A stretch of DNA of 50,013 nt from a candidate division FCPU426 bacterium (lineage in GTDB: Bacteria > Oederibacteriota > JAAXVQ01 > JAUVAV01). Location: NCBI GenBank assembly GCA_030591525.1, contig JAUVAV010000023.1:1-50013 (forward strand). The letters are read 5' to 3'. A program made the position numbers and the translations under genes. The notes beneath the pieces are model-generated. The model saw nothing but the letters and a program-made list of their open reading frames with translations, ran no database searches and had not been told where the DNA came from. This document shows positions 1-50,013 of this stretch, piece by piece (the first letter of the stretch is position 1; the number at the start of each line of letters is the position of its first letter).

Positions 1-808
1 CATTCCAGGCCGGCAAATAATTAAGTTTAATCCGCAGAGCCGCGGCCTGGATCTCGTCCAGGCGGGAGTTGAATCCGAGCTCAATATGGTAATACTTTTG
101 ATCCGCACCATGCTGACGCAGGCGGCGCAGCCGGGCGGCCAGGCGGGCATTATTCGTCAGCACCATGCCGGCATCGCCCAGAGCCCCAAGATTCTTGGTC
201 GGGAAAAACGAGAGACAGCCCATATCCCCCAGCGCGCCCACGGGCCGGCCGCGCCAGTGCGCGCCTATGGCCTGGGCCGCATCCTCGATTAAAGCCACTT
301 TGGCCTGGCGGGCTAGTTTTAGTAAGGCCGTCATATCCGCCGGCTGGCCGTAAAGATGTACCGGTATAATTGCCCGGGTTTTTTTAGTCATAAGCCGGCT
401 CACTTGCCCGGGATCCAGATTAAAGGTATCAGGTTCAATATCCGCCAATACCGGGGTGGCGCCGGCCAGCATAACTGCCGTGGCTGTGGCAATAAAACTA
501 AAATCCGGTATAATGACCTCATCCCCAGACCCAATATCCAAAGCCTTCATTGCCAGCACCAAAGCATCCGTGCCGGAATTAACCCCAATACCATAGCGCG
601 CTCTGCAAAAATCCGCCGCCTCGCGCTCCAGGGCCTCCACCTCTGGCCCCAGAATAAACCGGGAGCTCTCCAGCACCCGGCCTATGGCCTGCAACAAGGG
701 TTTTTTCAAAGCCCTGTGCTGCGCTGGTAAGTCGAGACATTTTACACTATTCTTTTTTGCCGACTGCCGGATCGGCTTTAGGTTCTGCTTTTTTGTCATT
801 TTTTTCAT
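1..808 (-). CDS. DegT/DnrJ/EryC1/StrS-type sugar aminotransferase, cut off at the window edge
   Basis: This is a PLP-dependent aminotransferase that would aminate a keto nucleotide sugar for surface polysaccharide synthesis. Only the N-terminal 269 residues are in the window; the C-terminus lies beyond base 1. Visible family features are the GVNSGTDAL segment near residues 76-83, IEDAAQ near 174-179 (cofactor-binding Asp), SFFPTKNLG near 200-208 with the PLP lysine at about 205, and GFNSRLDEIQAA near 245-256. The ATG at 808 has an AAAGGA site six bases upstream. The protein starts with about 23 basic residues before the usual CLDLPAQ beginning, which is slightly longer than typical. The exact sugar cannot be told from sequence alone. 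Confidence 0.93.
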   Translation of the reverse strand, partial: MKKMTKKQNLKPIRQSAKKNSVKCLDLPAQHRALKKPLLQAIGRVLESSRFILGPEVEALEREAADFCRARYGIGVNSGTDALVLAMKALDIGSGDEVIIPDFSFIATATAVMLAGATPVLADIEPDTFNLDPGQVSRLMTKKTRAIIPVHLYGQPADMTALLKLARQAKVALIEDAAQAIGAHWRGRPVGALGDMGCLSFFPTKNLGALGDAGMVLTNNARLAARLRRLRQHGADQKYYHIELGFNSRLDEIQAAALRIKLNYLPAWN

Positions 809-1058
809 GATTTTCCTTTTTGGTAATATATTGAAAAGTTTATAACATAAATAATTTTACTGTTCAATGTTAGATAAACCGAGGGTACTAGGAGCCTGAG
901 CAATTAGTTGCTCAGGCTCCAGAGCATTTGAGATTCGATAGTAGAACTTTTTATCCTTTAAGTCTCAAAATATCGAATCCTGCCTTTTGGGTTTAAGAAA
1001 AAACGCGAATATTTTCCTTCTTTTAAAGTCAACCATAAAGCGTACTACAAGCTAATTA
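809..1058. other. Gene-free stretch holding one copy of a palindromic repeat
   Basis: No coding region is supported in these 250 bases. It is AT-rich and contains a perfect 13-bp inverted repeat at 891-920 and a second inverted repeat (932-940 with 971-979). The block resembles the element at 36896-37027. Confidence 0.6.
891..979. repeat. Palindromic repeat family A (GGAGCCTGAGC), copy 1
   Basis: GGAGCCTGAGCAA is followed by a 4-base spacer and its exact reverse complement (891-920). After a GAGCATTTGAGA-like segment comes a second stem, GATTCGATA (932-940) with TATCGAATC (971-979). The first 40 bases match the copy at 36896 closely, including the AGAGCATTTGAGA continuation. This copy lacks the closing terminal repeat seen in the other two, so it looks truncated. 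Confidence 0.8.
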
Positions 1059-1991
1059 TCACTTTATTGAATAATTGTATTTTTTAATATTTTTCAGCTG
1101 AACTCCTTTATTTAAGGGGATCAACTTAAAACTTGCTTTTCTTTTCTTTATATTTACCACCATAAAATTCTCATCTCTAACCTCTCCCATGCCGGTAGCC
1201 AGAAAAGTAACATTGGCTTTTTTTTCATAAACCGCAGGAACCGCACAGGCGTTTCCTAAATCACCGCTTATAAAATATATTTTTTTATTCCAACGTTGCT
1301 TAAACAAGGGAAATATTTCCGTCCAAAAATTGGAGTCCCCAAAAATATTATTATAAGACTGGTAATTATGACAAACTTTCTTATACTCATCTTTTTTATA
1401 GGTCCATATCAACTCATGATTTAACACGAATATATTTTTGATGTCTTTTATATCTTTCTCCAACTCTTGCTTTAAAAACGCTAATTGTTCCCCCACAATG
1501 CTTCCTCTATGCAGCATGCAATTCAAAACAATAAATCGTTCTGTCCCCACATCAAAAGAATAATAGGAGTTGCCATGTTTTTCAGCAAATATTTTTTTTG
1601 TAATTTTATTATAATTCTCATGCGAAACATAATCATGGTTGCCCATAACCAAGTAAGATTTAATGTTTAACTCTTCAAGTTCTTTTTCAAGCTGTAACCA
1701 AGCCTCCGGATCCGCGCCATTCCTTATACTATCACCAACTAAAATTATAAACTTTGTATCATGTCCCGTTTTTTTTAAATACTCTTTAACTGCTTTATAA
1801 AATTTTGGATATATTCCCTTATTGGACCCGCTGTGCGAACCATAAGCATGTCCGGCCACAATAAAAGAGTACGCCATTGCACCTGATTTTCCGGAATTAA
1901 ACGCCGCACATACTAAAACAATTAACACGATAAGGGCCGAGCCTACCCCTATTAAAACACCTCCCTTGGTAAATAATTTTTTACTTTCCAT
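1059..1991 (-). CDS. Membrane-anchored calcineurin-like metallophosphoesterase
   Basis: The predicted protein has 310 residues, with one N-terminal membrane segment (about residues 11-32) and an extracytoplasmic phosphoesterase domain. Metal-binding motifs are GHAYG (about 47-51), GDSIRNG (about 86-92), GNHDY (117-121), a later NHE and a C-terminal SGDLGN. The first motif is GH where most members have DxH, so activity is not assured. I chose the ATG at 1991 because GGAGAGG lies just upstream; an in-frame start at 2054 has no such site and would add 21 residues before the anchor. The gene is much more AT-rich than most of the window, suggesting acquisition. Substrate unknown. Confidence 0.82.
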   Translation of the reverse strand: MESKKLFTKGGVLIGVGSALIVLIVLVCAAFNSGKSGAMAYSFIVAGHAYGSHSGSNKGIYPKFYKAVKEYLKKTGHDTKFIILVGDSIRNGADPEAWLQLEKELEELNIKSYLVMGNHDYVSHENYNKITKKIFAEKHGNSYYSFDVGTERFIVLNCMLHRGSIVGEQLAFLKQELEKDIKDIKNIFVLNHELIWTYKKDEYKKVCHNYQSYNNIFGDSNFWTEIFPLFKQRWNKKIYFISGDLGNACAVPAVYEKKANVTFLATGMGEVRDENFMVVNIKKRKASFKLIPLNKGVQLKNIKKYNYSIK

Positions 1992-2078
1992 TTTCCTCTC
2001 CAACAAATGATGATTAATATCATGCCTAAGTATGTCTACCCTATATCCCGCCAACCATCTATATTCCGATTTTAAGGC

Positions 2079-2519
2079 TTAACGCTCCTCGCTTTCCCAG
2101 ATATTCCAATGACGGGCATTAAAGCGATAATCATCACCTTTACTCTCTTCCAGGGTTAAGGTGGAATAAAAAATTACCTTAGTATTTTTGGTTAAAGACA
2201 TAAAACCGTTGGCATATCCTGGTGGTATATACAAAATACTTGGTTTTATGGATGAAAGGACATATTTCTCAGGCGGACAATCCTTTGATGGATTGCTCCA
2301 ATCGTCGATTTTTACAGCTCCAATCAAGGCAACCCCATTTATGACTGTTACATATTTGCCCTCCCGCTTATGCCCGTGCCAGGCCCTGATAAACCCCTGT
2401 TTATGATTCGATACAACATAAAATCTTTTTACATCAGTAAAATTAAAATCATTTACAAAACCAACACCACCCCGGTCATCAATAACAAGTTCACCTTGAA
2501 TTATTGTCGGTTTATTCAT
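2079..2519 (-). CDS. RmlC-like cupin (dTDP-4-dehydrorhamnose 3,5-epimerase-related)
   Basis: The 146-residue protein is a small cupin of the type found in nucleotide-sugar pathways as an epimerase or ketoisomerase. Diagnostic stretches are DDRGGVGFVNDF (about 14-25), AWHGHKREGKY (about 46-56, the His-rich cupin motif), PPGYANGF (about 99-106), and the ending LEESKGDDYRF...WNIWESEER. It is shorter than true RmlC (about 180 residues), so it belongs to the shorter sugar-epimerase group. AAGGAG sits a few bases before the ATG. The neighbours (methyltransferase, 2-epimerase, reductase) support a role in making a modified sugar. The exact reaction is not resolved. Confidence 0.85.
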   Translation of the reverse strand: MNKPTIIQGELVIDDRGGVGFVNDFNFTDVKRFYVVSNHKQGFIRAWHGHKREGKYVTVINGVALIGAVKIDDWSNPSKDCPPEKYVLSSIKPSILYIPPGYANGFMSLTKNTKVIFYSTLTLEESKGDDYRFNARHWNIWESEER

Positions 2520-2753
2520 AATTATCTCCTTTGCGTCTGTTTGATGGGCATCCTGGCCGAATTCCGCAGAGTCTCTTTTGACTTTGCGGAATTTTGCTTT
2601 TCGGCAAGCGGCCTTCCTAAAAAAGAATATTTCGCATTCCTCCCCTGCCTGACCCGCATTACTTTATGCAGTGGCAATCCCAGGGTGTCCTGTCATGTGG
2701 ATAAACTTAAAAACACTTCAAAATCACCACATCTTTTTATCACAGTCCATTCT
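2520..2753. other. Gene-free stretch with a 9-bp hairpin
   Basis: No gene is supported. The stretch contains AATTCCGCA and, 16 bases on, TGCGGAATT, which could form a stem. It lies between two minus-strand genes and could be a weak terminator for the gene at 2754, but there is no clear T-run. Confidence 0.4.
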
Positions 2754-3638
2754 TTAATTTAATTTCTTTCTTGCCATCATTATCATTTCACCAATATAAA
2801 ACGGCAACGTTTGCCTTGTAACCCATTGGGGTAAAAGCTTATAAATAGGTGTGCTTAGTTTATAAAATTCTTTACCAAAACTTTGCAACATATTATAGAC
2901 ATAGGCGACAGGTAATTTTTTCCAGTGCGGGAAAAAGCTAATATCTTCAAAATCATTTTGCCGTAATACCTTTTCCAAACTCTTTCTGCTAAATAAATGA
3001 ATATGTTCTACCGGGGCGTAGGGCGGCCAATATTTTCCCATTAGCTTCGCAATCCACGAAGCACTATTAGGCGTCTGGATCATTAAAATGCCTCCAGGTT
3101 TTAAAAAAGCCATGGAACGATGTAAGACCTCCTGTGGTTTAAGAACGTGCTCCACTAAACCAACAAGGCATACGGCATCAAACTTTATCATTTGTAATTT
3201 ATTATCACTTGCCTCAGGTTCGTAAATACGTCCGGGCAGCTTTTGATTTGCTATTTTTACAGCTTCGCTTTGCAATTCTTCCCCATAAACATCAGCTCCT
3301 TGATCATAAAGAAGCTTTAAAAAATCTCCCGTAAAACAACCGATATCAAGAATTTTAGCACCCCGGTATTTTAAACCGGATAATTCCATTTTGTTTTTTA
3401 GCCGCTTCGCATAATCTTGATAAATAGCATTGTATTGCTCTGAATATTCACGTAATATCTGGTAATTACCCTTATCAAATTTCTTTTTATAATGCTCTTC
3501 TATAGAGCTATTACTGGGGTATGGATATGTCGTCACCAATCCGCAAGCAGGGCAGGAATAGTAATAATAACCAGAATATATAAACTTTAGTTTTTGCTTT
3601 GCACTACAAATTATACATAATTTGCATTGTTCGCTCAT
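2754..3638 (-). CDS. Class I SAM-dependent methyltransferase with N-terminal zinc-ribbon-like cysteines
   Basis: The 294-residue protein begins with a Cys-rich segment (CKLCIIC then CPACG, about residues 5-36) typical of methyltransferases in polysaccharide clusters. A Rossmann methyltransferase fold follows, with the SAM site ILDIGCFTGDFL (about 100-111), an acidic GEEL loop, and FDAVCLVGLVEHVL before LKPGGILMIQTPN. The ATG at 3638 is chosen over an upstream TTG at 3644 because AAGGA is nine bases from the ATG and only three from the TTG. The substrate is probably a sugar or glycan end, inferred from the neighbours. The gene is AT-rich like those at 1059 and 2079. Confidence 0.87.
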   Translation of the reverse strand: MSEQCKLCIICSAKQKLKFIYSGYYYYSCPACGLVTTYPYPSNSSIEEHYKKKFDKGNYQILREYSEQYNAIYQDYAKRLKNKMELSGLKYRGAKILDIGCFTGDFLKLLYDQGADVYGEELQSEAVKIANQKLPGRIYEPEASDNKLQMIKFDAVCLVGLVEHVLKPQEVLHRSMAFLKPGGILMIQTPNSASWIAKLMGKYWPPYAPVEHIHLFSRKSLEKVLRQNDFEDISFFPHWKKLPVAYVYNMLQSFGKEFYKLSTPIYKLLPQWVTRQTLPFYIGEMIMMARKKLN

Positions 3639-3695
3639 AGTCAAAATTCCTTGATTTATCGTAATATATTAGCCAATCGCTTTGATTTCAGCACT

Positions 3696-3823
3696 GTCAT
3701 TCCGGCGAAAGCCGGAATCCAGGACACTCACTGCGTATTCCTGGATCCCAGCCTGTCCTGCCGGTCCTGGATGATTTAGTCCAGGGGATGGTTTGATCCA
3801 AGGATCAAGTCCGGATGACAGGC
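3696..3823. repeat. Palindromic repeat family B (GTCATTCCGGCGAAAG), degenerate copy
   Basis: The left arm (3696-3722) matches the intact copy at 17931-18014. The right half is degraded but keeps GGATGACAGG at its end. This family is a widely scattered intergenic hairpin repeat in many bacterial genomes. It occupies most of the 200-base gap between the genes at 2754 and 3845. Confidence 0.8.
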
Positions 3824-3844
3824 AAAAATACCACCGCCCTTAAC

Positions 3845-5035
3845 TTACAATCCATCTTCTCTATAAGAACGCTCCGTATTCAAATGGTAATCCTTCCTGC
3901 GGTGTCCCCGGAAGCCATCCTCCTGATCCAGGCGCGCCAGCAAGTCGGCCGCGATTCGTTCTGAAGCTTTCCCGTCACCTAGGGGATTTTTCCAGGTTTG
4001 GCCGTAAAGACCTTCGAGCTTGCGGTAAATTTCTTGATAATCGTATTTTTCCGCTTCATCCGGATCAAATTTAACGCTGGAACCGACATCGTAGACTTGC
4101 GGCCTCTCGGTGGCCTTGCGCATTTGCAGTGACGGCACTTGCAGAACGCATGTTTCCTCAACCACGGTGCCGGAATCCGTGATCACCCCGCGACTATTCA
4201 CCATTAAAACCAGCATTTCGGTATAACCTATCGGATCAACCAGAATTACATTTTTCGGCAGGGAAAGACCGTATGCTTGCAAGACTTTTTGGGTACGATA
4301 ACTGGCTGGGAAATATACTTTCCGATCAGTCTTGCCAATTAAAGACAGAATATTTTCAAAGGAAGGACGGATATGCACATTCTCCCTGCGATGACAGGTC
4401 ATTAAATAAAATTCGCCTTTTTCGATTCCGCGTTCCTTAAAAAATGAGGGCGTTGCCATCTTATCAAACTTTTCCTTCACTGCATAATAATAGCGATTCA
4501 AAATATCTACTATAGGATTCGTGGCTAAAAAAATACTATTGGGATTAATCCCTTCATCCACGGCTTGTTGTTTATATTCCGGGAAATAAGTATAAATGAT
4601 ATCCGCCAGGTGATCTATGGTTGAACGATACTTTTCCTCCGGCATACGCCAATCGTATGACCGCATGCATCCTTCAAAATGAACAATTGGAATATTATGC
4701 TGGGCCGCGGCTAAACAACCCATCACGGTATTAGTATCTCCTAAAAACAGGGCGGCATCCGGCTGTAAATCTGACAATACCGGCGCCAATTTTGTAATCA
4801 CAGAAGCAACCACTTCAACATCACTATTCCCTTTAGCGCCCAGTTCAATATCCGGCGGGGCTACGTTTAAATCCCGAAAAAAAACATCTTTTAAGTTGTC
4901 GGTGTAATGTTGGCCGGACCATATAAAGATGATCTCATGTTGTTTTTGAGCCCGTAGTTTCTCCAACACGAGCGAAGCACGAATCACATCCGGCCGGATT
5001 CCCAAGATAAACGCCAATTTCCCTCTTCTACTCAT
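3845..5035 (-). CDS. UDP-N-acetylglucosamine 2-epimerase-like protein (WecB/CapG family)
   Basis: The 396-residue protein has the length and layout of non-hydrolysing UDP-HexNAc 2-epimerases. Candidate active-site residues are visible: GDTNT with Asp100, FEGCMRS with Glu121, MPEEKYR with Glu133/134, and HRREN with His215. Several conserved motifs deviate: the N-terminal GTRPE is GIRPD, EAGxR is EGCMR, and the DSGGxQEE loop is DSGTVVEE. It may therefore act on a modified UDP-HexNAc, as in the CapE-CapF-CapG pathway to FucNAc. The start overlaps the stop of the reductase gene at 5032 by four bases, so the two are probably co-translated. Family assignment is secure; substrate is inferred. Confidence 0.9.
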   Translation of the reverse strand: MSRRGKLAFILGIRPDVIRASLVLEKLRAQKQHEIIFIWSGQHYTDNLKDVFFRDLNVAPPDIELGAKGNSDVEVVASVITKLAPVLSDLQPDAALFLGDTNTVMGCLAAAQHNIPIVHFEGCMRSYDWRMPEEKYRSTIDHLADIIYTYFPEYKQQAVDEGINPNSIFLATNPIVDILNRYYYAVKEKFDKMATPSFFKERGIEKGEFYLMTCHRRENVHIRPSFENILSLIGKTDRKVYFPASYRTQKVLQAYGLSLPKNVILVDPIGYTEMLVLMVNSRGVITDSGTVVEETCVLQVPSLQMRKATERPQVYDVGSSVKFDPDEAEKYDYQEIYRKLEGLYGQTWKNPLGDGKASERIAADLLARLDQEDGFRGHRRKDYHLNTERSYREDGL

Positions 5036-5955
5036 TTTTTCACCCTTGCCATCCTTTTTATTTTATTTTGGTAAGCTTCACTGCCCATAAAATCCCGTAG
5101 TTCCCGAACTACGTCCGGCATAGGAATCTCGGAAGCAAACAAGCTCTTTAGACTGTCGTAGCGGGTAGCCAGCGTGCGATTAACGGCTTGCCGATCCTCA
5201 GCCGGAATAATGTCGATCTGCTTGTCAAACACTGCTTTAAAAATATTTAGGAGCTCATATTTGCTAACCGTCTGGTTGGGAACAAAATGAAAGATACCGG
5301 ATTCTTGGCGCAGACGATCGAATAGTTCCTCCCGGATAATTTTTCGGCAAAGCTGCGCGAACTGTAAAGTGGAGACTCCTTTCCAGCGATGATTGTTAAA
5401 TCCCTTAATTTCCGTATTTTCCGGCTGCTGTAAGAACCATTCCAGCAATCCTCCCCCTTCCAGCGGACTAGGCCCGAATATGGAGCACCGTATATTTAAA
5501 AACCTGGGATTCGTCTTTATTTCTCCCAGACTTTTAGTTTGCCCGTAGATATCAGCACAGTTAAATGGCCTGGTTTCCTCAATCTCTCCCCCAAGATTAG
5601 CAAAAACGCCATCTGTGGAAATATGCATAATCCGGATGTCCCGGGCGCGGACGAAATCCGCCAACTCATGCGGCCAGGCGGCATTAACAGCAATGGCTCT
5701 CAAAACCGACCGGGAATCTTCTTCCCTGATTTTATCCTTCGTAGTGCCAATACAATTGATAATATAATGAAATGGATTTTCAGCCAAACATATCCGTTCC
5801 AGGCCTTTGGCACCGGTCTCGGCATTGAAATACCATGGATCGCGCGGATCATTAAAACAAGTCCCGCTAACCTCAAGTTTTTTATCTCGCTGCAGAACTT
5901 CCATTACCATATGGCCCAGCATACCGCTGGCGCCCAACACCAGCACCTTTATCAT
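5032..5955 (-). CDS. RmlD-like nucleotide-sugar reductase (short-chain dehydrogenase)
   Basis: The 307-residue NAD(P)-dependent SDR belongs to the dTDP-4-dehydrorhamnose reductase group. It shows GASGMLGH at the N-terminus (nucleotide binding), HISTDGVF in place of the common STDCVF (about 115-122), and catalytic YGQTK (about 138-142). It directly precedes and overlaps the 2-epimerase at 3845, an arrangement like CapF-CapG. Unlike CapF it has no C-terminal cupin domain; a separate cupin lies nearby at 2079. The likely role is reducing or epimerising a 4-keto sugar nucleotide. GGGAGG lies about 14 bases upstream of the ATG. Confidence 0.87.
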   Translation of the reverse strand: MIKVLVLGASGMLGHMVMEVLQRDKKLEVSGTCFNDPRDPWYFNAETGAKGLERICLAENPFHYIINCIGTTKDKIREEDSRSVLRAIAVNAAWPHELADFVRARDIRIMHISTDGVFANLGGEIEETRPFNCADIYGQTKSLGEIKTNPRFLNIRCSIFGPSPLEGGGLLEWFLQQPENTEIKGFNNHRWKGVSTLQFAQLCRKIIREELFDRLRQESGIFHFVPNQTVSKYELLNIFKAVFDKQIDIIPAEDRQAVNRTLATRYDSLKSLFASEIPMPDVVRELRDFMGSEAYQNKIKRMARVKK

Positions 5956-6008
5956 CTAAATAATGGTTCCTCCCTCTAAACGCTGTTCCGACATAACTAT
6001 TTCAAGAG

Positions 6009-7208
6009 TTAAAAAAAGCATAATTCCGGTAAAGGTGTTATCCAAATGCCTTTGAACCATGACTCTTGCTCCTTTATCTGCTCGGCATAATTCCACGCAG
6101 TGATAAAAATATAATCCGGAGGGTTAGCTTTTAATTTATCCGGAAAAACAATGGGCGTATGCGTCCCGGGCATCCATTTCCCAGCCCGCAAAGGCGAGGC
6201 ATCCACCATGGCTTCTATATAATTCATCTGGCAGGCATTTATCCACATAGTTGCTTTGCCAGCCGCACCATAACCCCAAATGCGGCTGGTCTTGCTTAGC
6301 GTTTCCAACGTCTGCTTAACGACCTCAATCTTCCGTCCAATATATCGGCCAAATTTAAACCAGGTCTCTGGATCACTCAACTCCAACTGCTTTTCGTGCT
6401 CCAATAATTCCTGCACTTTCTCAGAAGACCGCGCTTGCGGATCTACGGCCGCCAACACACGCAACGCACCCCCGTGCATGGGAAGCCGTTCCACGTCCAC
6501 CGTATGAAAACCATAGCGCTTAAGCAGTACTTCCAAAGTTGTCAGACAGTAGAATGTCAGGTGTTCATGGTACAGGGTATCCCATTGCAACTGCTCCAGC
6601 AGATCTCCAAGATACATAATTTCCAAAACCAAGTGCCCGTTCGGCTTGAGAACACGTTTGGCGGCTTTCAAAATAATTTCCGGATTATCATTATGCGGAA
6701 AGGCATTACTGCCCGTAACTACATCTACCCTACCCAGACGCTGCGCAATGGTCTCGGCAACCGCTTCATCAAAATAACCGGTGATAACATCCAACCCTTT
6801 ACTCCGCGCCATGGCCGTTATGTTCTCGGAGATATCAACCCCGCAAGCTTTAATACCCAAGCGCGATAACGGTTCCAGCAAGACCCCATCATTGCATCCG
6901 AATTCTACGACCACTTTGGGATTCAGCTTCGCTTGGAGCCATTGGGCATAATTTTCAAAATGCCGGATAAGCGGATTAATCGTACTGGATGAAAATGCAT
7001 AGTCTTTAAAAAGTATATCTTGCGAAATCAACTCTACGATTTGAACCAACCCGCAATCCCAACAAACATGCACCGGTAAAGGATATTGTTTTTCCTCTGC
7101 CATAGCTTCGCGATTTGCTAAAAATCCGCCGGCTAAAGGCATTTTCCCTAAGTTGATAAATTCATTTAATTTATCGCTTCCGCATCCGCGACATGCTGTG
7201 CGTCTCAT
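6009..7208 (-). CDS. SAM-dependent sugar C-methyltransferase-like protein
   Basis: The 399-residue protein has the three-part layout of the NovU/TylC3-type family. First is an N-terminal zinc-binding segment (CRGCGS about 5-10 and CWDCG about 49-53). Next is a SAM-binding Rossmann domain (VVEFGCNDGVLLEPL, about 100-114). The family-typical DTLYHEHLTFYCLTTLEVLLKR with HGGALRV follows. Last is a C-terminal Rossmann-like domain (IWGYGAAGKATMWIN). Known members methylate carbon 3 of 4-keto deoxysugar nucleotides, so this probably branches the sugar made by the surrounding genes; that is inference. Its ATG lies four bases after the stop of the GT2 gene at 7213. Confidence 0.88.
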   Translation of the reverse strand: MRRTACRGCGSDKLNEFINLGKMPLAGGFLANREAMAEEKQYPLPVHVCWDCGLVQIVELISQDILFKDYAFSSSTINPLIRHFENYAQWLQAKLNPKVVVEFGCNDGVLLEPLSRLGIKACGVDISENITAMARSKGLDVITGYFDEAVAETIAQRLGRVDVVTGSNAFPHNDNPEIILKAAKRVLKPNGHLVLEIMYLGDLLEQLQWDTLYHEHLTFYCLTTLEVLLKRYGFHTVDVERLPMHGGALRVLAAVDPQARSSEKVQELLEHEKQLELSDPETWFKFGRYIGRKIEVVKQTLETLSKTSRIWGYGAAGKATMWINACQMNYIEAMVDASPLRAGKWMPGTHTPIVFPDKLKANPPDYIFITAWNYAEQIKEQESWFKGIWITPLPELCFF

Positions 7209-7212
7209 TTAT

Positions 7213-7977
7213 TCATGGTTCCTTTCTGTCGTGTTCGATTGGTTTCAAGGGGGGAGAAATGTTTAAAAAACTCTTCATGGCATATTTAAGATAAACCCAA
7301 AAGACTGATGGCCGATACGTAAAACTTGAAGGGTTTTTCGATTGTAACCTGGCCGTGAGTATATACGGCACTTCGGCAAAGGTTCGGGCCGCACCTTTCG
7401 CCTGATAGAGTTCCTCCATAATCAGCGCGAATTTATCCTCGGTTAGCCGCAGGCCTCGCAGGATTTCCGTTTTGACCGCACGGAAGCCGTTGGTGCAATC
7501 ATGCAAAGGCAAGCCAAAAAGACGGCCGGCTACCAAGTTCCCCAGGCGGGAAATCACCTGCTTGCTCCAGGGCACACCTTCCATTTTTCCCCCAGGAATA
7601 TAACGCGAGGCTTTTATATAATCATACCCCGATTCCATAAGCCGGTAGAACCCCGCCAGATATTTCGGATGATTCGTCAGATCGCTGTCCATGAAGAGCA
7701 CGTAGTCATATCCATGCTCAATCGCGTACTGGGACCCGGTTCGGTTAGCAGCGCCGTATCCGCGATTTGTGTTGTGGGAAATTAGGCGCAGATGGTCATC
7801 CGGCTGCTCTGTGATTACTTGCTTGACAATGGCCTCAGTATTATCTCGGGAGCAGTCATTTACGACTACTACGTTCGTCCGGGGTGGAAGTTTCCTGCTA
7901 TAGGAAAGGATGGTTTCTAAACTTTTGCGGGCGATGTGCTCCTCGTTGTACATGGAGATGACAATACAAACCTTCAC
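7213..7977 (-). CDS. GT2 glycosyltransferase, dolichyl-phosphate-mannose-synthase-like
   Basis: A soluble 254-residue GT-A glycosyltransferase. It shows the N-terminal ISMYNEE, NDCSRDNT (nucleotide-binding Asp), a metal-binding MDSDLTNHP (DxD), and DCTNGFRAVK, which is typical of enzymes that transfer a sugar to a polyprenyl phosphate. There are no C-terminal membrane helices. I prefer the GTG at 7977: GAGGGG is nine bases upstream, but only three bases from the alternative TTG at 7983. The product would be a lipid-linked monosaccharide that GT-C enzymes in this window could use; this link is inferred. Confidence 0.88.
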   Translation of the reverse strand: MKVCIVISMYNEEHIARKSLETILSYSRKLPPRTNVVVVNDCSRDNTEAIVKQVITEQPDDHLRLISHNTNRGYGAANRTGSQYAIEHGYDYVLFMDSDLTNHPKYLAGFYRLMESGYDYIKASRYIPGGKMEGVPWSKQVISRLGNLVAGRLFGLPLHDCTNGFRAVKTEILRGLRLTEDKFALIMEELYQAKGAARTFAEVPYILTARLQSKNPSSFTYRPSVFWVYLKYAMKSFLNISPPLKPIEHDRKEP

Positions 7978-7990
7978 AGCCAACCGCCCC

Positions 7991-8722
7991 TCAAAACCAC
8001 AATAATCCCAACCGGTGCAAAAATCCCCGCAAAATAACTAAAAAATATCCCAATCCTTCCCGGTACAACTGGAAGGAAGCGCTGCCCGCTGCAGGCTGCA
8101 TAGCGGTAGAGACATAAGCCACCTGGCCGCCGGCTAGCAAACTCTTAATCGTAATTTCAGGACAGATACTGAAGCGGTTTCGAGTTACACCCAGGCTCTC
8201 GACAAATACCCGGTCGAACATCTTGAACCCATACGTAGAATCACTGACATTCAGGCCAAGTAAAATTCGTATACTGAAGCGGTATATGGTTTGATAAAGG
8301 CGAAAGGGAAACTTGATCTGCTTGGCATCCTGGGGATTCATATATCGGGTAGCTTGCACCAACTGGTGCCCCTTGCGGATGACATCCAGCATCTCGCGGA
8401 TCTTGCTCAAGTCATTCTCGCCATAAGGTGAAACCAGCACGACATATTTGCTGTTAGAATAGGCCATGCCGAACCGCACCAAGGCTCCGTAATTTCGCAC
8501 GCTGCCAGGGCCGTACTTTTGCAGGACTCTGAATTGCAGCCAGGGATAATGTTCACGGACATACGCCATACTGCTCTCCGGATTTTTCACCGTCTGGTCC
8601 ACGACCAGGATGATGTCCGCATCTCCCGGGTTCGCCTTTAAAAACCGGACCAAGTCATCGATAAAGACTGGCAGCTTCTCAAAACCGGCCAGCACCGGTA
8701 TAATAATAGACAATTCATTCAT
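7991..8722 (-). CDS. GT2-type glycosyltransferase, divergent
   Basis: The 243-residue protein has a GT-A fold like its neighbour at 7213, with the N-terminal IIIPVLAGFEKLPVFID and a TYGFKMFDR segment equivalent to the GFR motif of DPM synthases. The expected DxD after VVLV is replaced by SPYGEND, so it may use another metal site, be inactive, or have a changed donor. GGGGAAG precedes the ATG. Its stop is followed after 13 bases by the preferred start of the next GT2 gene, suggesting a pair that arose by duplication or acts together. Confidence 0.78.
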   Translation of the reverse strand: MNELSIIIPVLAGFEKLPVFIDDLVRFLKANPGDADIILVVDQTVKNPESSMAYVREHYPWLQFRVLQKYGPGSVRNYGALVRFGMAYSNSKYVVLVSPYGENDLSKIREMLDVIRKGHQLVQATRYMNPQDAKQIKFPFRLYQTIYRFSIRILLGLNVSDSTYGFKMFDRVFVESLGVTRNRFSICPEITIKSLLAGGQVAYVSTAMQPAAGSASFQLYREGLGYFLVILRGFLHRLGLLWF

Positions 8723-8740
8723 GAACTTCCCCGTTCCTCA

Positions 8741-9715
8741 TCATATATTCAGTTTTATCTCCCGGCCCAAGGGCGAGGGATGCTCCTCCATAAGCTGCCT
8801 GAGATGTTCATAATTGGAAAATCTCGCGAAGAAAGTATTTTTTATTCTTTTCTGCGCCAGTAGTTCCTTCATTTCCTGAATACCCTCATCCAGGGAAATG
8901 ACCGGATTAAAGCCTAATTCTTTCCGGGCTTTGTCACTGTTAACGCAGTAATTTCGTTTATCCGGAATATCCTGTTTATGGTTTTCAATGATTAAATCCG
9001 GAAAATATTTTTTGATGCGTTGAGCAATATCCACAATTTTATAATTTTTATAGTGCAGGTTAAAAATCCCGCGACGATCAGAGTCTAACGCCAAGACAAC
9101 CGCCGGAGCGATGTCCCTGACATGCAGCAGGGGACGGTATTGCTCCCCGCCGAACACGGTAATCCGGCCATGAAAAATGGCCCACATTACCAGGGTATTC
9201 ACCACCAGGTCAAAGCGCACGCGTGAAAATTCATCGCCGAGCCCGAACAGCGTGCCCAGGCGGTAACATAAAGTATTTGTGCCGGCCAGTATGTTTTCCG
9301 CCTCCAGTTTCGTGCGCGCATATAAAGACACCGGCCGCATTTCGGAGGTTTCATCCAGCACGTTGGTTCCGGCTCCGTAGACTGAGCAGGTCGAGATAAA
9401 TATTTTGCGTCCGGAAAAATTATCCTTTAGATATTTTACGGAGTCACGATTTATTTCATACGTGAGCGATTCCCGCAGCGCGCAAGCCGGATCGCCTACA
9501 ATAGCGGCCAGCCAGACCACGGCATCGGCCCATTCCAGATATTTTTTTAACTTGTCATGATCGCGGATATCTCCCAGAACAAAAGGCACCTTTTTCCGGT
9601 ACTGATCTTCGTATAAAAGAATATCGTAGACCATAAAATCATGCCCGGTCTGCCTGAAATAATCCGTAATGGCGCCGCCTAAATACCCGGCACCTCCGAC
9701 CACTAGAATCTTCAT
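8741..9715 (-). CDS. NAD-dependent nucleotide-sugar epimerase/dehydratase (extended SDR)
   Basis: The 324-residue extended SDR resembles GalE-type enzymes. It has GGAGYLGG at the N-terminus for NAD, ISTCSVYG (about 107-114) and catalytic YARTK (about 131-135), followed by a C-terminal domain with RPLLHVRDIA. It lacks features that separate epimerase from dehydratase with confidence. AGAGGGA is three bases before the ATG, and the gene sits 18 bases upstream of the GT2 pair, consistent with one operon supplying and using a sugar donor. Confidence 0.87.
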   Translation of the reverse strand: MKILVVGGAGYLGGAITDYFRQTGHDFMVYDILLYEDQYRKKVPFVLGDIRDHDKLKKYLEWADAVVWLAAIVGDPACALRESLTYEINRDSVKYLKDNFSGRKIFISTCSVYGAGTNVLDETSEMRPVSLYARTKLEAENILAGTNTLCYRLGTLFGLGDEFSRVRFDLVVNTLVMWAIFHGRITVFGGEQYRPLLHVRDIAPAVVLALDSDRRGIFNLHYKNYKIVDIAQRIKKYFPDLIIENHKQDIPDKRNYCVNSDKARKELGFNPVISLDEGIQEMKELLAQKRIKNTFFARFSNYEHLRQLMEEHPSPLGREIKLNI

Positions 9716-9723
9716 GAATCCCT

Positions 9724-10857
9724 CTACTTCAAGCCTTCTTTATTAAAGCGTTTCTCTATCCTTAAATGACGGATCGCGCCGGCTCCGGCAAGAAATACCA
9801 AACCGTCAGCATCAACAGTTATAATGCCACTATTGGAAAGGGGCGTTTGCAGGATCAATTTGCCATTGGTGGAGTAAATATATAATTGTTTATTGGCAAA
9901 TGAGGCTAAATAGATTTTATCGTTTTTCGCTTCAATATCCAATAAACCGAAAGGATTGAATTTAGGAGTGATTTTATTGATAACTCTGCCTTCCGAAGAA
10001 AAAACCACCACCCGCTTATTCCCTCGGTCAACAACATAAAGATTTCCCGCCTCATCGGTCGCCATTTTGTCAGGTTGGCCTAACATATTCTTACCAAAAC
10101 GCCTTACTTCTTTTCCCTCCGGATTGAACTGGACTATTTCAGAAGTTTTATGATCCGCAATATATACTATTCCCGATTGATCTACCGCGATTCTATCCGA
10201 GGGAATGGTTTTCCATGAGTTTTTGACTTTGCCATCCGGCGAAAATATTGTTACTTCCGCGTGTTTTTTATCTATAACATATATATTCCCTTCACCATCC
10301 ATACCGGCATCAATCGGCGAAAACTGTTTATCTACCGGGCTACCTCCAGGAGGAACTTGGTATGGTCCTTGCTTATCCACATCCATCAAATGAGTGTAAT
10401 TTTGGATATCCCAATAACAGAGTTTTCCAAACATGCTTTCCACCAGGCATAAACGTTTGCGCTCATTGTCTATCAGAATCCTGCCAGCTCCCCAGAACTT
10501 CCCTAATTTACCCGGAGGCGCTCCTTGCTCACTAAAAGCCTGAAGCACTATGGTTTCAGCCTGAACCGCTACTTTTTTCTTCGTAATTAAAAATATTTCA
10601 GCCCCCACCAGAATAATAATCCCGGCAATAATAACTTGGACCCAAAATCTTTTTTGCTTAAATATAACCGGCTTGGAAACAGACGCGGTTATTTCCGGAC
10701 CAGGTTGTGACTGAACAGATTCCTCCATTGGCATTTCCATCGGCTTTTTTACTGTTTTTTCGCTCACATCTTTATCCGCAACAGGTTCTCTTTTTGTTCC
10801 TGTCACCGGGCTTGTCGAAGTCCCTGCAACAGTAGCTTTTTTCCTGCTCTTTTTCAT
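9724..10857 (-). CDS. Membrane-tethered beta-propeller (NHL-like) protein
   Basis: The 377-residue protein has a basic N-terminal tail (1-70, Lys/Thr/Pro-rich), one membrane segment (about 71-92) and an extracytoplasmic six-bladed propeller (about 100-375). Blade signatures include GEGNIYVIDKKHAEV, SGIVYIADHKTSEIVQF and AGNLYVVDRGNKRVVVF. It is a clear paralogue of the protein at 19119, sharing the unusual membrane segment (IIAGII-LV--E-F), a KFW-GRI-D strand and WDI near residue 130. It is encoded directly after the GT-C enzyme at 10899 with a 41-base gap. GGGAGG lies upstream of the ATG. I infer a periplasmic scaffold or sensor for that enzyme; no catalytic function is visible. Confidence 0.85.
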   Translation of the reverse strand: MKKSRKKATVAGTSTSPVTGTKREPVADKDVSEKTVKKPMEMPMEESVQSQPGPEITASVSKPVIFKQKRFWVQVIIAGIIILVGAEIFLITKKKVAVQAETIVLQAFSEQGAPPGKLGKFWGAGRILIDNERKRLCLVESMFGKLCYWDIQNYTHLMDVDKQGPYQVPPGGSPVDKQFSPIDAGMDGEGNIYVIDKKHAEVTIFSPDGKVKNSWKTIPSDRIAVDQSGIVYIADHKTSEIVQFNPEGKEVRRFGKNMLGQPDKMATDEAGNLYVVDRGNKRVVVFSSEGRVINKITPKFNPFGLLDIEAKNDKIYLASFANKQLYIYSTNGKLILQTPLSNSGIITVDADGLVFLAGAGAIRHLRIEKRFNKEGLK

Positions 10858-10898
10858 GTTTTTTCCTCCCCGCGAGAAATTTTATTATTTAAACTTTT

Positions 10899-12764
10899 TT
10901 AAAAATGATCTACTGTGAGCATCTCAATAATTACGGAATTAATATAGGAAAGGGCTAATATCCAGAGAAATACCGGCCGCCATCCCCCCCCCATTTCTTG
11001 CACCGTATTTGCCCTGGTTGGATTTAGCATGTAACGCAGAGGCCTCTTATCTTTCCATAACGCCAAGGCAGCCGTGGCAACAACCAGAATATTAAATATC
11101 ATATATGCTCTTTCTGTTTCCTGCCGGGCAACTGCTAATACAAAAGGCACAAGCATGGTAATAATGCCTGCCCAGGGTAGGGCATCATTCCGCCAATCGC
11201 CTTTTAAAATTTCCAGCCAACGGACAATAAAAAGCGCCGTAACTCCCACGCCCACAAAGATAAAATAATTAACCCAAGCCAGCCATGAACCCACAAACCA
11301 CGGATGCAGTGGGATACTGCCCTTATAGGCCGCATTCACGACATAACTCTGCATAGCTAAATAATCAAAATTCCAGTGAGTAGTCATCTCGATTATAAGG
11401 AAAGGCAGAGCAATCCCTGATAAAAAAAAGAAGGTTTTGAAAATTGCCGCTTTTCCCCAAGCCAAATATCCTTGTTCCGGTTTACCCATTCTTCGCAGTC
11501 CGATTACCGCTATTATGAATAAAACCGGAAGAATAATCGGCATACTATAATGAGTTAAAGCGAATCCAGCCGCCGCCAATCCCCCCAGGAACATAAACCC
11601 ATGCCCTTCTTTCCGCGAACCTATTGCCACTAAGGCAACCGCCCAGGCGAAAAAGCAGGTTATCAAACCATCCAGGGCGATATGATTTATGATCAAAGTG
11701 TTTGGCAAAACAGCATATAAACCTGCCATATAATAACCAAATTCGCGATTATATAATTCTCTTCCTATCAGGAACATCGGGACTATAGTGGTCCAGGCGG
11801 CGGCCCCTAAAATTAAGGCTATTAAAATACGGCTGTCTCCTGTTATTTGGATTAAGATCCAATTCCATATGATATAAAGCGGCGGATGGCTCATGGGAAA
11901 GGAGTAAAAACGGTATATTTCCTTAGTGGCAAAAGTCTCCAACATCTGCCAAACTTCTTTGAAAGTTGCGTATTCTTTGGCCACCGTGTAAAAATGATAA
12001 TATACTGATTTGACCTGCAGTGATAAACCCGGTAACCCATGCGAAGAAAGGTATACGATTGTGAGCCCGCCTATATTACCTAAAATATAAATAATTAACA
12101 GACTCTTCCAAACACCCAGTCGGTCTTGCTTATATAGTATTGTCCGGTAGGAAGCCAGCAACGCCATGAGATATAAACCCGGCAGCCATAATCTTCCCCA
12201 GGTTTTAAATATAACCGAAGATATATCGCCCAGTATGCCATGTTTACGCAGCACAAAGAAAAAATTGATCACATTGCTATAATCATAGGGGGCTAAATAC
12301 TTCTTCGCCAAAATTATAACCAGAATCATTATTGTCAAAACCACCAGCATCCAAAAACCCATTCCCAGCAAACGTTGCCTGGAAGAAATCTCATCAACCA
12401 GGCGTTCCCGATTATGGGCAATTAACGGGGAATGAACAGCGAAGACTAGTAGCATCCCGGCTAAAACAGGAAGGTATTTAATATAAGCCTGGCTCAAACA
12501 CCAATTAGCAGATGTCCAATTAAGTACCCAATTATAGATTATTAAAGCTGCCGCCATAACCAGGGCTTTAAATAATGGCACTGCTCTTTTGGGGCGTCCT
12601 TTAAGGAAATAAAACACAATCAAAGCGGTAAACGTGCTATAAATTCCGAGAATTAATTCGCTCACCCTTAAAATATACCATTGTCCCAGCAAAAAGAAAC
12701 CGGCTACCAACCCTATGCAAATAAGCCAACCGGTTTTATCCAGATATTTTTTAATCGGATACAC
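10899..12764 (-). CDS. GT-C family integral membrane glycosyltransferase (PMT/ArnT-like)
   Basis: The polytopic protein of about 621 residues has some 12-14 membrane helices and fits the GT39/GT83-like superfamily that uses polyprenyl-phosphate sugars on the outer face. Supporting stretches are a loop with FPMSHPPLYII, then GRELYNREFGYYMAGLYAVLP and later LTHYSMPIILPVLF. The classical DE pair in the first loop is not obvious, so assignment to a named family is uncertain. I chose the GTG at 12764 because GGAGG lies ten bases upstream; the longer TTG start at 12788 would place that site inside the coding region. It is followed by the tethered propeller gene at 9724. Confidence 0.75.
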   Translation of the reverse strand: MYPIKKYLDKTGWLICIGLVAGFFLLGQWYILRVSELILGIYSTFTALIVFYFLKGRPKRAVPLFKALVMAAALIIYNWVLNWTSANWCLSQAYIKYLPVLAGMLLVFAVHSPLIAHNRERLVDEISSRQRLLGMGFWMLVVLTIMILVIILAKKYLAPYDYSNVINFFFVLRKHGILGDISSVIFKTWGRLWLPGLYLMALLASYRTILYKQDRLGVWKSLLIIYILGNIGGLTIVYLSSHGLPGLSLQVKSVYYHFYTVAKEYATFKEVWQMLETFATKEIYRFYSFPMSHPPLYIIWNWILIQITGDSRILIALILGAAAWTTIVPMFLIGRELYNREFGYYMAGLYAVLPNTLIINHIALDGLITCFFAWAVALVAIGSRKEGHGFMFLGGLAAAGFALTHYSMPIILPVLFIIAVIGLRRMGKPEQGYLAWGKAAIFKTFFFLSGIALPFLIIEMTTHWNFDYLAMQSYVVNAAYKGSIPLHPWFVGSWLAWVNYFIFVGVGVTALFIVRWLEILKGDWRNDALPWAGIITMLVPFVLAVARQETERAYMIFNILVVATAALALWKDKRPLRYMLNPTRANTVQEMGGGWRPVFLWILALSYINSVIIEMLTVDHF

Positions 12765-13019
12765 TATGCTATTGCCTCCATAAATCAAAAATGCTTATTC
12801 GCAAATAAATTCTCTCCGCAGCAAGCTGCGGGGTGTCTAACTGGAAAAAACTCTTACTTCTGTCAGCAAAAACAGTCCTAAACCTAAATTTGTTCAGAAT
12901 ATTAGCATATTTTCATTAACAAAAACAAACTATTTTCGTCATTTACAAACGTATTATTATTGCTGTCCACTTAACTTTGCCAGAATACTTCCTTTAAGAA
13001 AAACCCGTATTTCCCCGGG
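12765..13019. other. Gene-free AT-rich stretch between two minus-strand operons
   Basis: No gene is supported. The stretch holds a small GC hairpin (CCGCAGC-AA-GCTGCGG near 12813-12828) and, at its right end, the terminator of the VTC gene. A promoter for the gene at 10899 is expected here, but none stands out. Confidence 0.5.
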
Positions 13020-13021
13020 TT
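12991..13021 (-). terminator. Rho-independent terminator after the VTC-domain gene
   Basis: Reading on the minus strand, AACCCG pairs with CGGGTT across an 8-base loop and is followed by TTTTTCTT. The stem overlaps the stop codon of the VTC gene at 13020, so the DUF4956-CotH-VTC operon would end here. Confidence 0.72.
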
Positions 13022-13673
13022 AAACATACCCCAAAGCCTGGACATATTTTGAACTACGCGTGGGACAAAAAGGGAAATCACGGAGCAATTCCAGCACGAA
13101 TTCGCTTTGCGCCGGTGAATATTTGACTTCAATAACCGCTGCAATACTGCTGGGCTGCAATTTCCGGGGCAAGTTTCGACAAAACTTTAATTGGGCATGC
13201 TTGAGCTGGGTATCCACTGTAACCCTGACTCCCTCCCGGGTTTGATAATATTCACGCCAATAAGAATTGAAAATATTCGGCCAGGCATAACAGTGCAGAT
13301 GCATCCGAAAATGTGACTCTACCTGATTTCTCAAACAATGGGCGAGTTTCCCCAGGGGAACCAGGGATATATCCGCCGCTTTGACCTGCCGGCTTTGTTT
13401 AAATCCTAAAGAACTCCGCTTATGTTTCAATTCCAAAGTATAATATGGCGGTGTTCCCTCTCCGTACCATCGCAAACGGCTTTTTACCCGCTTCCAGGTG
13501 CCTTCTCGATTATCTAAAAAACTATCCTGATTGATAGAATCAAAATAAATATTGTTGATTCGCCGGGCAGGATAAGCTTTTTTTAATATACTCTGCCGTT
13601 GCCAGCCACGGTATTTACCCAGAGCATGCCGGTTTAAAGTAAATTTCTTTTCAAATCGATAATGCTGTTCCAT
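13020..13673 (-). CDS. VTC-domain (polyphosphate-polymerase-like) protein
   Basis: The 217-residue cytoplasmic protein has the tunnel-fold VTC domain known from eukaryotic vacuolar polyphosphate polymerase. Basic and acidic tunnel residues are visible in YRFEKKF (about 5-11), INNIYFDS (about 39-46), RLRWYG (about 66-71), LELKHKR (about 80-86), VIEVKYS (about 180-186) and SKYVQALGY at the end. In bacteria this domain is commonly encoded with CotH and DUF4956 proteins, as here, where it is the last of three genes. The bacterial product is not established; polyphosphate synthesis or phosphate-linked modification is inference. Confidence 0.9.
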   Translation of the reverse strand: MEQHYRFEKKFTLNRHALGKYRGWQRQSILKKAYPARRINNIYFDSINQDSFLDNREGTWKRVKSRLRWYGEGTPPYYTLELKHKRSSLGFKQSRQVKAADISLVPLGKLAHCLRNQVESHFRMHLHCYAWPNIFNSYWREYYQTREGVRVTVDTQLKHAQLKFCRNLPRKLQPSSIAAVIEVKYSPAQSEFVLELLRDFPFCPTRSSKYVQALGYV

Positions 13674-13690
13674 AATAAATGCTTCATTCC

Positions 13691-16261
13691 TTATCTGGCG
13701 GGATAGATTTGCTGTAAATCTATGCTTTGAGTTTTTTGTTCCCGGCCGTCAATAACCACCTTGTTTTTTGGGCCCGCCATAACAATTTTGCGGCTATTCT
13801 CAACTGCTGTATGCTTAATCTCCAAATATGCCCCGGCATAAACGCTTTTTTTAATATACGCCATAAAGGCGGCCACATGTATATTTGACACCTTGCTGTT
13901 TAATAACCTTGCCTTTGAACCATCCTTTGATGCTATGGCAATATTAGCATCCTGAATTGTCAGTCGTTCGCCTTTAAAAGCAGAAGCTTCCCCTACAGAA
14001 ATTGCTTTATCCCCTATAGTTTTAAAATAACACCCTGAGGCTGTCAAAGAGGTTCTACTGATATCGAGTCCATCTCCCGAAATATTTTCAAAGCGGCAAT
14101 TTTCCGCTATGCCCCGGCCATAATCAATATCCACAGCATCCGAACTAGTCTGGCTAAAGCTGGTTGATTTTAATGTCACGTGACTATGTATAATATTTAA
14201 AAAATCCTCGGTTTTATTATATTGAAACGACGAGTCAAAAATTTCAACCGGGCTTTTATAAAACGTTACAGCGCCGGTAAGTTCCCAATCATCATCCGGC
14301 GGCGATCCCGTTCTGCTAACATGAAGATGTTTAAGCTGGGATAAAGCCCGGGCTTTTAAAACCACTAGCCCGGCCCATGTCTCTAAAGATGTTAGTTCAA
14401 TCGCAGCGTCCGGTGTTCCTTTCGCAATCACAGGGCCTCGAACCACACATCGGCAGCCGGCTCCGAAATAAAGTCTGGCTCCTGGCTGAATAATTAAGGT
14501 AAAACCTTTCGGAACAATTAGAGTTTGCTTAATTTCCCACCTGCCGGCGGGAATAACCGCCTCTTTATTATTGATTTGCATAAAAGGAAATTGCTGGGAA
14601 AATGTTTTTAAATCAGGCGGCTGGTATTTCGCATGCTTAAACGCCGGGAAGTAACGTTGGGCCGTTATTTCACGGTTGGCATTGTATTTATTATAAGTAG
14701 CAATAATGTGGTAAGCATCTTTCAGGGAAGAAATTTTAGGGACCTTGACCCGGACACGTTTGTCTGGGTCAAGGTTCGGTGGTATTTTTGACCGAAACAA
14801 AGGCACGGATAATCTTTTTTTTATCTTCCTGCTCTGCAAGTAAATATTATTAATCACTATATCCCGTCCCATGGGATTAAAGAACTCTAAATAAGCCTGG
14901 TCTTTATCTTCTATATAAAACACTTGTAAAAAAGTGTCTATATAACCTTTTTTCTGCAATGGTTTCTGTTTTTTTTTCCAATCTCTGCGAAAGGCATTAA
15001 TTCCTATATAATTTCGAGTAAATTTATGCTCCGCTATAGTTTGAAAACGGCGCGGCAGAACCTGCCAGGGATATGGTGGTCCTAGCGGCTCCCTATTTTG
15101 CAGATGAGCGCGTATCTGCGCTTCCCACCGTCTAAGCTTTTTAACAAATTCACCACTCGCAACCAGCGGCTGCATAGCTTGCACCTTTTGCTTATACTCC
15201 GCAATAAACTCCTGGGTTAATTCGGCATTATAGAATTTACAAAAATTCAGTTTTACATAAGAAGTTTCTTTATCTTCCGCCTCATTATCAAAGGAGATTG
15301 GCTCAAACAATCTGGTGACAGGATTATAATAAGCCCGGTAATTAATCCACATAAAATGATGGTCAACGTTCCAGAGGTGGGTATTGATAAAAAAAGCGGC
15401 CAAAAGCTCTGAATCAAAAACCTGGTCCGTGGGAATGTCTCCATTTATATAGCCACGCATAAGTCCTAAGGCTTCTCTATAAAATTCCTTTAAAACCGGT
15501 TTTTTTAATATCCGCTGTTCCTGGAAAACCCGCAAGGGTATTTCCGGCATTTCCATATAACTTTTCAGAGGAATAACCTCGACTTGGCCATCCTTTTGTT
15601 TATTCAAGGTTCGATTGACGAAGCGTTGATTCCAATCATAATCTTCATCAAAAGCCAGGATAACGCTATCCCGCCGGCCCTGCGCTTCAAGAAATTCCTT
15701 GGTGAAATGTTGCTCCAGCGCCATAATCCCTTTATCTTTGCCATTAAGCAGAAAATGCACGAAAAAATACCGGGGAGCTAAAACCCCGGATTCGCGTAGA
15801 TTTCGCAATACTATAGCTTCCAGATATCCTTTGCGCGTCTGAATTATTTGGACGGAAAATTTACTCATCCCTAAAACGGTTTGCGGTTTTTTAACCTTGA
15901 ATCTAAAGGACCGGCATTTTCCTTTTAAATGATCCATCCAGTCTCCTTTTAGTCTCACTTTGACCGGTACCATTTTTTGCCGGTTTACATATAATCGCCC
16001 CGGAACCCAGTCATCGGGCCGAGAGATTAAGATCCCGACCTTGGCGGCCTGTGCCGCCTTAGCCTCTAATTTTTCCATATATTGGGGAGCTATTTTTAAA
16101 TGCAACTGATGGGTTATAGAAAAATCGTCCGGCAGGGCGGGCAATTCCAGCTTTTCAGCGGCTAGGGCAAGCAGCTTAAGATTAATGGCTAAACAAACTA
16201 ATAATATCTGAAAGATTATTTTCCCGCCATAAGAACAACTACTCAGGGACAACCATTTCAT
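13691..16261 (-). CDS. Secreted CotH kinase-like protein with C-terminal beta-helix
   Basis: The 856-residue protein has an N-terminal signal peptide (about 1-35). A CotH kinase-like domain follows (about 50-400), seen in VRLKGDWMDHLKGKCRSFRFK, APRYFFVHFLLNGKDKGIMALEQHF and the acidic FEPISFDNEAED. Around 430-520 a segment (AYLEFFNPMGRDIVINNIYL) resembles a lamin-tail-type beta-sandwich. Residues about 570-820 carry short parallel-beta repeats of the right-handed helix type. CotH is known as a spore-coat protein kinase, and secreted homologues occur widely. Its start overlaps the DUF4956 stop by four bases and the VTC gene follows 17 bases later. The helix suggests carbohydrate or surface binding; that is inference. 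Confidence 0.88.
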   Translation of the reverse strand: MKWLSLSSCSYGGKIIFQILLVCLAINLKLLALAAEKLELPALPDDFSITHQLHLKIAPQYMEKLEAKAAQAAKVGILISRPDDWVPGRLYVNRQKMVPVKVRLKGDWMDHLKGKCRSFRFKVKKPQTVLGMSKFSVQIIQTRKGYLEAIVLRNLRESGVLAPRYFFVHFLLNGKDKGIMALEQHFTKEFLEAQGRRDSVILAFDEDYDWNQRFVNRTLNKQKDGQVEVIPLKSYMEMPEIPLRVFQEQRILKKPVLKEFYREALGLMRGYINGDIPTDQVFDSELLAAFFINTHLWNVDHHFMWINYRAYYNPVTRLFEPISFDNEAEDKETSYVKLNFCKFYNAELTQEFIAEYKQKVQAMQPLVASGEFVKKLRRWEAQIRAHLQNREPLGPPYPWQVLPRRFQTIAEHKFTRNYIGINAFRRDWKKKQKPLQKKGYIDTFLQVFYIEDKDQAYLEFFNPMGRDIVINNIYLQSRKIKKRLSVPLFRSKIPPNLDPDKRVRVKVPKISSLKDAYHIIATYNKYNANREITAQRYFPAFKHAKYQPPDLKTFSQQFPFMQINNKEAVIPAGRWEIKQTLIVPKGFTLIIQPGARLYFGAGCRCVVRGPVIAKGTPDAAIELTSLETWAGLVVLKARALSQLKHLHVSRTGSPPDDDWELTGAVTFYKSPVEIFDSSFQYNKTEDFLNIIHSHVTLKSTSFSQTSSDAVDIDYGRGIAENCRFENISGDGLDISRTSLTASGCYFKTIGDKAISVGEASAFKGERLTIQDANIAIASKDGSKARLLNSKVSNIHVAAFMAYIKKSVYAGAYLEIKHTAVENSRKIVMAGPKNKVVIDGREQKTQSIDLQQIYPAR

Positions 16262-16926
16262 ATAGCAGACGATTGGTTGAGAAAAGTGATTTTAACTTTC
16301 TTATGAATCAGCTTCAGCTCCTGCAGCAGTTCTTCCAGATGCAGCATGGATTTAGGTTCAATGTAATACGTTGAAGTAAAAGATTTATCATGATCCTGAT
16401 AATGCCGCAAATCAAAGGCTATGCCTCGGTGCTGGAAATATTTTTTATACGCTTTAAGATCCACCTCGCTGCCAAGAGGCCCCTCTATGTCTATATAAAC
16501 ACCCTTTAATACCCCGGATTTCCGGCGCCAAAATCCCAGGAATATAAGGACACTTAACATGAAGAAAAAGGCTATGGATGTCACCATCCATTGTCCCGCG
16601 CCCAAACCCAAACCCACCGCAATCGCGACAAATAAATAAATCAATTCTTCCGGATCTTTGATCGGGGTGCGAAAGCGGATAATCGAGAGCGCTCCTACCA
16701 GCCCTAAGGAGAGCGCCAAGGAAGATTTAATAACGGTAATGATCAGCACCATCGTGGGAATTAGCAGCGGAAAAATATACGTATATTGGGTTCTATCCCC
16801 TAAAATACGCGAGGTCTTTTGAATGGCAAGGTTAAATATAACAGCATATATCAGAGCCAAGCCTAGTTGTATGCCAAACTCACCCAGCGCAATCTGAGAA
16901 ATAACCTGGTTAGAAAAGAAATCCAT
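16258..16926 (-). CDS. DUF4956 membrane protein
   Basis: The 222-residue protein has four to five membrane helices in the first 140 residues and a soluble C-terminal domain of about 80 residues. The family signature is strong: SLALSLGLVGALSIIRFRT, then KDPEELIYLFVAIAVGLG. GAGGTGAGGA precedes the ATG. It is the first gene of the DUF4956-CotH-VTC operon, an association seen in many bacteria, with a 4-base stop/start overlap to CotH. The biochemical role is unknown; the soluble tail probably faces the cytoplasm, where the VTC protein would be. Confidence 0.9.
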   Translation of the reverse strand: MDFFSNQVISQIALGEFGIQLGLALIYAVIFNLAIQKTSRILGDRTQYTYIFPLLIPTMVLIITVIKSSLALSLGLVGALSIIRFRTPIKDPEELIYLFVAIAVGLGLGAGQWMVTSIAFFFMLSVLIFLGFWRRKSGVLKGVYIDIEGPLGSEVDLKAYKKYFQHRGIAFDLRHYQDHDKSFTSTYYIEPKSMLHLEELLQELKLIHKKVKITFLNQSSAI

Positions 16927-17043
16927 GTCCTCACCTCGATTTCATTACTTCTCTTAAAAAGAAATAAATATATAGTATTTTTTCCCAGAAATCAATGGCT
17001 TTATTATTTTAGCTTTAGCCGGAATCCAGTTTAAAAACTTTGC

Positions 17044-17838
17044 TTATCCTTGCTTGACCAACTCGAACAAGCCACATCCAAAATAGCACGAGAAGTTATT
17101 TTCCTCATCTGCTTCATTCCGGTTATCAGGAACTATCAGATTTCCTTGATCATTAACATAAGCAAAAGAATCTAATTTATATTTTGCCTCAAATAGTTCA
17201 AATAAATATTTAATGGAAAACACACGGTGGGCATCAAATTCTATCCGGGGCTTTCCTATGGGAACGGAAAAATAAAACTTCCCTCCGGGTTTTAGTATGC
17301 TATATATATTCTCCCAGCCTTTAAGATAACCATCGCAATCAAGTTTGTCGCCATATCTTCCCAGCCCCAAATGTTCCAGCACGCTTAAACAGGAGATAGA
17401 ATCACAATAATTTGCTTTATTTAAATCACCCTCCGTAATATCCATTTTATGAAAAATCATGTTTTTTATCACCTGCTCCAGGGGACGAATATCAAATACT
17501 TCGATTTCCCGAAAGGCCGCTACCTGGGCCACAAAACCGTCAATCCGCGAACCGATATCAACATGTTTTTTAGGTTGATTAGCAAATATTTTTTGAGCCG
17601 CCCACAGATCTTGATGAAAATAATGTCCTTGGGCTGTTCCACTTTTGTCAAAGCGATCGCCCAAGCAAGGAAACGGTTTGCCTAGTTGGAATTTTTGCGG
17701 CCGGGATATATGTTTTAATAAAAAGCGAATAGCATTAAAAATATAAACTGATATGCCCCTGAAAAACCGGCTTAATTGAATAAAATCCAACCCCAACTGG
17801 CTTGTCAGATGATATAACCATTTAAATATTTGATACAT
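17044..17838 (-). CDS. DUF268 methyltransferase-like protein
   Basis: The 264-residue protein matches the DUF268 pattern: HVDIGSRIDGFVAQV (about 92-106), VFDIRPL, YCDSISCLSVLEHLGLGRYGD (about 143-163), LKPGGKFYFSVPIG and FDAHRVFS. The fold looks like a class I methyltransferase, but no experimentally defined function is known to me. I chose the ATG at 17838 because GGAG is six bases upstream; a TTG at 17907 has no site. The gene is AT-rich compared with neighbours at 20 kb and beyond, and is followed at lower coordinates by a short gap before the DUF4956 gene. Confidence 0.82.
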   Translation of the reverse strand: MYQIFKWLYHLTSQLGLDFIQLSRFFRGISVYIFNAIRFLLKHISRPQKFQLGKPFPCLGDRFDKSGTAQGHYFHQDLWAAQKIFANQPKKHVDIGSRIDGFVAQVAAFREIEVFDIRPLEQVIKNMIFHKMDITEGDLNKANYCDSISCLSVLEHLGLGRYGDKLDCDGYLKGWENIYSILKPGGKFYFSVPIGKPRIEFDAHRVFSIKYLFELFEAKYKLDSFAYVNDQGNLIVPDNRNEADEENNFSCYFGCGLFELVKQG

Positions 17839-17930
17839 TTTTTCTCCAAACAATTTTGTGCCGGCTTTTAATATTGCATTAAATAAAACTTTATTCGACT
17901 TTGGCAAATTTAAGTTTTGCTTGCTTATTC

Positions 17931-18014
17931 GTCATTCCGGCGAAAGCCGGAATCCAGAAAAGCATTGTAATATAAGCAGTATGCGTCCTGGATTCCGGCT
18001 TTCGCCGGAATGAC
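17931..18014. repeat. Palindromic repeat family B, intact inverted copy
   Basis: Two perfect 27-bp arms (17931-17957 and 17988-18014) face each other across a 30-base spacer. The same unit appears degenerate at 3696 and as a single arm inside the FG-GAP gene at 48911-48937. It lies in the gap downstream of the GT2 gene at 18115 and could fold into a strong hairpin in its transcript. Confidence 0.92.
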
Positions 18015-18114
18015 ACCCTTAAAAAGCTATTATGACACAGCCTCTTTCGCCGGTATGATGGCAAAAACAAACGAAAAAGCAAATTTGTCAAAGTTGAAAC
18101 TTTATTTATTAAGC

Positions 18115-19062
18115 CTATATTTCCTCTGCAATAATATACTTCGGCCTCTGCTTGACCTCTACATATGTCTTTCCAATATACTCTCCAATCACGCCTAAGC
18201 TTATCAACTGAACTCCACTTAGAAAACAAACCAGTAATAACGCTGCTCCCAACCCCCACTCAAAACTCCCAGTAAAATATTTTATCAAAAGGCAAATAAA
18301 TCCCACCATACTCGTGATCAAAATAAATAAACCGGCCAGGCTTACATAACGAATGGGACTAAAACTAAACGCTACAATTCCTTTTAACGCAAAAGAAATC
18401 ATTTTTCGCGTAGAATATTTTGAATACCCGGCATATCTTGGTTTCACGTCATGATATATAATAGTTGACTTGAATCCCAGTAAGGGAAAAACCCCCCGCA
18501 AAAACAACGTGTATTCTTTATGTTCCGCTAAAGCTTCCAATACTCTTCTGGTTACCAGTCGATAATCAGCATGGTTCTTTATCATCCGCACTCCCATAAT
18601 GTGCATTAGACGATAGAAAAACTCTGCCGTAAGGCGTTTGAATAAAGAATCTGATTTGCGGCTTTTCCGAACACCATATACGATATCGTATCCTTCTTGG
18701 TGCTTTGATAAGAAGGCTGGAATCGCGCGTTCATCCTGTTGTAAATCGCCGTCGATCGAGATCACGCAATCCGATATGTCTTTTACTCTCATTAATCCGG
18801 CTAAAAGTGCATTTTGATGGCCAAAATTTCTAGACAGCCTGATCCCTAATACATGCTTATATTGGTGCTGTATCTTTTGGATCAGATGCCAGGTATTATC
18901 GTTGCTGCCGTCATCTATAAAGAGAATAAAGCTTTGCGCGCAAACCTGGCCTTGCTGTTTTAAGCTATTCAACTCGGCAAACAACCGCTGAGCCGCCTCG
19001 AGCAGAACCTCTTTTTCATTTAAGCATGGCACAACTATCGCCAGCACAGGTTTTTTGAGCAT
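18115..19062 (-). CDS. GT2 glycosyltransferase with C-terminal membrane helices (GtrB/DPM-like)
   Basis: The 315-residue protein has a GT-A catalytic domain (about 1-225) and two C-terminal membrane helices (about 240-305). Motifs are VVPCLNEKE, DDGSNDNTW, a DxD as IDGDLQQDE, and NHADYRLVTRRVLEAL, all typical of enzymes that charge undecaprenyl phosphate with a sugar. The downstream YAGYSKYSTRKM segment before the helices fits the GtrB/ArnC group. I chose the ATG at 19062 because GAGGGGG lies upstream; a start at 19122 would overlap the previous gene's stop but has no clear site. It probably supplies a lipid-linked donor for GT-C enzymes. Confidence 0.9.
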   Translation of the reverse strand: MLKKPVLAIVVPCLNEKEVLLEAAQRLFAELNSLKQQGQVCAQSFILFIDDGSNDNTWHLIQKIQHQYKHVLGIRLSRNFGHQNALLAGLMRVKDISDCVISIDGDLQQDERAIPAFLSKHQEGYDIVYGVRKSRKSDSLFKRLTAEFFYRLMHIMGVRMIKNHADYRLVTRRVLEALAEHKEYTLFLRGVFPLLGFKSTIIYHDVKPRYAGYSKYSTRKMISFALKGIVAFSFSPIRYVSLAGLFILITSMVGFICLLIKYFTGSFEWGLGAALLLVCFLSGVQLISLGVIGEYIGKTYVEVKQRPKYIIAEEI

Positions 19063-19118
19063 ATTCTTACCCCCTCTCAAAAGAGTTGGTATTGCAATTT
19101 GTTTTTTCTTCCTTCGCC

Positions 19119-20258
19119 TCATTGACGGGGCTTTACAATACGTCCTTTGTCAATCCCGCCGCTGCCGGCAATATATAGAAAACCATTAGCATCTACATCA
19201 ATAACTGCCGGCCAATAAGCGGTGAGATCCTTAACCATTTTTTTTCCCATAGCGGCAAAGACAAATATGCGCCGATTTTCAGGTTCAGAAACATAGATTT
19301 TATCTTTCCTCACGGCTATATCCGGATTCCCAAAAGGCTGAAAGCGGGGAGCAAATCTGTGGAGCAGTTTCCCGTGGGAAGAAAAGATCATAACTTTTTT
19401 TAAGCCACAATCAACCACATAGAGCCGTCCTTTTTCGTCGGTAGTCATAAACCGCGGATTGCTAAGCAGGTCTATTCCGAAACGGTTTATTTCCTGGCCT
19501 GCAGAATTATAATGAACTATCTCCTTGGTGTTTAAATCACTCAAATAGAACTGTCCGTCGCTGGTTACCGCGATGTTTTTGGCATAGACTGTGGCCCAAG
19601 CGGCTTTTAGCTGGTAATCTGGCGAGAAAATACACACTTCCGGTTTCTCCAAATCCACAACATACAGATTCCCCTTTCCGTCAAATCCTCCATCCCCGGG
19701 CACAAAACCTTTTTTCCGGGGCTGGCCTGGGGGCTCTATTTGATGTCTGCCCTCTTTGTCAATATCTATGATATGTTTATCGCTGCGGATATCCCAGAAA
19801 ACAATTTTAAAAAAGCTGGGATCAATAATGCAAACCCGCTTATACTTCTCGTCAACCCTGATTCTTCCGGGAGCCCAAAATTTTCCTGTTACATCCGGCG
19901 GGGAGCCTCGCGTACCCAGGGTTCGAATAATACGCAATTCGGCCTGTCTATTTATCTTCTCTTTGACAAGCACAAAAAATTCAACGCTGACTAAAACAAT
20001 GATGCCGGCAATAATAGCTTTGGGCCACCATGCTTTTTTCTTAATCTTCTCGCCTCTAGTGAGCGCCGGCGCTGAGGAATTCTCAGCTTTGCCGGTTACC
20101 GCGGCCGAAAGTTGTGATTGCGCCAACGGTGCGCCGGTCCTCGGTTTTTTTTTCTTGGCAGCAGTTTGGTGTTTAGGCTCGGAACCTGCGGTGGTGGTTT
20201 TATTTTTAGCGCGAGCTTTAGACGCTGCAGAAGTATTTTTCTTTATTTTTTTCTTCAT
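19119..20258 (-). CDS. Membrane-tethered beta-propeller protein, paralogue of 9724
   Basis: The 379-residue protein has a Lys/Ala-rich N-terminal tail (1-78), one membrane segment (about 79-98) and an extracytoplasmic propeller (about 105-375). Blade motifs include KGNLYVVDLEKPEV, DGQFYLSDLNTKEIVHY and KGRLYVVDCGLKKVMIF. It is closely related to the protein at 9724 along its length, including the membrane segment and the WDI/DIDKEG region. AGGAGG lies before the ATG. Its direct neighbour downstream is a GT2 donor-lipid enzyme rather than a GT-C protein. Role unknown; a periplasmic scaffold for glycan assembly is inferred. Confidence 0.85.
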   Translation of the reverse strand: MKKKIKKNTSAASKARAKNKTTTAGSEPKHQTAAKKKKPRTGAPLAQSQLSAAVTGKAENSSAPALTRGEKIKKKAWWPKAIIAGIIVLVSVEFFVLVKEKINRQAELRIIRTLGTRGSPPDVTGKFWAPGRIRVDEKYKRVCIIDPSFFKIVFWDIRSDKHIIDIDKEGRHQIEPPGQPRKKGFVPGDGGFDGKGNLYVVDLEKPEVCIFSPDYQLKAAWATVYAKNIAVTSDGQFYLSDLNTKEIVHYNSAGQEINRFGIDLLSNPRFMTTDEKGRLYVVDCGLKKVMIFSSHGKLLHRFAPRFQPFGNPDIAVRKDKIYVSEPENRRIFVFAAMGKKMVKDLTAYWPAVIDVDANGFLYIAGSGGIDKGRIVKPRQ

Positions 20259-20323
20259 AATCCTTTCCTCCTGGTTTTTGCTAATGAGGCGGTTTCTTTA
20301 TCTTAAAAACTGCTCATATCGCT

Positions 20324-21160
20324 TTACTTCCGCTGGCTGGCAAGCTGGTTAAAAAGCCAAATTTTAAAAGCATATGGCATGGTATAAACCGAGATATATT
20401 GCAGTAGTAAATAAATTCGGTCCCCCCGCGTCATGCAGTAGCCATATTCTTTAACCGCCTTTTTCCTGGCCGCCAAGGTTTTCAATTCCATTTTTTTAGT
20501 AACCGAACTGGTGGTAGACCTGGGTAAAACCCGGTACCTCAGGGTTACGTCCGGAAGATTCCCAAAGGTGGCTATCCGTCCCACGCGAAAATACAGCTCA
20601 TAATCTTCGGCATAGTCAAAGGCGGGATCATAATAGCCGCATTTTTCCAACACCGCCTTGCGCATGATAATAGTAGGGTGCGCAAAAGGACTGTATCGAA
20701 AGATGCGGCGCCGGATTTCCGAATCGGTTAAATAGTATGGCCGTTGACCAATAACCGCTCCGGCGGCATTGATCATCTGCATCTTTCCGCCGCAGACCCC
20801 TACCTCGGGGTGCTGATCCATATAGGCCACTTGTTTTTCCAAGCGATCGAGCGCGGAAATATCATCGGCATCCATGCGGGCGATATACTGCCCACGCGCG
20901 GTCTGGAGGCCGCGGTTTAAGGTTCGGCTGATTCTCAAATTTTGCCCATTTCGCAAAGCCACAATCCGGGGCTCGGCACGGGCATACTCCCGGATAATTT
21001 TCCAGCTGGCATCCGTGCTGCCGTCATCTATTATGATAAATTCCCAGGCCGTAAACGTTTGCTTTAAAATGCTCTCTATGGCCTCAGGCAAAAAATGTTC
21101 CGCGTTGTATACCGGCATAATTACTGAAACTTTCGGCCGCCGGCCGGGGTTTCCTTTCAT
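20324..21160 (-). CDS. GT2 glycosyltransferase (GT-A fold)
   Basis: A 278-residue family 2 glycosyltransferase. It has VSVIMPVYNAE at the N-terminus, DDGSTDASW for nucleotide binding, ARMDADDIS for the metal-binding DxD, and YAEDYELYFRV, whose acidic pair is the usual catalytic-base region. I chose the ATG at 21160 because AAGGAG lies ten bases upstream; a longer form from 21211 would overlap the preceding methyltransferase. It probably adds a sugar to the lipid-linked chain later moved by the flippase at 23000. Last gene of the long operon that begins near 34770. Confidence 0.9.
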   Translation of the reverse strand: MKGNPGRRPKVSVIMPVYNAEHFLPEAIESILKQTFTAWEFIIIDDGSTDASWKIIREYARAEPRIVALRNGQNLRISRTLNRGLQTARGQYIARMDADDISALDRLEKQVAYMDQHPEVGVCGGKMQMINAAGAVIGQRPYYLTDSEIRRRIFRYSPFAHPTIIMRKAVLEKCGYYDPAFDYAEDYELYFRVGRIATFGNLPDVTLRYRVLPRSTTSSVTKKMELKTLAARKKAVKEYGYCMTRGDRIYLLLQYISVYTMPYAFKIWLFNQLASQRK

Positions 21161-21165
21161 CGTCC

Positions 21166-21834
21166 TTATACTCCTTTTCCCCTGACTACTCCGATTTGAT
21201 AAGTCAGCCAAAAATCAAATAATTTCGCTTTTTCCATTATGTCTTCAAACCATTCCAACATATCTAGCAGCCATGGCGCATCCCATGGCAAACAACGGCT
21301 TTCGGCGAGCTGTAATTGATAATCAGGATCAGCGGCATGTAAAAAGCGCTTATAAGCACGGCGACTGAAATGCTCATGCCTCCCTAAAAGTGTCAAATGC
21401 ACATAAAACACGGGATTATACCGATTGGCCTCGACTACCACGATCGTGCCCCCCGATTTTGTAACCCGTTGTAATTCCGACATCCCACGCTCTGGATGCT
21501 CCATATGATGAAAGGCGTCTTTAACCCAAACCGCATCAAAACTGCCGTTCTTAAAAGGCAATTTCTCAGCCGAAGCTGCTTGAAATGTGACGCCCGCTGA
21601 TTGGAATTTATGCCAAGCTGCTTGATGTGGCTGAATATCCACGCCCGTCACGCGGCAGCCCAAGGCGGCCAATACGGCTGCCGGTTTACCATCCCCGCAC
21701 CCGGCATCCAGCACCCGGCTGCCGGGTAAAAAGTATTGTTGTACCGGCCGCAAGAGCCGCCGGAGATATACGCGTTCACTCGGACGGATATCGACCTGCT
21801 GTATGATCTGCCTCAATTTTTTGTTATCACGCAT
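21166..21834 (-). CDS. Class I SAM-dependent methyltransferase
   Basis: The 222-residue methyltransferase has VLDAGCGDGKPAAVLAALG (SAM site, about 38-56), VTGVDIQ (acidic loop) and FDAVWVKDAFHHMEHPERG before TKSGGTIVVVEANRYNP. No extra domains are visible. It overlaps the glycosyltransferase gene at 21827 by eight bases and is followed after five bases by a GT2 gene, so it probably modifies a sugar or the end of the glycan built by these enzymes. The substrate is inferred from context only. Confidence 0.88.
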   Translation of the reverse strand: MRDNKKLRQIIQQVDIRPSERVYLRRLLRPVQQYFLPGSRVLDAGCGDGKPAAVLAALGCRVTGVDIQPHQAAWHKFQSAGVTFQAASAEKLPFKNGSFDAVWVKDAFHHMEHPERGMSELQRVTKSGGTIVVVEANRYNPVFYVHLTLLGRHEHFSRRAYKRFLHAADPDYQLQLAESRCLPWDAPWLLDMLEWFEDIMEKAKLFDFWLTYQIGVVRGKGV

Positions 21835-22993
21835 ATCCCTGTTTCCCCGGCCAACCTTGCTGTCTTGCAGAAAGGGCGCGTTGAAAAATCTTCTCCCAAT
21901 CTGTATCCTGACTGAATTTAAGCGCTTCCTCCCGGCATTGCTTCCAAAACTTATTGTCCGACATTAACTTTTGCGCCGCATCCGCCAACTGCTTGGCATC
22001 ATAGTCAACGGCCAAACCCATGGGACGTTCCTCAATCTCTTTGGCGATCCACGGCACGCGGGTGATTACCACCGGGATCCCGCAAGCCAGATATTCTTTG
22101 GGCTTAGCTGAATCCGCATAATAGGAATAATTCGCCGGATCCGTTTGATAGGGCGCCAAGGCTACGCGGCTGCGGGATAAACGCGTGAATAAAGTCCGGC
22201 GGTCCACCATACCCAAAAATTCCACGCGTTCCGCCACTCCTAGAGCCTGCGCCCTTTGCCGAAGCGCTTCCCTATAGGGCCCTGTCCCAATAACTGTCAA
22301 GTGCACTGTTGGTAAATATGTTAAAGCCTCCAGGCATAATTGCACGCCTTTATTCTCAAAGAGCGCGCTGACGATCACCAGTTGTTGGGGATCTATCTCC
22401 GCCGGCGGCGCAATTTGAATTTCTGCGGCATGGATGCCAATGGGCACAAGTATGTTCTTCGCGGGATCCGTTCCCCAGCCGAGATGGACTTGGCGTATGC
22501 GTTCAGAAATGTTCCATATCACGTCTGCATGCCGCGCCGCGAAACGGGCCACCCGCTGATACAGCCAATTTAACAGCCGCGAAGGAAACCTCTGGGGGGT
22601 ATAATCGATCACATAATACACCACATAATTTCCCCGGCCCAGCCATTTCAGCAATATGCCGACCGCGGTATTTAAATTGTTGATCCCAATAAATGCTGAT
22701 TTTTTGTTTAAAAGCCTTTGTCCACACTTCCACACAAACCAGGCATCCCGAATCCAGCTGACGCTTCCCCGGGTATTATTCCGGTGGCCGCTCTCGCGCC
22801 ACTCTAACTCCCCGCCCTTATAGACGGTAACTTCCGCCTCCGGGATTTTTGAGTAATCAAAGGGGCAAGCCGCATAGCCAAAATGCCACCCCTGCTTATG
22901 CAAATACTCTTTTAAAACATGCTGTGGGCCATAGGCTTCCGCGACATGCGTAGCAATCAACAGGTCTACGAATCCCCTTTCAGCACGTTTCAT
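21827..22993 (-). CDS. GT4-type (GT-B fold) glycosyltransferase
   Basis: The 388-residue protein has a GT-B fold. The C-terminal half shows GTGPYREALRQRA, VEFLGMVDR and YYADSAKPKEYLACGIPVVIT, the last giving the acidic donor-binding motif of family 4 enzymes. The N-terminal acceptor half starts with DLLIATHVAEAYGPQHVLKEYL. It starts seven bases downstream of the flippase stop at 23000 and overlaps the methyltransferase at 21166. The likely role is adding a nucleotide-activated sugar to a lipid-linked glycan in the cytoplasm. Confidence 0.87.
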   Translation of the reverse strand: MKRAERGFVDLLIATHVAEAYGPQHVLKEYLHKQGWHFGYAACPFDYSKIPEAEVTVYKGGELEWRESGHRNNTRGSVSWIRDAWFVWKCGQRLLNKKSAFIGINNLNTAVGILLKWLGRGNYVVYYVIDYTPQRFPSRLLNWLYQRVARFAARHADVIWNISERIRQVHLGWGTDPAKNILVPIGIHAAEIQIAPPAEIDPQQLVIVSALFENKGVQLCLEALTYLPTVHLTVIGTGPYREALRQRAQALGVAERVEFLGMVDRRTLFTRLSRSRVALAPYQTDPANYSYYADSAKPKEYLACGIPVVITRVPWIAKEIEERPMGLAVDYDAKQLADAAQKLMSDNKFWKQCREEALKFSQDTDWEKIFQRALSARQQGWPGKQGYA

Positions 22994-22999
22994 AAATAA

Positions 23000-24253
23000 T
23001 CACATCTTCCGGGGCAAAAACCAGAGCCCTCCGATAAATACCACAAAGTGGTTTATACCTGCCACCAGAAGCACGGTCTCCAGCCGTGAATGGAACGCCA
23101 TGAGTCCCAGGCACATAAGTAGTACATCGCCCAACAACCAGGCAAGGAAGCGCTTGTTATTCAAGGCCAGGTTATATTGGAGCAGAATAAAGGTCAAGGC
23201 CAGGGGCGTGACGGCTAGTCCGAACCAGCGTACTAACCAAAGCGTTTCCGGCAATAAAAATTCCCGTCCGAAAAGCGTCAGGATGATGAGGGGCGCCAAA
23301 AAATAAGCCAGGAGAACGCCTCCTCCTAATATCCCGGCTGTCAGCAAGAGACTTTTTATTAAAAGCTTCAGGGTGTTTTCCCCCACGGCATGTTGTGCGC
23401 TCACTTTAGGAAACAGGACATTGGCGATGGCGAATGGCAGAAAAAGGAAAGCTTTGCCGACTATAGACCCGGCCGCATAATAACCCGCGGCTTCAGGGGC
23501 AAACCAATGCTTAACTAAAATCACGTCTAAGGTGGAAATCACCAGGAAAGATCCGACGCCCACTAGCACGGATAAAGAGTAGAGTTTTAGCCCGGAAAGA
23601 TCTATGACCGGTAATTTATTCCGCACGGCGCGCCGCAGTTCCGGCATTACCCCAAGGGCCAAGACAGCGGCCAAGGCGCCGCCAATAGCGCTGGCCAGCA
23701 CGCCGCCGGCCGCGTGGTAACCGAGCCCGAAGATAACCACTCCTGCGCCTATACGAATAAAACCGTCTGCCAGGAAATTCACTCCCAAGGCATTGAAACG
23801 CTGCAAGCCTTGGAGTAGTCCTCTCATCACGGGAAGAATCAGCATTACTATGGTCGTAACGCCTACTGCGATAATCGGCCAAGGAGAGGAGAGCTGAAAA
23901 AAACCTGACAGCGGGCCGCTCAGCAAGCTCAGACCAAGCAGGCAAACCGCTCCCATCATCAGCATGCGCCGCATCACCCTGATAATCAGCGCAGCGATGC
24001 GGTCATATCGTTTTCCCAATTCCTCAACCGCTGTCCATTTAGCTACGACTGTCTGAATAGTTTGGCTCATCACAGCCACCAGCGTTAGTAAAGCGAGCAT
24101 GCTGACCAGGACGCCGTATTCCGAAGGCCCCAGTTTTCGGCTGGCTAAAGCGTGGAATGCATAGTTACATACATTTGCCCCCATCATCATAAGAAATAAC
24201 AGGCTGGAGGCCCGGACCAGGCCGGATTTGACCGTTTGCGAGGGGGGTGTCAT
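23000..24253 (-). CDS. Polysaccharide flippase (Wzx/MATE-like membrane protein)
   Basis: The protein of about 417 residues has 12-14 membrane helices in the pattern of oligosaccharide flippases, including ALASRKLGPSEYGVLVSM near the N-terminus (family-typical) and YYAAGSIVGKAFLFLPFAIANVLFPKVS in the middle. The ATG at 24253 overlaps the stop of the GT-C gene at 24250 by four bases; longer upstream forms would run antiphase through that gene. It probably moves lipid-linked glycan to the outer face, where the GT-C enzymes work. Confidence 0.88.
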   Translation of the reverse strand: MTPPSQTVKSGLVRASSLLFLMMMGANVCNYAFHALASRKLGPSEYGVLVSMLALLTLVAVMSQTIQTVVAKWTAVEELGKRYDRIAALIIRVMRRMLMMGAVCLLGLSLLSGPLSGFFQLSSPWPIIAVGVTTIVMLILPVMRGLLQGLQRFNALGVNFLADGFIRIGAGVVIFGLGYHAAGGVLASAIGGALAAVLALGVMPELRRAVRNKLPVIDLSGLKLYSLSVLVGVGSFLVISTLDVILVKHWFAPEAAGYYAAGSIVGKAFLFLPFAIANVLFPKVSAQHAVGENTLKLLIKSLLLTAGILGGGVLLAYFLAPLIILTLFGREFLLPETLWLVRWFGLAVTPLALTFILLQYNLALNNKRFLAWLLGDVLLMCLGLMAFHSRLETVLLVAGINHFVVFIGGLWFLPRKM

Positions 24254-27200
24254 TCTGCCGCCGGGGAGAGTATCCAGGCGGGTACAATTTCCCGTTTGCC
24301 GCCCGGCGGTGTCCACCACAGCTTCATGACCCACCCTTTGTGCGTCGACCACCGCAGGTAAATTGGATGCTCTCCTTTTTCAAGGTAGATAGGATTGTTC
24401 AGTGGTGTTCTCTTTTTCCGGTCATCCGGTGGCTGGCCAGCGTGAAATACTGTCTGCCCGGCAATTTCCAACTCCATGAATCCACCGTGTTGAATCTCGA
24501 ATTTATAGTCTCCCGGTTGGTTGATTTTTATCCGTCCACGCCAATCGGCGGAGAGCGGCGGGGTAAAACCGTGAGGTGTTCCGTGCCAATAAAAAAACGG
24601 CAGCGGCTCCACGGTTTGCCGGAGAGGTTTCCCTTCCCATCTTTCATTGCCATAGATCGTTTCTAAAAGACCTATGGGCTCGGGATAAGTGAAAAAATGC
24701 GTGGAGGGAACAGCTTGCTTGACAAAACTTTTTTGATGCGGATCCCCATAAAGATAATATGGTGCTTCCTGGCCGCAACTCCAGGCGAACACCACCCGGT
24801 TCTGCGGCCGCAAATATTTGGCCTTCGCCCGCAAGGTATGCAAACCACCGGCCAACCATACTCGCTGCCTGGATTCCCGCTTGTTTCCAGCTTGCAGCCT
24901 GACCTTCGAACCAACGCGCACCTCAAGGTAGTCTGTGGCATAAGCGTACAGAATATATTCCCCCTCATGGGGAATAAAGATCGTGCCTTCCCAAGCCACT
25001 GATCCCGAACCCGCCACCGGCCAGGTTTCGGGAGTGAAATTAAATTCCAGCTTGGCGTCCTTACGGGTCAACGCGGGCGAACCGGCCCATGAAGGGTTGT
25101 CCCAATAGGAAGCCTTTAGTCCCCGCGTCCGCTGAATGTCCTCGTGCTTTACGCCCCAGGACTTAAATTGCAGACCGTATTTCGGGTGAGTCTCCTCGCC
25201 TAAAACGCCGTGGGGATAGAACCATTGCACCAGCGGCAGAAGCGGTGGATATTCCAAAATAAAGGTATATAACACATCTTGTTGCTTGTCCCGCCGAATC
25301 GGCGCTATCTCAAAAGACCGGTAGAAGAAATAACTTTCCACACCCCGGGCGTACAACTTGAAGGGTGGATGGCCCATCCACAAACCAGCCGACATGACCA
25401 CATGTAAGGCATCCTTCCATTCCGGTTTGCCCATGTTTTTAGCGGCGGCCGTGCAATTGGTATCAAACCCTGGAGATGCATTGAAGTATTTCTGGTAATT
25501 AATTTTGCCAATAAAAACCAGTAAAATGAGGAAAATTAATGTTCCGATGACAGCGCCCGGTCTGCCTAAAGTCTCCCTGAGCAGGCGGCGGCTCCGGTCG
25601 AGAAAAGCTCCAATAAAAATGATGACAGCGGGCAACACCCCAAAAGCCCGGTGCGATTGGGGTGCCTCCAAGGCAAAAACAGAGGCCGCCATAAAGCTAA
25701 AAAACCAAAGTAATGGCAGAAAATACCTCAATCTTTTCCAATAATAGATGGAAAAACCCAGCCCTAAAACGAAAAGTATTGCCGTCCAAAAATCTACCAC
25801 CGGTTCTCCGGAAAGCCCGCCGTTATGGCGCGTGCGGTAGTCACCATGCCAATTCAGTTGCGTCAGGGTAAGCTTGGTGCTCTCAAGAAATCCCTTTAGT
25901 ACGTTATTGCGGGGCGCATTGGCATCTTCCGAGAAAATGGAAACTTCATACACCCGCTTCGTTAGGAGGTGCGGCTTTTGGAGCCAAAAAAGATAGGTTC
26001 CCGCTCCTGCCAGCCAGACACCCAGCATAAGTGTTATTATTTGCTTCCAATAGCGTTTTAAAAACTGGGGATACGTAAAAAAGAAATAAACCAGCAGGAT
26101 AAAGCACATTATGGGGACCATACGTGCCGCTGTTTCCGTCTGTATACTAAGCGAAAGCGCTATTCCGGCCAAGAGGAAATGGGCTTTCCGGTATGAGGAT
26201 AAGCCCTTTACAAGAAAGTAAAAACCGACCATAAGCAAAACGAGCATAAGGGTGTTGGCCCATCCAAAACGGGAGAAATGGATATGCCACCGGGATACGG
26301 CGAAGAGCGCTGCCATGGCTAATCCGATCCGCGGACCGAAGAAATGACGTCCCATCAGATGCATTAGTAAAATACCGAGCGTACCCCATATGACTGCGGC
26401 AAACCGCACACCTATATTGTATGTGCCAAACAAAGCAAACGTGACCACCTTGGGCCACAACATAAAAATCTGGCGGCCGCAGGGGTGTACGATAAAAGAA
26501 TTGAACTTGCCTTCCAATACATCCAACGCTTCATGCGCGGCCCCTGCCTCATCGCATTCAATACCGTAAGGCATAATATCCAATTTATAAAAGCGCAGCC
26601 AAAAACCGAGGCCCAGCAGGAGCATGATCCCCAGAGCTTCCCAATACCATTTCAGGGGCTGCTCCTGCAGGGGATCTCTTGCTAAACGCGAGTCTGGCTC
26701 CCGCAAAGCAATCAGTACGGCAAGCACGGCCAGGGCAAAACGATACAGTCCGGGATAGAGTTGCGAGTGTAAAATCAGAAGCTGCCCCTGGTAACCCAGA
26801 TACAGGGCCACGCCCAAGGCCGCTAAGCGAAGTAGTCTCACGCCGTAAACCAGAAGTATATCCGGCGGCGTAGCCGGCTCGCGCCTTGATCTGCTCCAGG
26901 GGAAGGAAAAACCAAGGGCCACCATGCCAGCTAAACTCAGGCATACCTTGGCGTTCAGGCCCATAACCATCTGGGCCGCAAAAAATAACCCCAAGCCCAA
27001 TACCACTAATCCGACTTTTGTCAGGACTGCCAGCCGGCCCTTCGCCTCTCCGGTAACCCGGTCCAAGGGCGGTCTGTCCAAAATTCTGGTATCAGGAATC
27101 ACTCGCGGCATCAGCCTGTATATCAGCAGGATACCGATAGCGTTCAAGATAAGGCCGGCTCCTTCCTTGGCCATATTCATTTCCATATATTTCCATATGT

Positions 27201-27912
27201 ATATATGGCCGGCCAGGATCAAACCGCTGCCTAAAACGCCAATCCCGCTCACTTTCAGGAGGTCTGACAATTTCCCCAGGTTAAAACGATATTCATCAGA
27301 GATCAGGCTGGCCACCAGAAAAAAGAGCCCGGGGGCCAGCAAAGCAAAGGCTGGAATAAATTTTTCAGCCGCCAGTAGCGGCTGGCTGGCGAGTACCAAT
27401 ATACTGCCAATAATAATCAGTATCCTGCGAGACACCATGAAAATTACCGGGGTGTCCAGGTTAGTCCGTACGGATACTTGGTTTTTCGCCTCTGAGGATG
27501 GACACAGCTCAGTTGCCGGTGTTTGCTCCCCGCCATCCTGTCCGGATGGTACGGTTTCAGGCTTATCTTCCCATAAAGATTTCATGGCATCCGCTTCGTG
27601 TTTCCGGTGTCTGGACGACCTGTTGGCAAATTGCTCGAGCTTCTTAGCCAGTGTCAGGAACAGCGGTCGGATAGCCGTGAAAACATCCAACCAAATTTTA
27701 TCACCCGCACGGGCTGCGAGCAATAGTAGTAGACCCACGCCAGTGAGCGCGATACCTGTCCCAAGTTTATGCTGGAAGAGGATGACTCCCTGGCCGACTG
27801 CCAGTGCGATACCCCCACCGGCATATAAATAGGTAACGGGAAGAGAAAATAGTTTCTGAAGCCGCTCGCGAATCCGGCTGGTTTTTTCTGGAATCGTATG
27901 TATATCCTTCAT
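24250..27912 (-). CDS. Giant GT-C membrane glycosyltransferase with PA14-like C-terminal domains
   Basis: The 1220-residue protein has three parts. Residues 1-420 contain about ten membrane helices with no recognised domain. Residues about 421-900 match the GT-C/PMT_2 fold: IECDEAGAAHEAL holds the catalytic-type Asp454-Glu455 pair, HIHFSRFGWAN follows in a later loop, and a helix series comes after. Residues about 950-1215 form two beta-sandwich domains of PA14 type, seen in VAWEGTIFIPHEGEYILYAYA and DWRGRIKINQPGDYKFEIQHGG. PA14 domains bind carbohydrate in known glycosidases and adhesins, so this tail may hold acceptor glycan. Gap to the propeller gene at 27964 is about 50 bases. Confidence 0.87.
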   Translation of the reverse strand: MKDIHTIPEKTSRIRERLQKLFSLPVTYLYAGGGIALAVGQGVILFQHKLGTGIALTGVGLLLLLAARAGDKIWLDVFTAIRPLFLTLAKKLEQFANRSSRHRKHEADAMKSLWEDKPETVPSGQDGGEQTPATELCPSSEAKNQVSVRTNLDTPVIFMVSRRILIIIGSILVLASQPLLAAEKFIPAFALLAPGLFFLVASLISDEYRFNLGKLSDLLKVSGIGVLGSGLILAGHIYIWKYMEMNMAKEGAGLILNAIGILLIYRLMPRVIPDTRILDRPPLDRVTGEAKGRLAVLTKVGLVVLGLGLFFAAQMVMGLNAKVCLSLAGMVALGFSFPWSRSRREPATPPDILLVYGVRLLRLAALGVALYLGYQGQLLILHSQLYPGLYRFALAVLAVLIALREPDSRLARDPLQEQPLKWYWEALGIMLLLGLGFWLRFYKLDIMPYGIECDEAGAAHEALDVLEGKFNSFIVHPCGRQIFMLWPKVVTFALFGTYNIGVRFAAVIWGTLGILLMHLMGRHFFGPRIGLAMAALFAVSRWHIHFSRFGWANTLMLVLLMVGFYFLVKGLSSYRKAHFLLAGIALSLSIQTETAARMVPIMCFILLVYFFFTYPQFLKRYWKQIITLMLGVWLAGAGTYLFWLQKPHLLTKRVYEVSIFSEDANAPRNNVLKGFLESTKLTLTQLNWHGDYRTRHNGGLSGEPVVDFWTAILFVLGLGFSIYYWKRLRYFLPLLWFFSFMAASVFALEAPQSHRAFGVLPAVIIFIGAFLDRSRRLLRETLGRPGAVIGTLIFLILLVFIGKINYQKYFNASPGFDTNCTAAAKNMGKPEWKDALHVVMSAGLWMGHPPFKLYARGVESYFFYRSFEIAPIRRDKQQDVLYTFILEYPPLLPLVQWFYPHGVLGEETHPKYGLQFKSWGVKHEDIQRTRGLKASYWDNPSWAGSPALTRKDAKLEFNFTPETWPVAGSGSVAWEGTIFIPHEGEYILYAYATDYLEVRVGSKVRLQAGNKRESRQRVWLAGGLHTLRAKAKYLRPQNRVVFAWSCGQEAPYYLYGDPHQKSFVKQAVPSTHFFTYPEPIGLLETIYGNERWEGKPLRQTVEPLPFFYWHGTPHGFTPPLSADWRGRIKINQPGDYKFEIQHGGFMELEIAGQTVFHAGQPPDDRKKRTPLNNPIYLEKGEHPIYLRWSTHKGWVMKLWWTPPGGKREIVPAWILSPAAE

Positions 27913-27963
27913 ATTAAATATCTGGTTGCTCCTTTAAATTCGGAAACGTGTTCCTGTTACAAT

Positions 27964-29106
27964 CTATTTTTCTCGATAGGGAGCGATTTTTATAATCTCT
28001 CCCCTGGTCATATTGGAAACATACACAACATCCTGGCTGTCAATGGTGATGCTCAGGGGCGAGGCGAAAATTTCCTTGCCCGGCTTGTTTCCCCAGCTTC
28101 CCAAATATTTGCCTTCCGAGTCGTAAATCCATATCATATTGTTTTGCACATCCGCGGCGTAAACCCGGCCCGTGGAATCCACGGCCAGCATGGGCCAGCT
28201 GACTCCGCTCTGCCAGCCCTTGACGCGGATTTCCTGAAGATATTTTCCCTCGGCCGTGAAAATTTTTATTCTGCGGTTGCCGGCATCGCCTACGTAAATC
28301 CGGTTCTTGGGCCCTACCCCTAGGCCAAAGGTTTCCTGGAAGCGTTCGCGTCCCGGCCCGTATTCTCCCCAGTGTTTAACCAGATTGGCGTCTGCATCGA
28401 ATTTTTTTACGCAGGAATTCCCGGTATCCGCCACATAAACATATTTCCCGGCATCTACAGCCACATTCCGCGGAGAATAGAAGTTGCCGGCTTTGGCGGA
28501 AATTTCGCCGAGGTATTCGCCCTGGGTCGTGAACTTTTGAATTCGTCCGTTCCAGGCATCGGCCACGTAAACCGCGCCCTGATCATCCACGCTGATTCCC
28601 GATGGCTCATTGAATTCTCCGGCCGCCTTGCCCTTTTGGCCCCAAGTATCAACTACCCGGCCGTCCGGACCTAATTTCACTACCCTATGATTTCCCAGGT
28701 CGGCTATATAAATACTTCCGTCCGGGCTGACCGCGATTCCCCGGGGAGAGGATAAAGGGCCAACCGTGCTCTCTGCCAATGAATAAACTGCCAGCACCTT
28801 GGCCGGAATAAGTTTAACCGGCGGCCCCTGCCGAATCTTGCCGATAACCGCGATTAAAATTACTACTCCCACGATGGCGCCAAAAATAATTAATCCGCGC
28901 GGCTTTGGTTTGCTTTTACCGTGCCGGGATGTTTTGGCCACAGCCGGCCGGGAAACCTTGGTTGGCTTGGCCGCCGCTTCCTCCGGCTTGGTTTTTGCGT
29001 CCTGCTTGGCCGCTATTACCGGCCGGCCGGCTTTTTTTTCGGAAACCGCTTTCTTGGCGGATGTTCTCTTTTTATTTGCGGCTTTTGCTTTTTTCTTAGT
29101 GGCCAT
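27964..29106 (-). CDS. Membrane-tethered NHL-repeat beta-propeller protein
   Basis: The 380-residue protein has a histone-H1-like Lys/Ala-rich tail (1-70), one membrane segment (about 71-89) and six NHL blades (about 100-375). Blades read clearly: SPRGIAVSPDGSIYIADLGN, EPSGISVDDQGAVYVADAWN, SPRNVAVDAGKYVYVADTGN, then later VDSTGRVYAADVQN. I chose the ATG at 29106, which follows AGGAGG; a start at 29166 would read through the end of the neighbouring gene. It is paired with a second NHL protein at 29120 (13-base gap). Both lie directly after the Agl23-like gene, suggesting periplasmic partners of that membrane protein. Confidence 0.92.
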   Translation of the reverse strand: MATKKKAKAANKKRTSAKKAVSEKKAGRPVIAAKQDAKTKPEEAAAKPTKVSRPAVAKTSRHGKSKPKPRGLIIFGAIVGVVILIAVIGKIRQGPPVKLIPAKVLAVYSLAESTVGPLSSPRGIAVSPDGSIYIADLGNHRVVKLGPDGRVVDTWGQKGKAAGEFNEPSGISVDDQGAVYVADAWNGRIQKFTTQGEYLGEISAKAGNFYSPRNVAVDAGKYVYVADTGNSCVKKFDADANLVKHWGEYGPGRERFQETFGLGVGPKNRIYVGDAGNRRIKIFTAEGKYLQEIRVKGWQSGVSWPMLAVDSTGRVYAADVQNNMIWIYDSEGKYLGSWGNKPGKEIFASPLSITIDSQDVVYVSNMTRGEIIKIAPYREK

Positions 29107-29119
29107 CTTCTTCCTCCTC

Positions 29120-30070
29120 TTACGGTTTGAATTTATACAAACGGTTGGCGGACATATCCGTGACATAGAGCATGCCGGTCTCCTGGTTTACGCCCACACC
29201 CAGGGGCGTGCCCAAGGGCTGTCCGCTCTCCGGGTCGGTCTCAATGAATCCCAGAAATTCCCCCTGGCGTGTAAATCTGTGAACCCGGTGTTTGGTCGGA
29301 TCAGTGATGTAAACCCGGTCCTGCTTGTCATCTATGGTAATATACGGCTCCATGAAAAACTGCTCTTTTTGCCACCCCTTGACCGGCCAGGAACGCACCC
29401 GGCGGCCCTGGGTATCGCATACTTGTATTCTGAAGTTCAACCGGTCGCAAATATAAAGCAGGTCTTTATCGTCAATTTTAATTCCGAACGGCTCGTCATA
29501 GTCTTCCGGCCCCGAGCCTTTTTGCCCCCATACGGCGACAAACTCTCCCTCAGCCGTGAATTTCTGAATCTTCCGGTTGCCGGTATCGGTTACATACACT
29601 AACCCCTGAGAATCCACGGCCACATCCCGAGGACCCCAAAAGCCCCCCTCGCCGGGCCACATTTTGAGAAAACGGCCTTGGCTATCGAATTTCTGTATAC
29701 GGTGGTTCCAGGTATCCGCGACATAAATATTCCCCGCCGGGCCAATATCAATTCCTCCCGGGGTTTTAAATTCTCCTTCGCCCGCGCCTTCCTTTCCCCA
29801 TTTGGCTACAAACTTCCCGTCCGCAGTGAATTTTTGAATCCGGTGGTTGCCGGCATCCACTACATATACAAAACCCTTGGTATCAACCACCACGCCCCGG
29901 GGATCCACCAACTGCCCGGGACCCCGACCCTTCTCGCCGCCCTTCTGTAAAACATTAATATCCGTGCGTCCGCTCTCTTTATTCCCCCTGAGCCCTATGG
30001 CAATGGCGATTATCAAAACCAAAACGCTCGCGCCTAAAACCAGGGCTGCAACTTTTTCCTGCTTGCGCAT
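29120..30070 (-). CDS. Membrane-tethered NHL-repeat beta-propeller protein
   Basis: The 316-residue protein has a short cytoplasmic N-terminus, one membrane segment (about 8-27) and six NHL repeats filling about 40-316. Examples are DPRGVVVDTKGFVYVVDAGN, TPGGIDIGPAGNIYVADTWN and GPRDVAVDSQGLVYVTDTGN. Unlike the other three tethered propellers it lacks the long basic tail. AAGGAG precedes the ATG. It lies 22 bases after the Agl23-like gene at 30093. NHL propellers generally mediate protein or ligand binding, and no enzyme residues are visible. Confidence 0.93.
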   Translation of the reverse strand: MRKQEKVAALVLGASVLVLIIAIAIGLRGNKESGRTDINVLQKGGEKGRGPGQLVDPRGVVVDTKGFVYVVDAGNHRIQKFTADGKFVAKWGKEGAGEGEFKTPGGIDIGPAGNIYVADTWNHRIQKFDSQGRFLKMWPGEGGFWGPRDVAVDSQGLVYVTDTGNRKIQKFTAEGEFVAVWGQKGSGPEDYDEPFGIKIDDKDLLYICDRLNFRIQVCDTQGRRVRSWPVKGWQKEQFFMEPYITIDDKQDRVYITDPTKHRVHRFTRQGEFLGFIETDPESGQPLGTPLGVGVNQETGMLYVTDMSANRLYKFKP

Positions 30071-30092
30071 AATGTTTTCTCCTTAGACTCTT

Positions 30093-32126
30093 TTATTCCG
30101 CGTGGCTCCAGTATAAATGCTCCAAATCCTTGCGGATGTAGACAATCATATCGTACGATCCCAGGCCGTTCCAGGGTTCACGGTACATAAATAATTTCCA
30201 GGCTTTTTTGCATTTCCCGTCCCAGGTATCATTTAAAAAAAGGTTGCTGTCCGGACTCCACCAAACCCGGAGTTTATAGCGCTGGGCCGTGTAGTCCGCA
30301 GCCAGCAGTTCGGCCACCCGGTCGTCGTGTCCGGGCGCGGCGGCTTCTACTCCGGTAATAATCAGCGGATTTTTTTCTATCGAGCCTTCGGATTGGGTGG
30401 CAGTATATTTGGGATATCCTACTTTTTTAAAATCCCGCAAGTACCAGGCAAAGGGCCAGGAGCAGTAATCCTCGCAAGTGATTTTCATATCCAGCCCGCC
30501 GGTCAGGCGCTTGGACATATTGGTAATCTGGCGCACTACCTGGGGAACCTCGGTGGAGGATTGCACATAGACCAGCAGTTCCCTGGGATTGGCGCCTGCT
30601 CCGCAAAAATTCAGCAGCGAGGTATTATGCAGCATCATGGCGCCCAGAAGCACAAACCCCGTCAGCAGCCAGACGCGCTGCCTGCGAAAGCGTTCCCAGA
30701 ACTCGCCCAGCCAGGTTCCGGTCAGCAGTATCATGGGCAGCAGGGGATGCAGAATCAGCCAGGGCATGCGTTCCCCGGCAAAAGAGTAGTTCGAAAAAGC
30801 GGCCAGGGTCCATACTATAAGAAAAGTGACAAAATTATTTTTTTCATCGAAAGAAAAGTAGGCCAGCAAGCCGGTTCCCAGTGATATCAGCAGAAGAGAA
30901 AAAATCAGGCCAAAGGTCTCGTTGCCATGGGCGGCAAAGAGCCACCAGGCCGCGCCCAGGACCAGGTAGGCCAGCAGACGCCAGACGTGATTGGTCTTAG
31001 ACTTGATAAAGCTGTAATAAACCAGGGCAACCAGCGTGCCGATAAACGCCAGGGTTTCATACAAGGGAATCAGGCCGGCATAGAAATAGACCGGCTGGCT
31101 TCCCCGCTGCACCTCGTGCTGTCCCAGCCAGTAGGAGATGGATTTGGTAAAAGCGTGCAAAAATCCCTGGGGATTCGTAAAAACCGTGGTGTATAAAACA
31201 AAGATAATACCGAAAAAAATCAGGGTCGCGACCCCGAGAGGGCGAAACATAAAATCCAGCACCTGCCCCAGGCTTCGGCGCCAAGGGCTGTCTTTCATGC
31301 CCAACGGAATCTTCTTCTCCCAGACCTTCCGCAGGGCTATTGTCAATTGATGCTCCCCGGCCGCTCCGGCAGTATATTCCCACAACCAACGAAAGAAAAG
31401 AAAGGATACAAAAATAGCGCCCGTAATGTAGGTTACTTCCTTGGTGCAAAAAGACATACTCAGCGCGGCCGCGCCCAGGTATAAATAATTCGGGCGCCGC
31501 GTATCAAGATAGCGAAACAGGGCGTACACCATTACCATGGTAAAGGCCGCAATATGAATGTCATTGCGGATGAAGCGTCCGAAATAAGTAAAGGAGGGCG
31601 AGATCGTGATCATGATGCCGGTAAAAATCGCGCCCGCGCGGCCTAAATAGGGACGGAGAAACCAGGCCATGCCTACTGTCAGCATGGCCAGCACCGCGGG
31701 TACGATGCGGCAAGTATAGTCCGAGGCTCCGAAAAGGAAATAGGCCAGGGCATTGAAGTGGAAAAGCAAAGGCCCGTGCATCATGGGGTTATAAGAATAA
31801 CCCATGCCTTTGAAAAGCTCCCAGGAATAAAAAGCGTGCAGGCTTTCATCATGATGCAGGGGTTTCTCGCCCAAGGCGTAAAACCGCAGAAAGGCCGCCA
31901 CAGCCAGGATAACCAGCCAGACCATCTGCTCGCCCGTGAGCCACTTTAACCCCGGAGCGCTAACCCGCGCAGCCTCGGCAACCGGCAAGGCCGGGGAGGG
32001 TGCGGTAGGGGTAGAAATTTTCGGTTGGGTTTCCGCCTTTTTTTCTTTTTTAACCAGCTTGGTCCCGCAGGTATCGCAGAAACGGTTCTGGTTGGGATTC
32101 TCGGCCCCGCATTTAGGACAATTCAC
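30093..32126 (-). CDS. TIGR03663 (Agl23-like) GT-C membrane protein with N-terminal zinc ribbon
   Basis: The 677-residue protein opens with a zinc ribbon (Cys3, Cys6, Cys17, Cys20), a 35-residue Pro/Ala linker and then about 12 membrane helices. Family-defining motifs are HHDESLHAFYSWELFKG (about 91-107, with the DE pair at 93-94), PMMHGPLL (about 114-121), FGASDYTCRIVPA (about 132-144) and RFIRNDIHIAAF (about 184-195). In TIGRFAMs this family is noted to occur with DUF2298 (TIGR03662) proteins, and such a gene lies directly upstream. Archaeal Agl23 is linked to flippase activity in N-glycosylation. A GTG start at 32126 follows AGGAGG by five bases. Confidence 0.92.
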   Translation of the reverse strand: MNCPKCGAENPNQNRFCDTCGTKLVKKEKKAETQPKISTPTAPSPALPVAEAARVSAPGLKWLTGEQMVWLVILAVAAFLRFYALGEKPLHHDESLHAFYSWELFKGMGYSYNPMMHGPLLFHFNALAYFLFGASDYTCRIVPAVLAMLTVGMAWFLRPYLGRAGAIFTGIMITISPSFTYFGRFIRNDIHIAAFTMVMVYALFRYLDTRRPNYLYLGAAALSMSFCTKEVTYITGAIFVSFLFFRWLWEYTAGAAGEHQLTIALRKVWEKKIPLGMKDSPWRRSLGQVLDFMFRPLGVATLIFFGIIFVLYTTVFTNPQGFLHAFTKSISYWLGQHEVQRGSQPVYFYAGLIPLYETLAFIGTLVALVYYSFIKSKTNHVWRLLAYLVLGAAWWLFAAHGNETFGLIFSLLLISLGTGLLAYFSFDEKNNFVTFLIVWTLAAFSNYSFAGERMPWLILHPLLPMILLTGTWLGEFWERFRRQRVWLLTGFVLLGAMMLHNTSLLNFCGAGANPRELLVYVQSSTEVPQVVRQITNMSKRLTGGLDMKITCEDYCSWPFAWYLRDFKKVGYPKYTATQSEGSIEKNPLIITGVEAAAPGHDDRVAELLAADYTAQRYKLRVWWSPDSNLFLNDTWDGKCKKAWKLFMYREPWNGLGSYDMIVYIRKDLEHLYWSHAE

Positions 32127-32394
32127 AGTTTCCTCCTGTTAGGCAGCCCCTCGGTTACATGGGGATATCGTTATTTTTTCGTTTAAAGCAATATCAGACT
32201 ATCGCTTTTCTGCATGTGAATATTCCATACTGTTTTTCAATCCCTCGAAAGCCGGGATATGCCTCTCACGGGACGTAGGGGCGTTTAATTAAACGCCCCT
32301 ACAACTACCGACAATGCCATTAATGAACGGTTAATATATTACCGTGTAATGTTGGACAAAACCAGCCGGAGACAGACCAAAAGGGAAAGTCTTT
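32127..32394. other. Gene-free stretch with a 28-bp perfect palindrome
   Basis: No gene is supported in this gap inside the long operon. A GTAGGGGC-family palindrome lies at 32275-32302. A promoter for the Agl23-like gene could also be here, but none is obvious. Confidence 0.55.
32275..32302. repeat. Palindromic repeat family C (GTAGGGGC...GCCCCTAC)
   Basis: A perfect 28-base palindrome: GTAGGGGCGTTTAA followed directly by its reverse complement. Related palindromes with different centres occur at 39336, 39384, 45209, 45265, 49164, 49402 and 49562. Confidence 0.92.
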
Positions 32395-34770
32395 TTACCG
32401 CCTTTTATATATCGTCACTCCTCCAGCATTTTCATAGGCCTTTTCCATAAAGACCGCGAATTTATTCAATCCCGGCCCGGGATACTTGTCCCTCTCCAGC
32501 GTGCCCACAAATACATATTGAATATTATATTTGTCTATCAAGGCCCGGGCTTTTTCAATATCATTCCCGCCGTAAAGGGCATCTATATCCGGCAGCCTGC
32601 GGCCCGGTTCATCATAGTTGCCCCGCCATTGCAATTCATGGCCGGCCCATCCCAACACAGTGGGCAAGCCGGTAAAGGTGGAAACACGGGCGAAATCCGT
32701 ATACTCTCCGCCCGTGGCTTCCAAAACCACGGGACAACCCCGGACATTCTGCCGGAGCCACTCGATTCCCTCGCGATCCGCCGGATAGTTGTTTTTTAAA
32801 TAGCAGGAACCGTCCAGAGTGGTTACATTCTTAAAATGATTGGTCTTTACCATGGCAGCGGCATACGGATAGACCAGGGAAGCGGCGATAAACAGAACCA
32901 TTACCACCAGCCAGGCCGCTTTCAAATTGGCGTGCCGCAGGGAGTGTTTAAAGGACCAATAAACTCCGTACACTCCGGCTATGCCTAAAAGAAACCATAC
33001 CTGGTAATATAATTTAAAGACTGTGTTCATGCGGTCCAGAGGCGGGTTGAAAGTATCATTAATATGCAGCACCTCGCATCCGAAAATCAGAAACCCGGCG
33101 GTAAATAGCAGGCTTAAGGCAAAAACCGTTTCCGGCCGGTCAATCCGGGTGAAAAGCAAAACCGCGGCTGCCAGGGCCAATAAGATAACTATCCCCAGGA
33201 AAACCGACTTGGCCCAAATCGCGGCCGCTGCCATAATTAAAACGATTATTATTATAATTCCGGTCTTCCGGCCTTCTCTCCGGCGCCAGAATAAGACCGG
33301 CTGGAGAAGAAACATGAAAATATTGCGTACTTGGCCCGGCAGTTCACCAGCCGGCCCGGCCAATGGGCTCTCTCCATTTGTTCCGGAGGGCCCGGGTGAT
33401 ATATGATGGCCGCATTGGCCGCAAATACGTTTGCCCTCCCGAATCGGTTTTCCGCACTGCGGGCAGTACGCGCCTGGTTTTCTTCCGGGCGCAGGTTTAT
33501 TCGCCGCCGGAGATAATAAAACCAGGAACCAGGCATGGTAACGCGCGACCAGGAAGGTCATCGCCATAAAAGTAAAGGTTCCAAAAATCAGCAAGTAATC
33601 TTTCACGTTGGTGTTCTGGGTGGTCAATCCCAGGCCCTTGGCCTGGCTGTGGAAATAAAAATAGAAAGGCAGGTACGGAATAATCGCTGCGGCGAGAATT
33701 ACTCCCCCCGCGGCCAGCATGCCCTTCCATGGCATGGCCGGGACCCCTTGCCGCAACCCGTATTGCTGAAAGAAAAAAGCCAGCAGGGCGATAAAAAAGG
33801 CAGTGGGCAGATCCCAACTGTTTATGAAGCCCAAAGCCCCGATCACAATCCCCCATAAAATATACCTTCCCAGTTGTTCCGGGCTTCTAAGGGTCAAGAC
33901 CGGCTCTCGGGATTTAAGCTGGTTCAATCCCAGCCCCAGGCTCATTAAAAAAAACGGAACTGCCAGCATGTGGGGATGCATATCACCCAGCAGAAAGGAA
34001 AAAAACGGAAATTCATTTATCGTATCCGGAATGATCCGCGAGGGCGTCCACCAGTTAAAATTCTCCAGAGAACGGGTCGTGAGAAACTGGCGAAATCCGT
34101 CCAGATTTCCCAGCAAATAAATCATGGCCCATCCGCCGAATCCCACCAGCATCCGGCGGGTTAAATTATATAAAACCCCAAATAAGGCTGTGCCGGAAAG
34201 CGCAAACAGCATGCCTAACGCCAGATTAAACCCTACGGCGGCCGGAACACCTGAAAGCTTGGTCAGGATGCTCATTAATAAGTAGCCGAAATAGTAATAA
34301 CTGATAAAAAATTCCGGGCCCGCCATCCAGGGATCATAAGGCGGGAAGGAGGGAGCGCGCATGAGGGAATGCAGGAAAGCCATGTCCATAAACTTCTCGG
34401 TTCCCAGAATATCCGGATTGTACATCCGGAAAAAGAGGAACAGCAGAAAGAGGGCCGCAAAGAATAATTCCACTACCAGGATATAACCCTTGCGCTCTTC
34501 CCAGGCGCTGCGGATTTCCTCCTTATATTTCGCCCCCAGCCAAAAAGAAAATCCCGCCAAAAGACCCAGGGCAATGATCAGCGTAAAAAACGAAAACCCA
34601 ATAAACCCCATAAGCCAGGCAAGCAGGCCGGCCAGTAATAACCCCAAGGGTTTGGTAAACGCATAGCCCCGGTCAGGCAGGAATTTAAAGGTTTTAAACG
34701 TTATGGGAATGGCGATTATTCCCATGATGGAAATAACCAGCCACCAGGTCAGTATTCCAAAAAGCTGCAT
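32395..34770 (-). CDS. DUF2298 (Chlor_Arch_YYY) membrane protein with an internal zinc ribbon
   Basis: The 791-residue protein has about 18 membrane helices. Family motifs are ISYYYFGYLLM (the YYY, about 156-166), NEFPFFSFLLGDMHPHMLA (about 252-270) and RMNTVFKLYYQVW in the C-terminal half. The extracytoplasmic tail has EGIEWLR and a TGLPTVLGWAGHE segment. A zinc ribbon (Cys436, Cys439, Cys450, Cys453) sits in a loop between helices with the same C-x2-C-x10-C-x2-C spacing as the ribbon on the Agl23-like neighbour. AGGAGA precedes the ATG. Expected role: lipid-linked sugar transfer or flipping with its partner, inferred from co-occurrence. Confidence 0.9.
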   Translation of the reverse strand: MQLFGILTWWLVISIMGIIAIPITFKTFKFLPDRGYAFTKPLGLLLAGLLAWLMGFIGFSFFTLIIALGLLAGFSFWLGAKYKEEIRSAWEERKGYILVVELFFAALFLLFLFFRMYNPDILGTEKFMDMAFLHSLMRAPSFPPYDPWMAGPEFFISYYYFGYLLMSILTKLSGVPAAVGFNLALGMLFALSGTALFGVLYNLTRRMLVGFGGWAMIYLLGNLDGFRQFLTTRSLENFNWWTPSRIIPDTINEFPFFSFLLGDMHPHMLAVPFFLMSLGLGLNQLKSREPVLTLRSPEQLGRYILWGIVIGALGFINSWDLPTAFFIALLAFFFQQYGLRQGVPAMPWKGMLAAGGVILAAAIIPYLPFYFYFHSQAKGLGLTTQNTNVKDYLLIFGTFTFMAMTFLVARYHAWFLVLLSPAANKPAPGRKPGAYCPQCGKPIREGKRICGQCGHHISPGPSGTNGESPLAGPAGELPGQVRNIFMFLLQPVLFWRRREGRKTGIIIIIVLIMAAAAIWAKSVFLGIVILLALAAAVLLFTRIDRPETVFALSLLFTAGFLIFGCEVLHINDTFNPPLDRMNTVFKLYYQVWFLLGIAGVYGVYWSFKHSLRHANLKAAWLVVMVLFIAASLVYPYAAAMVKTNHFKNVTTLDGSCYLKNNYPADREGIEWLRQNVRGCPVVLEATGGEYTDFARVSTFTGLPTVLGWAGHELQWRGNYDEPGRRLPDIDALYGGNDIEKARALIDKYNIQYVFVGTLERDKYPGPGLNKFAVFMEKAYENAGGVTIYKRR

Positions 34771-34829
34771 AAAGTCTCCTGTAATAATTGAACTTGGGCT
34801 TTATTCGATTATTTAAAGAAAAACCTCTA

Positions 34830-34922
34830 GGAGCCTGCGCAATTAGTCCAGAATTCAAGTATTCCCCTCCCTTGACGGGAGGGGAATTATTCATATCAAA
34901 ATCGGCTAATTGCTCAGGCTCC
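34830..34922. repeat. Palindromic repeat family A, 93-bp copy with internal hairpin
   Basis: The ends form 17-bp inverted repeats (GGAGCCTGCGCAATTAG and its complement with one mismatch). Inside, ATTCCCCTCCC and GGGAGGGGAAT form a perfect 11-bp stem around TTGAC. A CTAG abuts the left end. The element lies in the predicted 5' leader of the transcript for the gene at 32395. Confidence 0.88.
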
Positions 34923-34961
34923 CAGGATGTGCTTTTTTTATAAAGCAATAAATTAGGTGAA

Positions 34962-34990
34962 ATTATAAAAGCGACTAGGGCGGTTGTCAA
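34962..34990 (-). promoter_or_regulatory. Consensus sigma-70-type promoter for the 34770-to-20324 operon
   Basis: On the minus strand TTGACA (34990-34985) is followed after 17 bases by TATAAT (34967-34962), a perfect match to both boxes. Transcription would start near 34955, leaving a leader of about 185 bases that contains the family A hairpins before the DUF2298 gene. Confidence 0.82.
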
Positions 34991-35064
34991 CCTGAAAGCC
35001 AGCTATATTTAATTTCCCCACAGACCCGGATATAATTATTCAGTAATATTACCTGCTTTGAATC

Positions 35065-35092
35065 TTGACCTGGTATTTCTCCGGAGTATAAT
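35065..35092 (+). promoter_or_regulatory. Sigma-70-type promoter for the DUF2723 gene
   Basis: TTGACC (35065-35070) and TATAAT (35087-35092) are separated by 16 bases. The start would lie near 35099, giving a short leader of about 24 bases with AGGAG just before the TTG start codon at 35123. Confidence 0.8.
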
Positions 35093-35122
35093 ACTTTACA
35101 ATCTTTGTTTTAGGAGTAAGCG

Positions 35123-36889
35123 TTGGTCTTTTTATCCAACCCAAACCCTTCCCGGCCAAACCCATTAATGGTGTTCTGGGACCTCGGCCTGGCCATAGCG
35201 GCTTTCCTGCTTCCTCTGCTGGTATCCCTTCCCCTGCTGGGCAATGATTTAATCGGGGGCGAGTACGCCGAGTTTGTTTTAGGCGCCGCTTCTCTGGGCA
35301 TAGTGCATTGTCCCGGATATCCTCTGTATCTGCTGAGCGCTAAATTCCTCGGTTGGCTGGCGCCCTGGGGCACGGATATTTGGCGCATGAATTTCGCCGG
35401 TTTGGTATTCGGCTCCTGTTCATCCTTAATTATCTATTTAACGGGCCGGCGGCTGCGGTTTCCTTTGCTGGTTAGTCTAGCCGCGGCCTGGGCTTTATTC
35501 TTCTCACCTTTTATTTGGCAGGCCGCCTTGCTTTCCCACCATTTTACTTTTCATCTCATGCTGCTCTGCCTCTGCCTTTACCTGACCCTGGGTATTATCA
35601 GCTCTCCTTTCCGGCCGCATTCCCAAAACCGCTGGACAATCTGGGCGTTTTTATGCGGAATAACCGGCGGCCAATATCCTCCGCTCTTAACCTGGGCCAT
35701 GACCGCCTTTGTCCTGGGATTAGCCATCGGCCTTCCCCGGCATCCTGCCAAAAAAATAAATTTCGTCTGGATTTTCACCTGCCTGGTCTTAGGCATATTA
35801 TTACCCTATACGTATCTCCCTTTACGCCTGCCGGCGTCCGGCGCTTTCCTGAACACGGATTTTGCGTTCCATTTTGCCGAGCTTCGCCAAAACTTCTCTC
35901 CGGTTAAGCTTGGCTCCTGGCTGTTCTGGTATGTAACCGCCGGATACCAAAAATATTTTGTCGATAAGCCTTTGGGTTCTTCCCTGTTTCAAGTGGGGCA
36001 GGCTCTAATCAGCTTTGTCCGTAATTACTCCTTTTTAGGCCTGGTGATTATGCTCTGGGGATTGCTGCTGAATGTGCGTTATGTGTTTTTTCGGCGGCCG
36101 AAACGATCTCATGACAGTCTGGATAATCCCAGCCGGCTTATTGTCATGCTACTTCCCCTCTTCGCCTTGGGCGGCGGAGCCCTCTTGTTTTCCGGACACA
36201 CCGCGGCCTTCCACTTAGGCTTGTGCCTGGCCGGCGGTTATTGGACCCTAAGCGGATTGAATTATTGTTATTATCAACTCGGGCGCAGATCCGAGCGCAG
36301 CTCCAAATTCCTGTCTTCCCGCGCCACGGTATTTGGCTTGATCGTAGTGTTGCTGGTGCCCTTGTTTTCCTTGCTTCAGACTTATAGCCAGCTGCGCGCC
36401 CAGGTGCGGATGGCGTCCGCGGAGAATTCAAATCTTTTCCAAATGCATAATTTTATTCAGTCCCTGCCGCCCCAGGCAATCCTGGTCTATCCGCACGCGG
36501 ACTTGGGCTATGTAGCCGCTTATCTGCAAGCGCGCGAAAAAATCCGGCCGGATATTTTATTGGCACCTTTTTCCAGGCTCTGGCCGAATATTCCTTATGC
36601 TGTATATCCTCCGTCCTCCCGGTTTACATCTCTGCCCTCGTTCTCCTTGGCCTATCGTTTAGATTTCACCCGCTATTGGGTTAAAGGCTTGGCGTCCAGG
36701 CTATCCCCGGCGCAGCCGGCTTATCTGCTTTCACGGCCTCTGGGCCCGCGTGTTTCGCTGGACTATTTAGCGCAAACCTTTGAGTTAACCGAGGCCTATC
36801 CCCCTCTCCAAATTTGGCTCCACCCCGGAGAGTCTTCCTCCCTTTCCATCTACCGCATCCGGCCTCGGTCCGCCGAAAATACCCGGTAA
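35123..36889 (+). CDS. DUF2723 (TMEM260-like) membrane protein, probable GT-C glycosyltransferase
   Basis: The 588-residue protein is the only convincing plus-strand gene. The N-terminus carries the DUF2723 pattern: NDLIGGEYAEFVLGAASLGI (about 41-60) followed by VHCPGYPLYLLSAKFLGWLAPWG. About ten membrane helices follow, then a soluble C-terminal region with VYPHADLGYVAAYLQ. The usual acidic pair DxGE appears as GGE47, so one acidic residue is changed. It starts at a TTG six bases after AGGAG. Human TMEM260 is an O-mannosyltransferase; a similar role on exported proteins is an inference. Confidence 0.87.
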   Translation: MVFLSNPNPSRPNPLMVFWDLGLAIAAFLLPLLVSLPLLGNDLIGGEYAEFVLGAASLGIVHCPGYPLYLLSAKFLGWLAPWGTDIWRMNFAGLVFGSCSSLIIYLTGRRLRFPLLVSLAAAWALFFSPFIWQAALLSHHFTFHLMLLCLCLYLTLGIISSPFRPHSQNRWTIWAFLCGITGGQYPPLLTWAMTAFVLGLAIGLPRHPAKKINFVWIFTCLVLGILLPYTYLPLRLPASGAFLNTDFAFHFAELRQNFSPVKLGSWLFWYVTAGYQKYFVDKPLGSSLFQVGQALISFVRNYSFLGLVIMLWGLLLNVRYVFFRRPKRSHDSLDNPSRLIVMLLPLFALGGGALLFSGHTAAFHLGLCLAGGYWTLSGLNYCYYQLGRRSERSSKFLSSRATVFGLIVVLLVPLFSLLQTYSQLRAQVRMASAENSNLFQMHNFIQSLPPQAILVYPHADLGYVAAYLQAREKIRPDILLAPFSRLWPNIPYAVYPPSSRFTSLPSFSLAYRLDFTRYWVKGLASRLSPAQPAYLLSRPLGPRVSLDYLAQTFELTEAYPPLQIWLHPGESSSLSIYRIRPRSAENTR

Positions 36890-36895
36890 ACCCCT

Positions 36896-37027
36896 GGAGC
36901 CTGAGCAATTAGTTGCTCAGGCTCCAGAGCATTTGAGAGTAGATAGTAGAAATTAGATAAAATATCTCAAATGCGGTCTACTGTCTACTCTCTACTCTCA
37001 AAAAACCGACTAAATGCTCAGGCTCCT
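36896..37027. repeat. Palindromic repeat family A, full-length copy between convergent genes
   Basis: The element starts with a perfect 13-bp inverted repeat (36896-36925). It continues with nested stems: GCATTTGAGA (36929-36938) with TCTCAAATGC (36965-36974), and GAGAGTAGATAGTAG with a 14/15 match near 36978-37001. It closes with TGCTCAGGCTCC near 37015-37026. It fills the gap between the plus-strand gene ending at 36889 and the minus-strand gene ending at 37026, whose TAG stop codon overlaps its right edge. It could act as a two-way terminator, though no T-run follows the stems. Confidence 0.85.
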
Positions 37028-38366
37028 AGGGCTTTTTCGTTGCCGGCACAGTCTTCCCCGCCGCTTTAGCGGGCATGTTATAGAAATTATTTATTTCCGT
37101 CCCTTTAAAATAATGCTCGAGTATCTCCTTATAGGTAAATCCATGCTGGGCCATGCCGCGCGCGCCCCACTGACACATGCCCACGGCATGCCCCAATCCG
37201 CGGCCCTGGATGGCCAGCTTATTGCCCTGCATCTTGATTTCATAAAAATTGCTGAGAATCCGGCGCTGTCCGAATATCCGGTTAAGCAGAGTACGGAATT
37301 TCGGGCCCGGCATTCTATATTGGCGTTGGTTGGTGGTAATTAAAATACGTTTGACATGCCCGGACCGGTCTAAAAAATCCACCTCCACCTGCTTCAACTT
37401 TTCCTCCTGGCCGAGGGTGCGGTTTTTCCTCATGGCCTGCTCCAGCCGGCGCAGCGAGAGCCGCGCCCTCCACCGGGCGTAGGGAGATCTTGCGCAATAA
37501 GGCCGGTAACCGGGCTTCCAATGATCCTGCACCCGCGCCAAATAAGGCTGCGGCTGGCTTCCCCAAACCTCCTCTATAAAAGCCGTATTGCCGCCACAGG
37601 TGCTGTGGTAAAAAGCCTCGGCCAGACGGCCCTGATAAGCCAGCACCTCCCCCTGAGTCATCTTGACCGCCCTTTCGCAGCGCAGTGAGATTACTTTGCG
37701 GCCCTGGTAAACCTGGCAATGCGGACCGTCGCAAAAATTATAACCATAGCGTTGATGCCTCCGCAGGTTTTTCAAGGCCCAGGTGCGCGCCACTACGGCC
37801 TGGGCTTTCAACGCTTCCAGGGTGAAATGGCTGGGAGCCATCTCCGCCGGCAAGACCCGCGATAAATACATTTCCAGGGGAAGCACATTGATTAAAGCCA
37901 AGCGGCCCCTTGTCACCACAATCTGAAACTCCCGGCCTTCATACTGACGCCTGAACCGGCGCTCGGGAACATGGAGCTTCGCAATGCTTATCTGATTATC
38001 TATGGAATGAAAACCCAGGCTGGGATAGGGGGTGGCTTTTTTAGCCGCTGCCGGCCCCGGCTTAAAAGCCAGGGCGACCTGGTCTCCTCGCTGGCGCAAA
38101 TAGACCCGGCGTGCTCCCGGCGGCCAGGGAATTTTATGGCCCTGATGGTCCCTTATCTCGATCCCACCTTCCGGCCATTCAAAAATAGCATGCTTAAATA
38201 TTTTTTTTCGCAGGATTCGAACCTTGACATCCGGTCCGCTCTCCAGGGAGTTCTTGGCCCAATTTCCATCCCCCGAAAGGTTTAAATCCTTACATCCGGC
38301 AGCAGTCAGTATCAGGCTGATTAGAATCATAACCGCCGGATAGCGGCCAACTGATAAGCTAGACAC
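37026..38366 (-). CDS. SpoIID/LytB-domain lipoprotein
   Basis: The protein of about 446 residues begins with a lipoprotein signal (hydrophobic stretch then LTAAGC). The SpoIID/LytB domain is clear: SRVLPAEMAPSHFTLEALKA then QAVVARTWAL, FYHSTCGGNTAFIEEVWGS, and GRGLGHAVGMCQWGARGMA near the end. Known relatives are amidase enhancers or lytic transglycosylases acting on peptidoglycan. I chose the GTG at 38366; a much longer form from 38522 would overlap the next gene by 160 bases. Neither start has a strong ribosome site, so translation may be coupled to the gene at 38359. Cell wall remodelling for surface assembly is inferred. Confidence 0.85.
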   Translation of the reverse strand: MSSLSVGRYPAVMILISLILTAAGCKDLNLSGDGNWAKNSLESGPDVKVRILRKKIFKHAIFEWPEGGIEIRDHQGHKIPWPPGARRVYLRQRGDQVALAFKPGPAAAKKATPYPSLGFHSIDNQISIAKLHVPERRFRRQYEGREFQIVVTRGRLALINVLPLEMYLSRVLPAEMAPSHFTLEALKAQAVVARTWALKNLRRHQRYGYNFCDGPHCQVYQGRKVISLRCERAVKMTQGEVLAYQGRLAEAFYHSTCGGNTAFIEEVWGSQPQPYLARVQDHWKPGYRPYCARSPYARWRARLSLRRLEQAMRKNRTLGQEEKLKQVEVDFLDRSGHVKRILITTNQRQYRMPGPKFRTLLNRIFGQRRILSNFYEIKMQGNKLAIQGRGLGHAVGMCQWGARGMAQHGFTYKEILEHYFKGTEINNFYNMPAKAAGKTVPATKKP

Positions 38367-38772
38367 TCTTTTTGCGGGAAGCTTTCGCGGCCGGTTTCTT
38401 TTTTGACCGGCTTCCGGCAGAAGACGAGGTTCTGCGGACGCGTGAATTATTACAGGAATATTGGTTAACCTGGTTAAGCGGATGCAGTTGCAGCATTCCT
38501 TTTTCTTCCGGGGTGAGATCATTAAGAATAGTTGTGAGCCGTAGATTCCGGGCGATAGCCTGCAGCCGCCTGGCTATCTCATGCTCTTTCAGGCCGGGCC
38601 GGACGGCCTTGAGCCGCAGCGCCGTCTTGGCAGCCAATAAAACCGCATGCCCCATTCTCTCTACCGGATTCTGGCACAGGATTATTTTAAAACTCTCGGT
38701 AAAAGCGCCTAAATATTCTTCGATACTGCGCGCCGACTGCCCGTCTTCCAGTGTTTCCAAATATTGCCGCAT
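38359..38772 (-). CDS. Small helical protein with basic C-terminal tail, function unknown
   Basis: The 137-residue protein was not recognised. Residues 1-95 are predominantly helical with several LxxL-type patterns and no membrane segment. From about 105 onward the chain is rich in Ser, Arg and Lys (SRSKKKPAAKASRKKSV at the end), like the basic tails of the propellers and of the GT-C fusion in this window. It has GGGGGG before the ATG and overlaps the SpoIID gene, so the two are probably translated together. Confidence 0.7.
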   Translation of the reverse strand: MRQYLETLEDGQSARSIEEYLGAFTESFKIILCQNPVERMGHAVLLAAKTALRLKAVRPGLKEHEIARRLQAIARNLRLTTILNDLTPEEKGMLQLHPLNQVNQYSCNNSRVRRTSSSAGSRSKKKPAAKASRKKSV

Positions 38773-38906
38773 CCTGCCCCCCCCTAAAATCTTTCTCTTC
38801 CCTTGATCAAGTTATTTTACACCGTATCCGCGATAAATACAATGCTAAAACCCGGCTGAATTTTAGGCGCCACCTTTACTTCCCGGCCGCTTGCTCGTGA
38901 GCCTTG

Positions 38907-38970
38907 CGGCCATATAAATAATGCCTTTCTACATCTCGGATCAAATTCTCCGCCCTTCAGGGCGGAGTAA
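38907..38970. repeat. Dispersed repeat family D with hairpin
   Basis: The block contains AATAATGCCTTTCTACATCT and nearby bases that match the window end (49978-50013) at about 33 of 35 positions. It continues with a hairpin, CTCCGCCC-TTCA-GGGCGGAG (38949-38968), located just beyond the stop of the DUF3467 gene. On the minus strand this hairpin could help end transcription, though only TTT follows it. Confidence 0.75.
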
Positions 38971-38971
38971 T

Positions 38972-39286
38972 TTAATGAAGCTTGATCTGCCTTTCATCCG
39001 GCCCGGCGGCCACCTCCTTGATTTCTCCAAAGCTTTGCTCGTAACGGGCCACATTCTCTGTCAGGGCGCGGAGAAAACGCTTGGTATGCCCGGGAGAACT
39101 GATGACCCGGGCACGCACCTTGGCCTTGGGCTGCTGGGGCTGGACAAAAATAAAATCCAGCACGAATTCCGTGGCATTATGGGCCACCAGCGCCAGATTG
39201 GCATAGGCGCCCTGGGCTGTGGCATCATCAACCTCTACTTGGAGTTGCATGTTTTGCTGCTGTTCCGGCTCTTTAGGTTTTTGCAT
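38972..39286 (-). CDS. DUF3467 protein
   Basis: The 104-residue cytoplasmic protein matches the DUF3467 pattern: AYANLALVAHNATEFVLDF (about 27-45), KVRARVISSPGHTKRFLRAL and NVARYEQSFGEI. No function is established for the family. AAGGAGGG lies six bases before the ATG. It is read toward the small basic protein and SpoIID genes but separated from them by about 200 bases containing repeat D, so it may be its own transcript. Confidence 0.9.
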   Translation of the reverse strand: MQKPKEPEQQQNMQLQVEVDDATAQGAYANLALVAHNATEFVLDFIFVQPQQPKAKVRARVISSPGHTKRFLRALTENVARYEQSFGEIKEVAAGPDERQIKLH

Positions 39287-39335
39287 TATACCCTCCTTAA
39301 AAAATTGAAATGTTGTCTAAATTAATCCAACGAAC

Positions 39336-39409
39336 GTAGGGGCCGGCTTCCATGCCGGCCCATGGATTTAACCTCACACAAGCGGGCGGACATGGAAGTC
39401 CGCCCCTAC
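39336..39409. repeat. Pair of family C palindromes in tandem
   Basis: Two related units occur: 39336-39361 (GTAGGGGCCGGCTTCCATGC with complementary end) and 39384-39409 (GGGCGGACATGGAAGTCCGC, then CCCTAC). Together they look like one outer GTAGGGGC/GCCCCTAC pair with two different inner palindromes. They fill the 170-base gap between the DUF3467 gene and the GT-C fusion. Confidence 0.82.
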
Positions 39410-39453
39410 GAAAAACCTCATCCCTGAGAAATATCTAAAAAAACTTCCGGCTC

Positions 39454-42400
39454 TTACTTTCTCATCCTATAAATAATTACTCCCTCCTGCTCGTAAACCA
39501 CATCCATAAAACCACGGAATTTTTCGAGGCCAGCGCGGGAATAATCTTTACGCTCATTTTCGCCGACCATAATATATTTGATGCCATATTGCTTAATTAA
39601 TCGGCGGGCTTGTTGAATATTCAGGGTTTTGTAAATGAAATCCGCATCCCGGGTGCGGCTGCCGGTCAAATCGGGATTATAGCGCATCTGCTCTTCCTGG
39701 CCGATCCATCCGATCAAGGTCGGCTGTCCGGTAAAAATGGCGGACCGGGTGTCAAAACAGTTATAACCTCTCCGCCCCGGCGCCTCCAGCACAATATCCG
39801 TATGCTTTATATTCCGGTTAATCCAGGCCAGGGCCTTGGCCTCCTTAGGCCTCATCTGATTTAAATATTCCATGCCATTGAGCGTGGGATTTTGAAACTC
39901 GGAACAAAGGCGCATCCGGTTGTAGAGCGAGATGGGCGGATAAAGCGCAACTGAAAATAAAACAGCTCCCAGCATTGCAGCCCATGCCAGCCGAAGTTCC
40001 CCGGATTTTGGCCACGCAGCCCAGGTCCAGGGCAGCACCAAAATACCCAGGCCCAGCGCCAGCGTCAGCCAGGGTGTACCGCTAATCTCCTGGAAGTAAT
40101 TAGCCAGTACCCAGAGCATGAGGATAACTAAAATAGCAGCCCCTAGTCTCCATTTCCGCGCTCCTGCCAGTAGTCCGGACCAGATTTTTCGCTCTTCGCG
40201 CCGGCCGGAAAATATTTGTCCCAGGGCGGCGGCCGCGGCCAGGGAAAAATAAATCCATACCACCATATAGAATTTAAACACTGTGTTCATACGGCTCATA
40301 TCACCGCCCACACCCATAAAATCCCGAACATGGATAACTTCGCATCCCAAAACCATTGCCAGGCCCAAAACTGCCAGCAGCATGGCCATGCGCATCTGGG
40401 CGGTAAGCGGCTGCCATCCCAGAACCCACGCCCCGGCCATAAGCATTAGCAGCAGTATTGCCAGCAGGCCCTGGCCGAATAAAACCAGGAGCAGACTGCC
40501 GGCCAGCAGCGCGGCTATGCTATAAAATATCCGGGGATGCTTTTCCCATATTCTCTGTATCACAGCGGCCGCCCGTTCCCACCACGGCCGGCGCGAACGG
40601 GAAGACCAGCCGAATCCGGTTAAAATCCGGCGTCCCCGGGGAATCAGCTGCATTGCCCAGTAAGTTAATAAAATAAATATCGGCAGCCCAAAAAACACCA
40701 GGAAATCTTTAAGATGCGTACGGACCTCGGGATTGACCAGGGCCAGGGAGGTAGACTGGGGAATAAAATATTTATGGAAAAAGAAGAACAGGGCCAAACC
40801 TCCGATCACCAACCGAATCCATCCCAGCAGGGCGGTTCCCAGTCCTGCCCAGGGAAAACTCCGGCCCTTGCGATCCAGTAAAACGCGGGCCGCCAATACT
40901 CCCAAAACCAGCAAAGCATACGGCGGAAAGTTCCAGGTATTGATCGCGGAGAGCGAACCGAGCGTCAGCGCAGTTACAAAAAATATTAATCCCCTCTCGG
41001 TTCCGGTTCGTCCCGGGGCTTCGGGCATCAGCGAGTTCCGGGAATTCGCCGGCATCAGAACATTTAGACCCCATCCGATCAAAGGCAGGGAATAGGGAAT
41101 TGCTATAATATGAGCGTGCAGGTCTCCGTAGAGGAATGAAAACCATGGCATCTCATTAATTGTGCCTTTGATCAAGCGCGTAGGATTCCAGATAAATTCA
41201 AACCGGCCGATATGTTGCCAAATTTCTCCCCCCCTGCGGCTGAGACTAACCAGCATATCATTCCAATTTATCCCGCGGCATAATGGCTCCCAAATATAGA
41301 AAAAAGCCTGCAAATTCCCGAGCGTGGCCGCGGCCAGGGCCGCCGCCACGCCCCAAACGCGCTTGCCGGTCAACCCCACTCCGAGACCATACACCCCGGT
41401 AACGGTTAAGGCAAAAAGCAGGGCAATGGCTATATTATAGGACCAGCCGGGCGGGACGCCGGTCAGTTTGGCAAGAATCCCCAGGATAACATGTCCGAAA
41501 TAGTAATAATTTATATGATAGCCGGAAAGCCAGGGATCATACGGCGGAAAATGGATGCTCTGGTATACGGCCGTAAAAAAGGATATGCCCATGGGTTCTC
41601 CGCCGCCGTTATAGCCTTGTCCAAAAGGATTATTAATATCCGGATTATAAAGCTTGGTCAGCATGTAGGCGATAAAAGCCAGCAGAAAAATTAGTTCAGC
41701 GCTTATCCAGAATCCTCCCCGGACCTTGATGAACTCCCTGATTTCCGTGCGGCGGCGGAGCGCCCACCAGACCGAAGCTCCTCCCAATACCAGCAAAACC
41801 AGCAAAGTAGTGCTTTGCAGATGGTTCATCACTCCCAGGGAGACCAGCATCCAGGTGGTCCACGCCAGGATCAAGGTTCCGATAATTTTTGACAGGGCCA
41901 CTCCGGAATCCGGCAAACGGGGAAAGAGGCTGAGGCATAATGGTATGCTCAGCAAGCCGATTAATTGGAGTAAAAGCACCCAGGCCAGGCCGGCAGTAAA
42001 ACTGTTTAATTTTCCGAAAATGAAAATCGGCCGGCCCTGCGGCTCTCCATGATTGGCATTAATAACCGCAGGCAGGGTCCGGGTCTCAGGCCGGGTTTTT
42101 CGGGCTGCGGGTTTTTCCCGGAGCGCCGGTTTTGCTTCCTTCCTCTGCATGATCTTGCTAACCCGGTTATCCAGTACCCGGGCCAGTTCATCCGGATGCA
42201 TATACGGCGGAGCGCGTTGAAATAGATATACATGTGGATGGTCGTACAGAGTGAAGCTCTCGTCAGACTCATCGTCCGGAAAAAAATGTCCGCCTAAGCC
42301 GGGATAGTTTTTAAACTCGGCCGTCAATTTAAAGCCCAGTTTTTCTTCAAACATCAACTCGTAATACGCGGCATTCATCGGATAACGGTCCCACAAACGG

Positions 42401-44175
42401 CGGTACAGTGCATGGGCTCGCGTATCAGCCATTACTATCAGCTCATTCTTTTGGAGCATGTTTAAAATAATCTTCCGCTTACGGGGATTATCCGGTTCCT
42501 GCACCGGGAACTTATTTATTTGGTAAGACCTGATTGGCACATCCTTGACATGCGTTGGCAGATCATCGCCCCATTCTTCATTAAGAATCGCGGTGGGCCG
42601 CGGGAACCCATTTTCCATGGTCTTGGCAGGCAGGTGTTCCATAATCCAGCGGCTGGCCGCAATCCAGGGATGCTCCCTATTATATATTGAAGCGAATGCC
42701 AGGGCCCAGAGCATGGTTAAAACTAGAATTAATCCAATAACCGCGCCGGCAATTCGACGGGCCGCAACCGCGGCCAGACGCGCTTTAATGCCCAGAGCCA
42801 GGCGGGCGCCTGCCAGGCAGAGAATAGGCGTCAAGGGAAGAATATAGCGGTTAAACTTGGCAAAAGAAACGCCTATGATTAAGGCGTATGCCACGCCAAA
42901 GCTCATTACCACTATCATTCCTGATTCCTGTTCCAGACCAGCGCGGATGGTTTTCCAGGATTTACGTACCAGGGCCCGGATAAGCCCTGCCAGGGCCAGC
43001 AGGGGATAAACCATGAACGCTGTCAGGGTTAAAATACCCAGCGGGATTCCCATAGTATACCGGGTAATATTTTTTGCGTAGTAGATGTAGGGCAGGGTAT
43101 TTAAATATTGCCGGTTGTAGGGAACATCCGCTGCCCCGGTCACAAGAATCCGGCGCTGCTCATTCTGGTTGATCCAAAACTTGGCCCAGTCCAGAAAGGC
43201 GTAAGGCATGGCAATGAAAAAAACCAATAAAGAAACCCCGGCTGTCAAACCCAGGTCCTGCCAGCGCCGTATCCGGTCATGCCCCGAATCCCGGCTTAAG
43301 CCTATAAGATGAGCCGTTCCCAGGCTAAGGACCAAGGGCATGGCGCTGGTCTTGGTAGCCATGGCCAGCCCGAAGCAGATACCGGCCATTACATAGTCTT
43401 GCCGGCGGCCGGTCTGGGCAATTCCAACTGCCCAGTACAAGGTTCCCATAACCAACAGGCCCAGGGGAACATCCACCACAAAGAAATGAGACATCTGAAT
43501 ATTCAGAACCGTAAAAGTCAGGAAAGCGGCTGCGAGTAATCCTAATCTACGGCCCACAGCGCCGGGCTGGAGACGGCGTCCAAGTAAATAAGTAAAGACT
43601 ATGGTTCCCAGATCAAAGCAGGCCGAAAGCGTGCGGCCGGCAGAGATCACGAAGCGGTTGGCATCAAAGTGTCCAAACCATCCGGCGATTTGCGCCACAA
43701 AGTCCTTGATCAGGGATAATAGATACAACGGAAAGGTGCCATATTGAAGACCAGTAGGTGCTTCCGGATAAGAAAGCTGGCTGACCACCCCGAATATCCA
43801 GCGCTCGTCCGGATGGAACTGGCGGTCCAGATACCAGTCCGGCCGCATGAATCGCAGCATCATGGCAGCCAGCATGAGAACCCCGAACCAAATGGTTTCC
43901 GGCTCACGCCGGGCCAAGTCCCGAAAATCCTGGTACCAGGATTTTATAATCCGGATCAGTCCGGATCTCTTCGGCCGGCTGCGAGTTGGGGAAATCCTCC
44001 GGCCCGCGCCGGACAGGGCTTTTTTTATGGCGCGGACAGCTTTTTTAGGACGCCGGCTTTTTGCCGGAGTAGAGGGCGTTTTTTGGCTTTTTCCGGATTT
44101 TGCGAGGCGGACGGTTTTTTTTGCCCGGGCTGCAGATGCTGGTTTTTGTCGGGAGAAAGAGCGGGGTTTAGTCAT
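39454..44175 (-). CDS. Fusion of a GT-C glycosyltransferase and a DUF2298 membrane protein
   Basis: The 1573-residue protein begins with a 75-residue tail rich in Lys, Arg, Ser and Pro. Residues about 95-500 form a GT39/PMT-like domain with RQFHPDERW (Asp123-Glu124, the catalytic-type pair) and many helices; 500-710 is a soluble extracytoplasmic region. From about 722 a complete DUF2298 protein follows, with HINYYYFGHVILGIL, NEMPWFSFLYGDLHAHIIAIP, SRMNTVFKFYMVVW and a closing soluble segment (VLEAPGRRGYNCF...LIGWIGQE). Such N-terminal GT fusions are known for TIGR03662. It starts four bases after the stop of the UbiA-type gene, which may supply the lipid-linked donor. Confidence 0.92.
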   Translation of the reverse strand: MTKPRSFSRQKPASAARAKKTVRLAKSGKSQKTPSTPAKSRRPKKAVRAIKKALSGAGRRISPTRSRPKRSGLIRIIKSWYQDFRDLARREPETIWFGVLMLAAMMLRFMRPDWYLDRQFHPDERWIFGVVSQLSYPEAPTGLQYGTFPLYLLSLIKDFVAQIAGWFGHFDANRFVISAGRTLSACFDLGTIVFTYLLGRRLQPGAVGRRLGLLAAAFLTFTVLNIQMSHFFVVDVPLGLLVMGTLYWAVGIAQTGRRQDYVMAGICFGLAMATKTSAMPLVLSLGTAHLIGLSRDSGHDRIRRWQDLGLTAGVSLLVFFIAMPYAFLDWAKFWINQNEQRRILVTGAADVPYNRQYLNTLPYIYYAKNITRYTMGIPLGILTLTAFMVYPLLALAGLIRALVRKSWKTIRAGLEQESGMIVVMSFGVAYALIIGVSFAKFNRYILPLTPILCLAGARLALGIKARLAAVAARRIAGAVIGLILVLTMLWALAFASIYNREHPWIAASRWIMEHLPAKTMENGFPRPTAILNEEWGDDLPTHVKDVPIRSYQINKFPVQEPDNPRKRKIILNMLQKNELIVMADTRAHALYRRLWDRYPMNAAYYELMFEEKLGFKLTAEFKNYPGLGGHFFPDDESDESFTLYDHPHVYLFQRAPPYMHPDELARVLDNRVSKIMQRKEAKPALREKPAARKTRPETRTLPAVINANHGEPQGRPIFIFGKLNSFTAGLAWVLLLQLIGLLSIPLCLSLFPRLPDSGVALSKIIGTLILAWTTWMLVSLGVMNHLQSTTLLVLLVLGGASVWWALRRRTEIREFIKVRGGFWISAELIFLLAFIAYMLTKLYNPDINNPFGQGYNGGGEPMGISFFTAVYQSIHFPPYDPWLSGYHINYYYFGHVILGILAKLTGVPPGWSYNIAIALLFALTVTGVYGLGVGLTGKRVWGVAAALAAATLGNLQAFFYIWEPLCRGINWNDMLVSLSRRGGEIWQHIGRFEFIWNPTRLIKGTINEMPWFSFLYGDLHAHIIAIPYSLPLIGWGLNVLMPANSRNSLMPEAPGRTGTERGLIFFVTALTLGSLSAINTWNFPPYALLVLGVLAARVLLDRKGRSFPWAGLGTALLGWIRLVIGGLALFFFFHKYFIPQSTSLALVNPEVRTHLKDFLVFFGLPIFILLTYWAMQLIPRGRRILTGFGWSSRSRRPWWERAAAVIQRIWEKHPRIFYSIAALLAGSLLLVLFGQGLLAILLLMLMAGAWVLGWQPLTAQMRMAMLLAVLGLAMVLGCEVIHVRDFMGVGGDMSRMNTVFKFYMVVWIYFSLAAAAALGQIFSGRREERKIWSGLLAGARKWRLGAAILVILMLWVLANYFQEISGTPWLTLALGLGILVLPWTWAAWPKSGELRLAWAAMLGAVLFSVALYPPISLYNRMRLCSEFQNPTLNGMEYLNQMRPKEAKALAWINRNIKHTDIVLEAPGRRGYNCFDTRSAIFTGQPTLIGWIGQEEQMRYNPDLTGSRTRDADFIYKTLNIQQARRLIKQYGIKYIMVGENERKDYSRAGLEKFRGFMDVVYEQEGVIIYRMRK

Positions 44176-44179
44176 GCTC

Positions 44180-45043
44180 CTAACCCCGGTGGAGGATAAA
44201 GCCTACGGTTAATATCCAGAGAACGATGTCAGCAATCAGGTATTTATCTTGAAGCAGAATCAGCTCCGGAGCGCCGCCGAGATTCTTTTGGTAAACCAGG
44301 TAGAGATAACGCAATATCCCGTATATCACGAAAGGCACGGTCAACATAAGATAATGATGCGCCTGGGCGGTCTCGGAAGTAAAAGCGTAGAGCGAATAAG
44401 CAATGATCGTGGATGACGCCACCACGCCTATGAACTGATCGAGCAACGCCGGAGAGTATTCTTCCAAAGAGGGGCGGTGCTTGGGAGCTTTATCGCCCAG
44501 CGTAATCAGCTCATGCCTGCGCTTGGCAAAACCCAGAAACAGGGAGATCAGTGTGGTCACAATCAGCAGCCAGGAGGAAATCGGCACCGCAATAACCAGC
44601 GCGCCGGCCGCAGCCCGGAGCACGAAACCAGCCGTAATAATAAAGACATCCAGGATCACCAGGTGCTTCAAGCCTGCGGTATAAGCGATATTTAAAAGTA
44701 TATATATTACTACTGCCAGGGCGAACATCCAGGACAGGGCCAGGCCCCAAATCAGGCTGACCGTCATTAAAAAGACCCCGGCTATTGTTGCCATGCCGGG
44801 TTTGATCTTTCTCGCGGCTAAAGGCCGGTGTTTTTTCTCCGGATGCCGGCGGTCATTCTCCACATCGCGGATATCGTTAAAAATATAGATAGCGCCCGCG
44901 GCCAGGCAGAATATCGCGAAAGCCTGCACTACCCGGATCAGCATCCCGGGATTAAAAAAATTGGCGGAAAAAACCAGACCCGCAAAAACCACCAGGTTCT
45001 TGGTCCATTGCTTCGGACGCATCAACTGGAATAAGGCGGTCAT
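44180..45043 (-). CDS. UbiA-family prenyltransferase, DPPR-synthase-like
   Basis: The 287-residue protein has eight to nine membrane helices. LMRPKQWTKNLVVFAGLVFS starts the protein, NDIRDVENDRRHPEKKHRPLA (about 56-76) is the first Asp-rich motif in the form used by decaprenyl-phosphate phosphoribosyltransferases, and LDVFIITAGFVLRAAAG carries the second conserved loop. Known members join phosphoribosyl pyrophosphate to a polyprenyl phosphate, giving lipid-linked pentose. Located directly before the GT-C/DUF2298 fusion, it may make its donor; this is inference. AAAGGA precedes the ATG. Confidence 0.9.
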   Translation of the reverse strand: MTALFQLMRPKQWTKNLVVFAGLVFSANFFNPGMLIRVVQAFAIFCLAAGAIYIFNDIRDVENDRRHPEKKHRPLAARKIKPGMATIAGVFLMTVSLIWGLALSWMFALAVVIYILLNIAYTAGLKHLVILDVFIITAGFVLRAAAGALVIAVPISSWLLIVTTLISLFLGFAKRRHELITLGDKAPKHRPSLEEYSPALLDQFIGVVASSTIIAYSLYAFTSETAQAHHYLMLTVPFVIYGILRYLYLVYQKNLGGAPELILLQDKYLIADIVLWILTVGFILHRG

Positions 45044-45077
45044 ATATGTCCTTTTAAAAATAGTGATTTTAGAGAAA

Positions 45078-45107
45078 AATTTACCATTGCTTATCAGGAC
45101 GTGTCAA
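45078..45107 (-). promoter_or_regulatory. Possible promoter for the UbiA-type gene
   Basis: On the minus strand a perfect TTGACA (45107-45102) is followed after 18 bases by TAAATT (45083-45078), four of six matches to the -10 box. A start near 45071 would leave a leader of about 28 bases before the ATG at 45043. It lies inside the remnant reading frame at 45081. Confidence 0.4.
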
Positions 45108-45131
45108 GGTGAAAGACGTACGGTTTTTCAT
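45081..45131 (-). pseudogene. Remnant start of a second FG-GAP-type gene (16 codons)
   Basis: The region 45124-45213 matches 49531-49626, which holds the ribosome site and start of the FG-GAP gene. Here the matching ATG at 45131, with AAGGGG upstream, opens a frame reading MKNRTSFTLTRPDKQW and then stops. The intact gene begins MKNLNK. The likeliest reading is a former tandem copy whose body was deleted. It sits in the 290-base gap between the UbiA-type and FG-GAP genes. Confidence 0.65.
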
Positions 45132-45208
45132 AGTCATCCCCTTCCGTATCCTGTAGAAGCAACGGCTGCGTCATCCGCACTATCAGTATATTTCGCATTT
45201 GCCGTGTG

Positions 45209-45236
45209 AAGGGGCGTTTAATAAAACGCCCCTTCA
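45209..45236. repeat. Family C palindrome, near-perfect
   Basis: GAAGGGGCGTTTAATAAAAC followed by GCCCCTTC is a 28-base palindrome with one central mismatch. It lies downstream of the FG-GAP gene. Confidence 0.85.
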
Positions 45237-45264
45237 TCTGGTTTTGACATTCACATGACGGGGT

Positions 45265-45292
45265 GTAGGGGCGACGCATGCGTCGCCCCTAC
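45265..45292. repeat. Family C palindrome, perfect
   Basis: GTAGGGGCGACGCA followed by its exact reverse complement. The same core (GGGCGACGCATGCGTCGCCC) occurs at 49562-49585 upstream of the FG-GAP gene, so the two flanks of this gene carry matching palindromes. Confidence 0.9.
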
Positions 45293-45335
45293 CTTGTAAA
45301 TCCACAGGTGGCCGGCATAGAAGCCAGCTCCTGCA

Positions 45336-48300
45336 TTACCTCACCAGCACTATCTTTCCGCGCGCCTTATGCCTTCCCGCCTCAAAATACACGAGATATG
45401 TTCCTGAACCTGCGTTTCCGCTCCCGTTCCAAATAATTTCATGCCTGCCAACATTGTAATACTCTAAACTTGAATGCATCAAACGCCCGGTTATATTATA
45501 AATCCGCAAATGCACTGACTCGGCTTGCTCAAGTTCAAATATTATTGAAGCGCTTTCTCCATGGGAAACGCGGACAACAGGATTATAAATTCTAAAAGAA
45601 AATCTTCCTCCCGGGATAGCGGGTGTATTTACCGGGGTATAGGTAGGCGTAGCCGTGGGCAAAGCCCATGGCCCGGTCCGGAAATCATGTTCTCCTTCCA
45701 GATAGCCTGAACATAGGCTGTACCACGGACTGTGCAGCAATCCATAAGGCGCATTAGACGGATCGTACAATAAACGTACGCGCCACCTGTAAGCCTGCAT
45801 GGGATTCAATCCGGTCAGCAGGAGTTCCATGTCCATGCCGCTTACGCCGATATCCTGGTAACTTGCCCCGGTTTGCAGATTAGAGCCCATAAAACCCGTG
45901 CCGGGCAAGGCTGTATCTACCTGGAGCCTGGCCCGGGTACGGCCCTGGCTGGATCTGGCCCAGAGCCTGATCCTGGCTTGCGTATTGGATGGAGAATAAG
46001 AGGCGGCGCAGGCCGGGCCGATAAGACTGGCTCCATCTGCCTTGACCTGCCTGGGACGCACACTTAGACCGCCAAATTCATTGCCATAATAAACATATGC
46101 TTGGCCTTCATATGCCTGCCCATTGTCATAATTTAGCGCGCCGCAGATAACATCCCCATATCCATCCCCATTTACGTCTCCTGCGCTTCCTACTGAATAG
46201 CCAAACCACGCATCTACCTGGTTGCTCTCGGCTGTCCAGGCCGGGGTCGCACTCAGTCCGCTTGCAGTTCCTAAGTACACATATGCTTGGCCTTCATTCG
46301 ACTGACCATTGTCATACTCATAGGCGCCGCAGATCACATCTCCATACCCATCCCCATTTACATCGCCTGCGCTTCCTACTGATCTGCCAAAATACGCGCC
46401 ATCCTGGTCGCTCTCGGCTGTCCAGGCCGGGGTTGTGCCAAGTCCACTTATAGATCCTACGTATACATACGCCCGGCCTTCATCAGTCTGACCATTGTCA
46501 TACTCATACGCGCCCACAATCACATCTCCATACCCATCACCATTTATGTCTCCCGCGCTGCCTACTGATCTGCCAAAATAGGCACTTGCCTGGCCGCTCT
46601 CTGCTGTCCAGGCCGGGGTTGTGTTAAGTCCGCTTGCTGATCCCAAATACACATATACCCGGCCTTCATCTCCCGTCCAAATGTCATAGTTATGCGCGCC
46701 TACAATCACATCCCCATACCCGTCCCCATTTACATCTCCTGCACTTGTTGCTGATATGCCAAAATTCGCACCTGCCTGGTCGCTTTCTGCTGTCCAGGCT
46801 GCGGTTGCGCCAAGTCCGCCGGCTGATCCCATGTATACATATGCCTGGCCTTCATCTGCCTGACCATTGTCATAACCATGCGCGCCCACAATTACATCTC
46901 CATATCCATCGCCATTTACATCTCCCGCGCTGCTTACTGAACAGCCAAACCACGCACTGGCCTGGCCGCTCTCTGCTTTCCAGGCGGGTGTTGTACTCAG
47001 GCCGCTTGCTGATCCCAAATACACATATGCTTGGCCTTCATCTACTTGCCCATTGTCATAACAATACGCACCGCAGATAACATCTCCATACCCATCACCA
47101 TTCACGTCGCCCGCGCTGCCTGCTGATACGCCAAACCACGCACTGGCCTGATCGCTCTCTTCTCTCCAAGCCGGAGTCGTGCCAAGTCCACTTATGGATC
47201 CTAAGTAAACATATGCTTGGCCTTCATTTGCCTGACCATTGTCATAACCATGCGCGCCGCAGATCACATCCCCATAACCATCTCCATTCAGATCTCCCGC
47301 GCTTCCTACTGAATGGCCAAACCACGCACTGGCCTGGTCGCTCTCAGCAATCCAGGCTGAGGCTGGGTTTAGTCCGCCGGCTGATCCTAAGTACACATAC
47401 GCCCGGCCTTCATTTGCCTGACCATTGTCATAACAATGTGCTCCCACAATCACATCTCCATACCCATCACCATTCACATCTCCTGCGCTGCCGGCTGAAT
47501 CGCCAAACCACGCCCCCCCCTGATCGCTCTCAACTGTCCAGGATGGAATTGCGCCAAGTCCTCCGGCTGATCCCAAGTACACATATGCCCGGCCTTCATC
47601 TGCCTGACCATTGTCATAACCGTGCGCGCCGCAGATCACATCTCCATAACCATCTCCATTTACGTCTCCGGCACTGCCTACGGATCTGCCAAAATACGCG
47701 CTTGCCTGGTCGCTCTCAGCAATCCAAGCCGGGGTCGTGCCAAGTCCACTCATAGATCCTAAGTAAACATGCGCCCGGCCTTCACCTGCCTGACCATTGT
47801 CATATTGATCTGCCCCTACGATCACATCTCCATACCCATCTCCATTTACGTCGCCTGCGCTTCCTACTGATCTGCCAAAATACGCGCTTGCCTGGTCGCT
47901 CTCGGCTGTCCATGCCGGCGCTGCGGCAAGTCCGCCGGCTGATCCCAAGTATACATATGCCCGGCCTTCACCTGCATGACCATTGTCATACAAATGCGCG
48001 CCGCAGATCACATCTCCATACCCATCTCCATTTACGTCGCCCGCGCTCCCTACTGATCTGCCAAATTGCGCATTGGCCTGGTCGCTCTCGGCGGTCCAGG
48101 CTGGAGTTGTGCTCAGTCCGCCGGCTGATCCCAAATATACATATGCCCGGCCTTCATTCGACTCACCATTGTCATAACTATCCGCGCCGCAGATCACATC
48201 TCCATAACCATCTCCATTCACATCTCCCGCGCTCCCTACTGAAAAACTAAAAATCGCTCCTGTCTGGTCGCTCTCAGCTGTCCAGGCCGGGGTTGCGCTC

Positions 48301-49538
48301 AGTCCGCCGGCTGATCCTAAGTACACATACGCACGGCCTTCATCTGTCTCACCATTGTCATACCAATACGCGCCGCAGATCACATCTCCATACCCATCTC
48401 CATTTACGTCGCCCGCGCTCCCTACTGATCTGCCAAAAAGCGCATTTGCCTGGTCGCTCTCGGCTGTCCAGTCCGCGGTTGTGCCAAGTCCGCCGGCTGA
48501 TCCTAAATATACATAGGCCCGGCCTTCACCCGGCTGACCATTATCATAACAATGTGCACCGCAGATCACATCCCCATACCCGTCTCCATTCACATCTCCC
48601 GCGCTGCTTACTGACCAGCCAAAATACTCTCCAGAATGGTCGCTCTCAGCGGTCCAGGCCGGGGTTGTCATTAAGGGGTCTATATATACCGGATACTCGG
48701 CTCGGTTATCATTATAGGTCAGGACAATGCAATTATTCTCCACGCGCATCCCGGCCCTCAGGCTTTTATTGCGCGCGTCCACTACTTTCAGTTGGTCATA
48801 GCGCATGACCACTGCCTGGTTCGCATCGCGCATCTCTATGGCTTTTTTGTCTTCGGTTAATTTCAGGATTAATCCGGTGACGGGTTGGGCGATAATGCAG
48901 ACGTGCTTTTCTGGATTCCGGCTTTCGCCGGAATGACGACAAACGCTTCCTTTTGGCCTATTGTGTATTACAAATCCCTGCTCTATGCCCTGCGCTTCAT
49001 TGGTATACCATTCACTTATGTCCTGGCGCGTATATTCCACTCGCGCGCCTCTGGCCTCTGGCTCTGCCGGCTTTACGCGCTTTAACGCACCCTGGCGGCC
49101 GAAATATTCGGTCTGCCAGAGGAATTTCCATTTTTTTGCCTGGCCGGCAGAAGCGCTTTCTGAGGGCAGGGCATGCCCTGCCCCTACACTTCCCCGGGAT
49201 TCCGCCCGCGGACCTACTTCCACACCGTTACGTTTGAAATAGGCGCGCAGGTTCTGCTTTCGGTTAGGTGCTTGCAATACTCCCTTGACGCCTGCTTTTA
49301 CCTGATACTCCTCAGCCGCTATCCGTGCCTGCACCTGGGCCAGCCAGTTCTGGTTAGCTCCGGACTTTATGGCCGCGGCATCTATCTCTGCTCCCGTGGA
49401 TGTAGAGACGGGCTTTAAACCCGCCCCTACCATACTATTGTGCGCATTACCATTATGCATAATGTGCCAGGTCAATAATCCTGCTGCGGCAAGTACCACC
49501 AACCCTGCGGCATAACATATTTTATTCAGATTTTTCAT
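45336..49538 (-). CDS. Large secreted FG-GAP repeat protein with C-terminal FlgD-like domain
   Basis: The 1400-residue protein has a signal peptide (about 1-28), an N-terminal region of about 300 residues, 14 FG-GAP repeats of exactly 62 residues, and a linker. It ends in a beta-sandwich resembling FlgD/secretion-type tails (VHLRIYNITGRLMHSSLEYY... SGTYLVYFEAGRHKARGKIVLVR). Each repeat carries DVNGDGYGDV, a calcium-binding loop, and EGRAYVYLGS. The ATG at 49538 follows AAGGGG by six bases; a longer form to 49595 has no site. Three dispersed repeats are read in frame in the N-terminal region. FG-GAP propellers act in adhesion in integrins and many secreted bacterial proteins. Confidence 0.92.
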   Translation of the reverse strand: MKNLNKICYAAGLVVLAAAGLLTWHIMHNGNAHNSMVGAGLKPVSTSTGAEIDAAAIKSGANQNWLAQVQARIAAEEYQVKAGVKGVLQAPNRKQNLRAYFKRNGVEVGPRAESRGSVGAGHALPSESASAGQAKKWKFLWQTEYFGRQGALKRVKPAEPEARGARVEYTRQDISEWYTNEAQGIEQGFVIHNRPKGSVCRHSGESRNPEKHVCIIAQPVTGLILKLTEDKKAIEMRDANQAVVMRYDQLKVVDARNKSLRAGMRVENNCIVLTYNDNRAEYPVYIDPLMTTPAWTAESDHSGEYFGWSVSSAGDVNGDGYGDVICGAHCYDNGQPGEGRAYVYLGSAGGLGTTADWTAESDQANALFGRSVGSAGDVNGDGYGDVICGAYWYDNGETDEGRAYVYLGSAGGLSATPAWTAESDQTGAIFSFSVGSAGDVNGDGYGDVICGADSYDNGESNEGRAYVYLGSAGGLSTTPAWTAESDQANAQFGRSVGSAGDVNGDGYGDVICGAHLYDNGHAGEGRAYVYLGSAGGLAAAPAWTAESDQASAYFGRSVGSAGDVNGDGYGDVIVGADQYDNGQAGEGRAHVYLGSMSGLGTTPAWIAESDQASAYFGRSVGSAGDVNGDGYGDVICGAHGYDNGQADEGRAYVYLGSAGGLGAIPSWTVESDQGGAWFGDSAGSAGDVNGDGYGDVIVGAHCYDNGQANEGRAYVYLGSAGGLNPASAWIAESDQASAWFGHSVGSAGDLNGDGYGDVICGAHGYDNGQANEGQAYVYLGSISGLGTTPAWREESDQASAWFGVSAGSAGDVNGDGYGDVICGAYCYDNGQVDEGQAYVYLGSASGLSTTPAWKAESGQASAWFGCSVSSAGDVNGDGYGDVIVGAHGYDNGQADEGQAYVYMGSAGGLGATAAWTAESDQAGANFGISATSAGDVNGDGYGDVIVGAHNYDIWTGDEGRVYVYLGSASGLNTTPAWTAESGQASAYFGRSVGSAGDINGDGYGDVIVGAYEYDNGQTDEGRAYVYVGSISGLGTTPAWTAESDQDGAYFGRSVGSAGDVNGDGYGDVICGAYEYDNGQSNEGQAYVYLGTASGLSATPAWTAESNQVDAWFGYSVGSAGDVNGDGYGDVICGALNYDNGQAYEGQAYVYYGNEFGGLSVRPRQVKADGASLIGPACAASYSPSNTQARIRLWARSSQGRTRARLQVDTALPGTGFMGSNLQTGASYQDIGVSGMDMELLLTGLNPMQAYRWRVRLLYDPSNAPYGLLHSPWYSLCSGYLEGEHDFRTGPWALPTATPTYTPVNTPAIPGGRFSFRIYNPVVRVSHGESASIIFELEQAESVHLRIYNITGRLMHSSLEYYNVGRHEIIWNGSGNAGSGTYLVYFEAGRHKARGKIVLVR
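46065..48596 (-). repeat. Fourteen 186-bp tandem repeats within the FG-GAP gene
   Basis: Units begin at 48596 and step down by exactly 186 bases to 46178 (checked at units 1, 7 and 14), so the array has no net insertion or deletion; the last unit is partial. Unit sequences differ mostly at variable residues after YDNG and in the xx-FG motif. A partial leading unit lies just upstream (TAESDHSGEYFGW). Confidence 0.95.
48911..48937. repeat. Family B repeat arm inside the FG-GAP coding region
   Basis: This 27-base arm is identical to the right arm at 17988-18014. On the minus strand it is read in frame within the segment RHSGESRNPEK and keeps the reading frame open. Confidence 0.93.
49164..49187. 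repeat. Family C palindrome inside the FG-GAP coding region
   Basis: GGGCAGGGCATGCCCTGCCC plus CCTAC, read in frame as part of VGAGHALPSE. The left GTAG end is missing, so this copy has been trimmed or mutated. Confidence 0.85.
49402..49430. repeat. Family C palindrome inside the FG-GAP coding region
   Basis: GTAGAGACGGGCTTTAAACC followed by CGCCCCTAC, a near-perfect palindrome read in frame as VGAGLKPVST, just after the signal peptide. Confidence 0.87.
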
Positions 49539-49561
49539 AGACATCCCCTTCTTTATCCTTT

Positions 49562-49585
49562 GGGCGACGCATGCGTCGCCCCTAC
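49562..49585. repeat. Family C palindrome upstream of the FG-GAP gene
   Basis: GGGCGACGCATGCGTCGCCC plus CCTAC, the same core as 45265-45292. It lies between the FG-GAP ribosome site and the conserved upstream block at 49590-49626. Confidence 0.88.
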
Positions 49586-49647
49586 ATACCCTCACTACCA
49601 GTATATTTCACATTTGCCGTGTGCAGGGCTGACACACACGCCTGCCT

Positions 49648-49735
49648 CTACCTCACCAGCACTCTCTTTCCGCGCGCCTTATGCCGTCCCACCTCAAAAT
49701 AACGCGAGATATGTTCCTGATCCCGCCTTTATCCT
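49648..49735 (-). pseudogene. C-terminal remnant of another FG-GAP/FlgD-tail gene, frameshifted
   Basis: The segment closely matches the 3' end of the intact gene (45336-45425). On the minus strand it ends EVGRHKARGKRVLVR and TAG, against EAGRHKARGKIVLVR and TAA in the intact gene. One extra base after GSGTYLA shifts the frame, and similarity fades beyond about 49735. It is the tail of a former upstream copy. Confidence 0.78.
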
Positions 49736-50013
49736 GGGTTTTTGCCCAAATTTATATCATTGACGGTTTTCTTACGCTTTTGCTATATTTTATTTGATGA
49801 GCAATTTCTTATCAACTTAAATTAAATCTTTCCGCTTCCAATATTAAGGAGCGGAAAGCCGAATTCTTGAGGGGCCAAGCATAGCGACGTTTTAATACGT
49901 CACCGAGAATTCCCCGTCTTGACTTCGTGACATGAGATGAAGATTGTTATTGACAGGCATGTTCAAGGCGGGGATGAAGCAGCCATACAAATAATGCCTT
50001 TCTTCATCTCGGA
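49736..50013. other. Non-coding, strongly palindromic region at the window edge
   Basis: No gene is supported. The region contains a plus-strand promoter-like pair (TTGACG at 49760-49765, TATATT at 49784-49789, 18-base spacer) and a 9-bp stem CTTTCCGCT/AGCGGAAAG near 49830-49860. GAATTCT...AGAATTC encloses GACGT...ACGTC, and CCCCGTCTTGA pairs imperfectly with TTCAAGGCGGGG. The last 36 bases match family D at 38907. The region continues past the window. Confidence 0.5.
49978..50013. repeat. Dispersed repeat family D, second copy, cut by window edge
   Basis: AATAATGCCTTTCTTCATCT with flanking bases matches 38907-38941 with two or three differences. GAGATGAAGA at about 49935 is an inverted partial copy, so this may be one end of a palindromic element. 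Confidence 0.7.

Follow-up and report, generated by a model that had tools for sequence, protein, structure and literature searches.

REP elements lying inside genes and read in frame were described by Di Nocera et al. 2013 (PMC3733652), who found intragenic CGTC-1 and GTAG REPs, sometimes two per gene, and proposed flexible linkers or loops as their hosts. At roughly one position, the recB genes of Xanthomonas carry REPs that differ from one another (PMC3733652). Two other systems are comparable. Rickettsia palindromic elements (RPE, Ogata et al.) are, as the cited accounts portray them, palindromic repeats inserted into many ORFs with the frame preserved, where they are presumed to be tolerated (PMC10969869, PMC3733652). 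In the ERIC/RU intragenic fusions of enterobacteria, small mobile sequences supply peptides of ORFs (Delihas 2007, PMC2759123).

Here, we describe a genetic locus of an uncultured bacterium in which three copies of dispersed palindromes lie in frame within the first 640 nt of a single gene encoding a secreted FG-GAP protein. A sequence-only reading had placed a family B arm (48911-48937) and two palindromes (49164-49187 and 49402-49430) in one gene; all of these are present, and all share one open frame. We present evidence that the three segments are, with high probability, non-autonomous REP-type mobile palindromes, in-frame insertions of which survive in tolerant loops of the protein. Furthermore, we compare the gene with its paralogues and orthologues, which carry other elements in the same loops or none at all.

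Results

The window, that is, the whole stretch of DNA analyzed (50,013 nt), is the entire contig C46 of a 2.70-Mb genome assembled in 91 contigs. The closest relatives of this genome are G001, a Candidatus Firestonebacteria MAG of the same genus (corresponding locus, L099), and G005, bacterium RS_6_11, which belongs to a different genus of the same family (corresponding locus, L098). The FG-GAP gene occupies 4.2 kb of the minus strand (45336-49538) and encodes a secreted, beta-propeller-type protein of 1400 residues composed, in order, of an N-terminal hydrophobic (signal or anchor) helix, a beta-rich domain of ~230 residues, FG-GAP repeats, and a Por_Secre-like tail. PF01839 matches the protein in 14 stretches (E 4.9e-110), and at the DNA level the repeats form thirteen 186-bp units starting at 46090. 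The tail resembles a T9SS sorting domain at a sub-threshold score (TIGR04183, 20 bits vs a cut-off of 23 bits). Upstream, the reading frame stays open to a GTG at 49595. The ATG at 49538 is most likely the true start, since a GGGG six bases ahead of it offers a better ribosome-binding site and since it agrees with the paralogue starts. With translation beginning there, a fourth GTAGGGGC palindrome, GTAGGGGCGACGCATGCGTCGCCC (49558-49585, minus strand), positioned just upstream of the ribosome-binding site, falls in the 5' leader and is therefore probably untranslated; the leader of the paralogue C67 has no palindrome at the corresponding place. The 3' end of the gene, together with the following intergenic DNA, is duplicated upstream of the gene (45175-45389 and 49590-49701, 90-94% identity), and this duplicated, frame-broken tail is a relic of a tandem paralogue.

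The window gene was scored against a library of 33 repeat sequences, all of them seen in this genome and its relatives. Several other library consensuses (C7/R1, A1, A2, and C6) were guesses and had no part in this scoring; R1 was later found exactly in the genome. Three sites stood out, with z-scores of 8.7 (site 3, 28/28 positions), 7.6 (site 1, 26/29), and 6.6 (site 2, 23/28), against a highest value of 5.3 among 20 codon-shuffled versions of the gene. Elsewhere in the 4.2-kb gene no element match rose above the shuffled background, the next best z being 4.4. Site 1 (49402-49430, minus strand) is an imperfect GTAGGGGC-type palindrome, GTAGGGGCGGGTTTAAAGCCCGTCTCTAC on the gene strand, the 26 matches being to the genomic repeat GTAGGGGCGGGTTTAAAACCCGCCCCTAC. 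It is read as VGAGLKPVST (residues 37-46) between the N-terminal helix and the domain and so contains the peptide VGAGLKPV that had been picked out from the sequence. Site 2 (49160-49187, minus strand), also of GTAGGGGC type, contains a 20-nt perfect dyad, GGGCAGGGCATGCCCTGCCC, within 49164-49187; its tag at the gene-strand 3' end is degraded. It is read as VGAGHALPS from residue 118, in a loop between strands 105-110 and 139-141. Site 3 (48904-48939, minus strand) is a 36-nt CGTC-1-type REP, TCGTCATTCCGGCGAAAGCCGGAATCCAGAAAAGCA, that sits between GTTTG and CGTCTGC and is read as CRHSGESRNPEKH (residues 200-211) in a loop between strands 184-191 and 213-217. The length of this insert is a multiple of three (12 codons), and the frame used is open. 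Its B arm (48911-48937) is identical to a genome repeat at 27/27 positions, and the whole insert is identical, 36/36, to an intergenic copy at 17929-17964. This copy, which the site-3 insert matches best, is the left half of a head-to-head dimer of the B element (17929-18015, plus strand).

Because the repeats are short and the assembly is in 91 contigs, chance resemblance or an assembly artefact has to be weighed. The excess of all three z-scores over the shuffled versions and the perfect identity at B speak against it, as do the collinearity of the orthologues on both sides and the recurrence of site 1 in the independently assembled L098 and L099; we give this explanation almost no credence.

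The B element has the full anatomy of a CGTC-1 REP, CGTC|ATTCCGGC|GAAA|GCCGGAAT|CCA, comprising the tag, an 8-bp stem starting with AT, a 4-nt loop, and an unpaired CCA tail. Its genomic copies are mostly head-to-head dimers, with an inverted partner a few tens of nucleotides on, and the copy in the gene is a single half of such a dimer. Sites 1 and 2 do not have the unpaired tag at one end that marks GTAG REPs, because in the consensus GTAGGGGC..GCCCCTAC the GTAG pairs with CTAC. Judged by their sequence, the inserts are most likely one CGTC-1 REP (site 3) and two fully palindromic GTAGGGGC elements (sites 1 and 2), and the latter could have arisen by collapse of head-to-head dimers of the genome's canonical GTAG REPs. 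A canonical GTAG REP head-to-head dimer, with a GTAG tag, an 8-bp stem, and a TTCCAT loop, is present in the window at 39336-39408, and the genome contains many such dimers.

Genome-wide, perfect GTAGGGGC..GCCCCTAC palindromes, which have one of several cores, number 97, against two with the reversed pattern, and exact B cores number 19, against none for the reversed-pattern control. Palindromes with the same ends as GTAGGGGC..GCCCCTAC are found in most genomes of the same family and order. A relaxed scan covered 1.21 Mb (60 stretches plus the window, 45% of the genome) with 501 ORFs of at least 300 residues, and it returned 251 element copies vs 4 in reversed-sequence controls. Most copies are intergenic (196), 33 run across an ORF end, 13 lie in short ORFs, and 4 are near the ends of long ORFs. 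Only five lie well inside ORFs of at least 300 residues: three in the window FG-GAP gene and two in its paralogue C14. The two adjacent C14 copies are perhaps a single compound insertion. If so, and with 0.8 Mb of long coding DNA as the possible target, a single event of this kind would hit the N-terminal region of a paralogue with a chance of ~0.001, an estimate that omits the window gene, which was chosen for carrying elements.

The palindrome GTAGGGGCGTTTAATTAAACGCCCCTAC, with core GTTTAATTAAAC, is among the commonest in the sample and contains a stop in all six frames; it is absent from the interior of the FG-GAP gene, where each of the elements present has at least one open frame. This is what the purging of frame-breaking insertions predicts. 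Another high-copy family, the GGAG-ended palindrome GGAGCCTGAGCAATTAGTTGCTCAGGCTCC, occurs in the window at 891-949, 34906-34925, and 36896-36954, and no copy of it lies wholly within an ORF in the sampled sequence. Two further ORFs involve repeats. The 150-residue ORF at L082 4619-5068 is built mostly of palindromic repeats and is probably a spurious call over a repeat cluster, and the last 11-12 codons of a 340-residue ORF at L085 9761-10780 come from a canonical GTAG REP (VGADFHVRPSV).

An AlphaFold2 model of the N-terminal part of the window protein (18-sequence alignment, pTM 0.65) has three low-confidence stretches in its first 298 residues, 30-51 and 114-132 (both with pLDDT<50) and 200-203; the low pLDDT at the inserts is due in part to the few homologues aligned there. 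The inserts, at residues 37-46, 118-127, and 200-211, contain no strand or helix residues in this model, and the chance that three such stretches would be free of secondary structure is ~0.004. All three sites lie in predicted loops. A search of the PDB with the N-terminal model gave weak matches only, to beta-sandwich domains of GH92/PL33 enzymes (TM ~0.3).

Within the same genome, two paralogues share the N-terminal region, C67 at 68% identity and C14 at 57%, and related copies occur in G001, G005, and G002. In five homologues from two genera (the window gene, C67, C14, G005, and G001), element-derived sequence occurs only at the same three places, and the types of element at a given site differ among the homologues; the G002 copies have no element match above background. 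Between the inserts lies a conserved beta-rich domain with the motifs PNR, EWYxN, G(I/L)EQG, and YPxxIDP, which is present in Planctomycetota, Acidobacteriota, and others, several phyla in which it has no inserts; in distant homologues from other phyla, sites 2 and 3 are short linkers. The suggestion that a segment of intergenic DNA had been recruited as coding sequence falls on this evidence. In its broader form, it derives the N-terminal region from recruited intergenic DNA, or from a mis-called start, the repeats having become coding together with their surroundings. The intergenic-type palindrome in the 5' leader (49558-49585), which the GTG-started ORF crosses, lends this some color, but it is refuted by the homologues and we consider it extremely improbable. 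In a distant Omnitrophota homologue (L114 2645-2690), yet another palindromic repeat, CCCCCTTACTAAGGGGGG, is read as PSPLLRGDQGG in a neighboring linker of the same domain, and it recurs at several further places in that genome.

Site 3 is a clean insertion and allows the comparison of filled and empty versions that the sequence-only reading had called for. The CGTC REP occupies it in the window gene, and G001 and G005 are empty there. Window KGSV-C[36-nt insert]VCII aligns with G005 KGTSRICII, and removal of the insert leaves KGSVCVCII, of the same length. In the models, the window loop spans 21 residues at low confidence, whereas in G005 a tight 9-residue turn (pLDDT ~95) connects strands 181-188 and 198-202. 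In C14, the site holds an element of canonical GTAG REP form, GTAG+GGGCGGGC-CTCTGT-TCCCGCCC, followed by a second, less certain palindrome, and C67 has a damaged version of the C14 insert; since the sampled sequence yields no exact match to consensus A1 (GTAGAGACGCGATTAATCGCGTCTCTAC), the assignment of the second half of this insert is weaker than that of the first. Site 2 has different, mostly decayed elements in the homologues, that of G005 resembling an element of its own genome (22/28). A tree of the domain, built after removal of the columns that hold the site-2 and site-3 inserts, groups the window gene with G005 and G001 (95/100). On the simplest reading, the site-3 CGTC REP would therefore be younger than the split of the window lineage from G005 and G001, and the site-1 element older than the split from C67.

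Site 1 is filled in the window gene, C67, G001, and G005, always at the same position and in the same frame (VGAGFKPA and variants). The peptide is not conserved apart from the repeat; the site-1 orthologues keep both. C14 matches the element at 11/29 positions (a loss or a decayed copy). The C67 and G001 copies agree at 27/30 positions, against 62% for the rest of the gene (nominal P 7.5e-4, uncorrected, with ten pairs compared), a similarity that could come from gene conversion, repeated insertion, or selection. The last of these bears on the idea that the inserts are domesticated, the peptide or an mRNA or DNA hairpin having a function (in stability, translation pausing, or paralogue recombination) for which it is kept by selection. 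The persistence of site 1, with its frame intact, in four homologues that span two genera, the similarity of the C67 and G001 copies, and the perfect 29-nt palindrome of C67 all favor it. Differences among the site-1 copies, however, mostly alter the amino acid (F/L, P/L, A/V, P/S/L, G/K), which argues against selection on the peptide; moreover, the G005 copy has decayed and lost its palindrome, C14 lacks the element, and the elements at sites 2 and 3 vary among paralogues. We regard domestication as unlikely. The coding palindromes might also serve as homology or hairpin handles for recombination and gene conversion among the FG-GAP paralogues, diversifying exposed N-terminal loops. Such handles would be expected to appear as a C67-G001 similarity at site 1 above the level of the gene and as different elements stacked in the same loops, although we judge their operation here improbable.

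Discussion

The three segments are in-frame copies of genomic repeats and fall in predicted loops; in orthologues they are absent or different, and the same loops of the paralogues carry other elements. We favor in-frame insertion of mobile palindromes into tolerant loops. Insertion would be untargeted, and most hits in genes would be purged; the survivors would be those with a length that is a multiple of three and an open frame, in an exposed loop of a tolerant secreted protein. After insertion, the elements would drift by point mutation with the frame maintained, and they appear, from sequence, to be translated into additional, harmless peptides. The proposal that insertions were tolerated by a flexible linker holds as regards tolerance, given the filled and empty orthologues, the loops, and the varied elements, but there are three separate loops and not one linker. 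Likewise, the same loops have been hit repeatedly, as a hot spot would have it, but there is no sign of targeted insertion, and the pattern is best read as tolerance plus selection.

Copy number and one empty site suggest that the elements are mobile. The likeliest candidate for the mobilizer of the GTAG elements is one of the four Y1/HUH (Y1_Tnp, RAYT-like) transposases that the genome encodes. Two observations fit less well. No library element was found in the 2.2-3.3-kb loci of the four transposase genes, so that none is flanked by elements within ~1.5 kb in the manner of a RAYT association, and the site-1 similarity between C67 and G001, above that of the gene, is poorly predicted by passive drift.

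The locus represents a natural experiment in the passage of selfish DNA into protein, with several element types, three loops, and filled and empty versions in one small gene family, and with one insertion (site 1) inherited across genera. It reveals which loops of the domain accept extra residues. It also serves as a warning: when a predicted protein contains a stretch like RHSGESRNPE or VGAGFKPA, this can be a translated REP.

Intragenic REPs and their survival in loops are already known (PMC3733652), and older still, as far as the cited account extends, are the in-frame palindromes of Rickettsia (PMC10969869). What is fresh here is that the same three loops recur as hosts throughout a paralogous family, an unusually clear case, and an uncultured lineage now joins those with REP-decorated proteins. 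Element B shares the anatomy of the REPs of PMC3733652 (CGTC, 8-bp stem, 4-nt loop, CCA), whereas in the GTAGGGGC palindromes self-complementarity is complete and extends to the tag. The targets of those REPs include many DNA-repair genes in other phyla; here the target is a family of secreted FG-GAP proteins of a Firestonebacteria lineage, and, unlike those cases, three loops have been hit repeatedly in paralogues and orthologues. Placement in frame in protein genes is shared with the RPE, which, in the cited accounts, are ~150 bp long with their own conserved peptide, in contrast to elements of 28-36 nt whose families are read differently; by the same accounts, nearly half of the first reported Rickettsia copies were genic, against ~2% lying well inside long ORFs here. 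Finally, the ERIC/RU fusions are 103-168 bp long and lie at C-terminal regions of superfamily proteins (PMC2759123), whereas the elements described here occupy loops inside a conserved domain.
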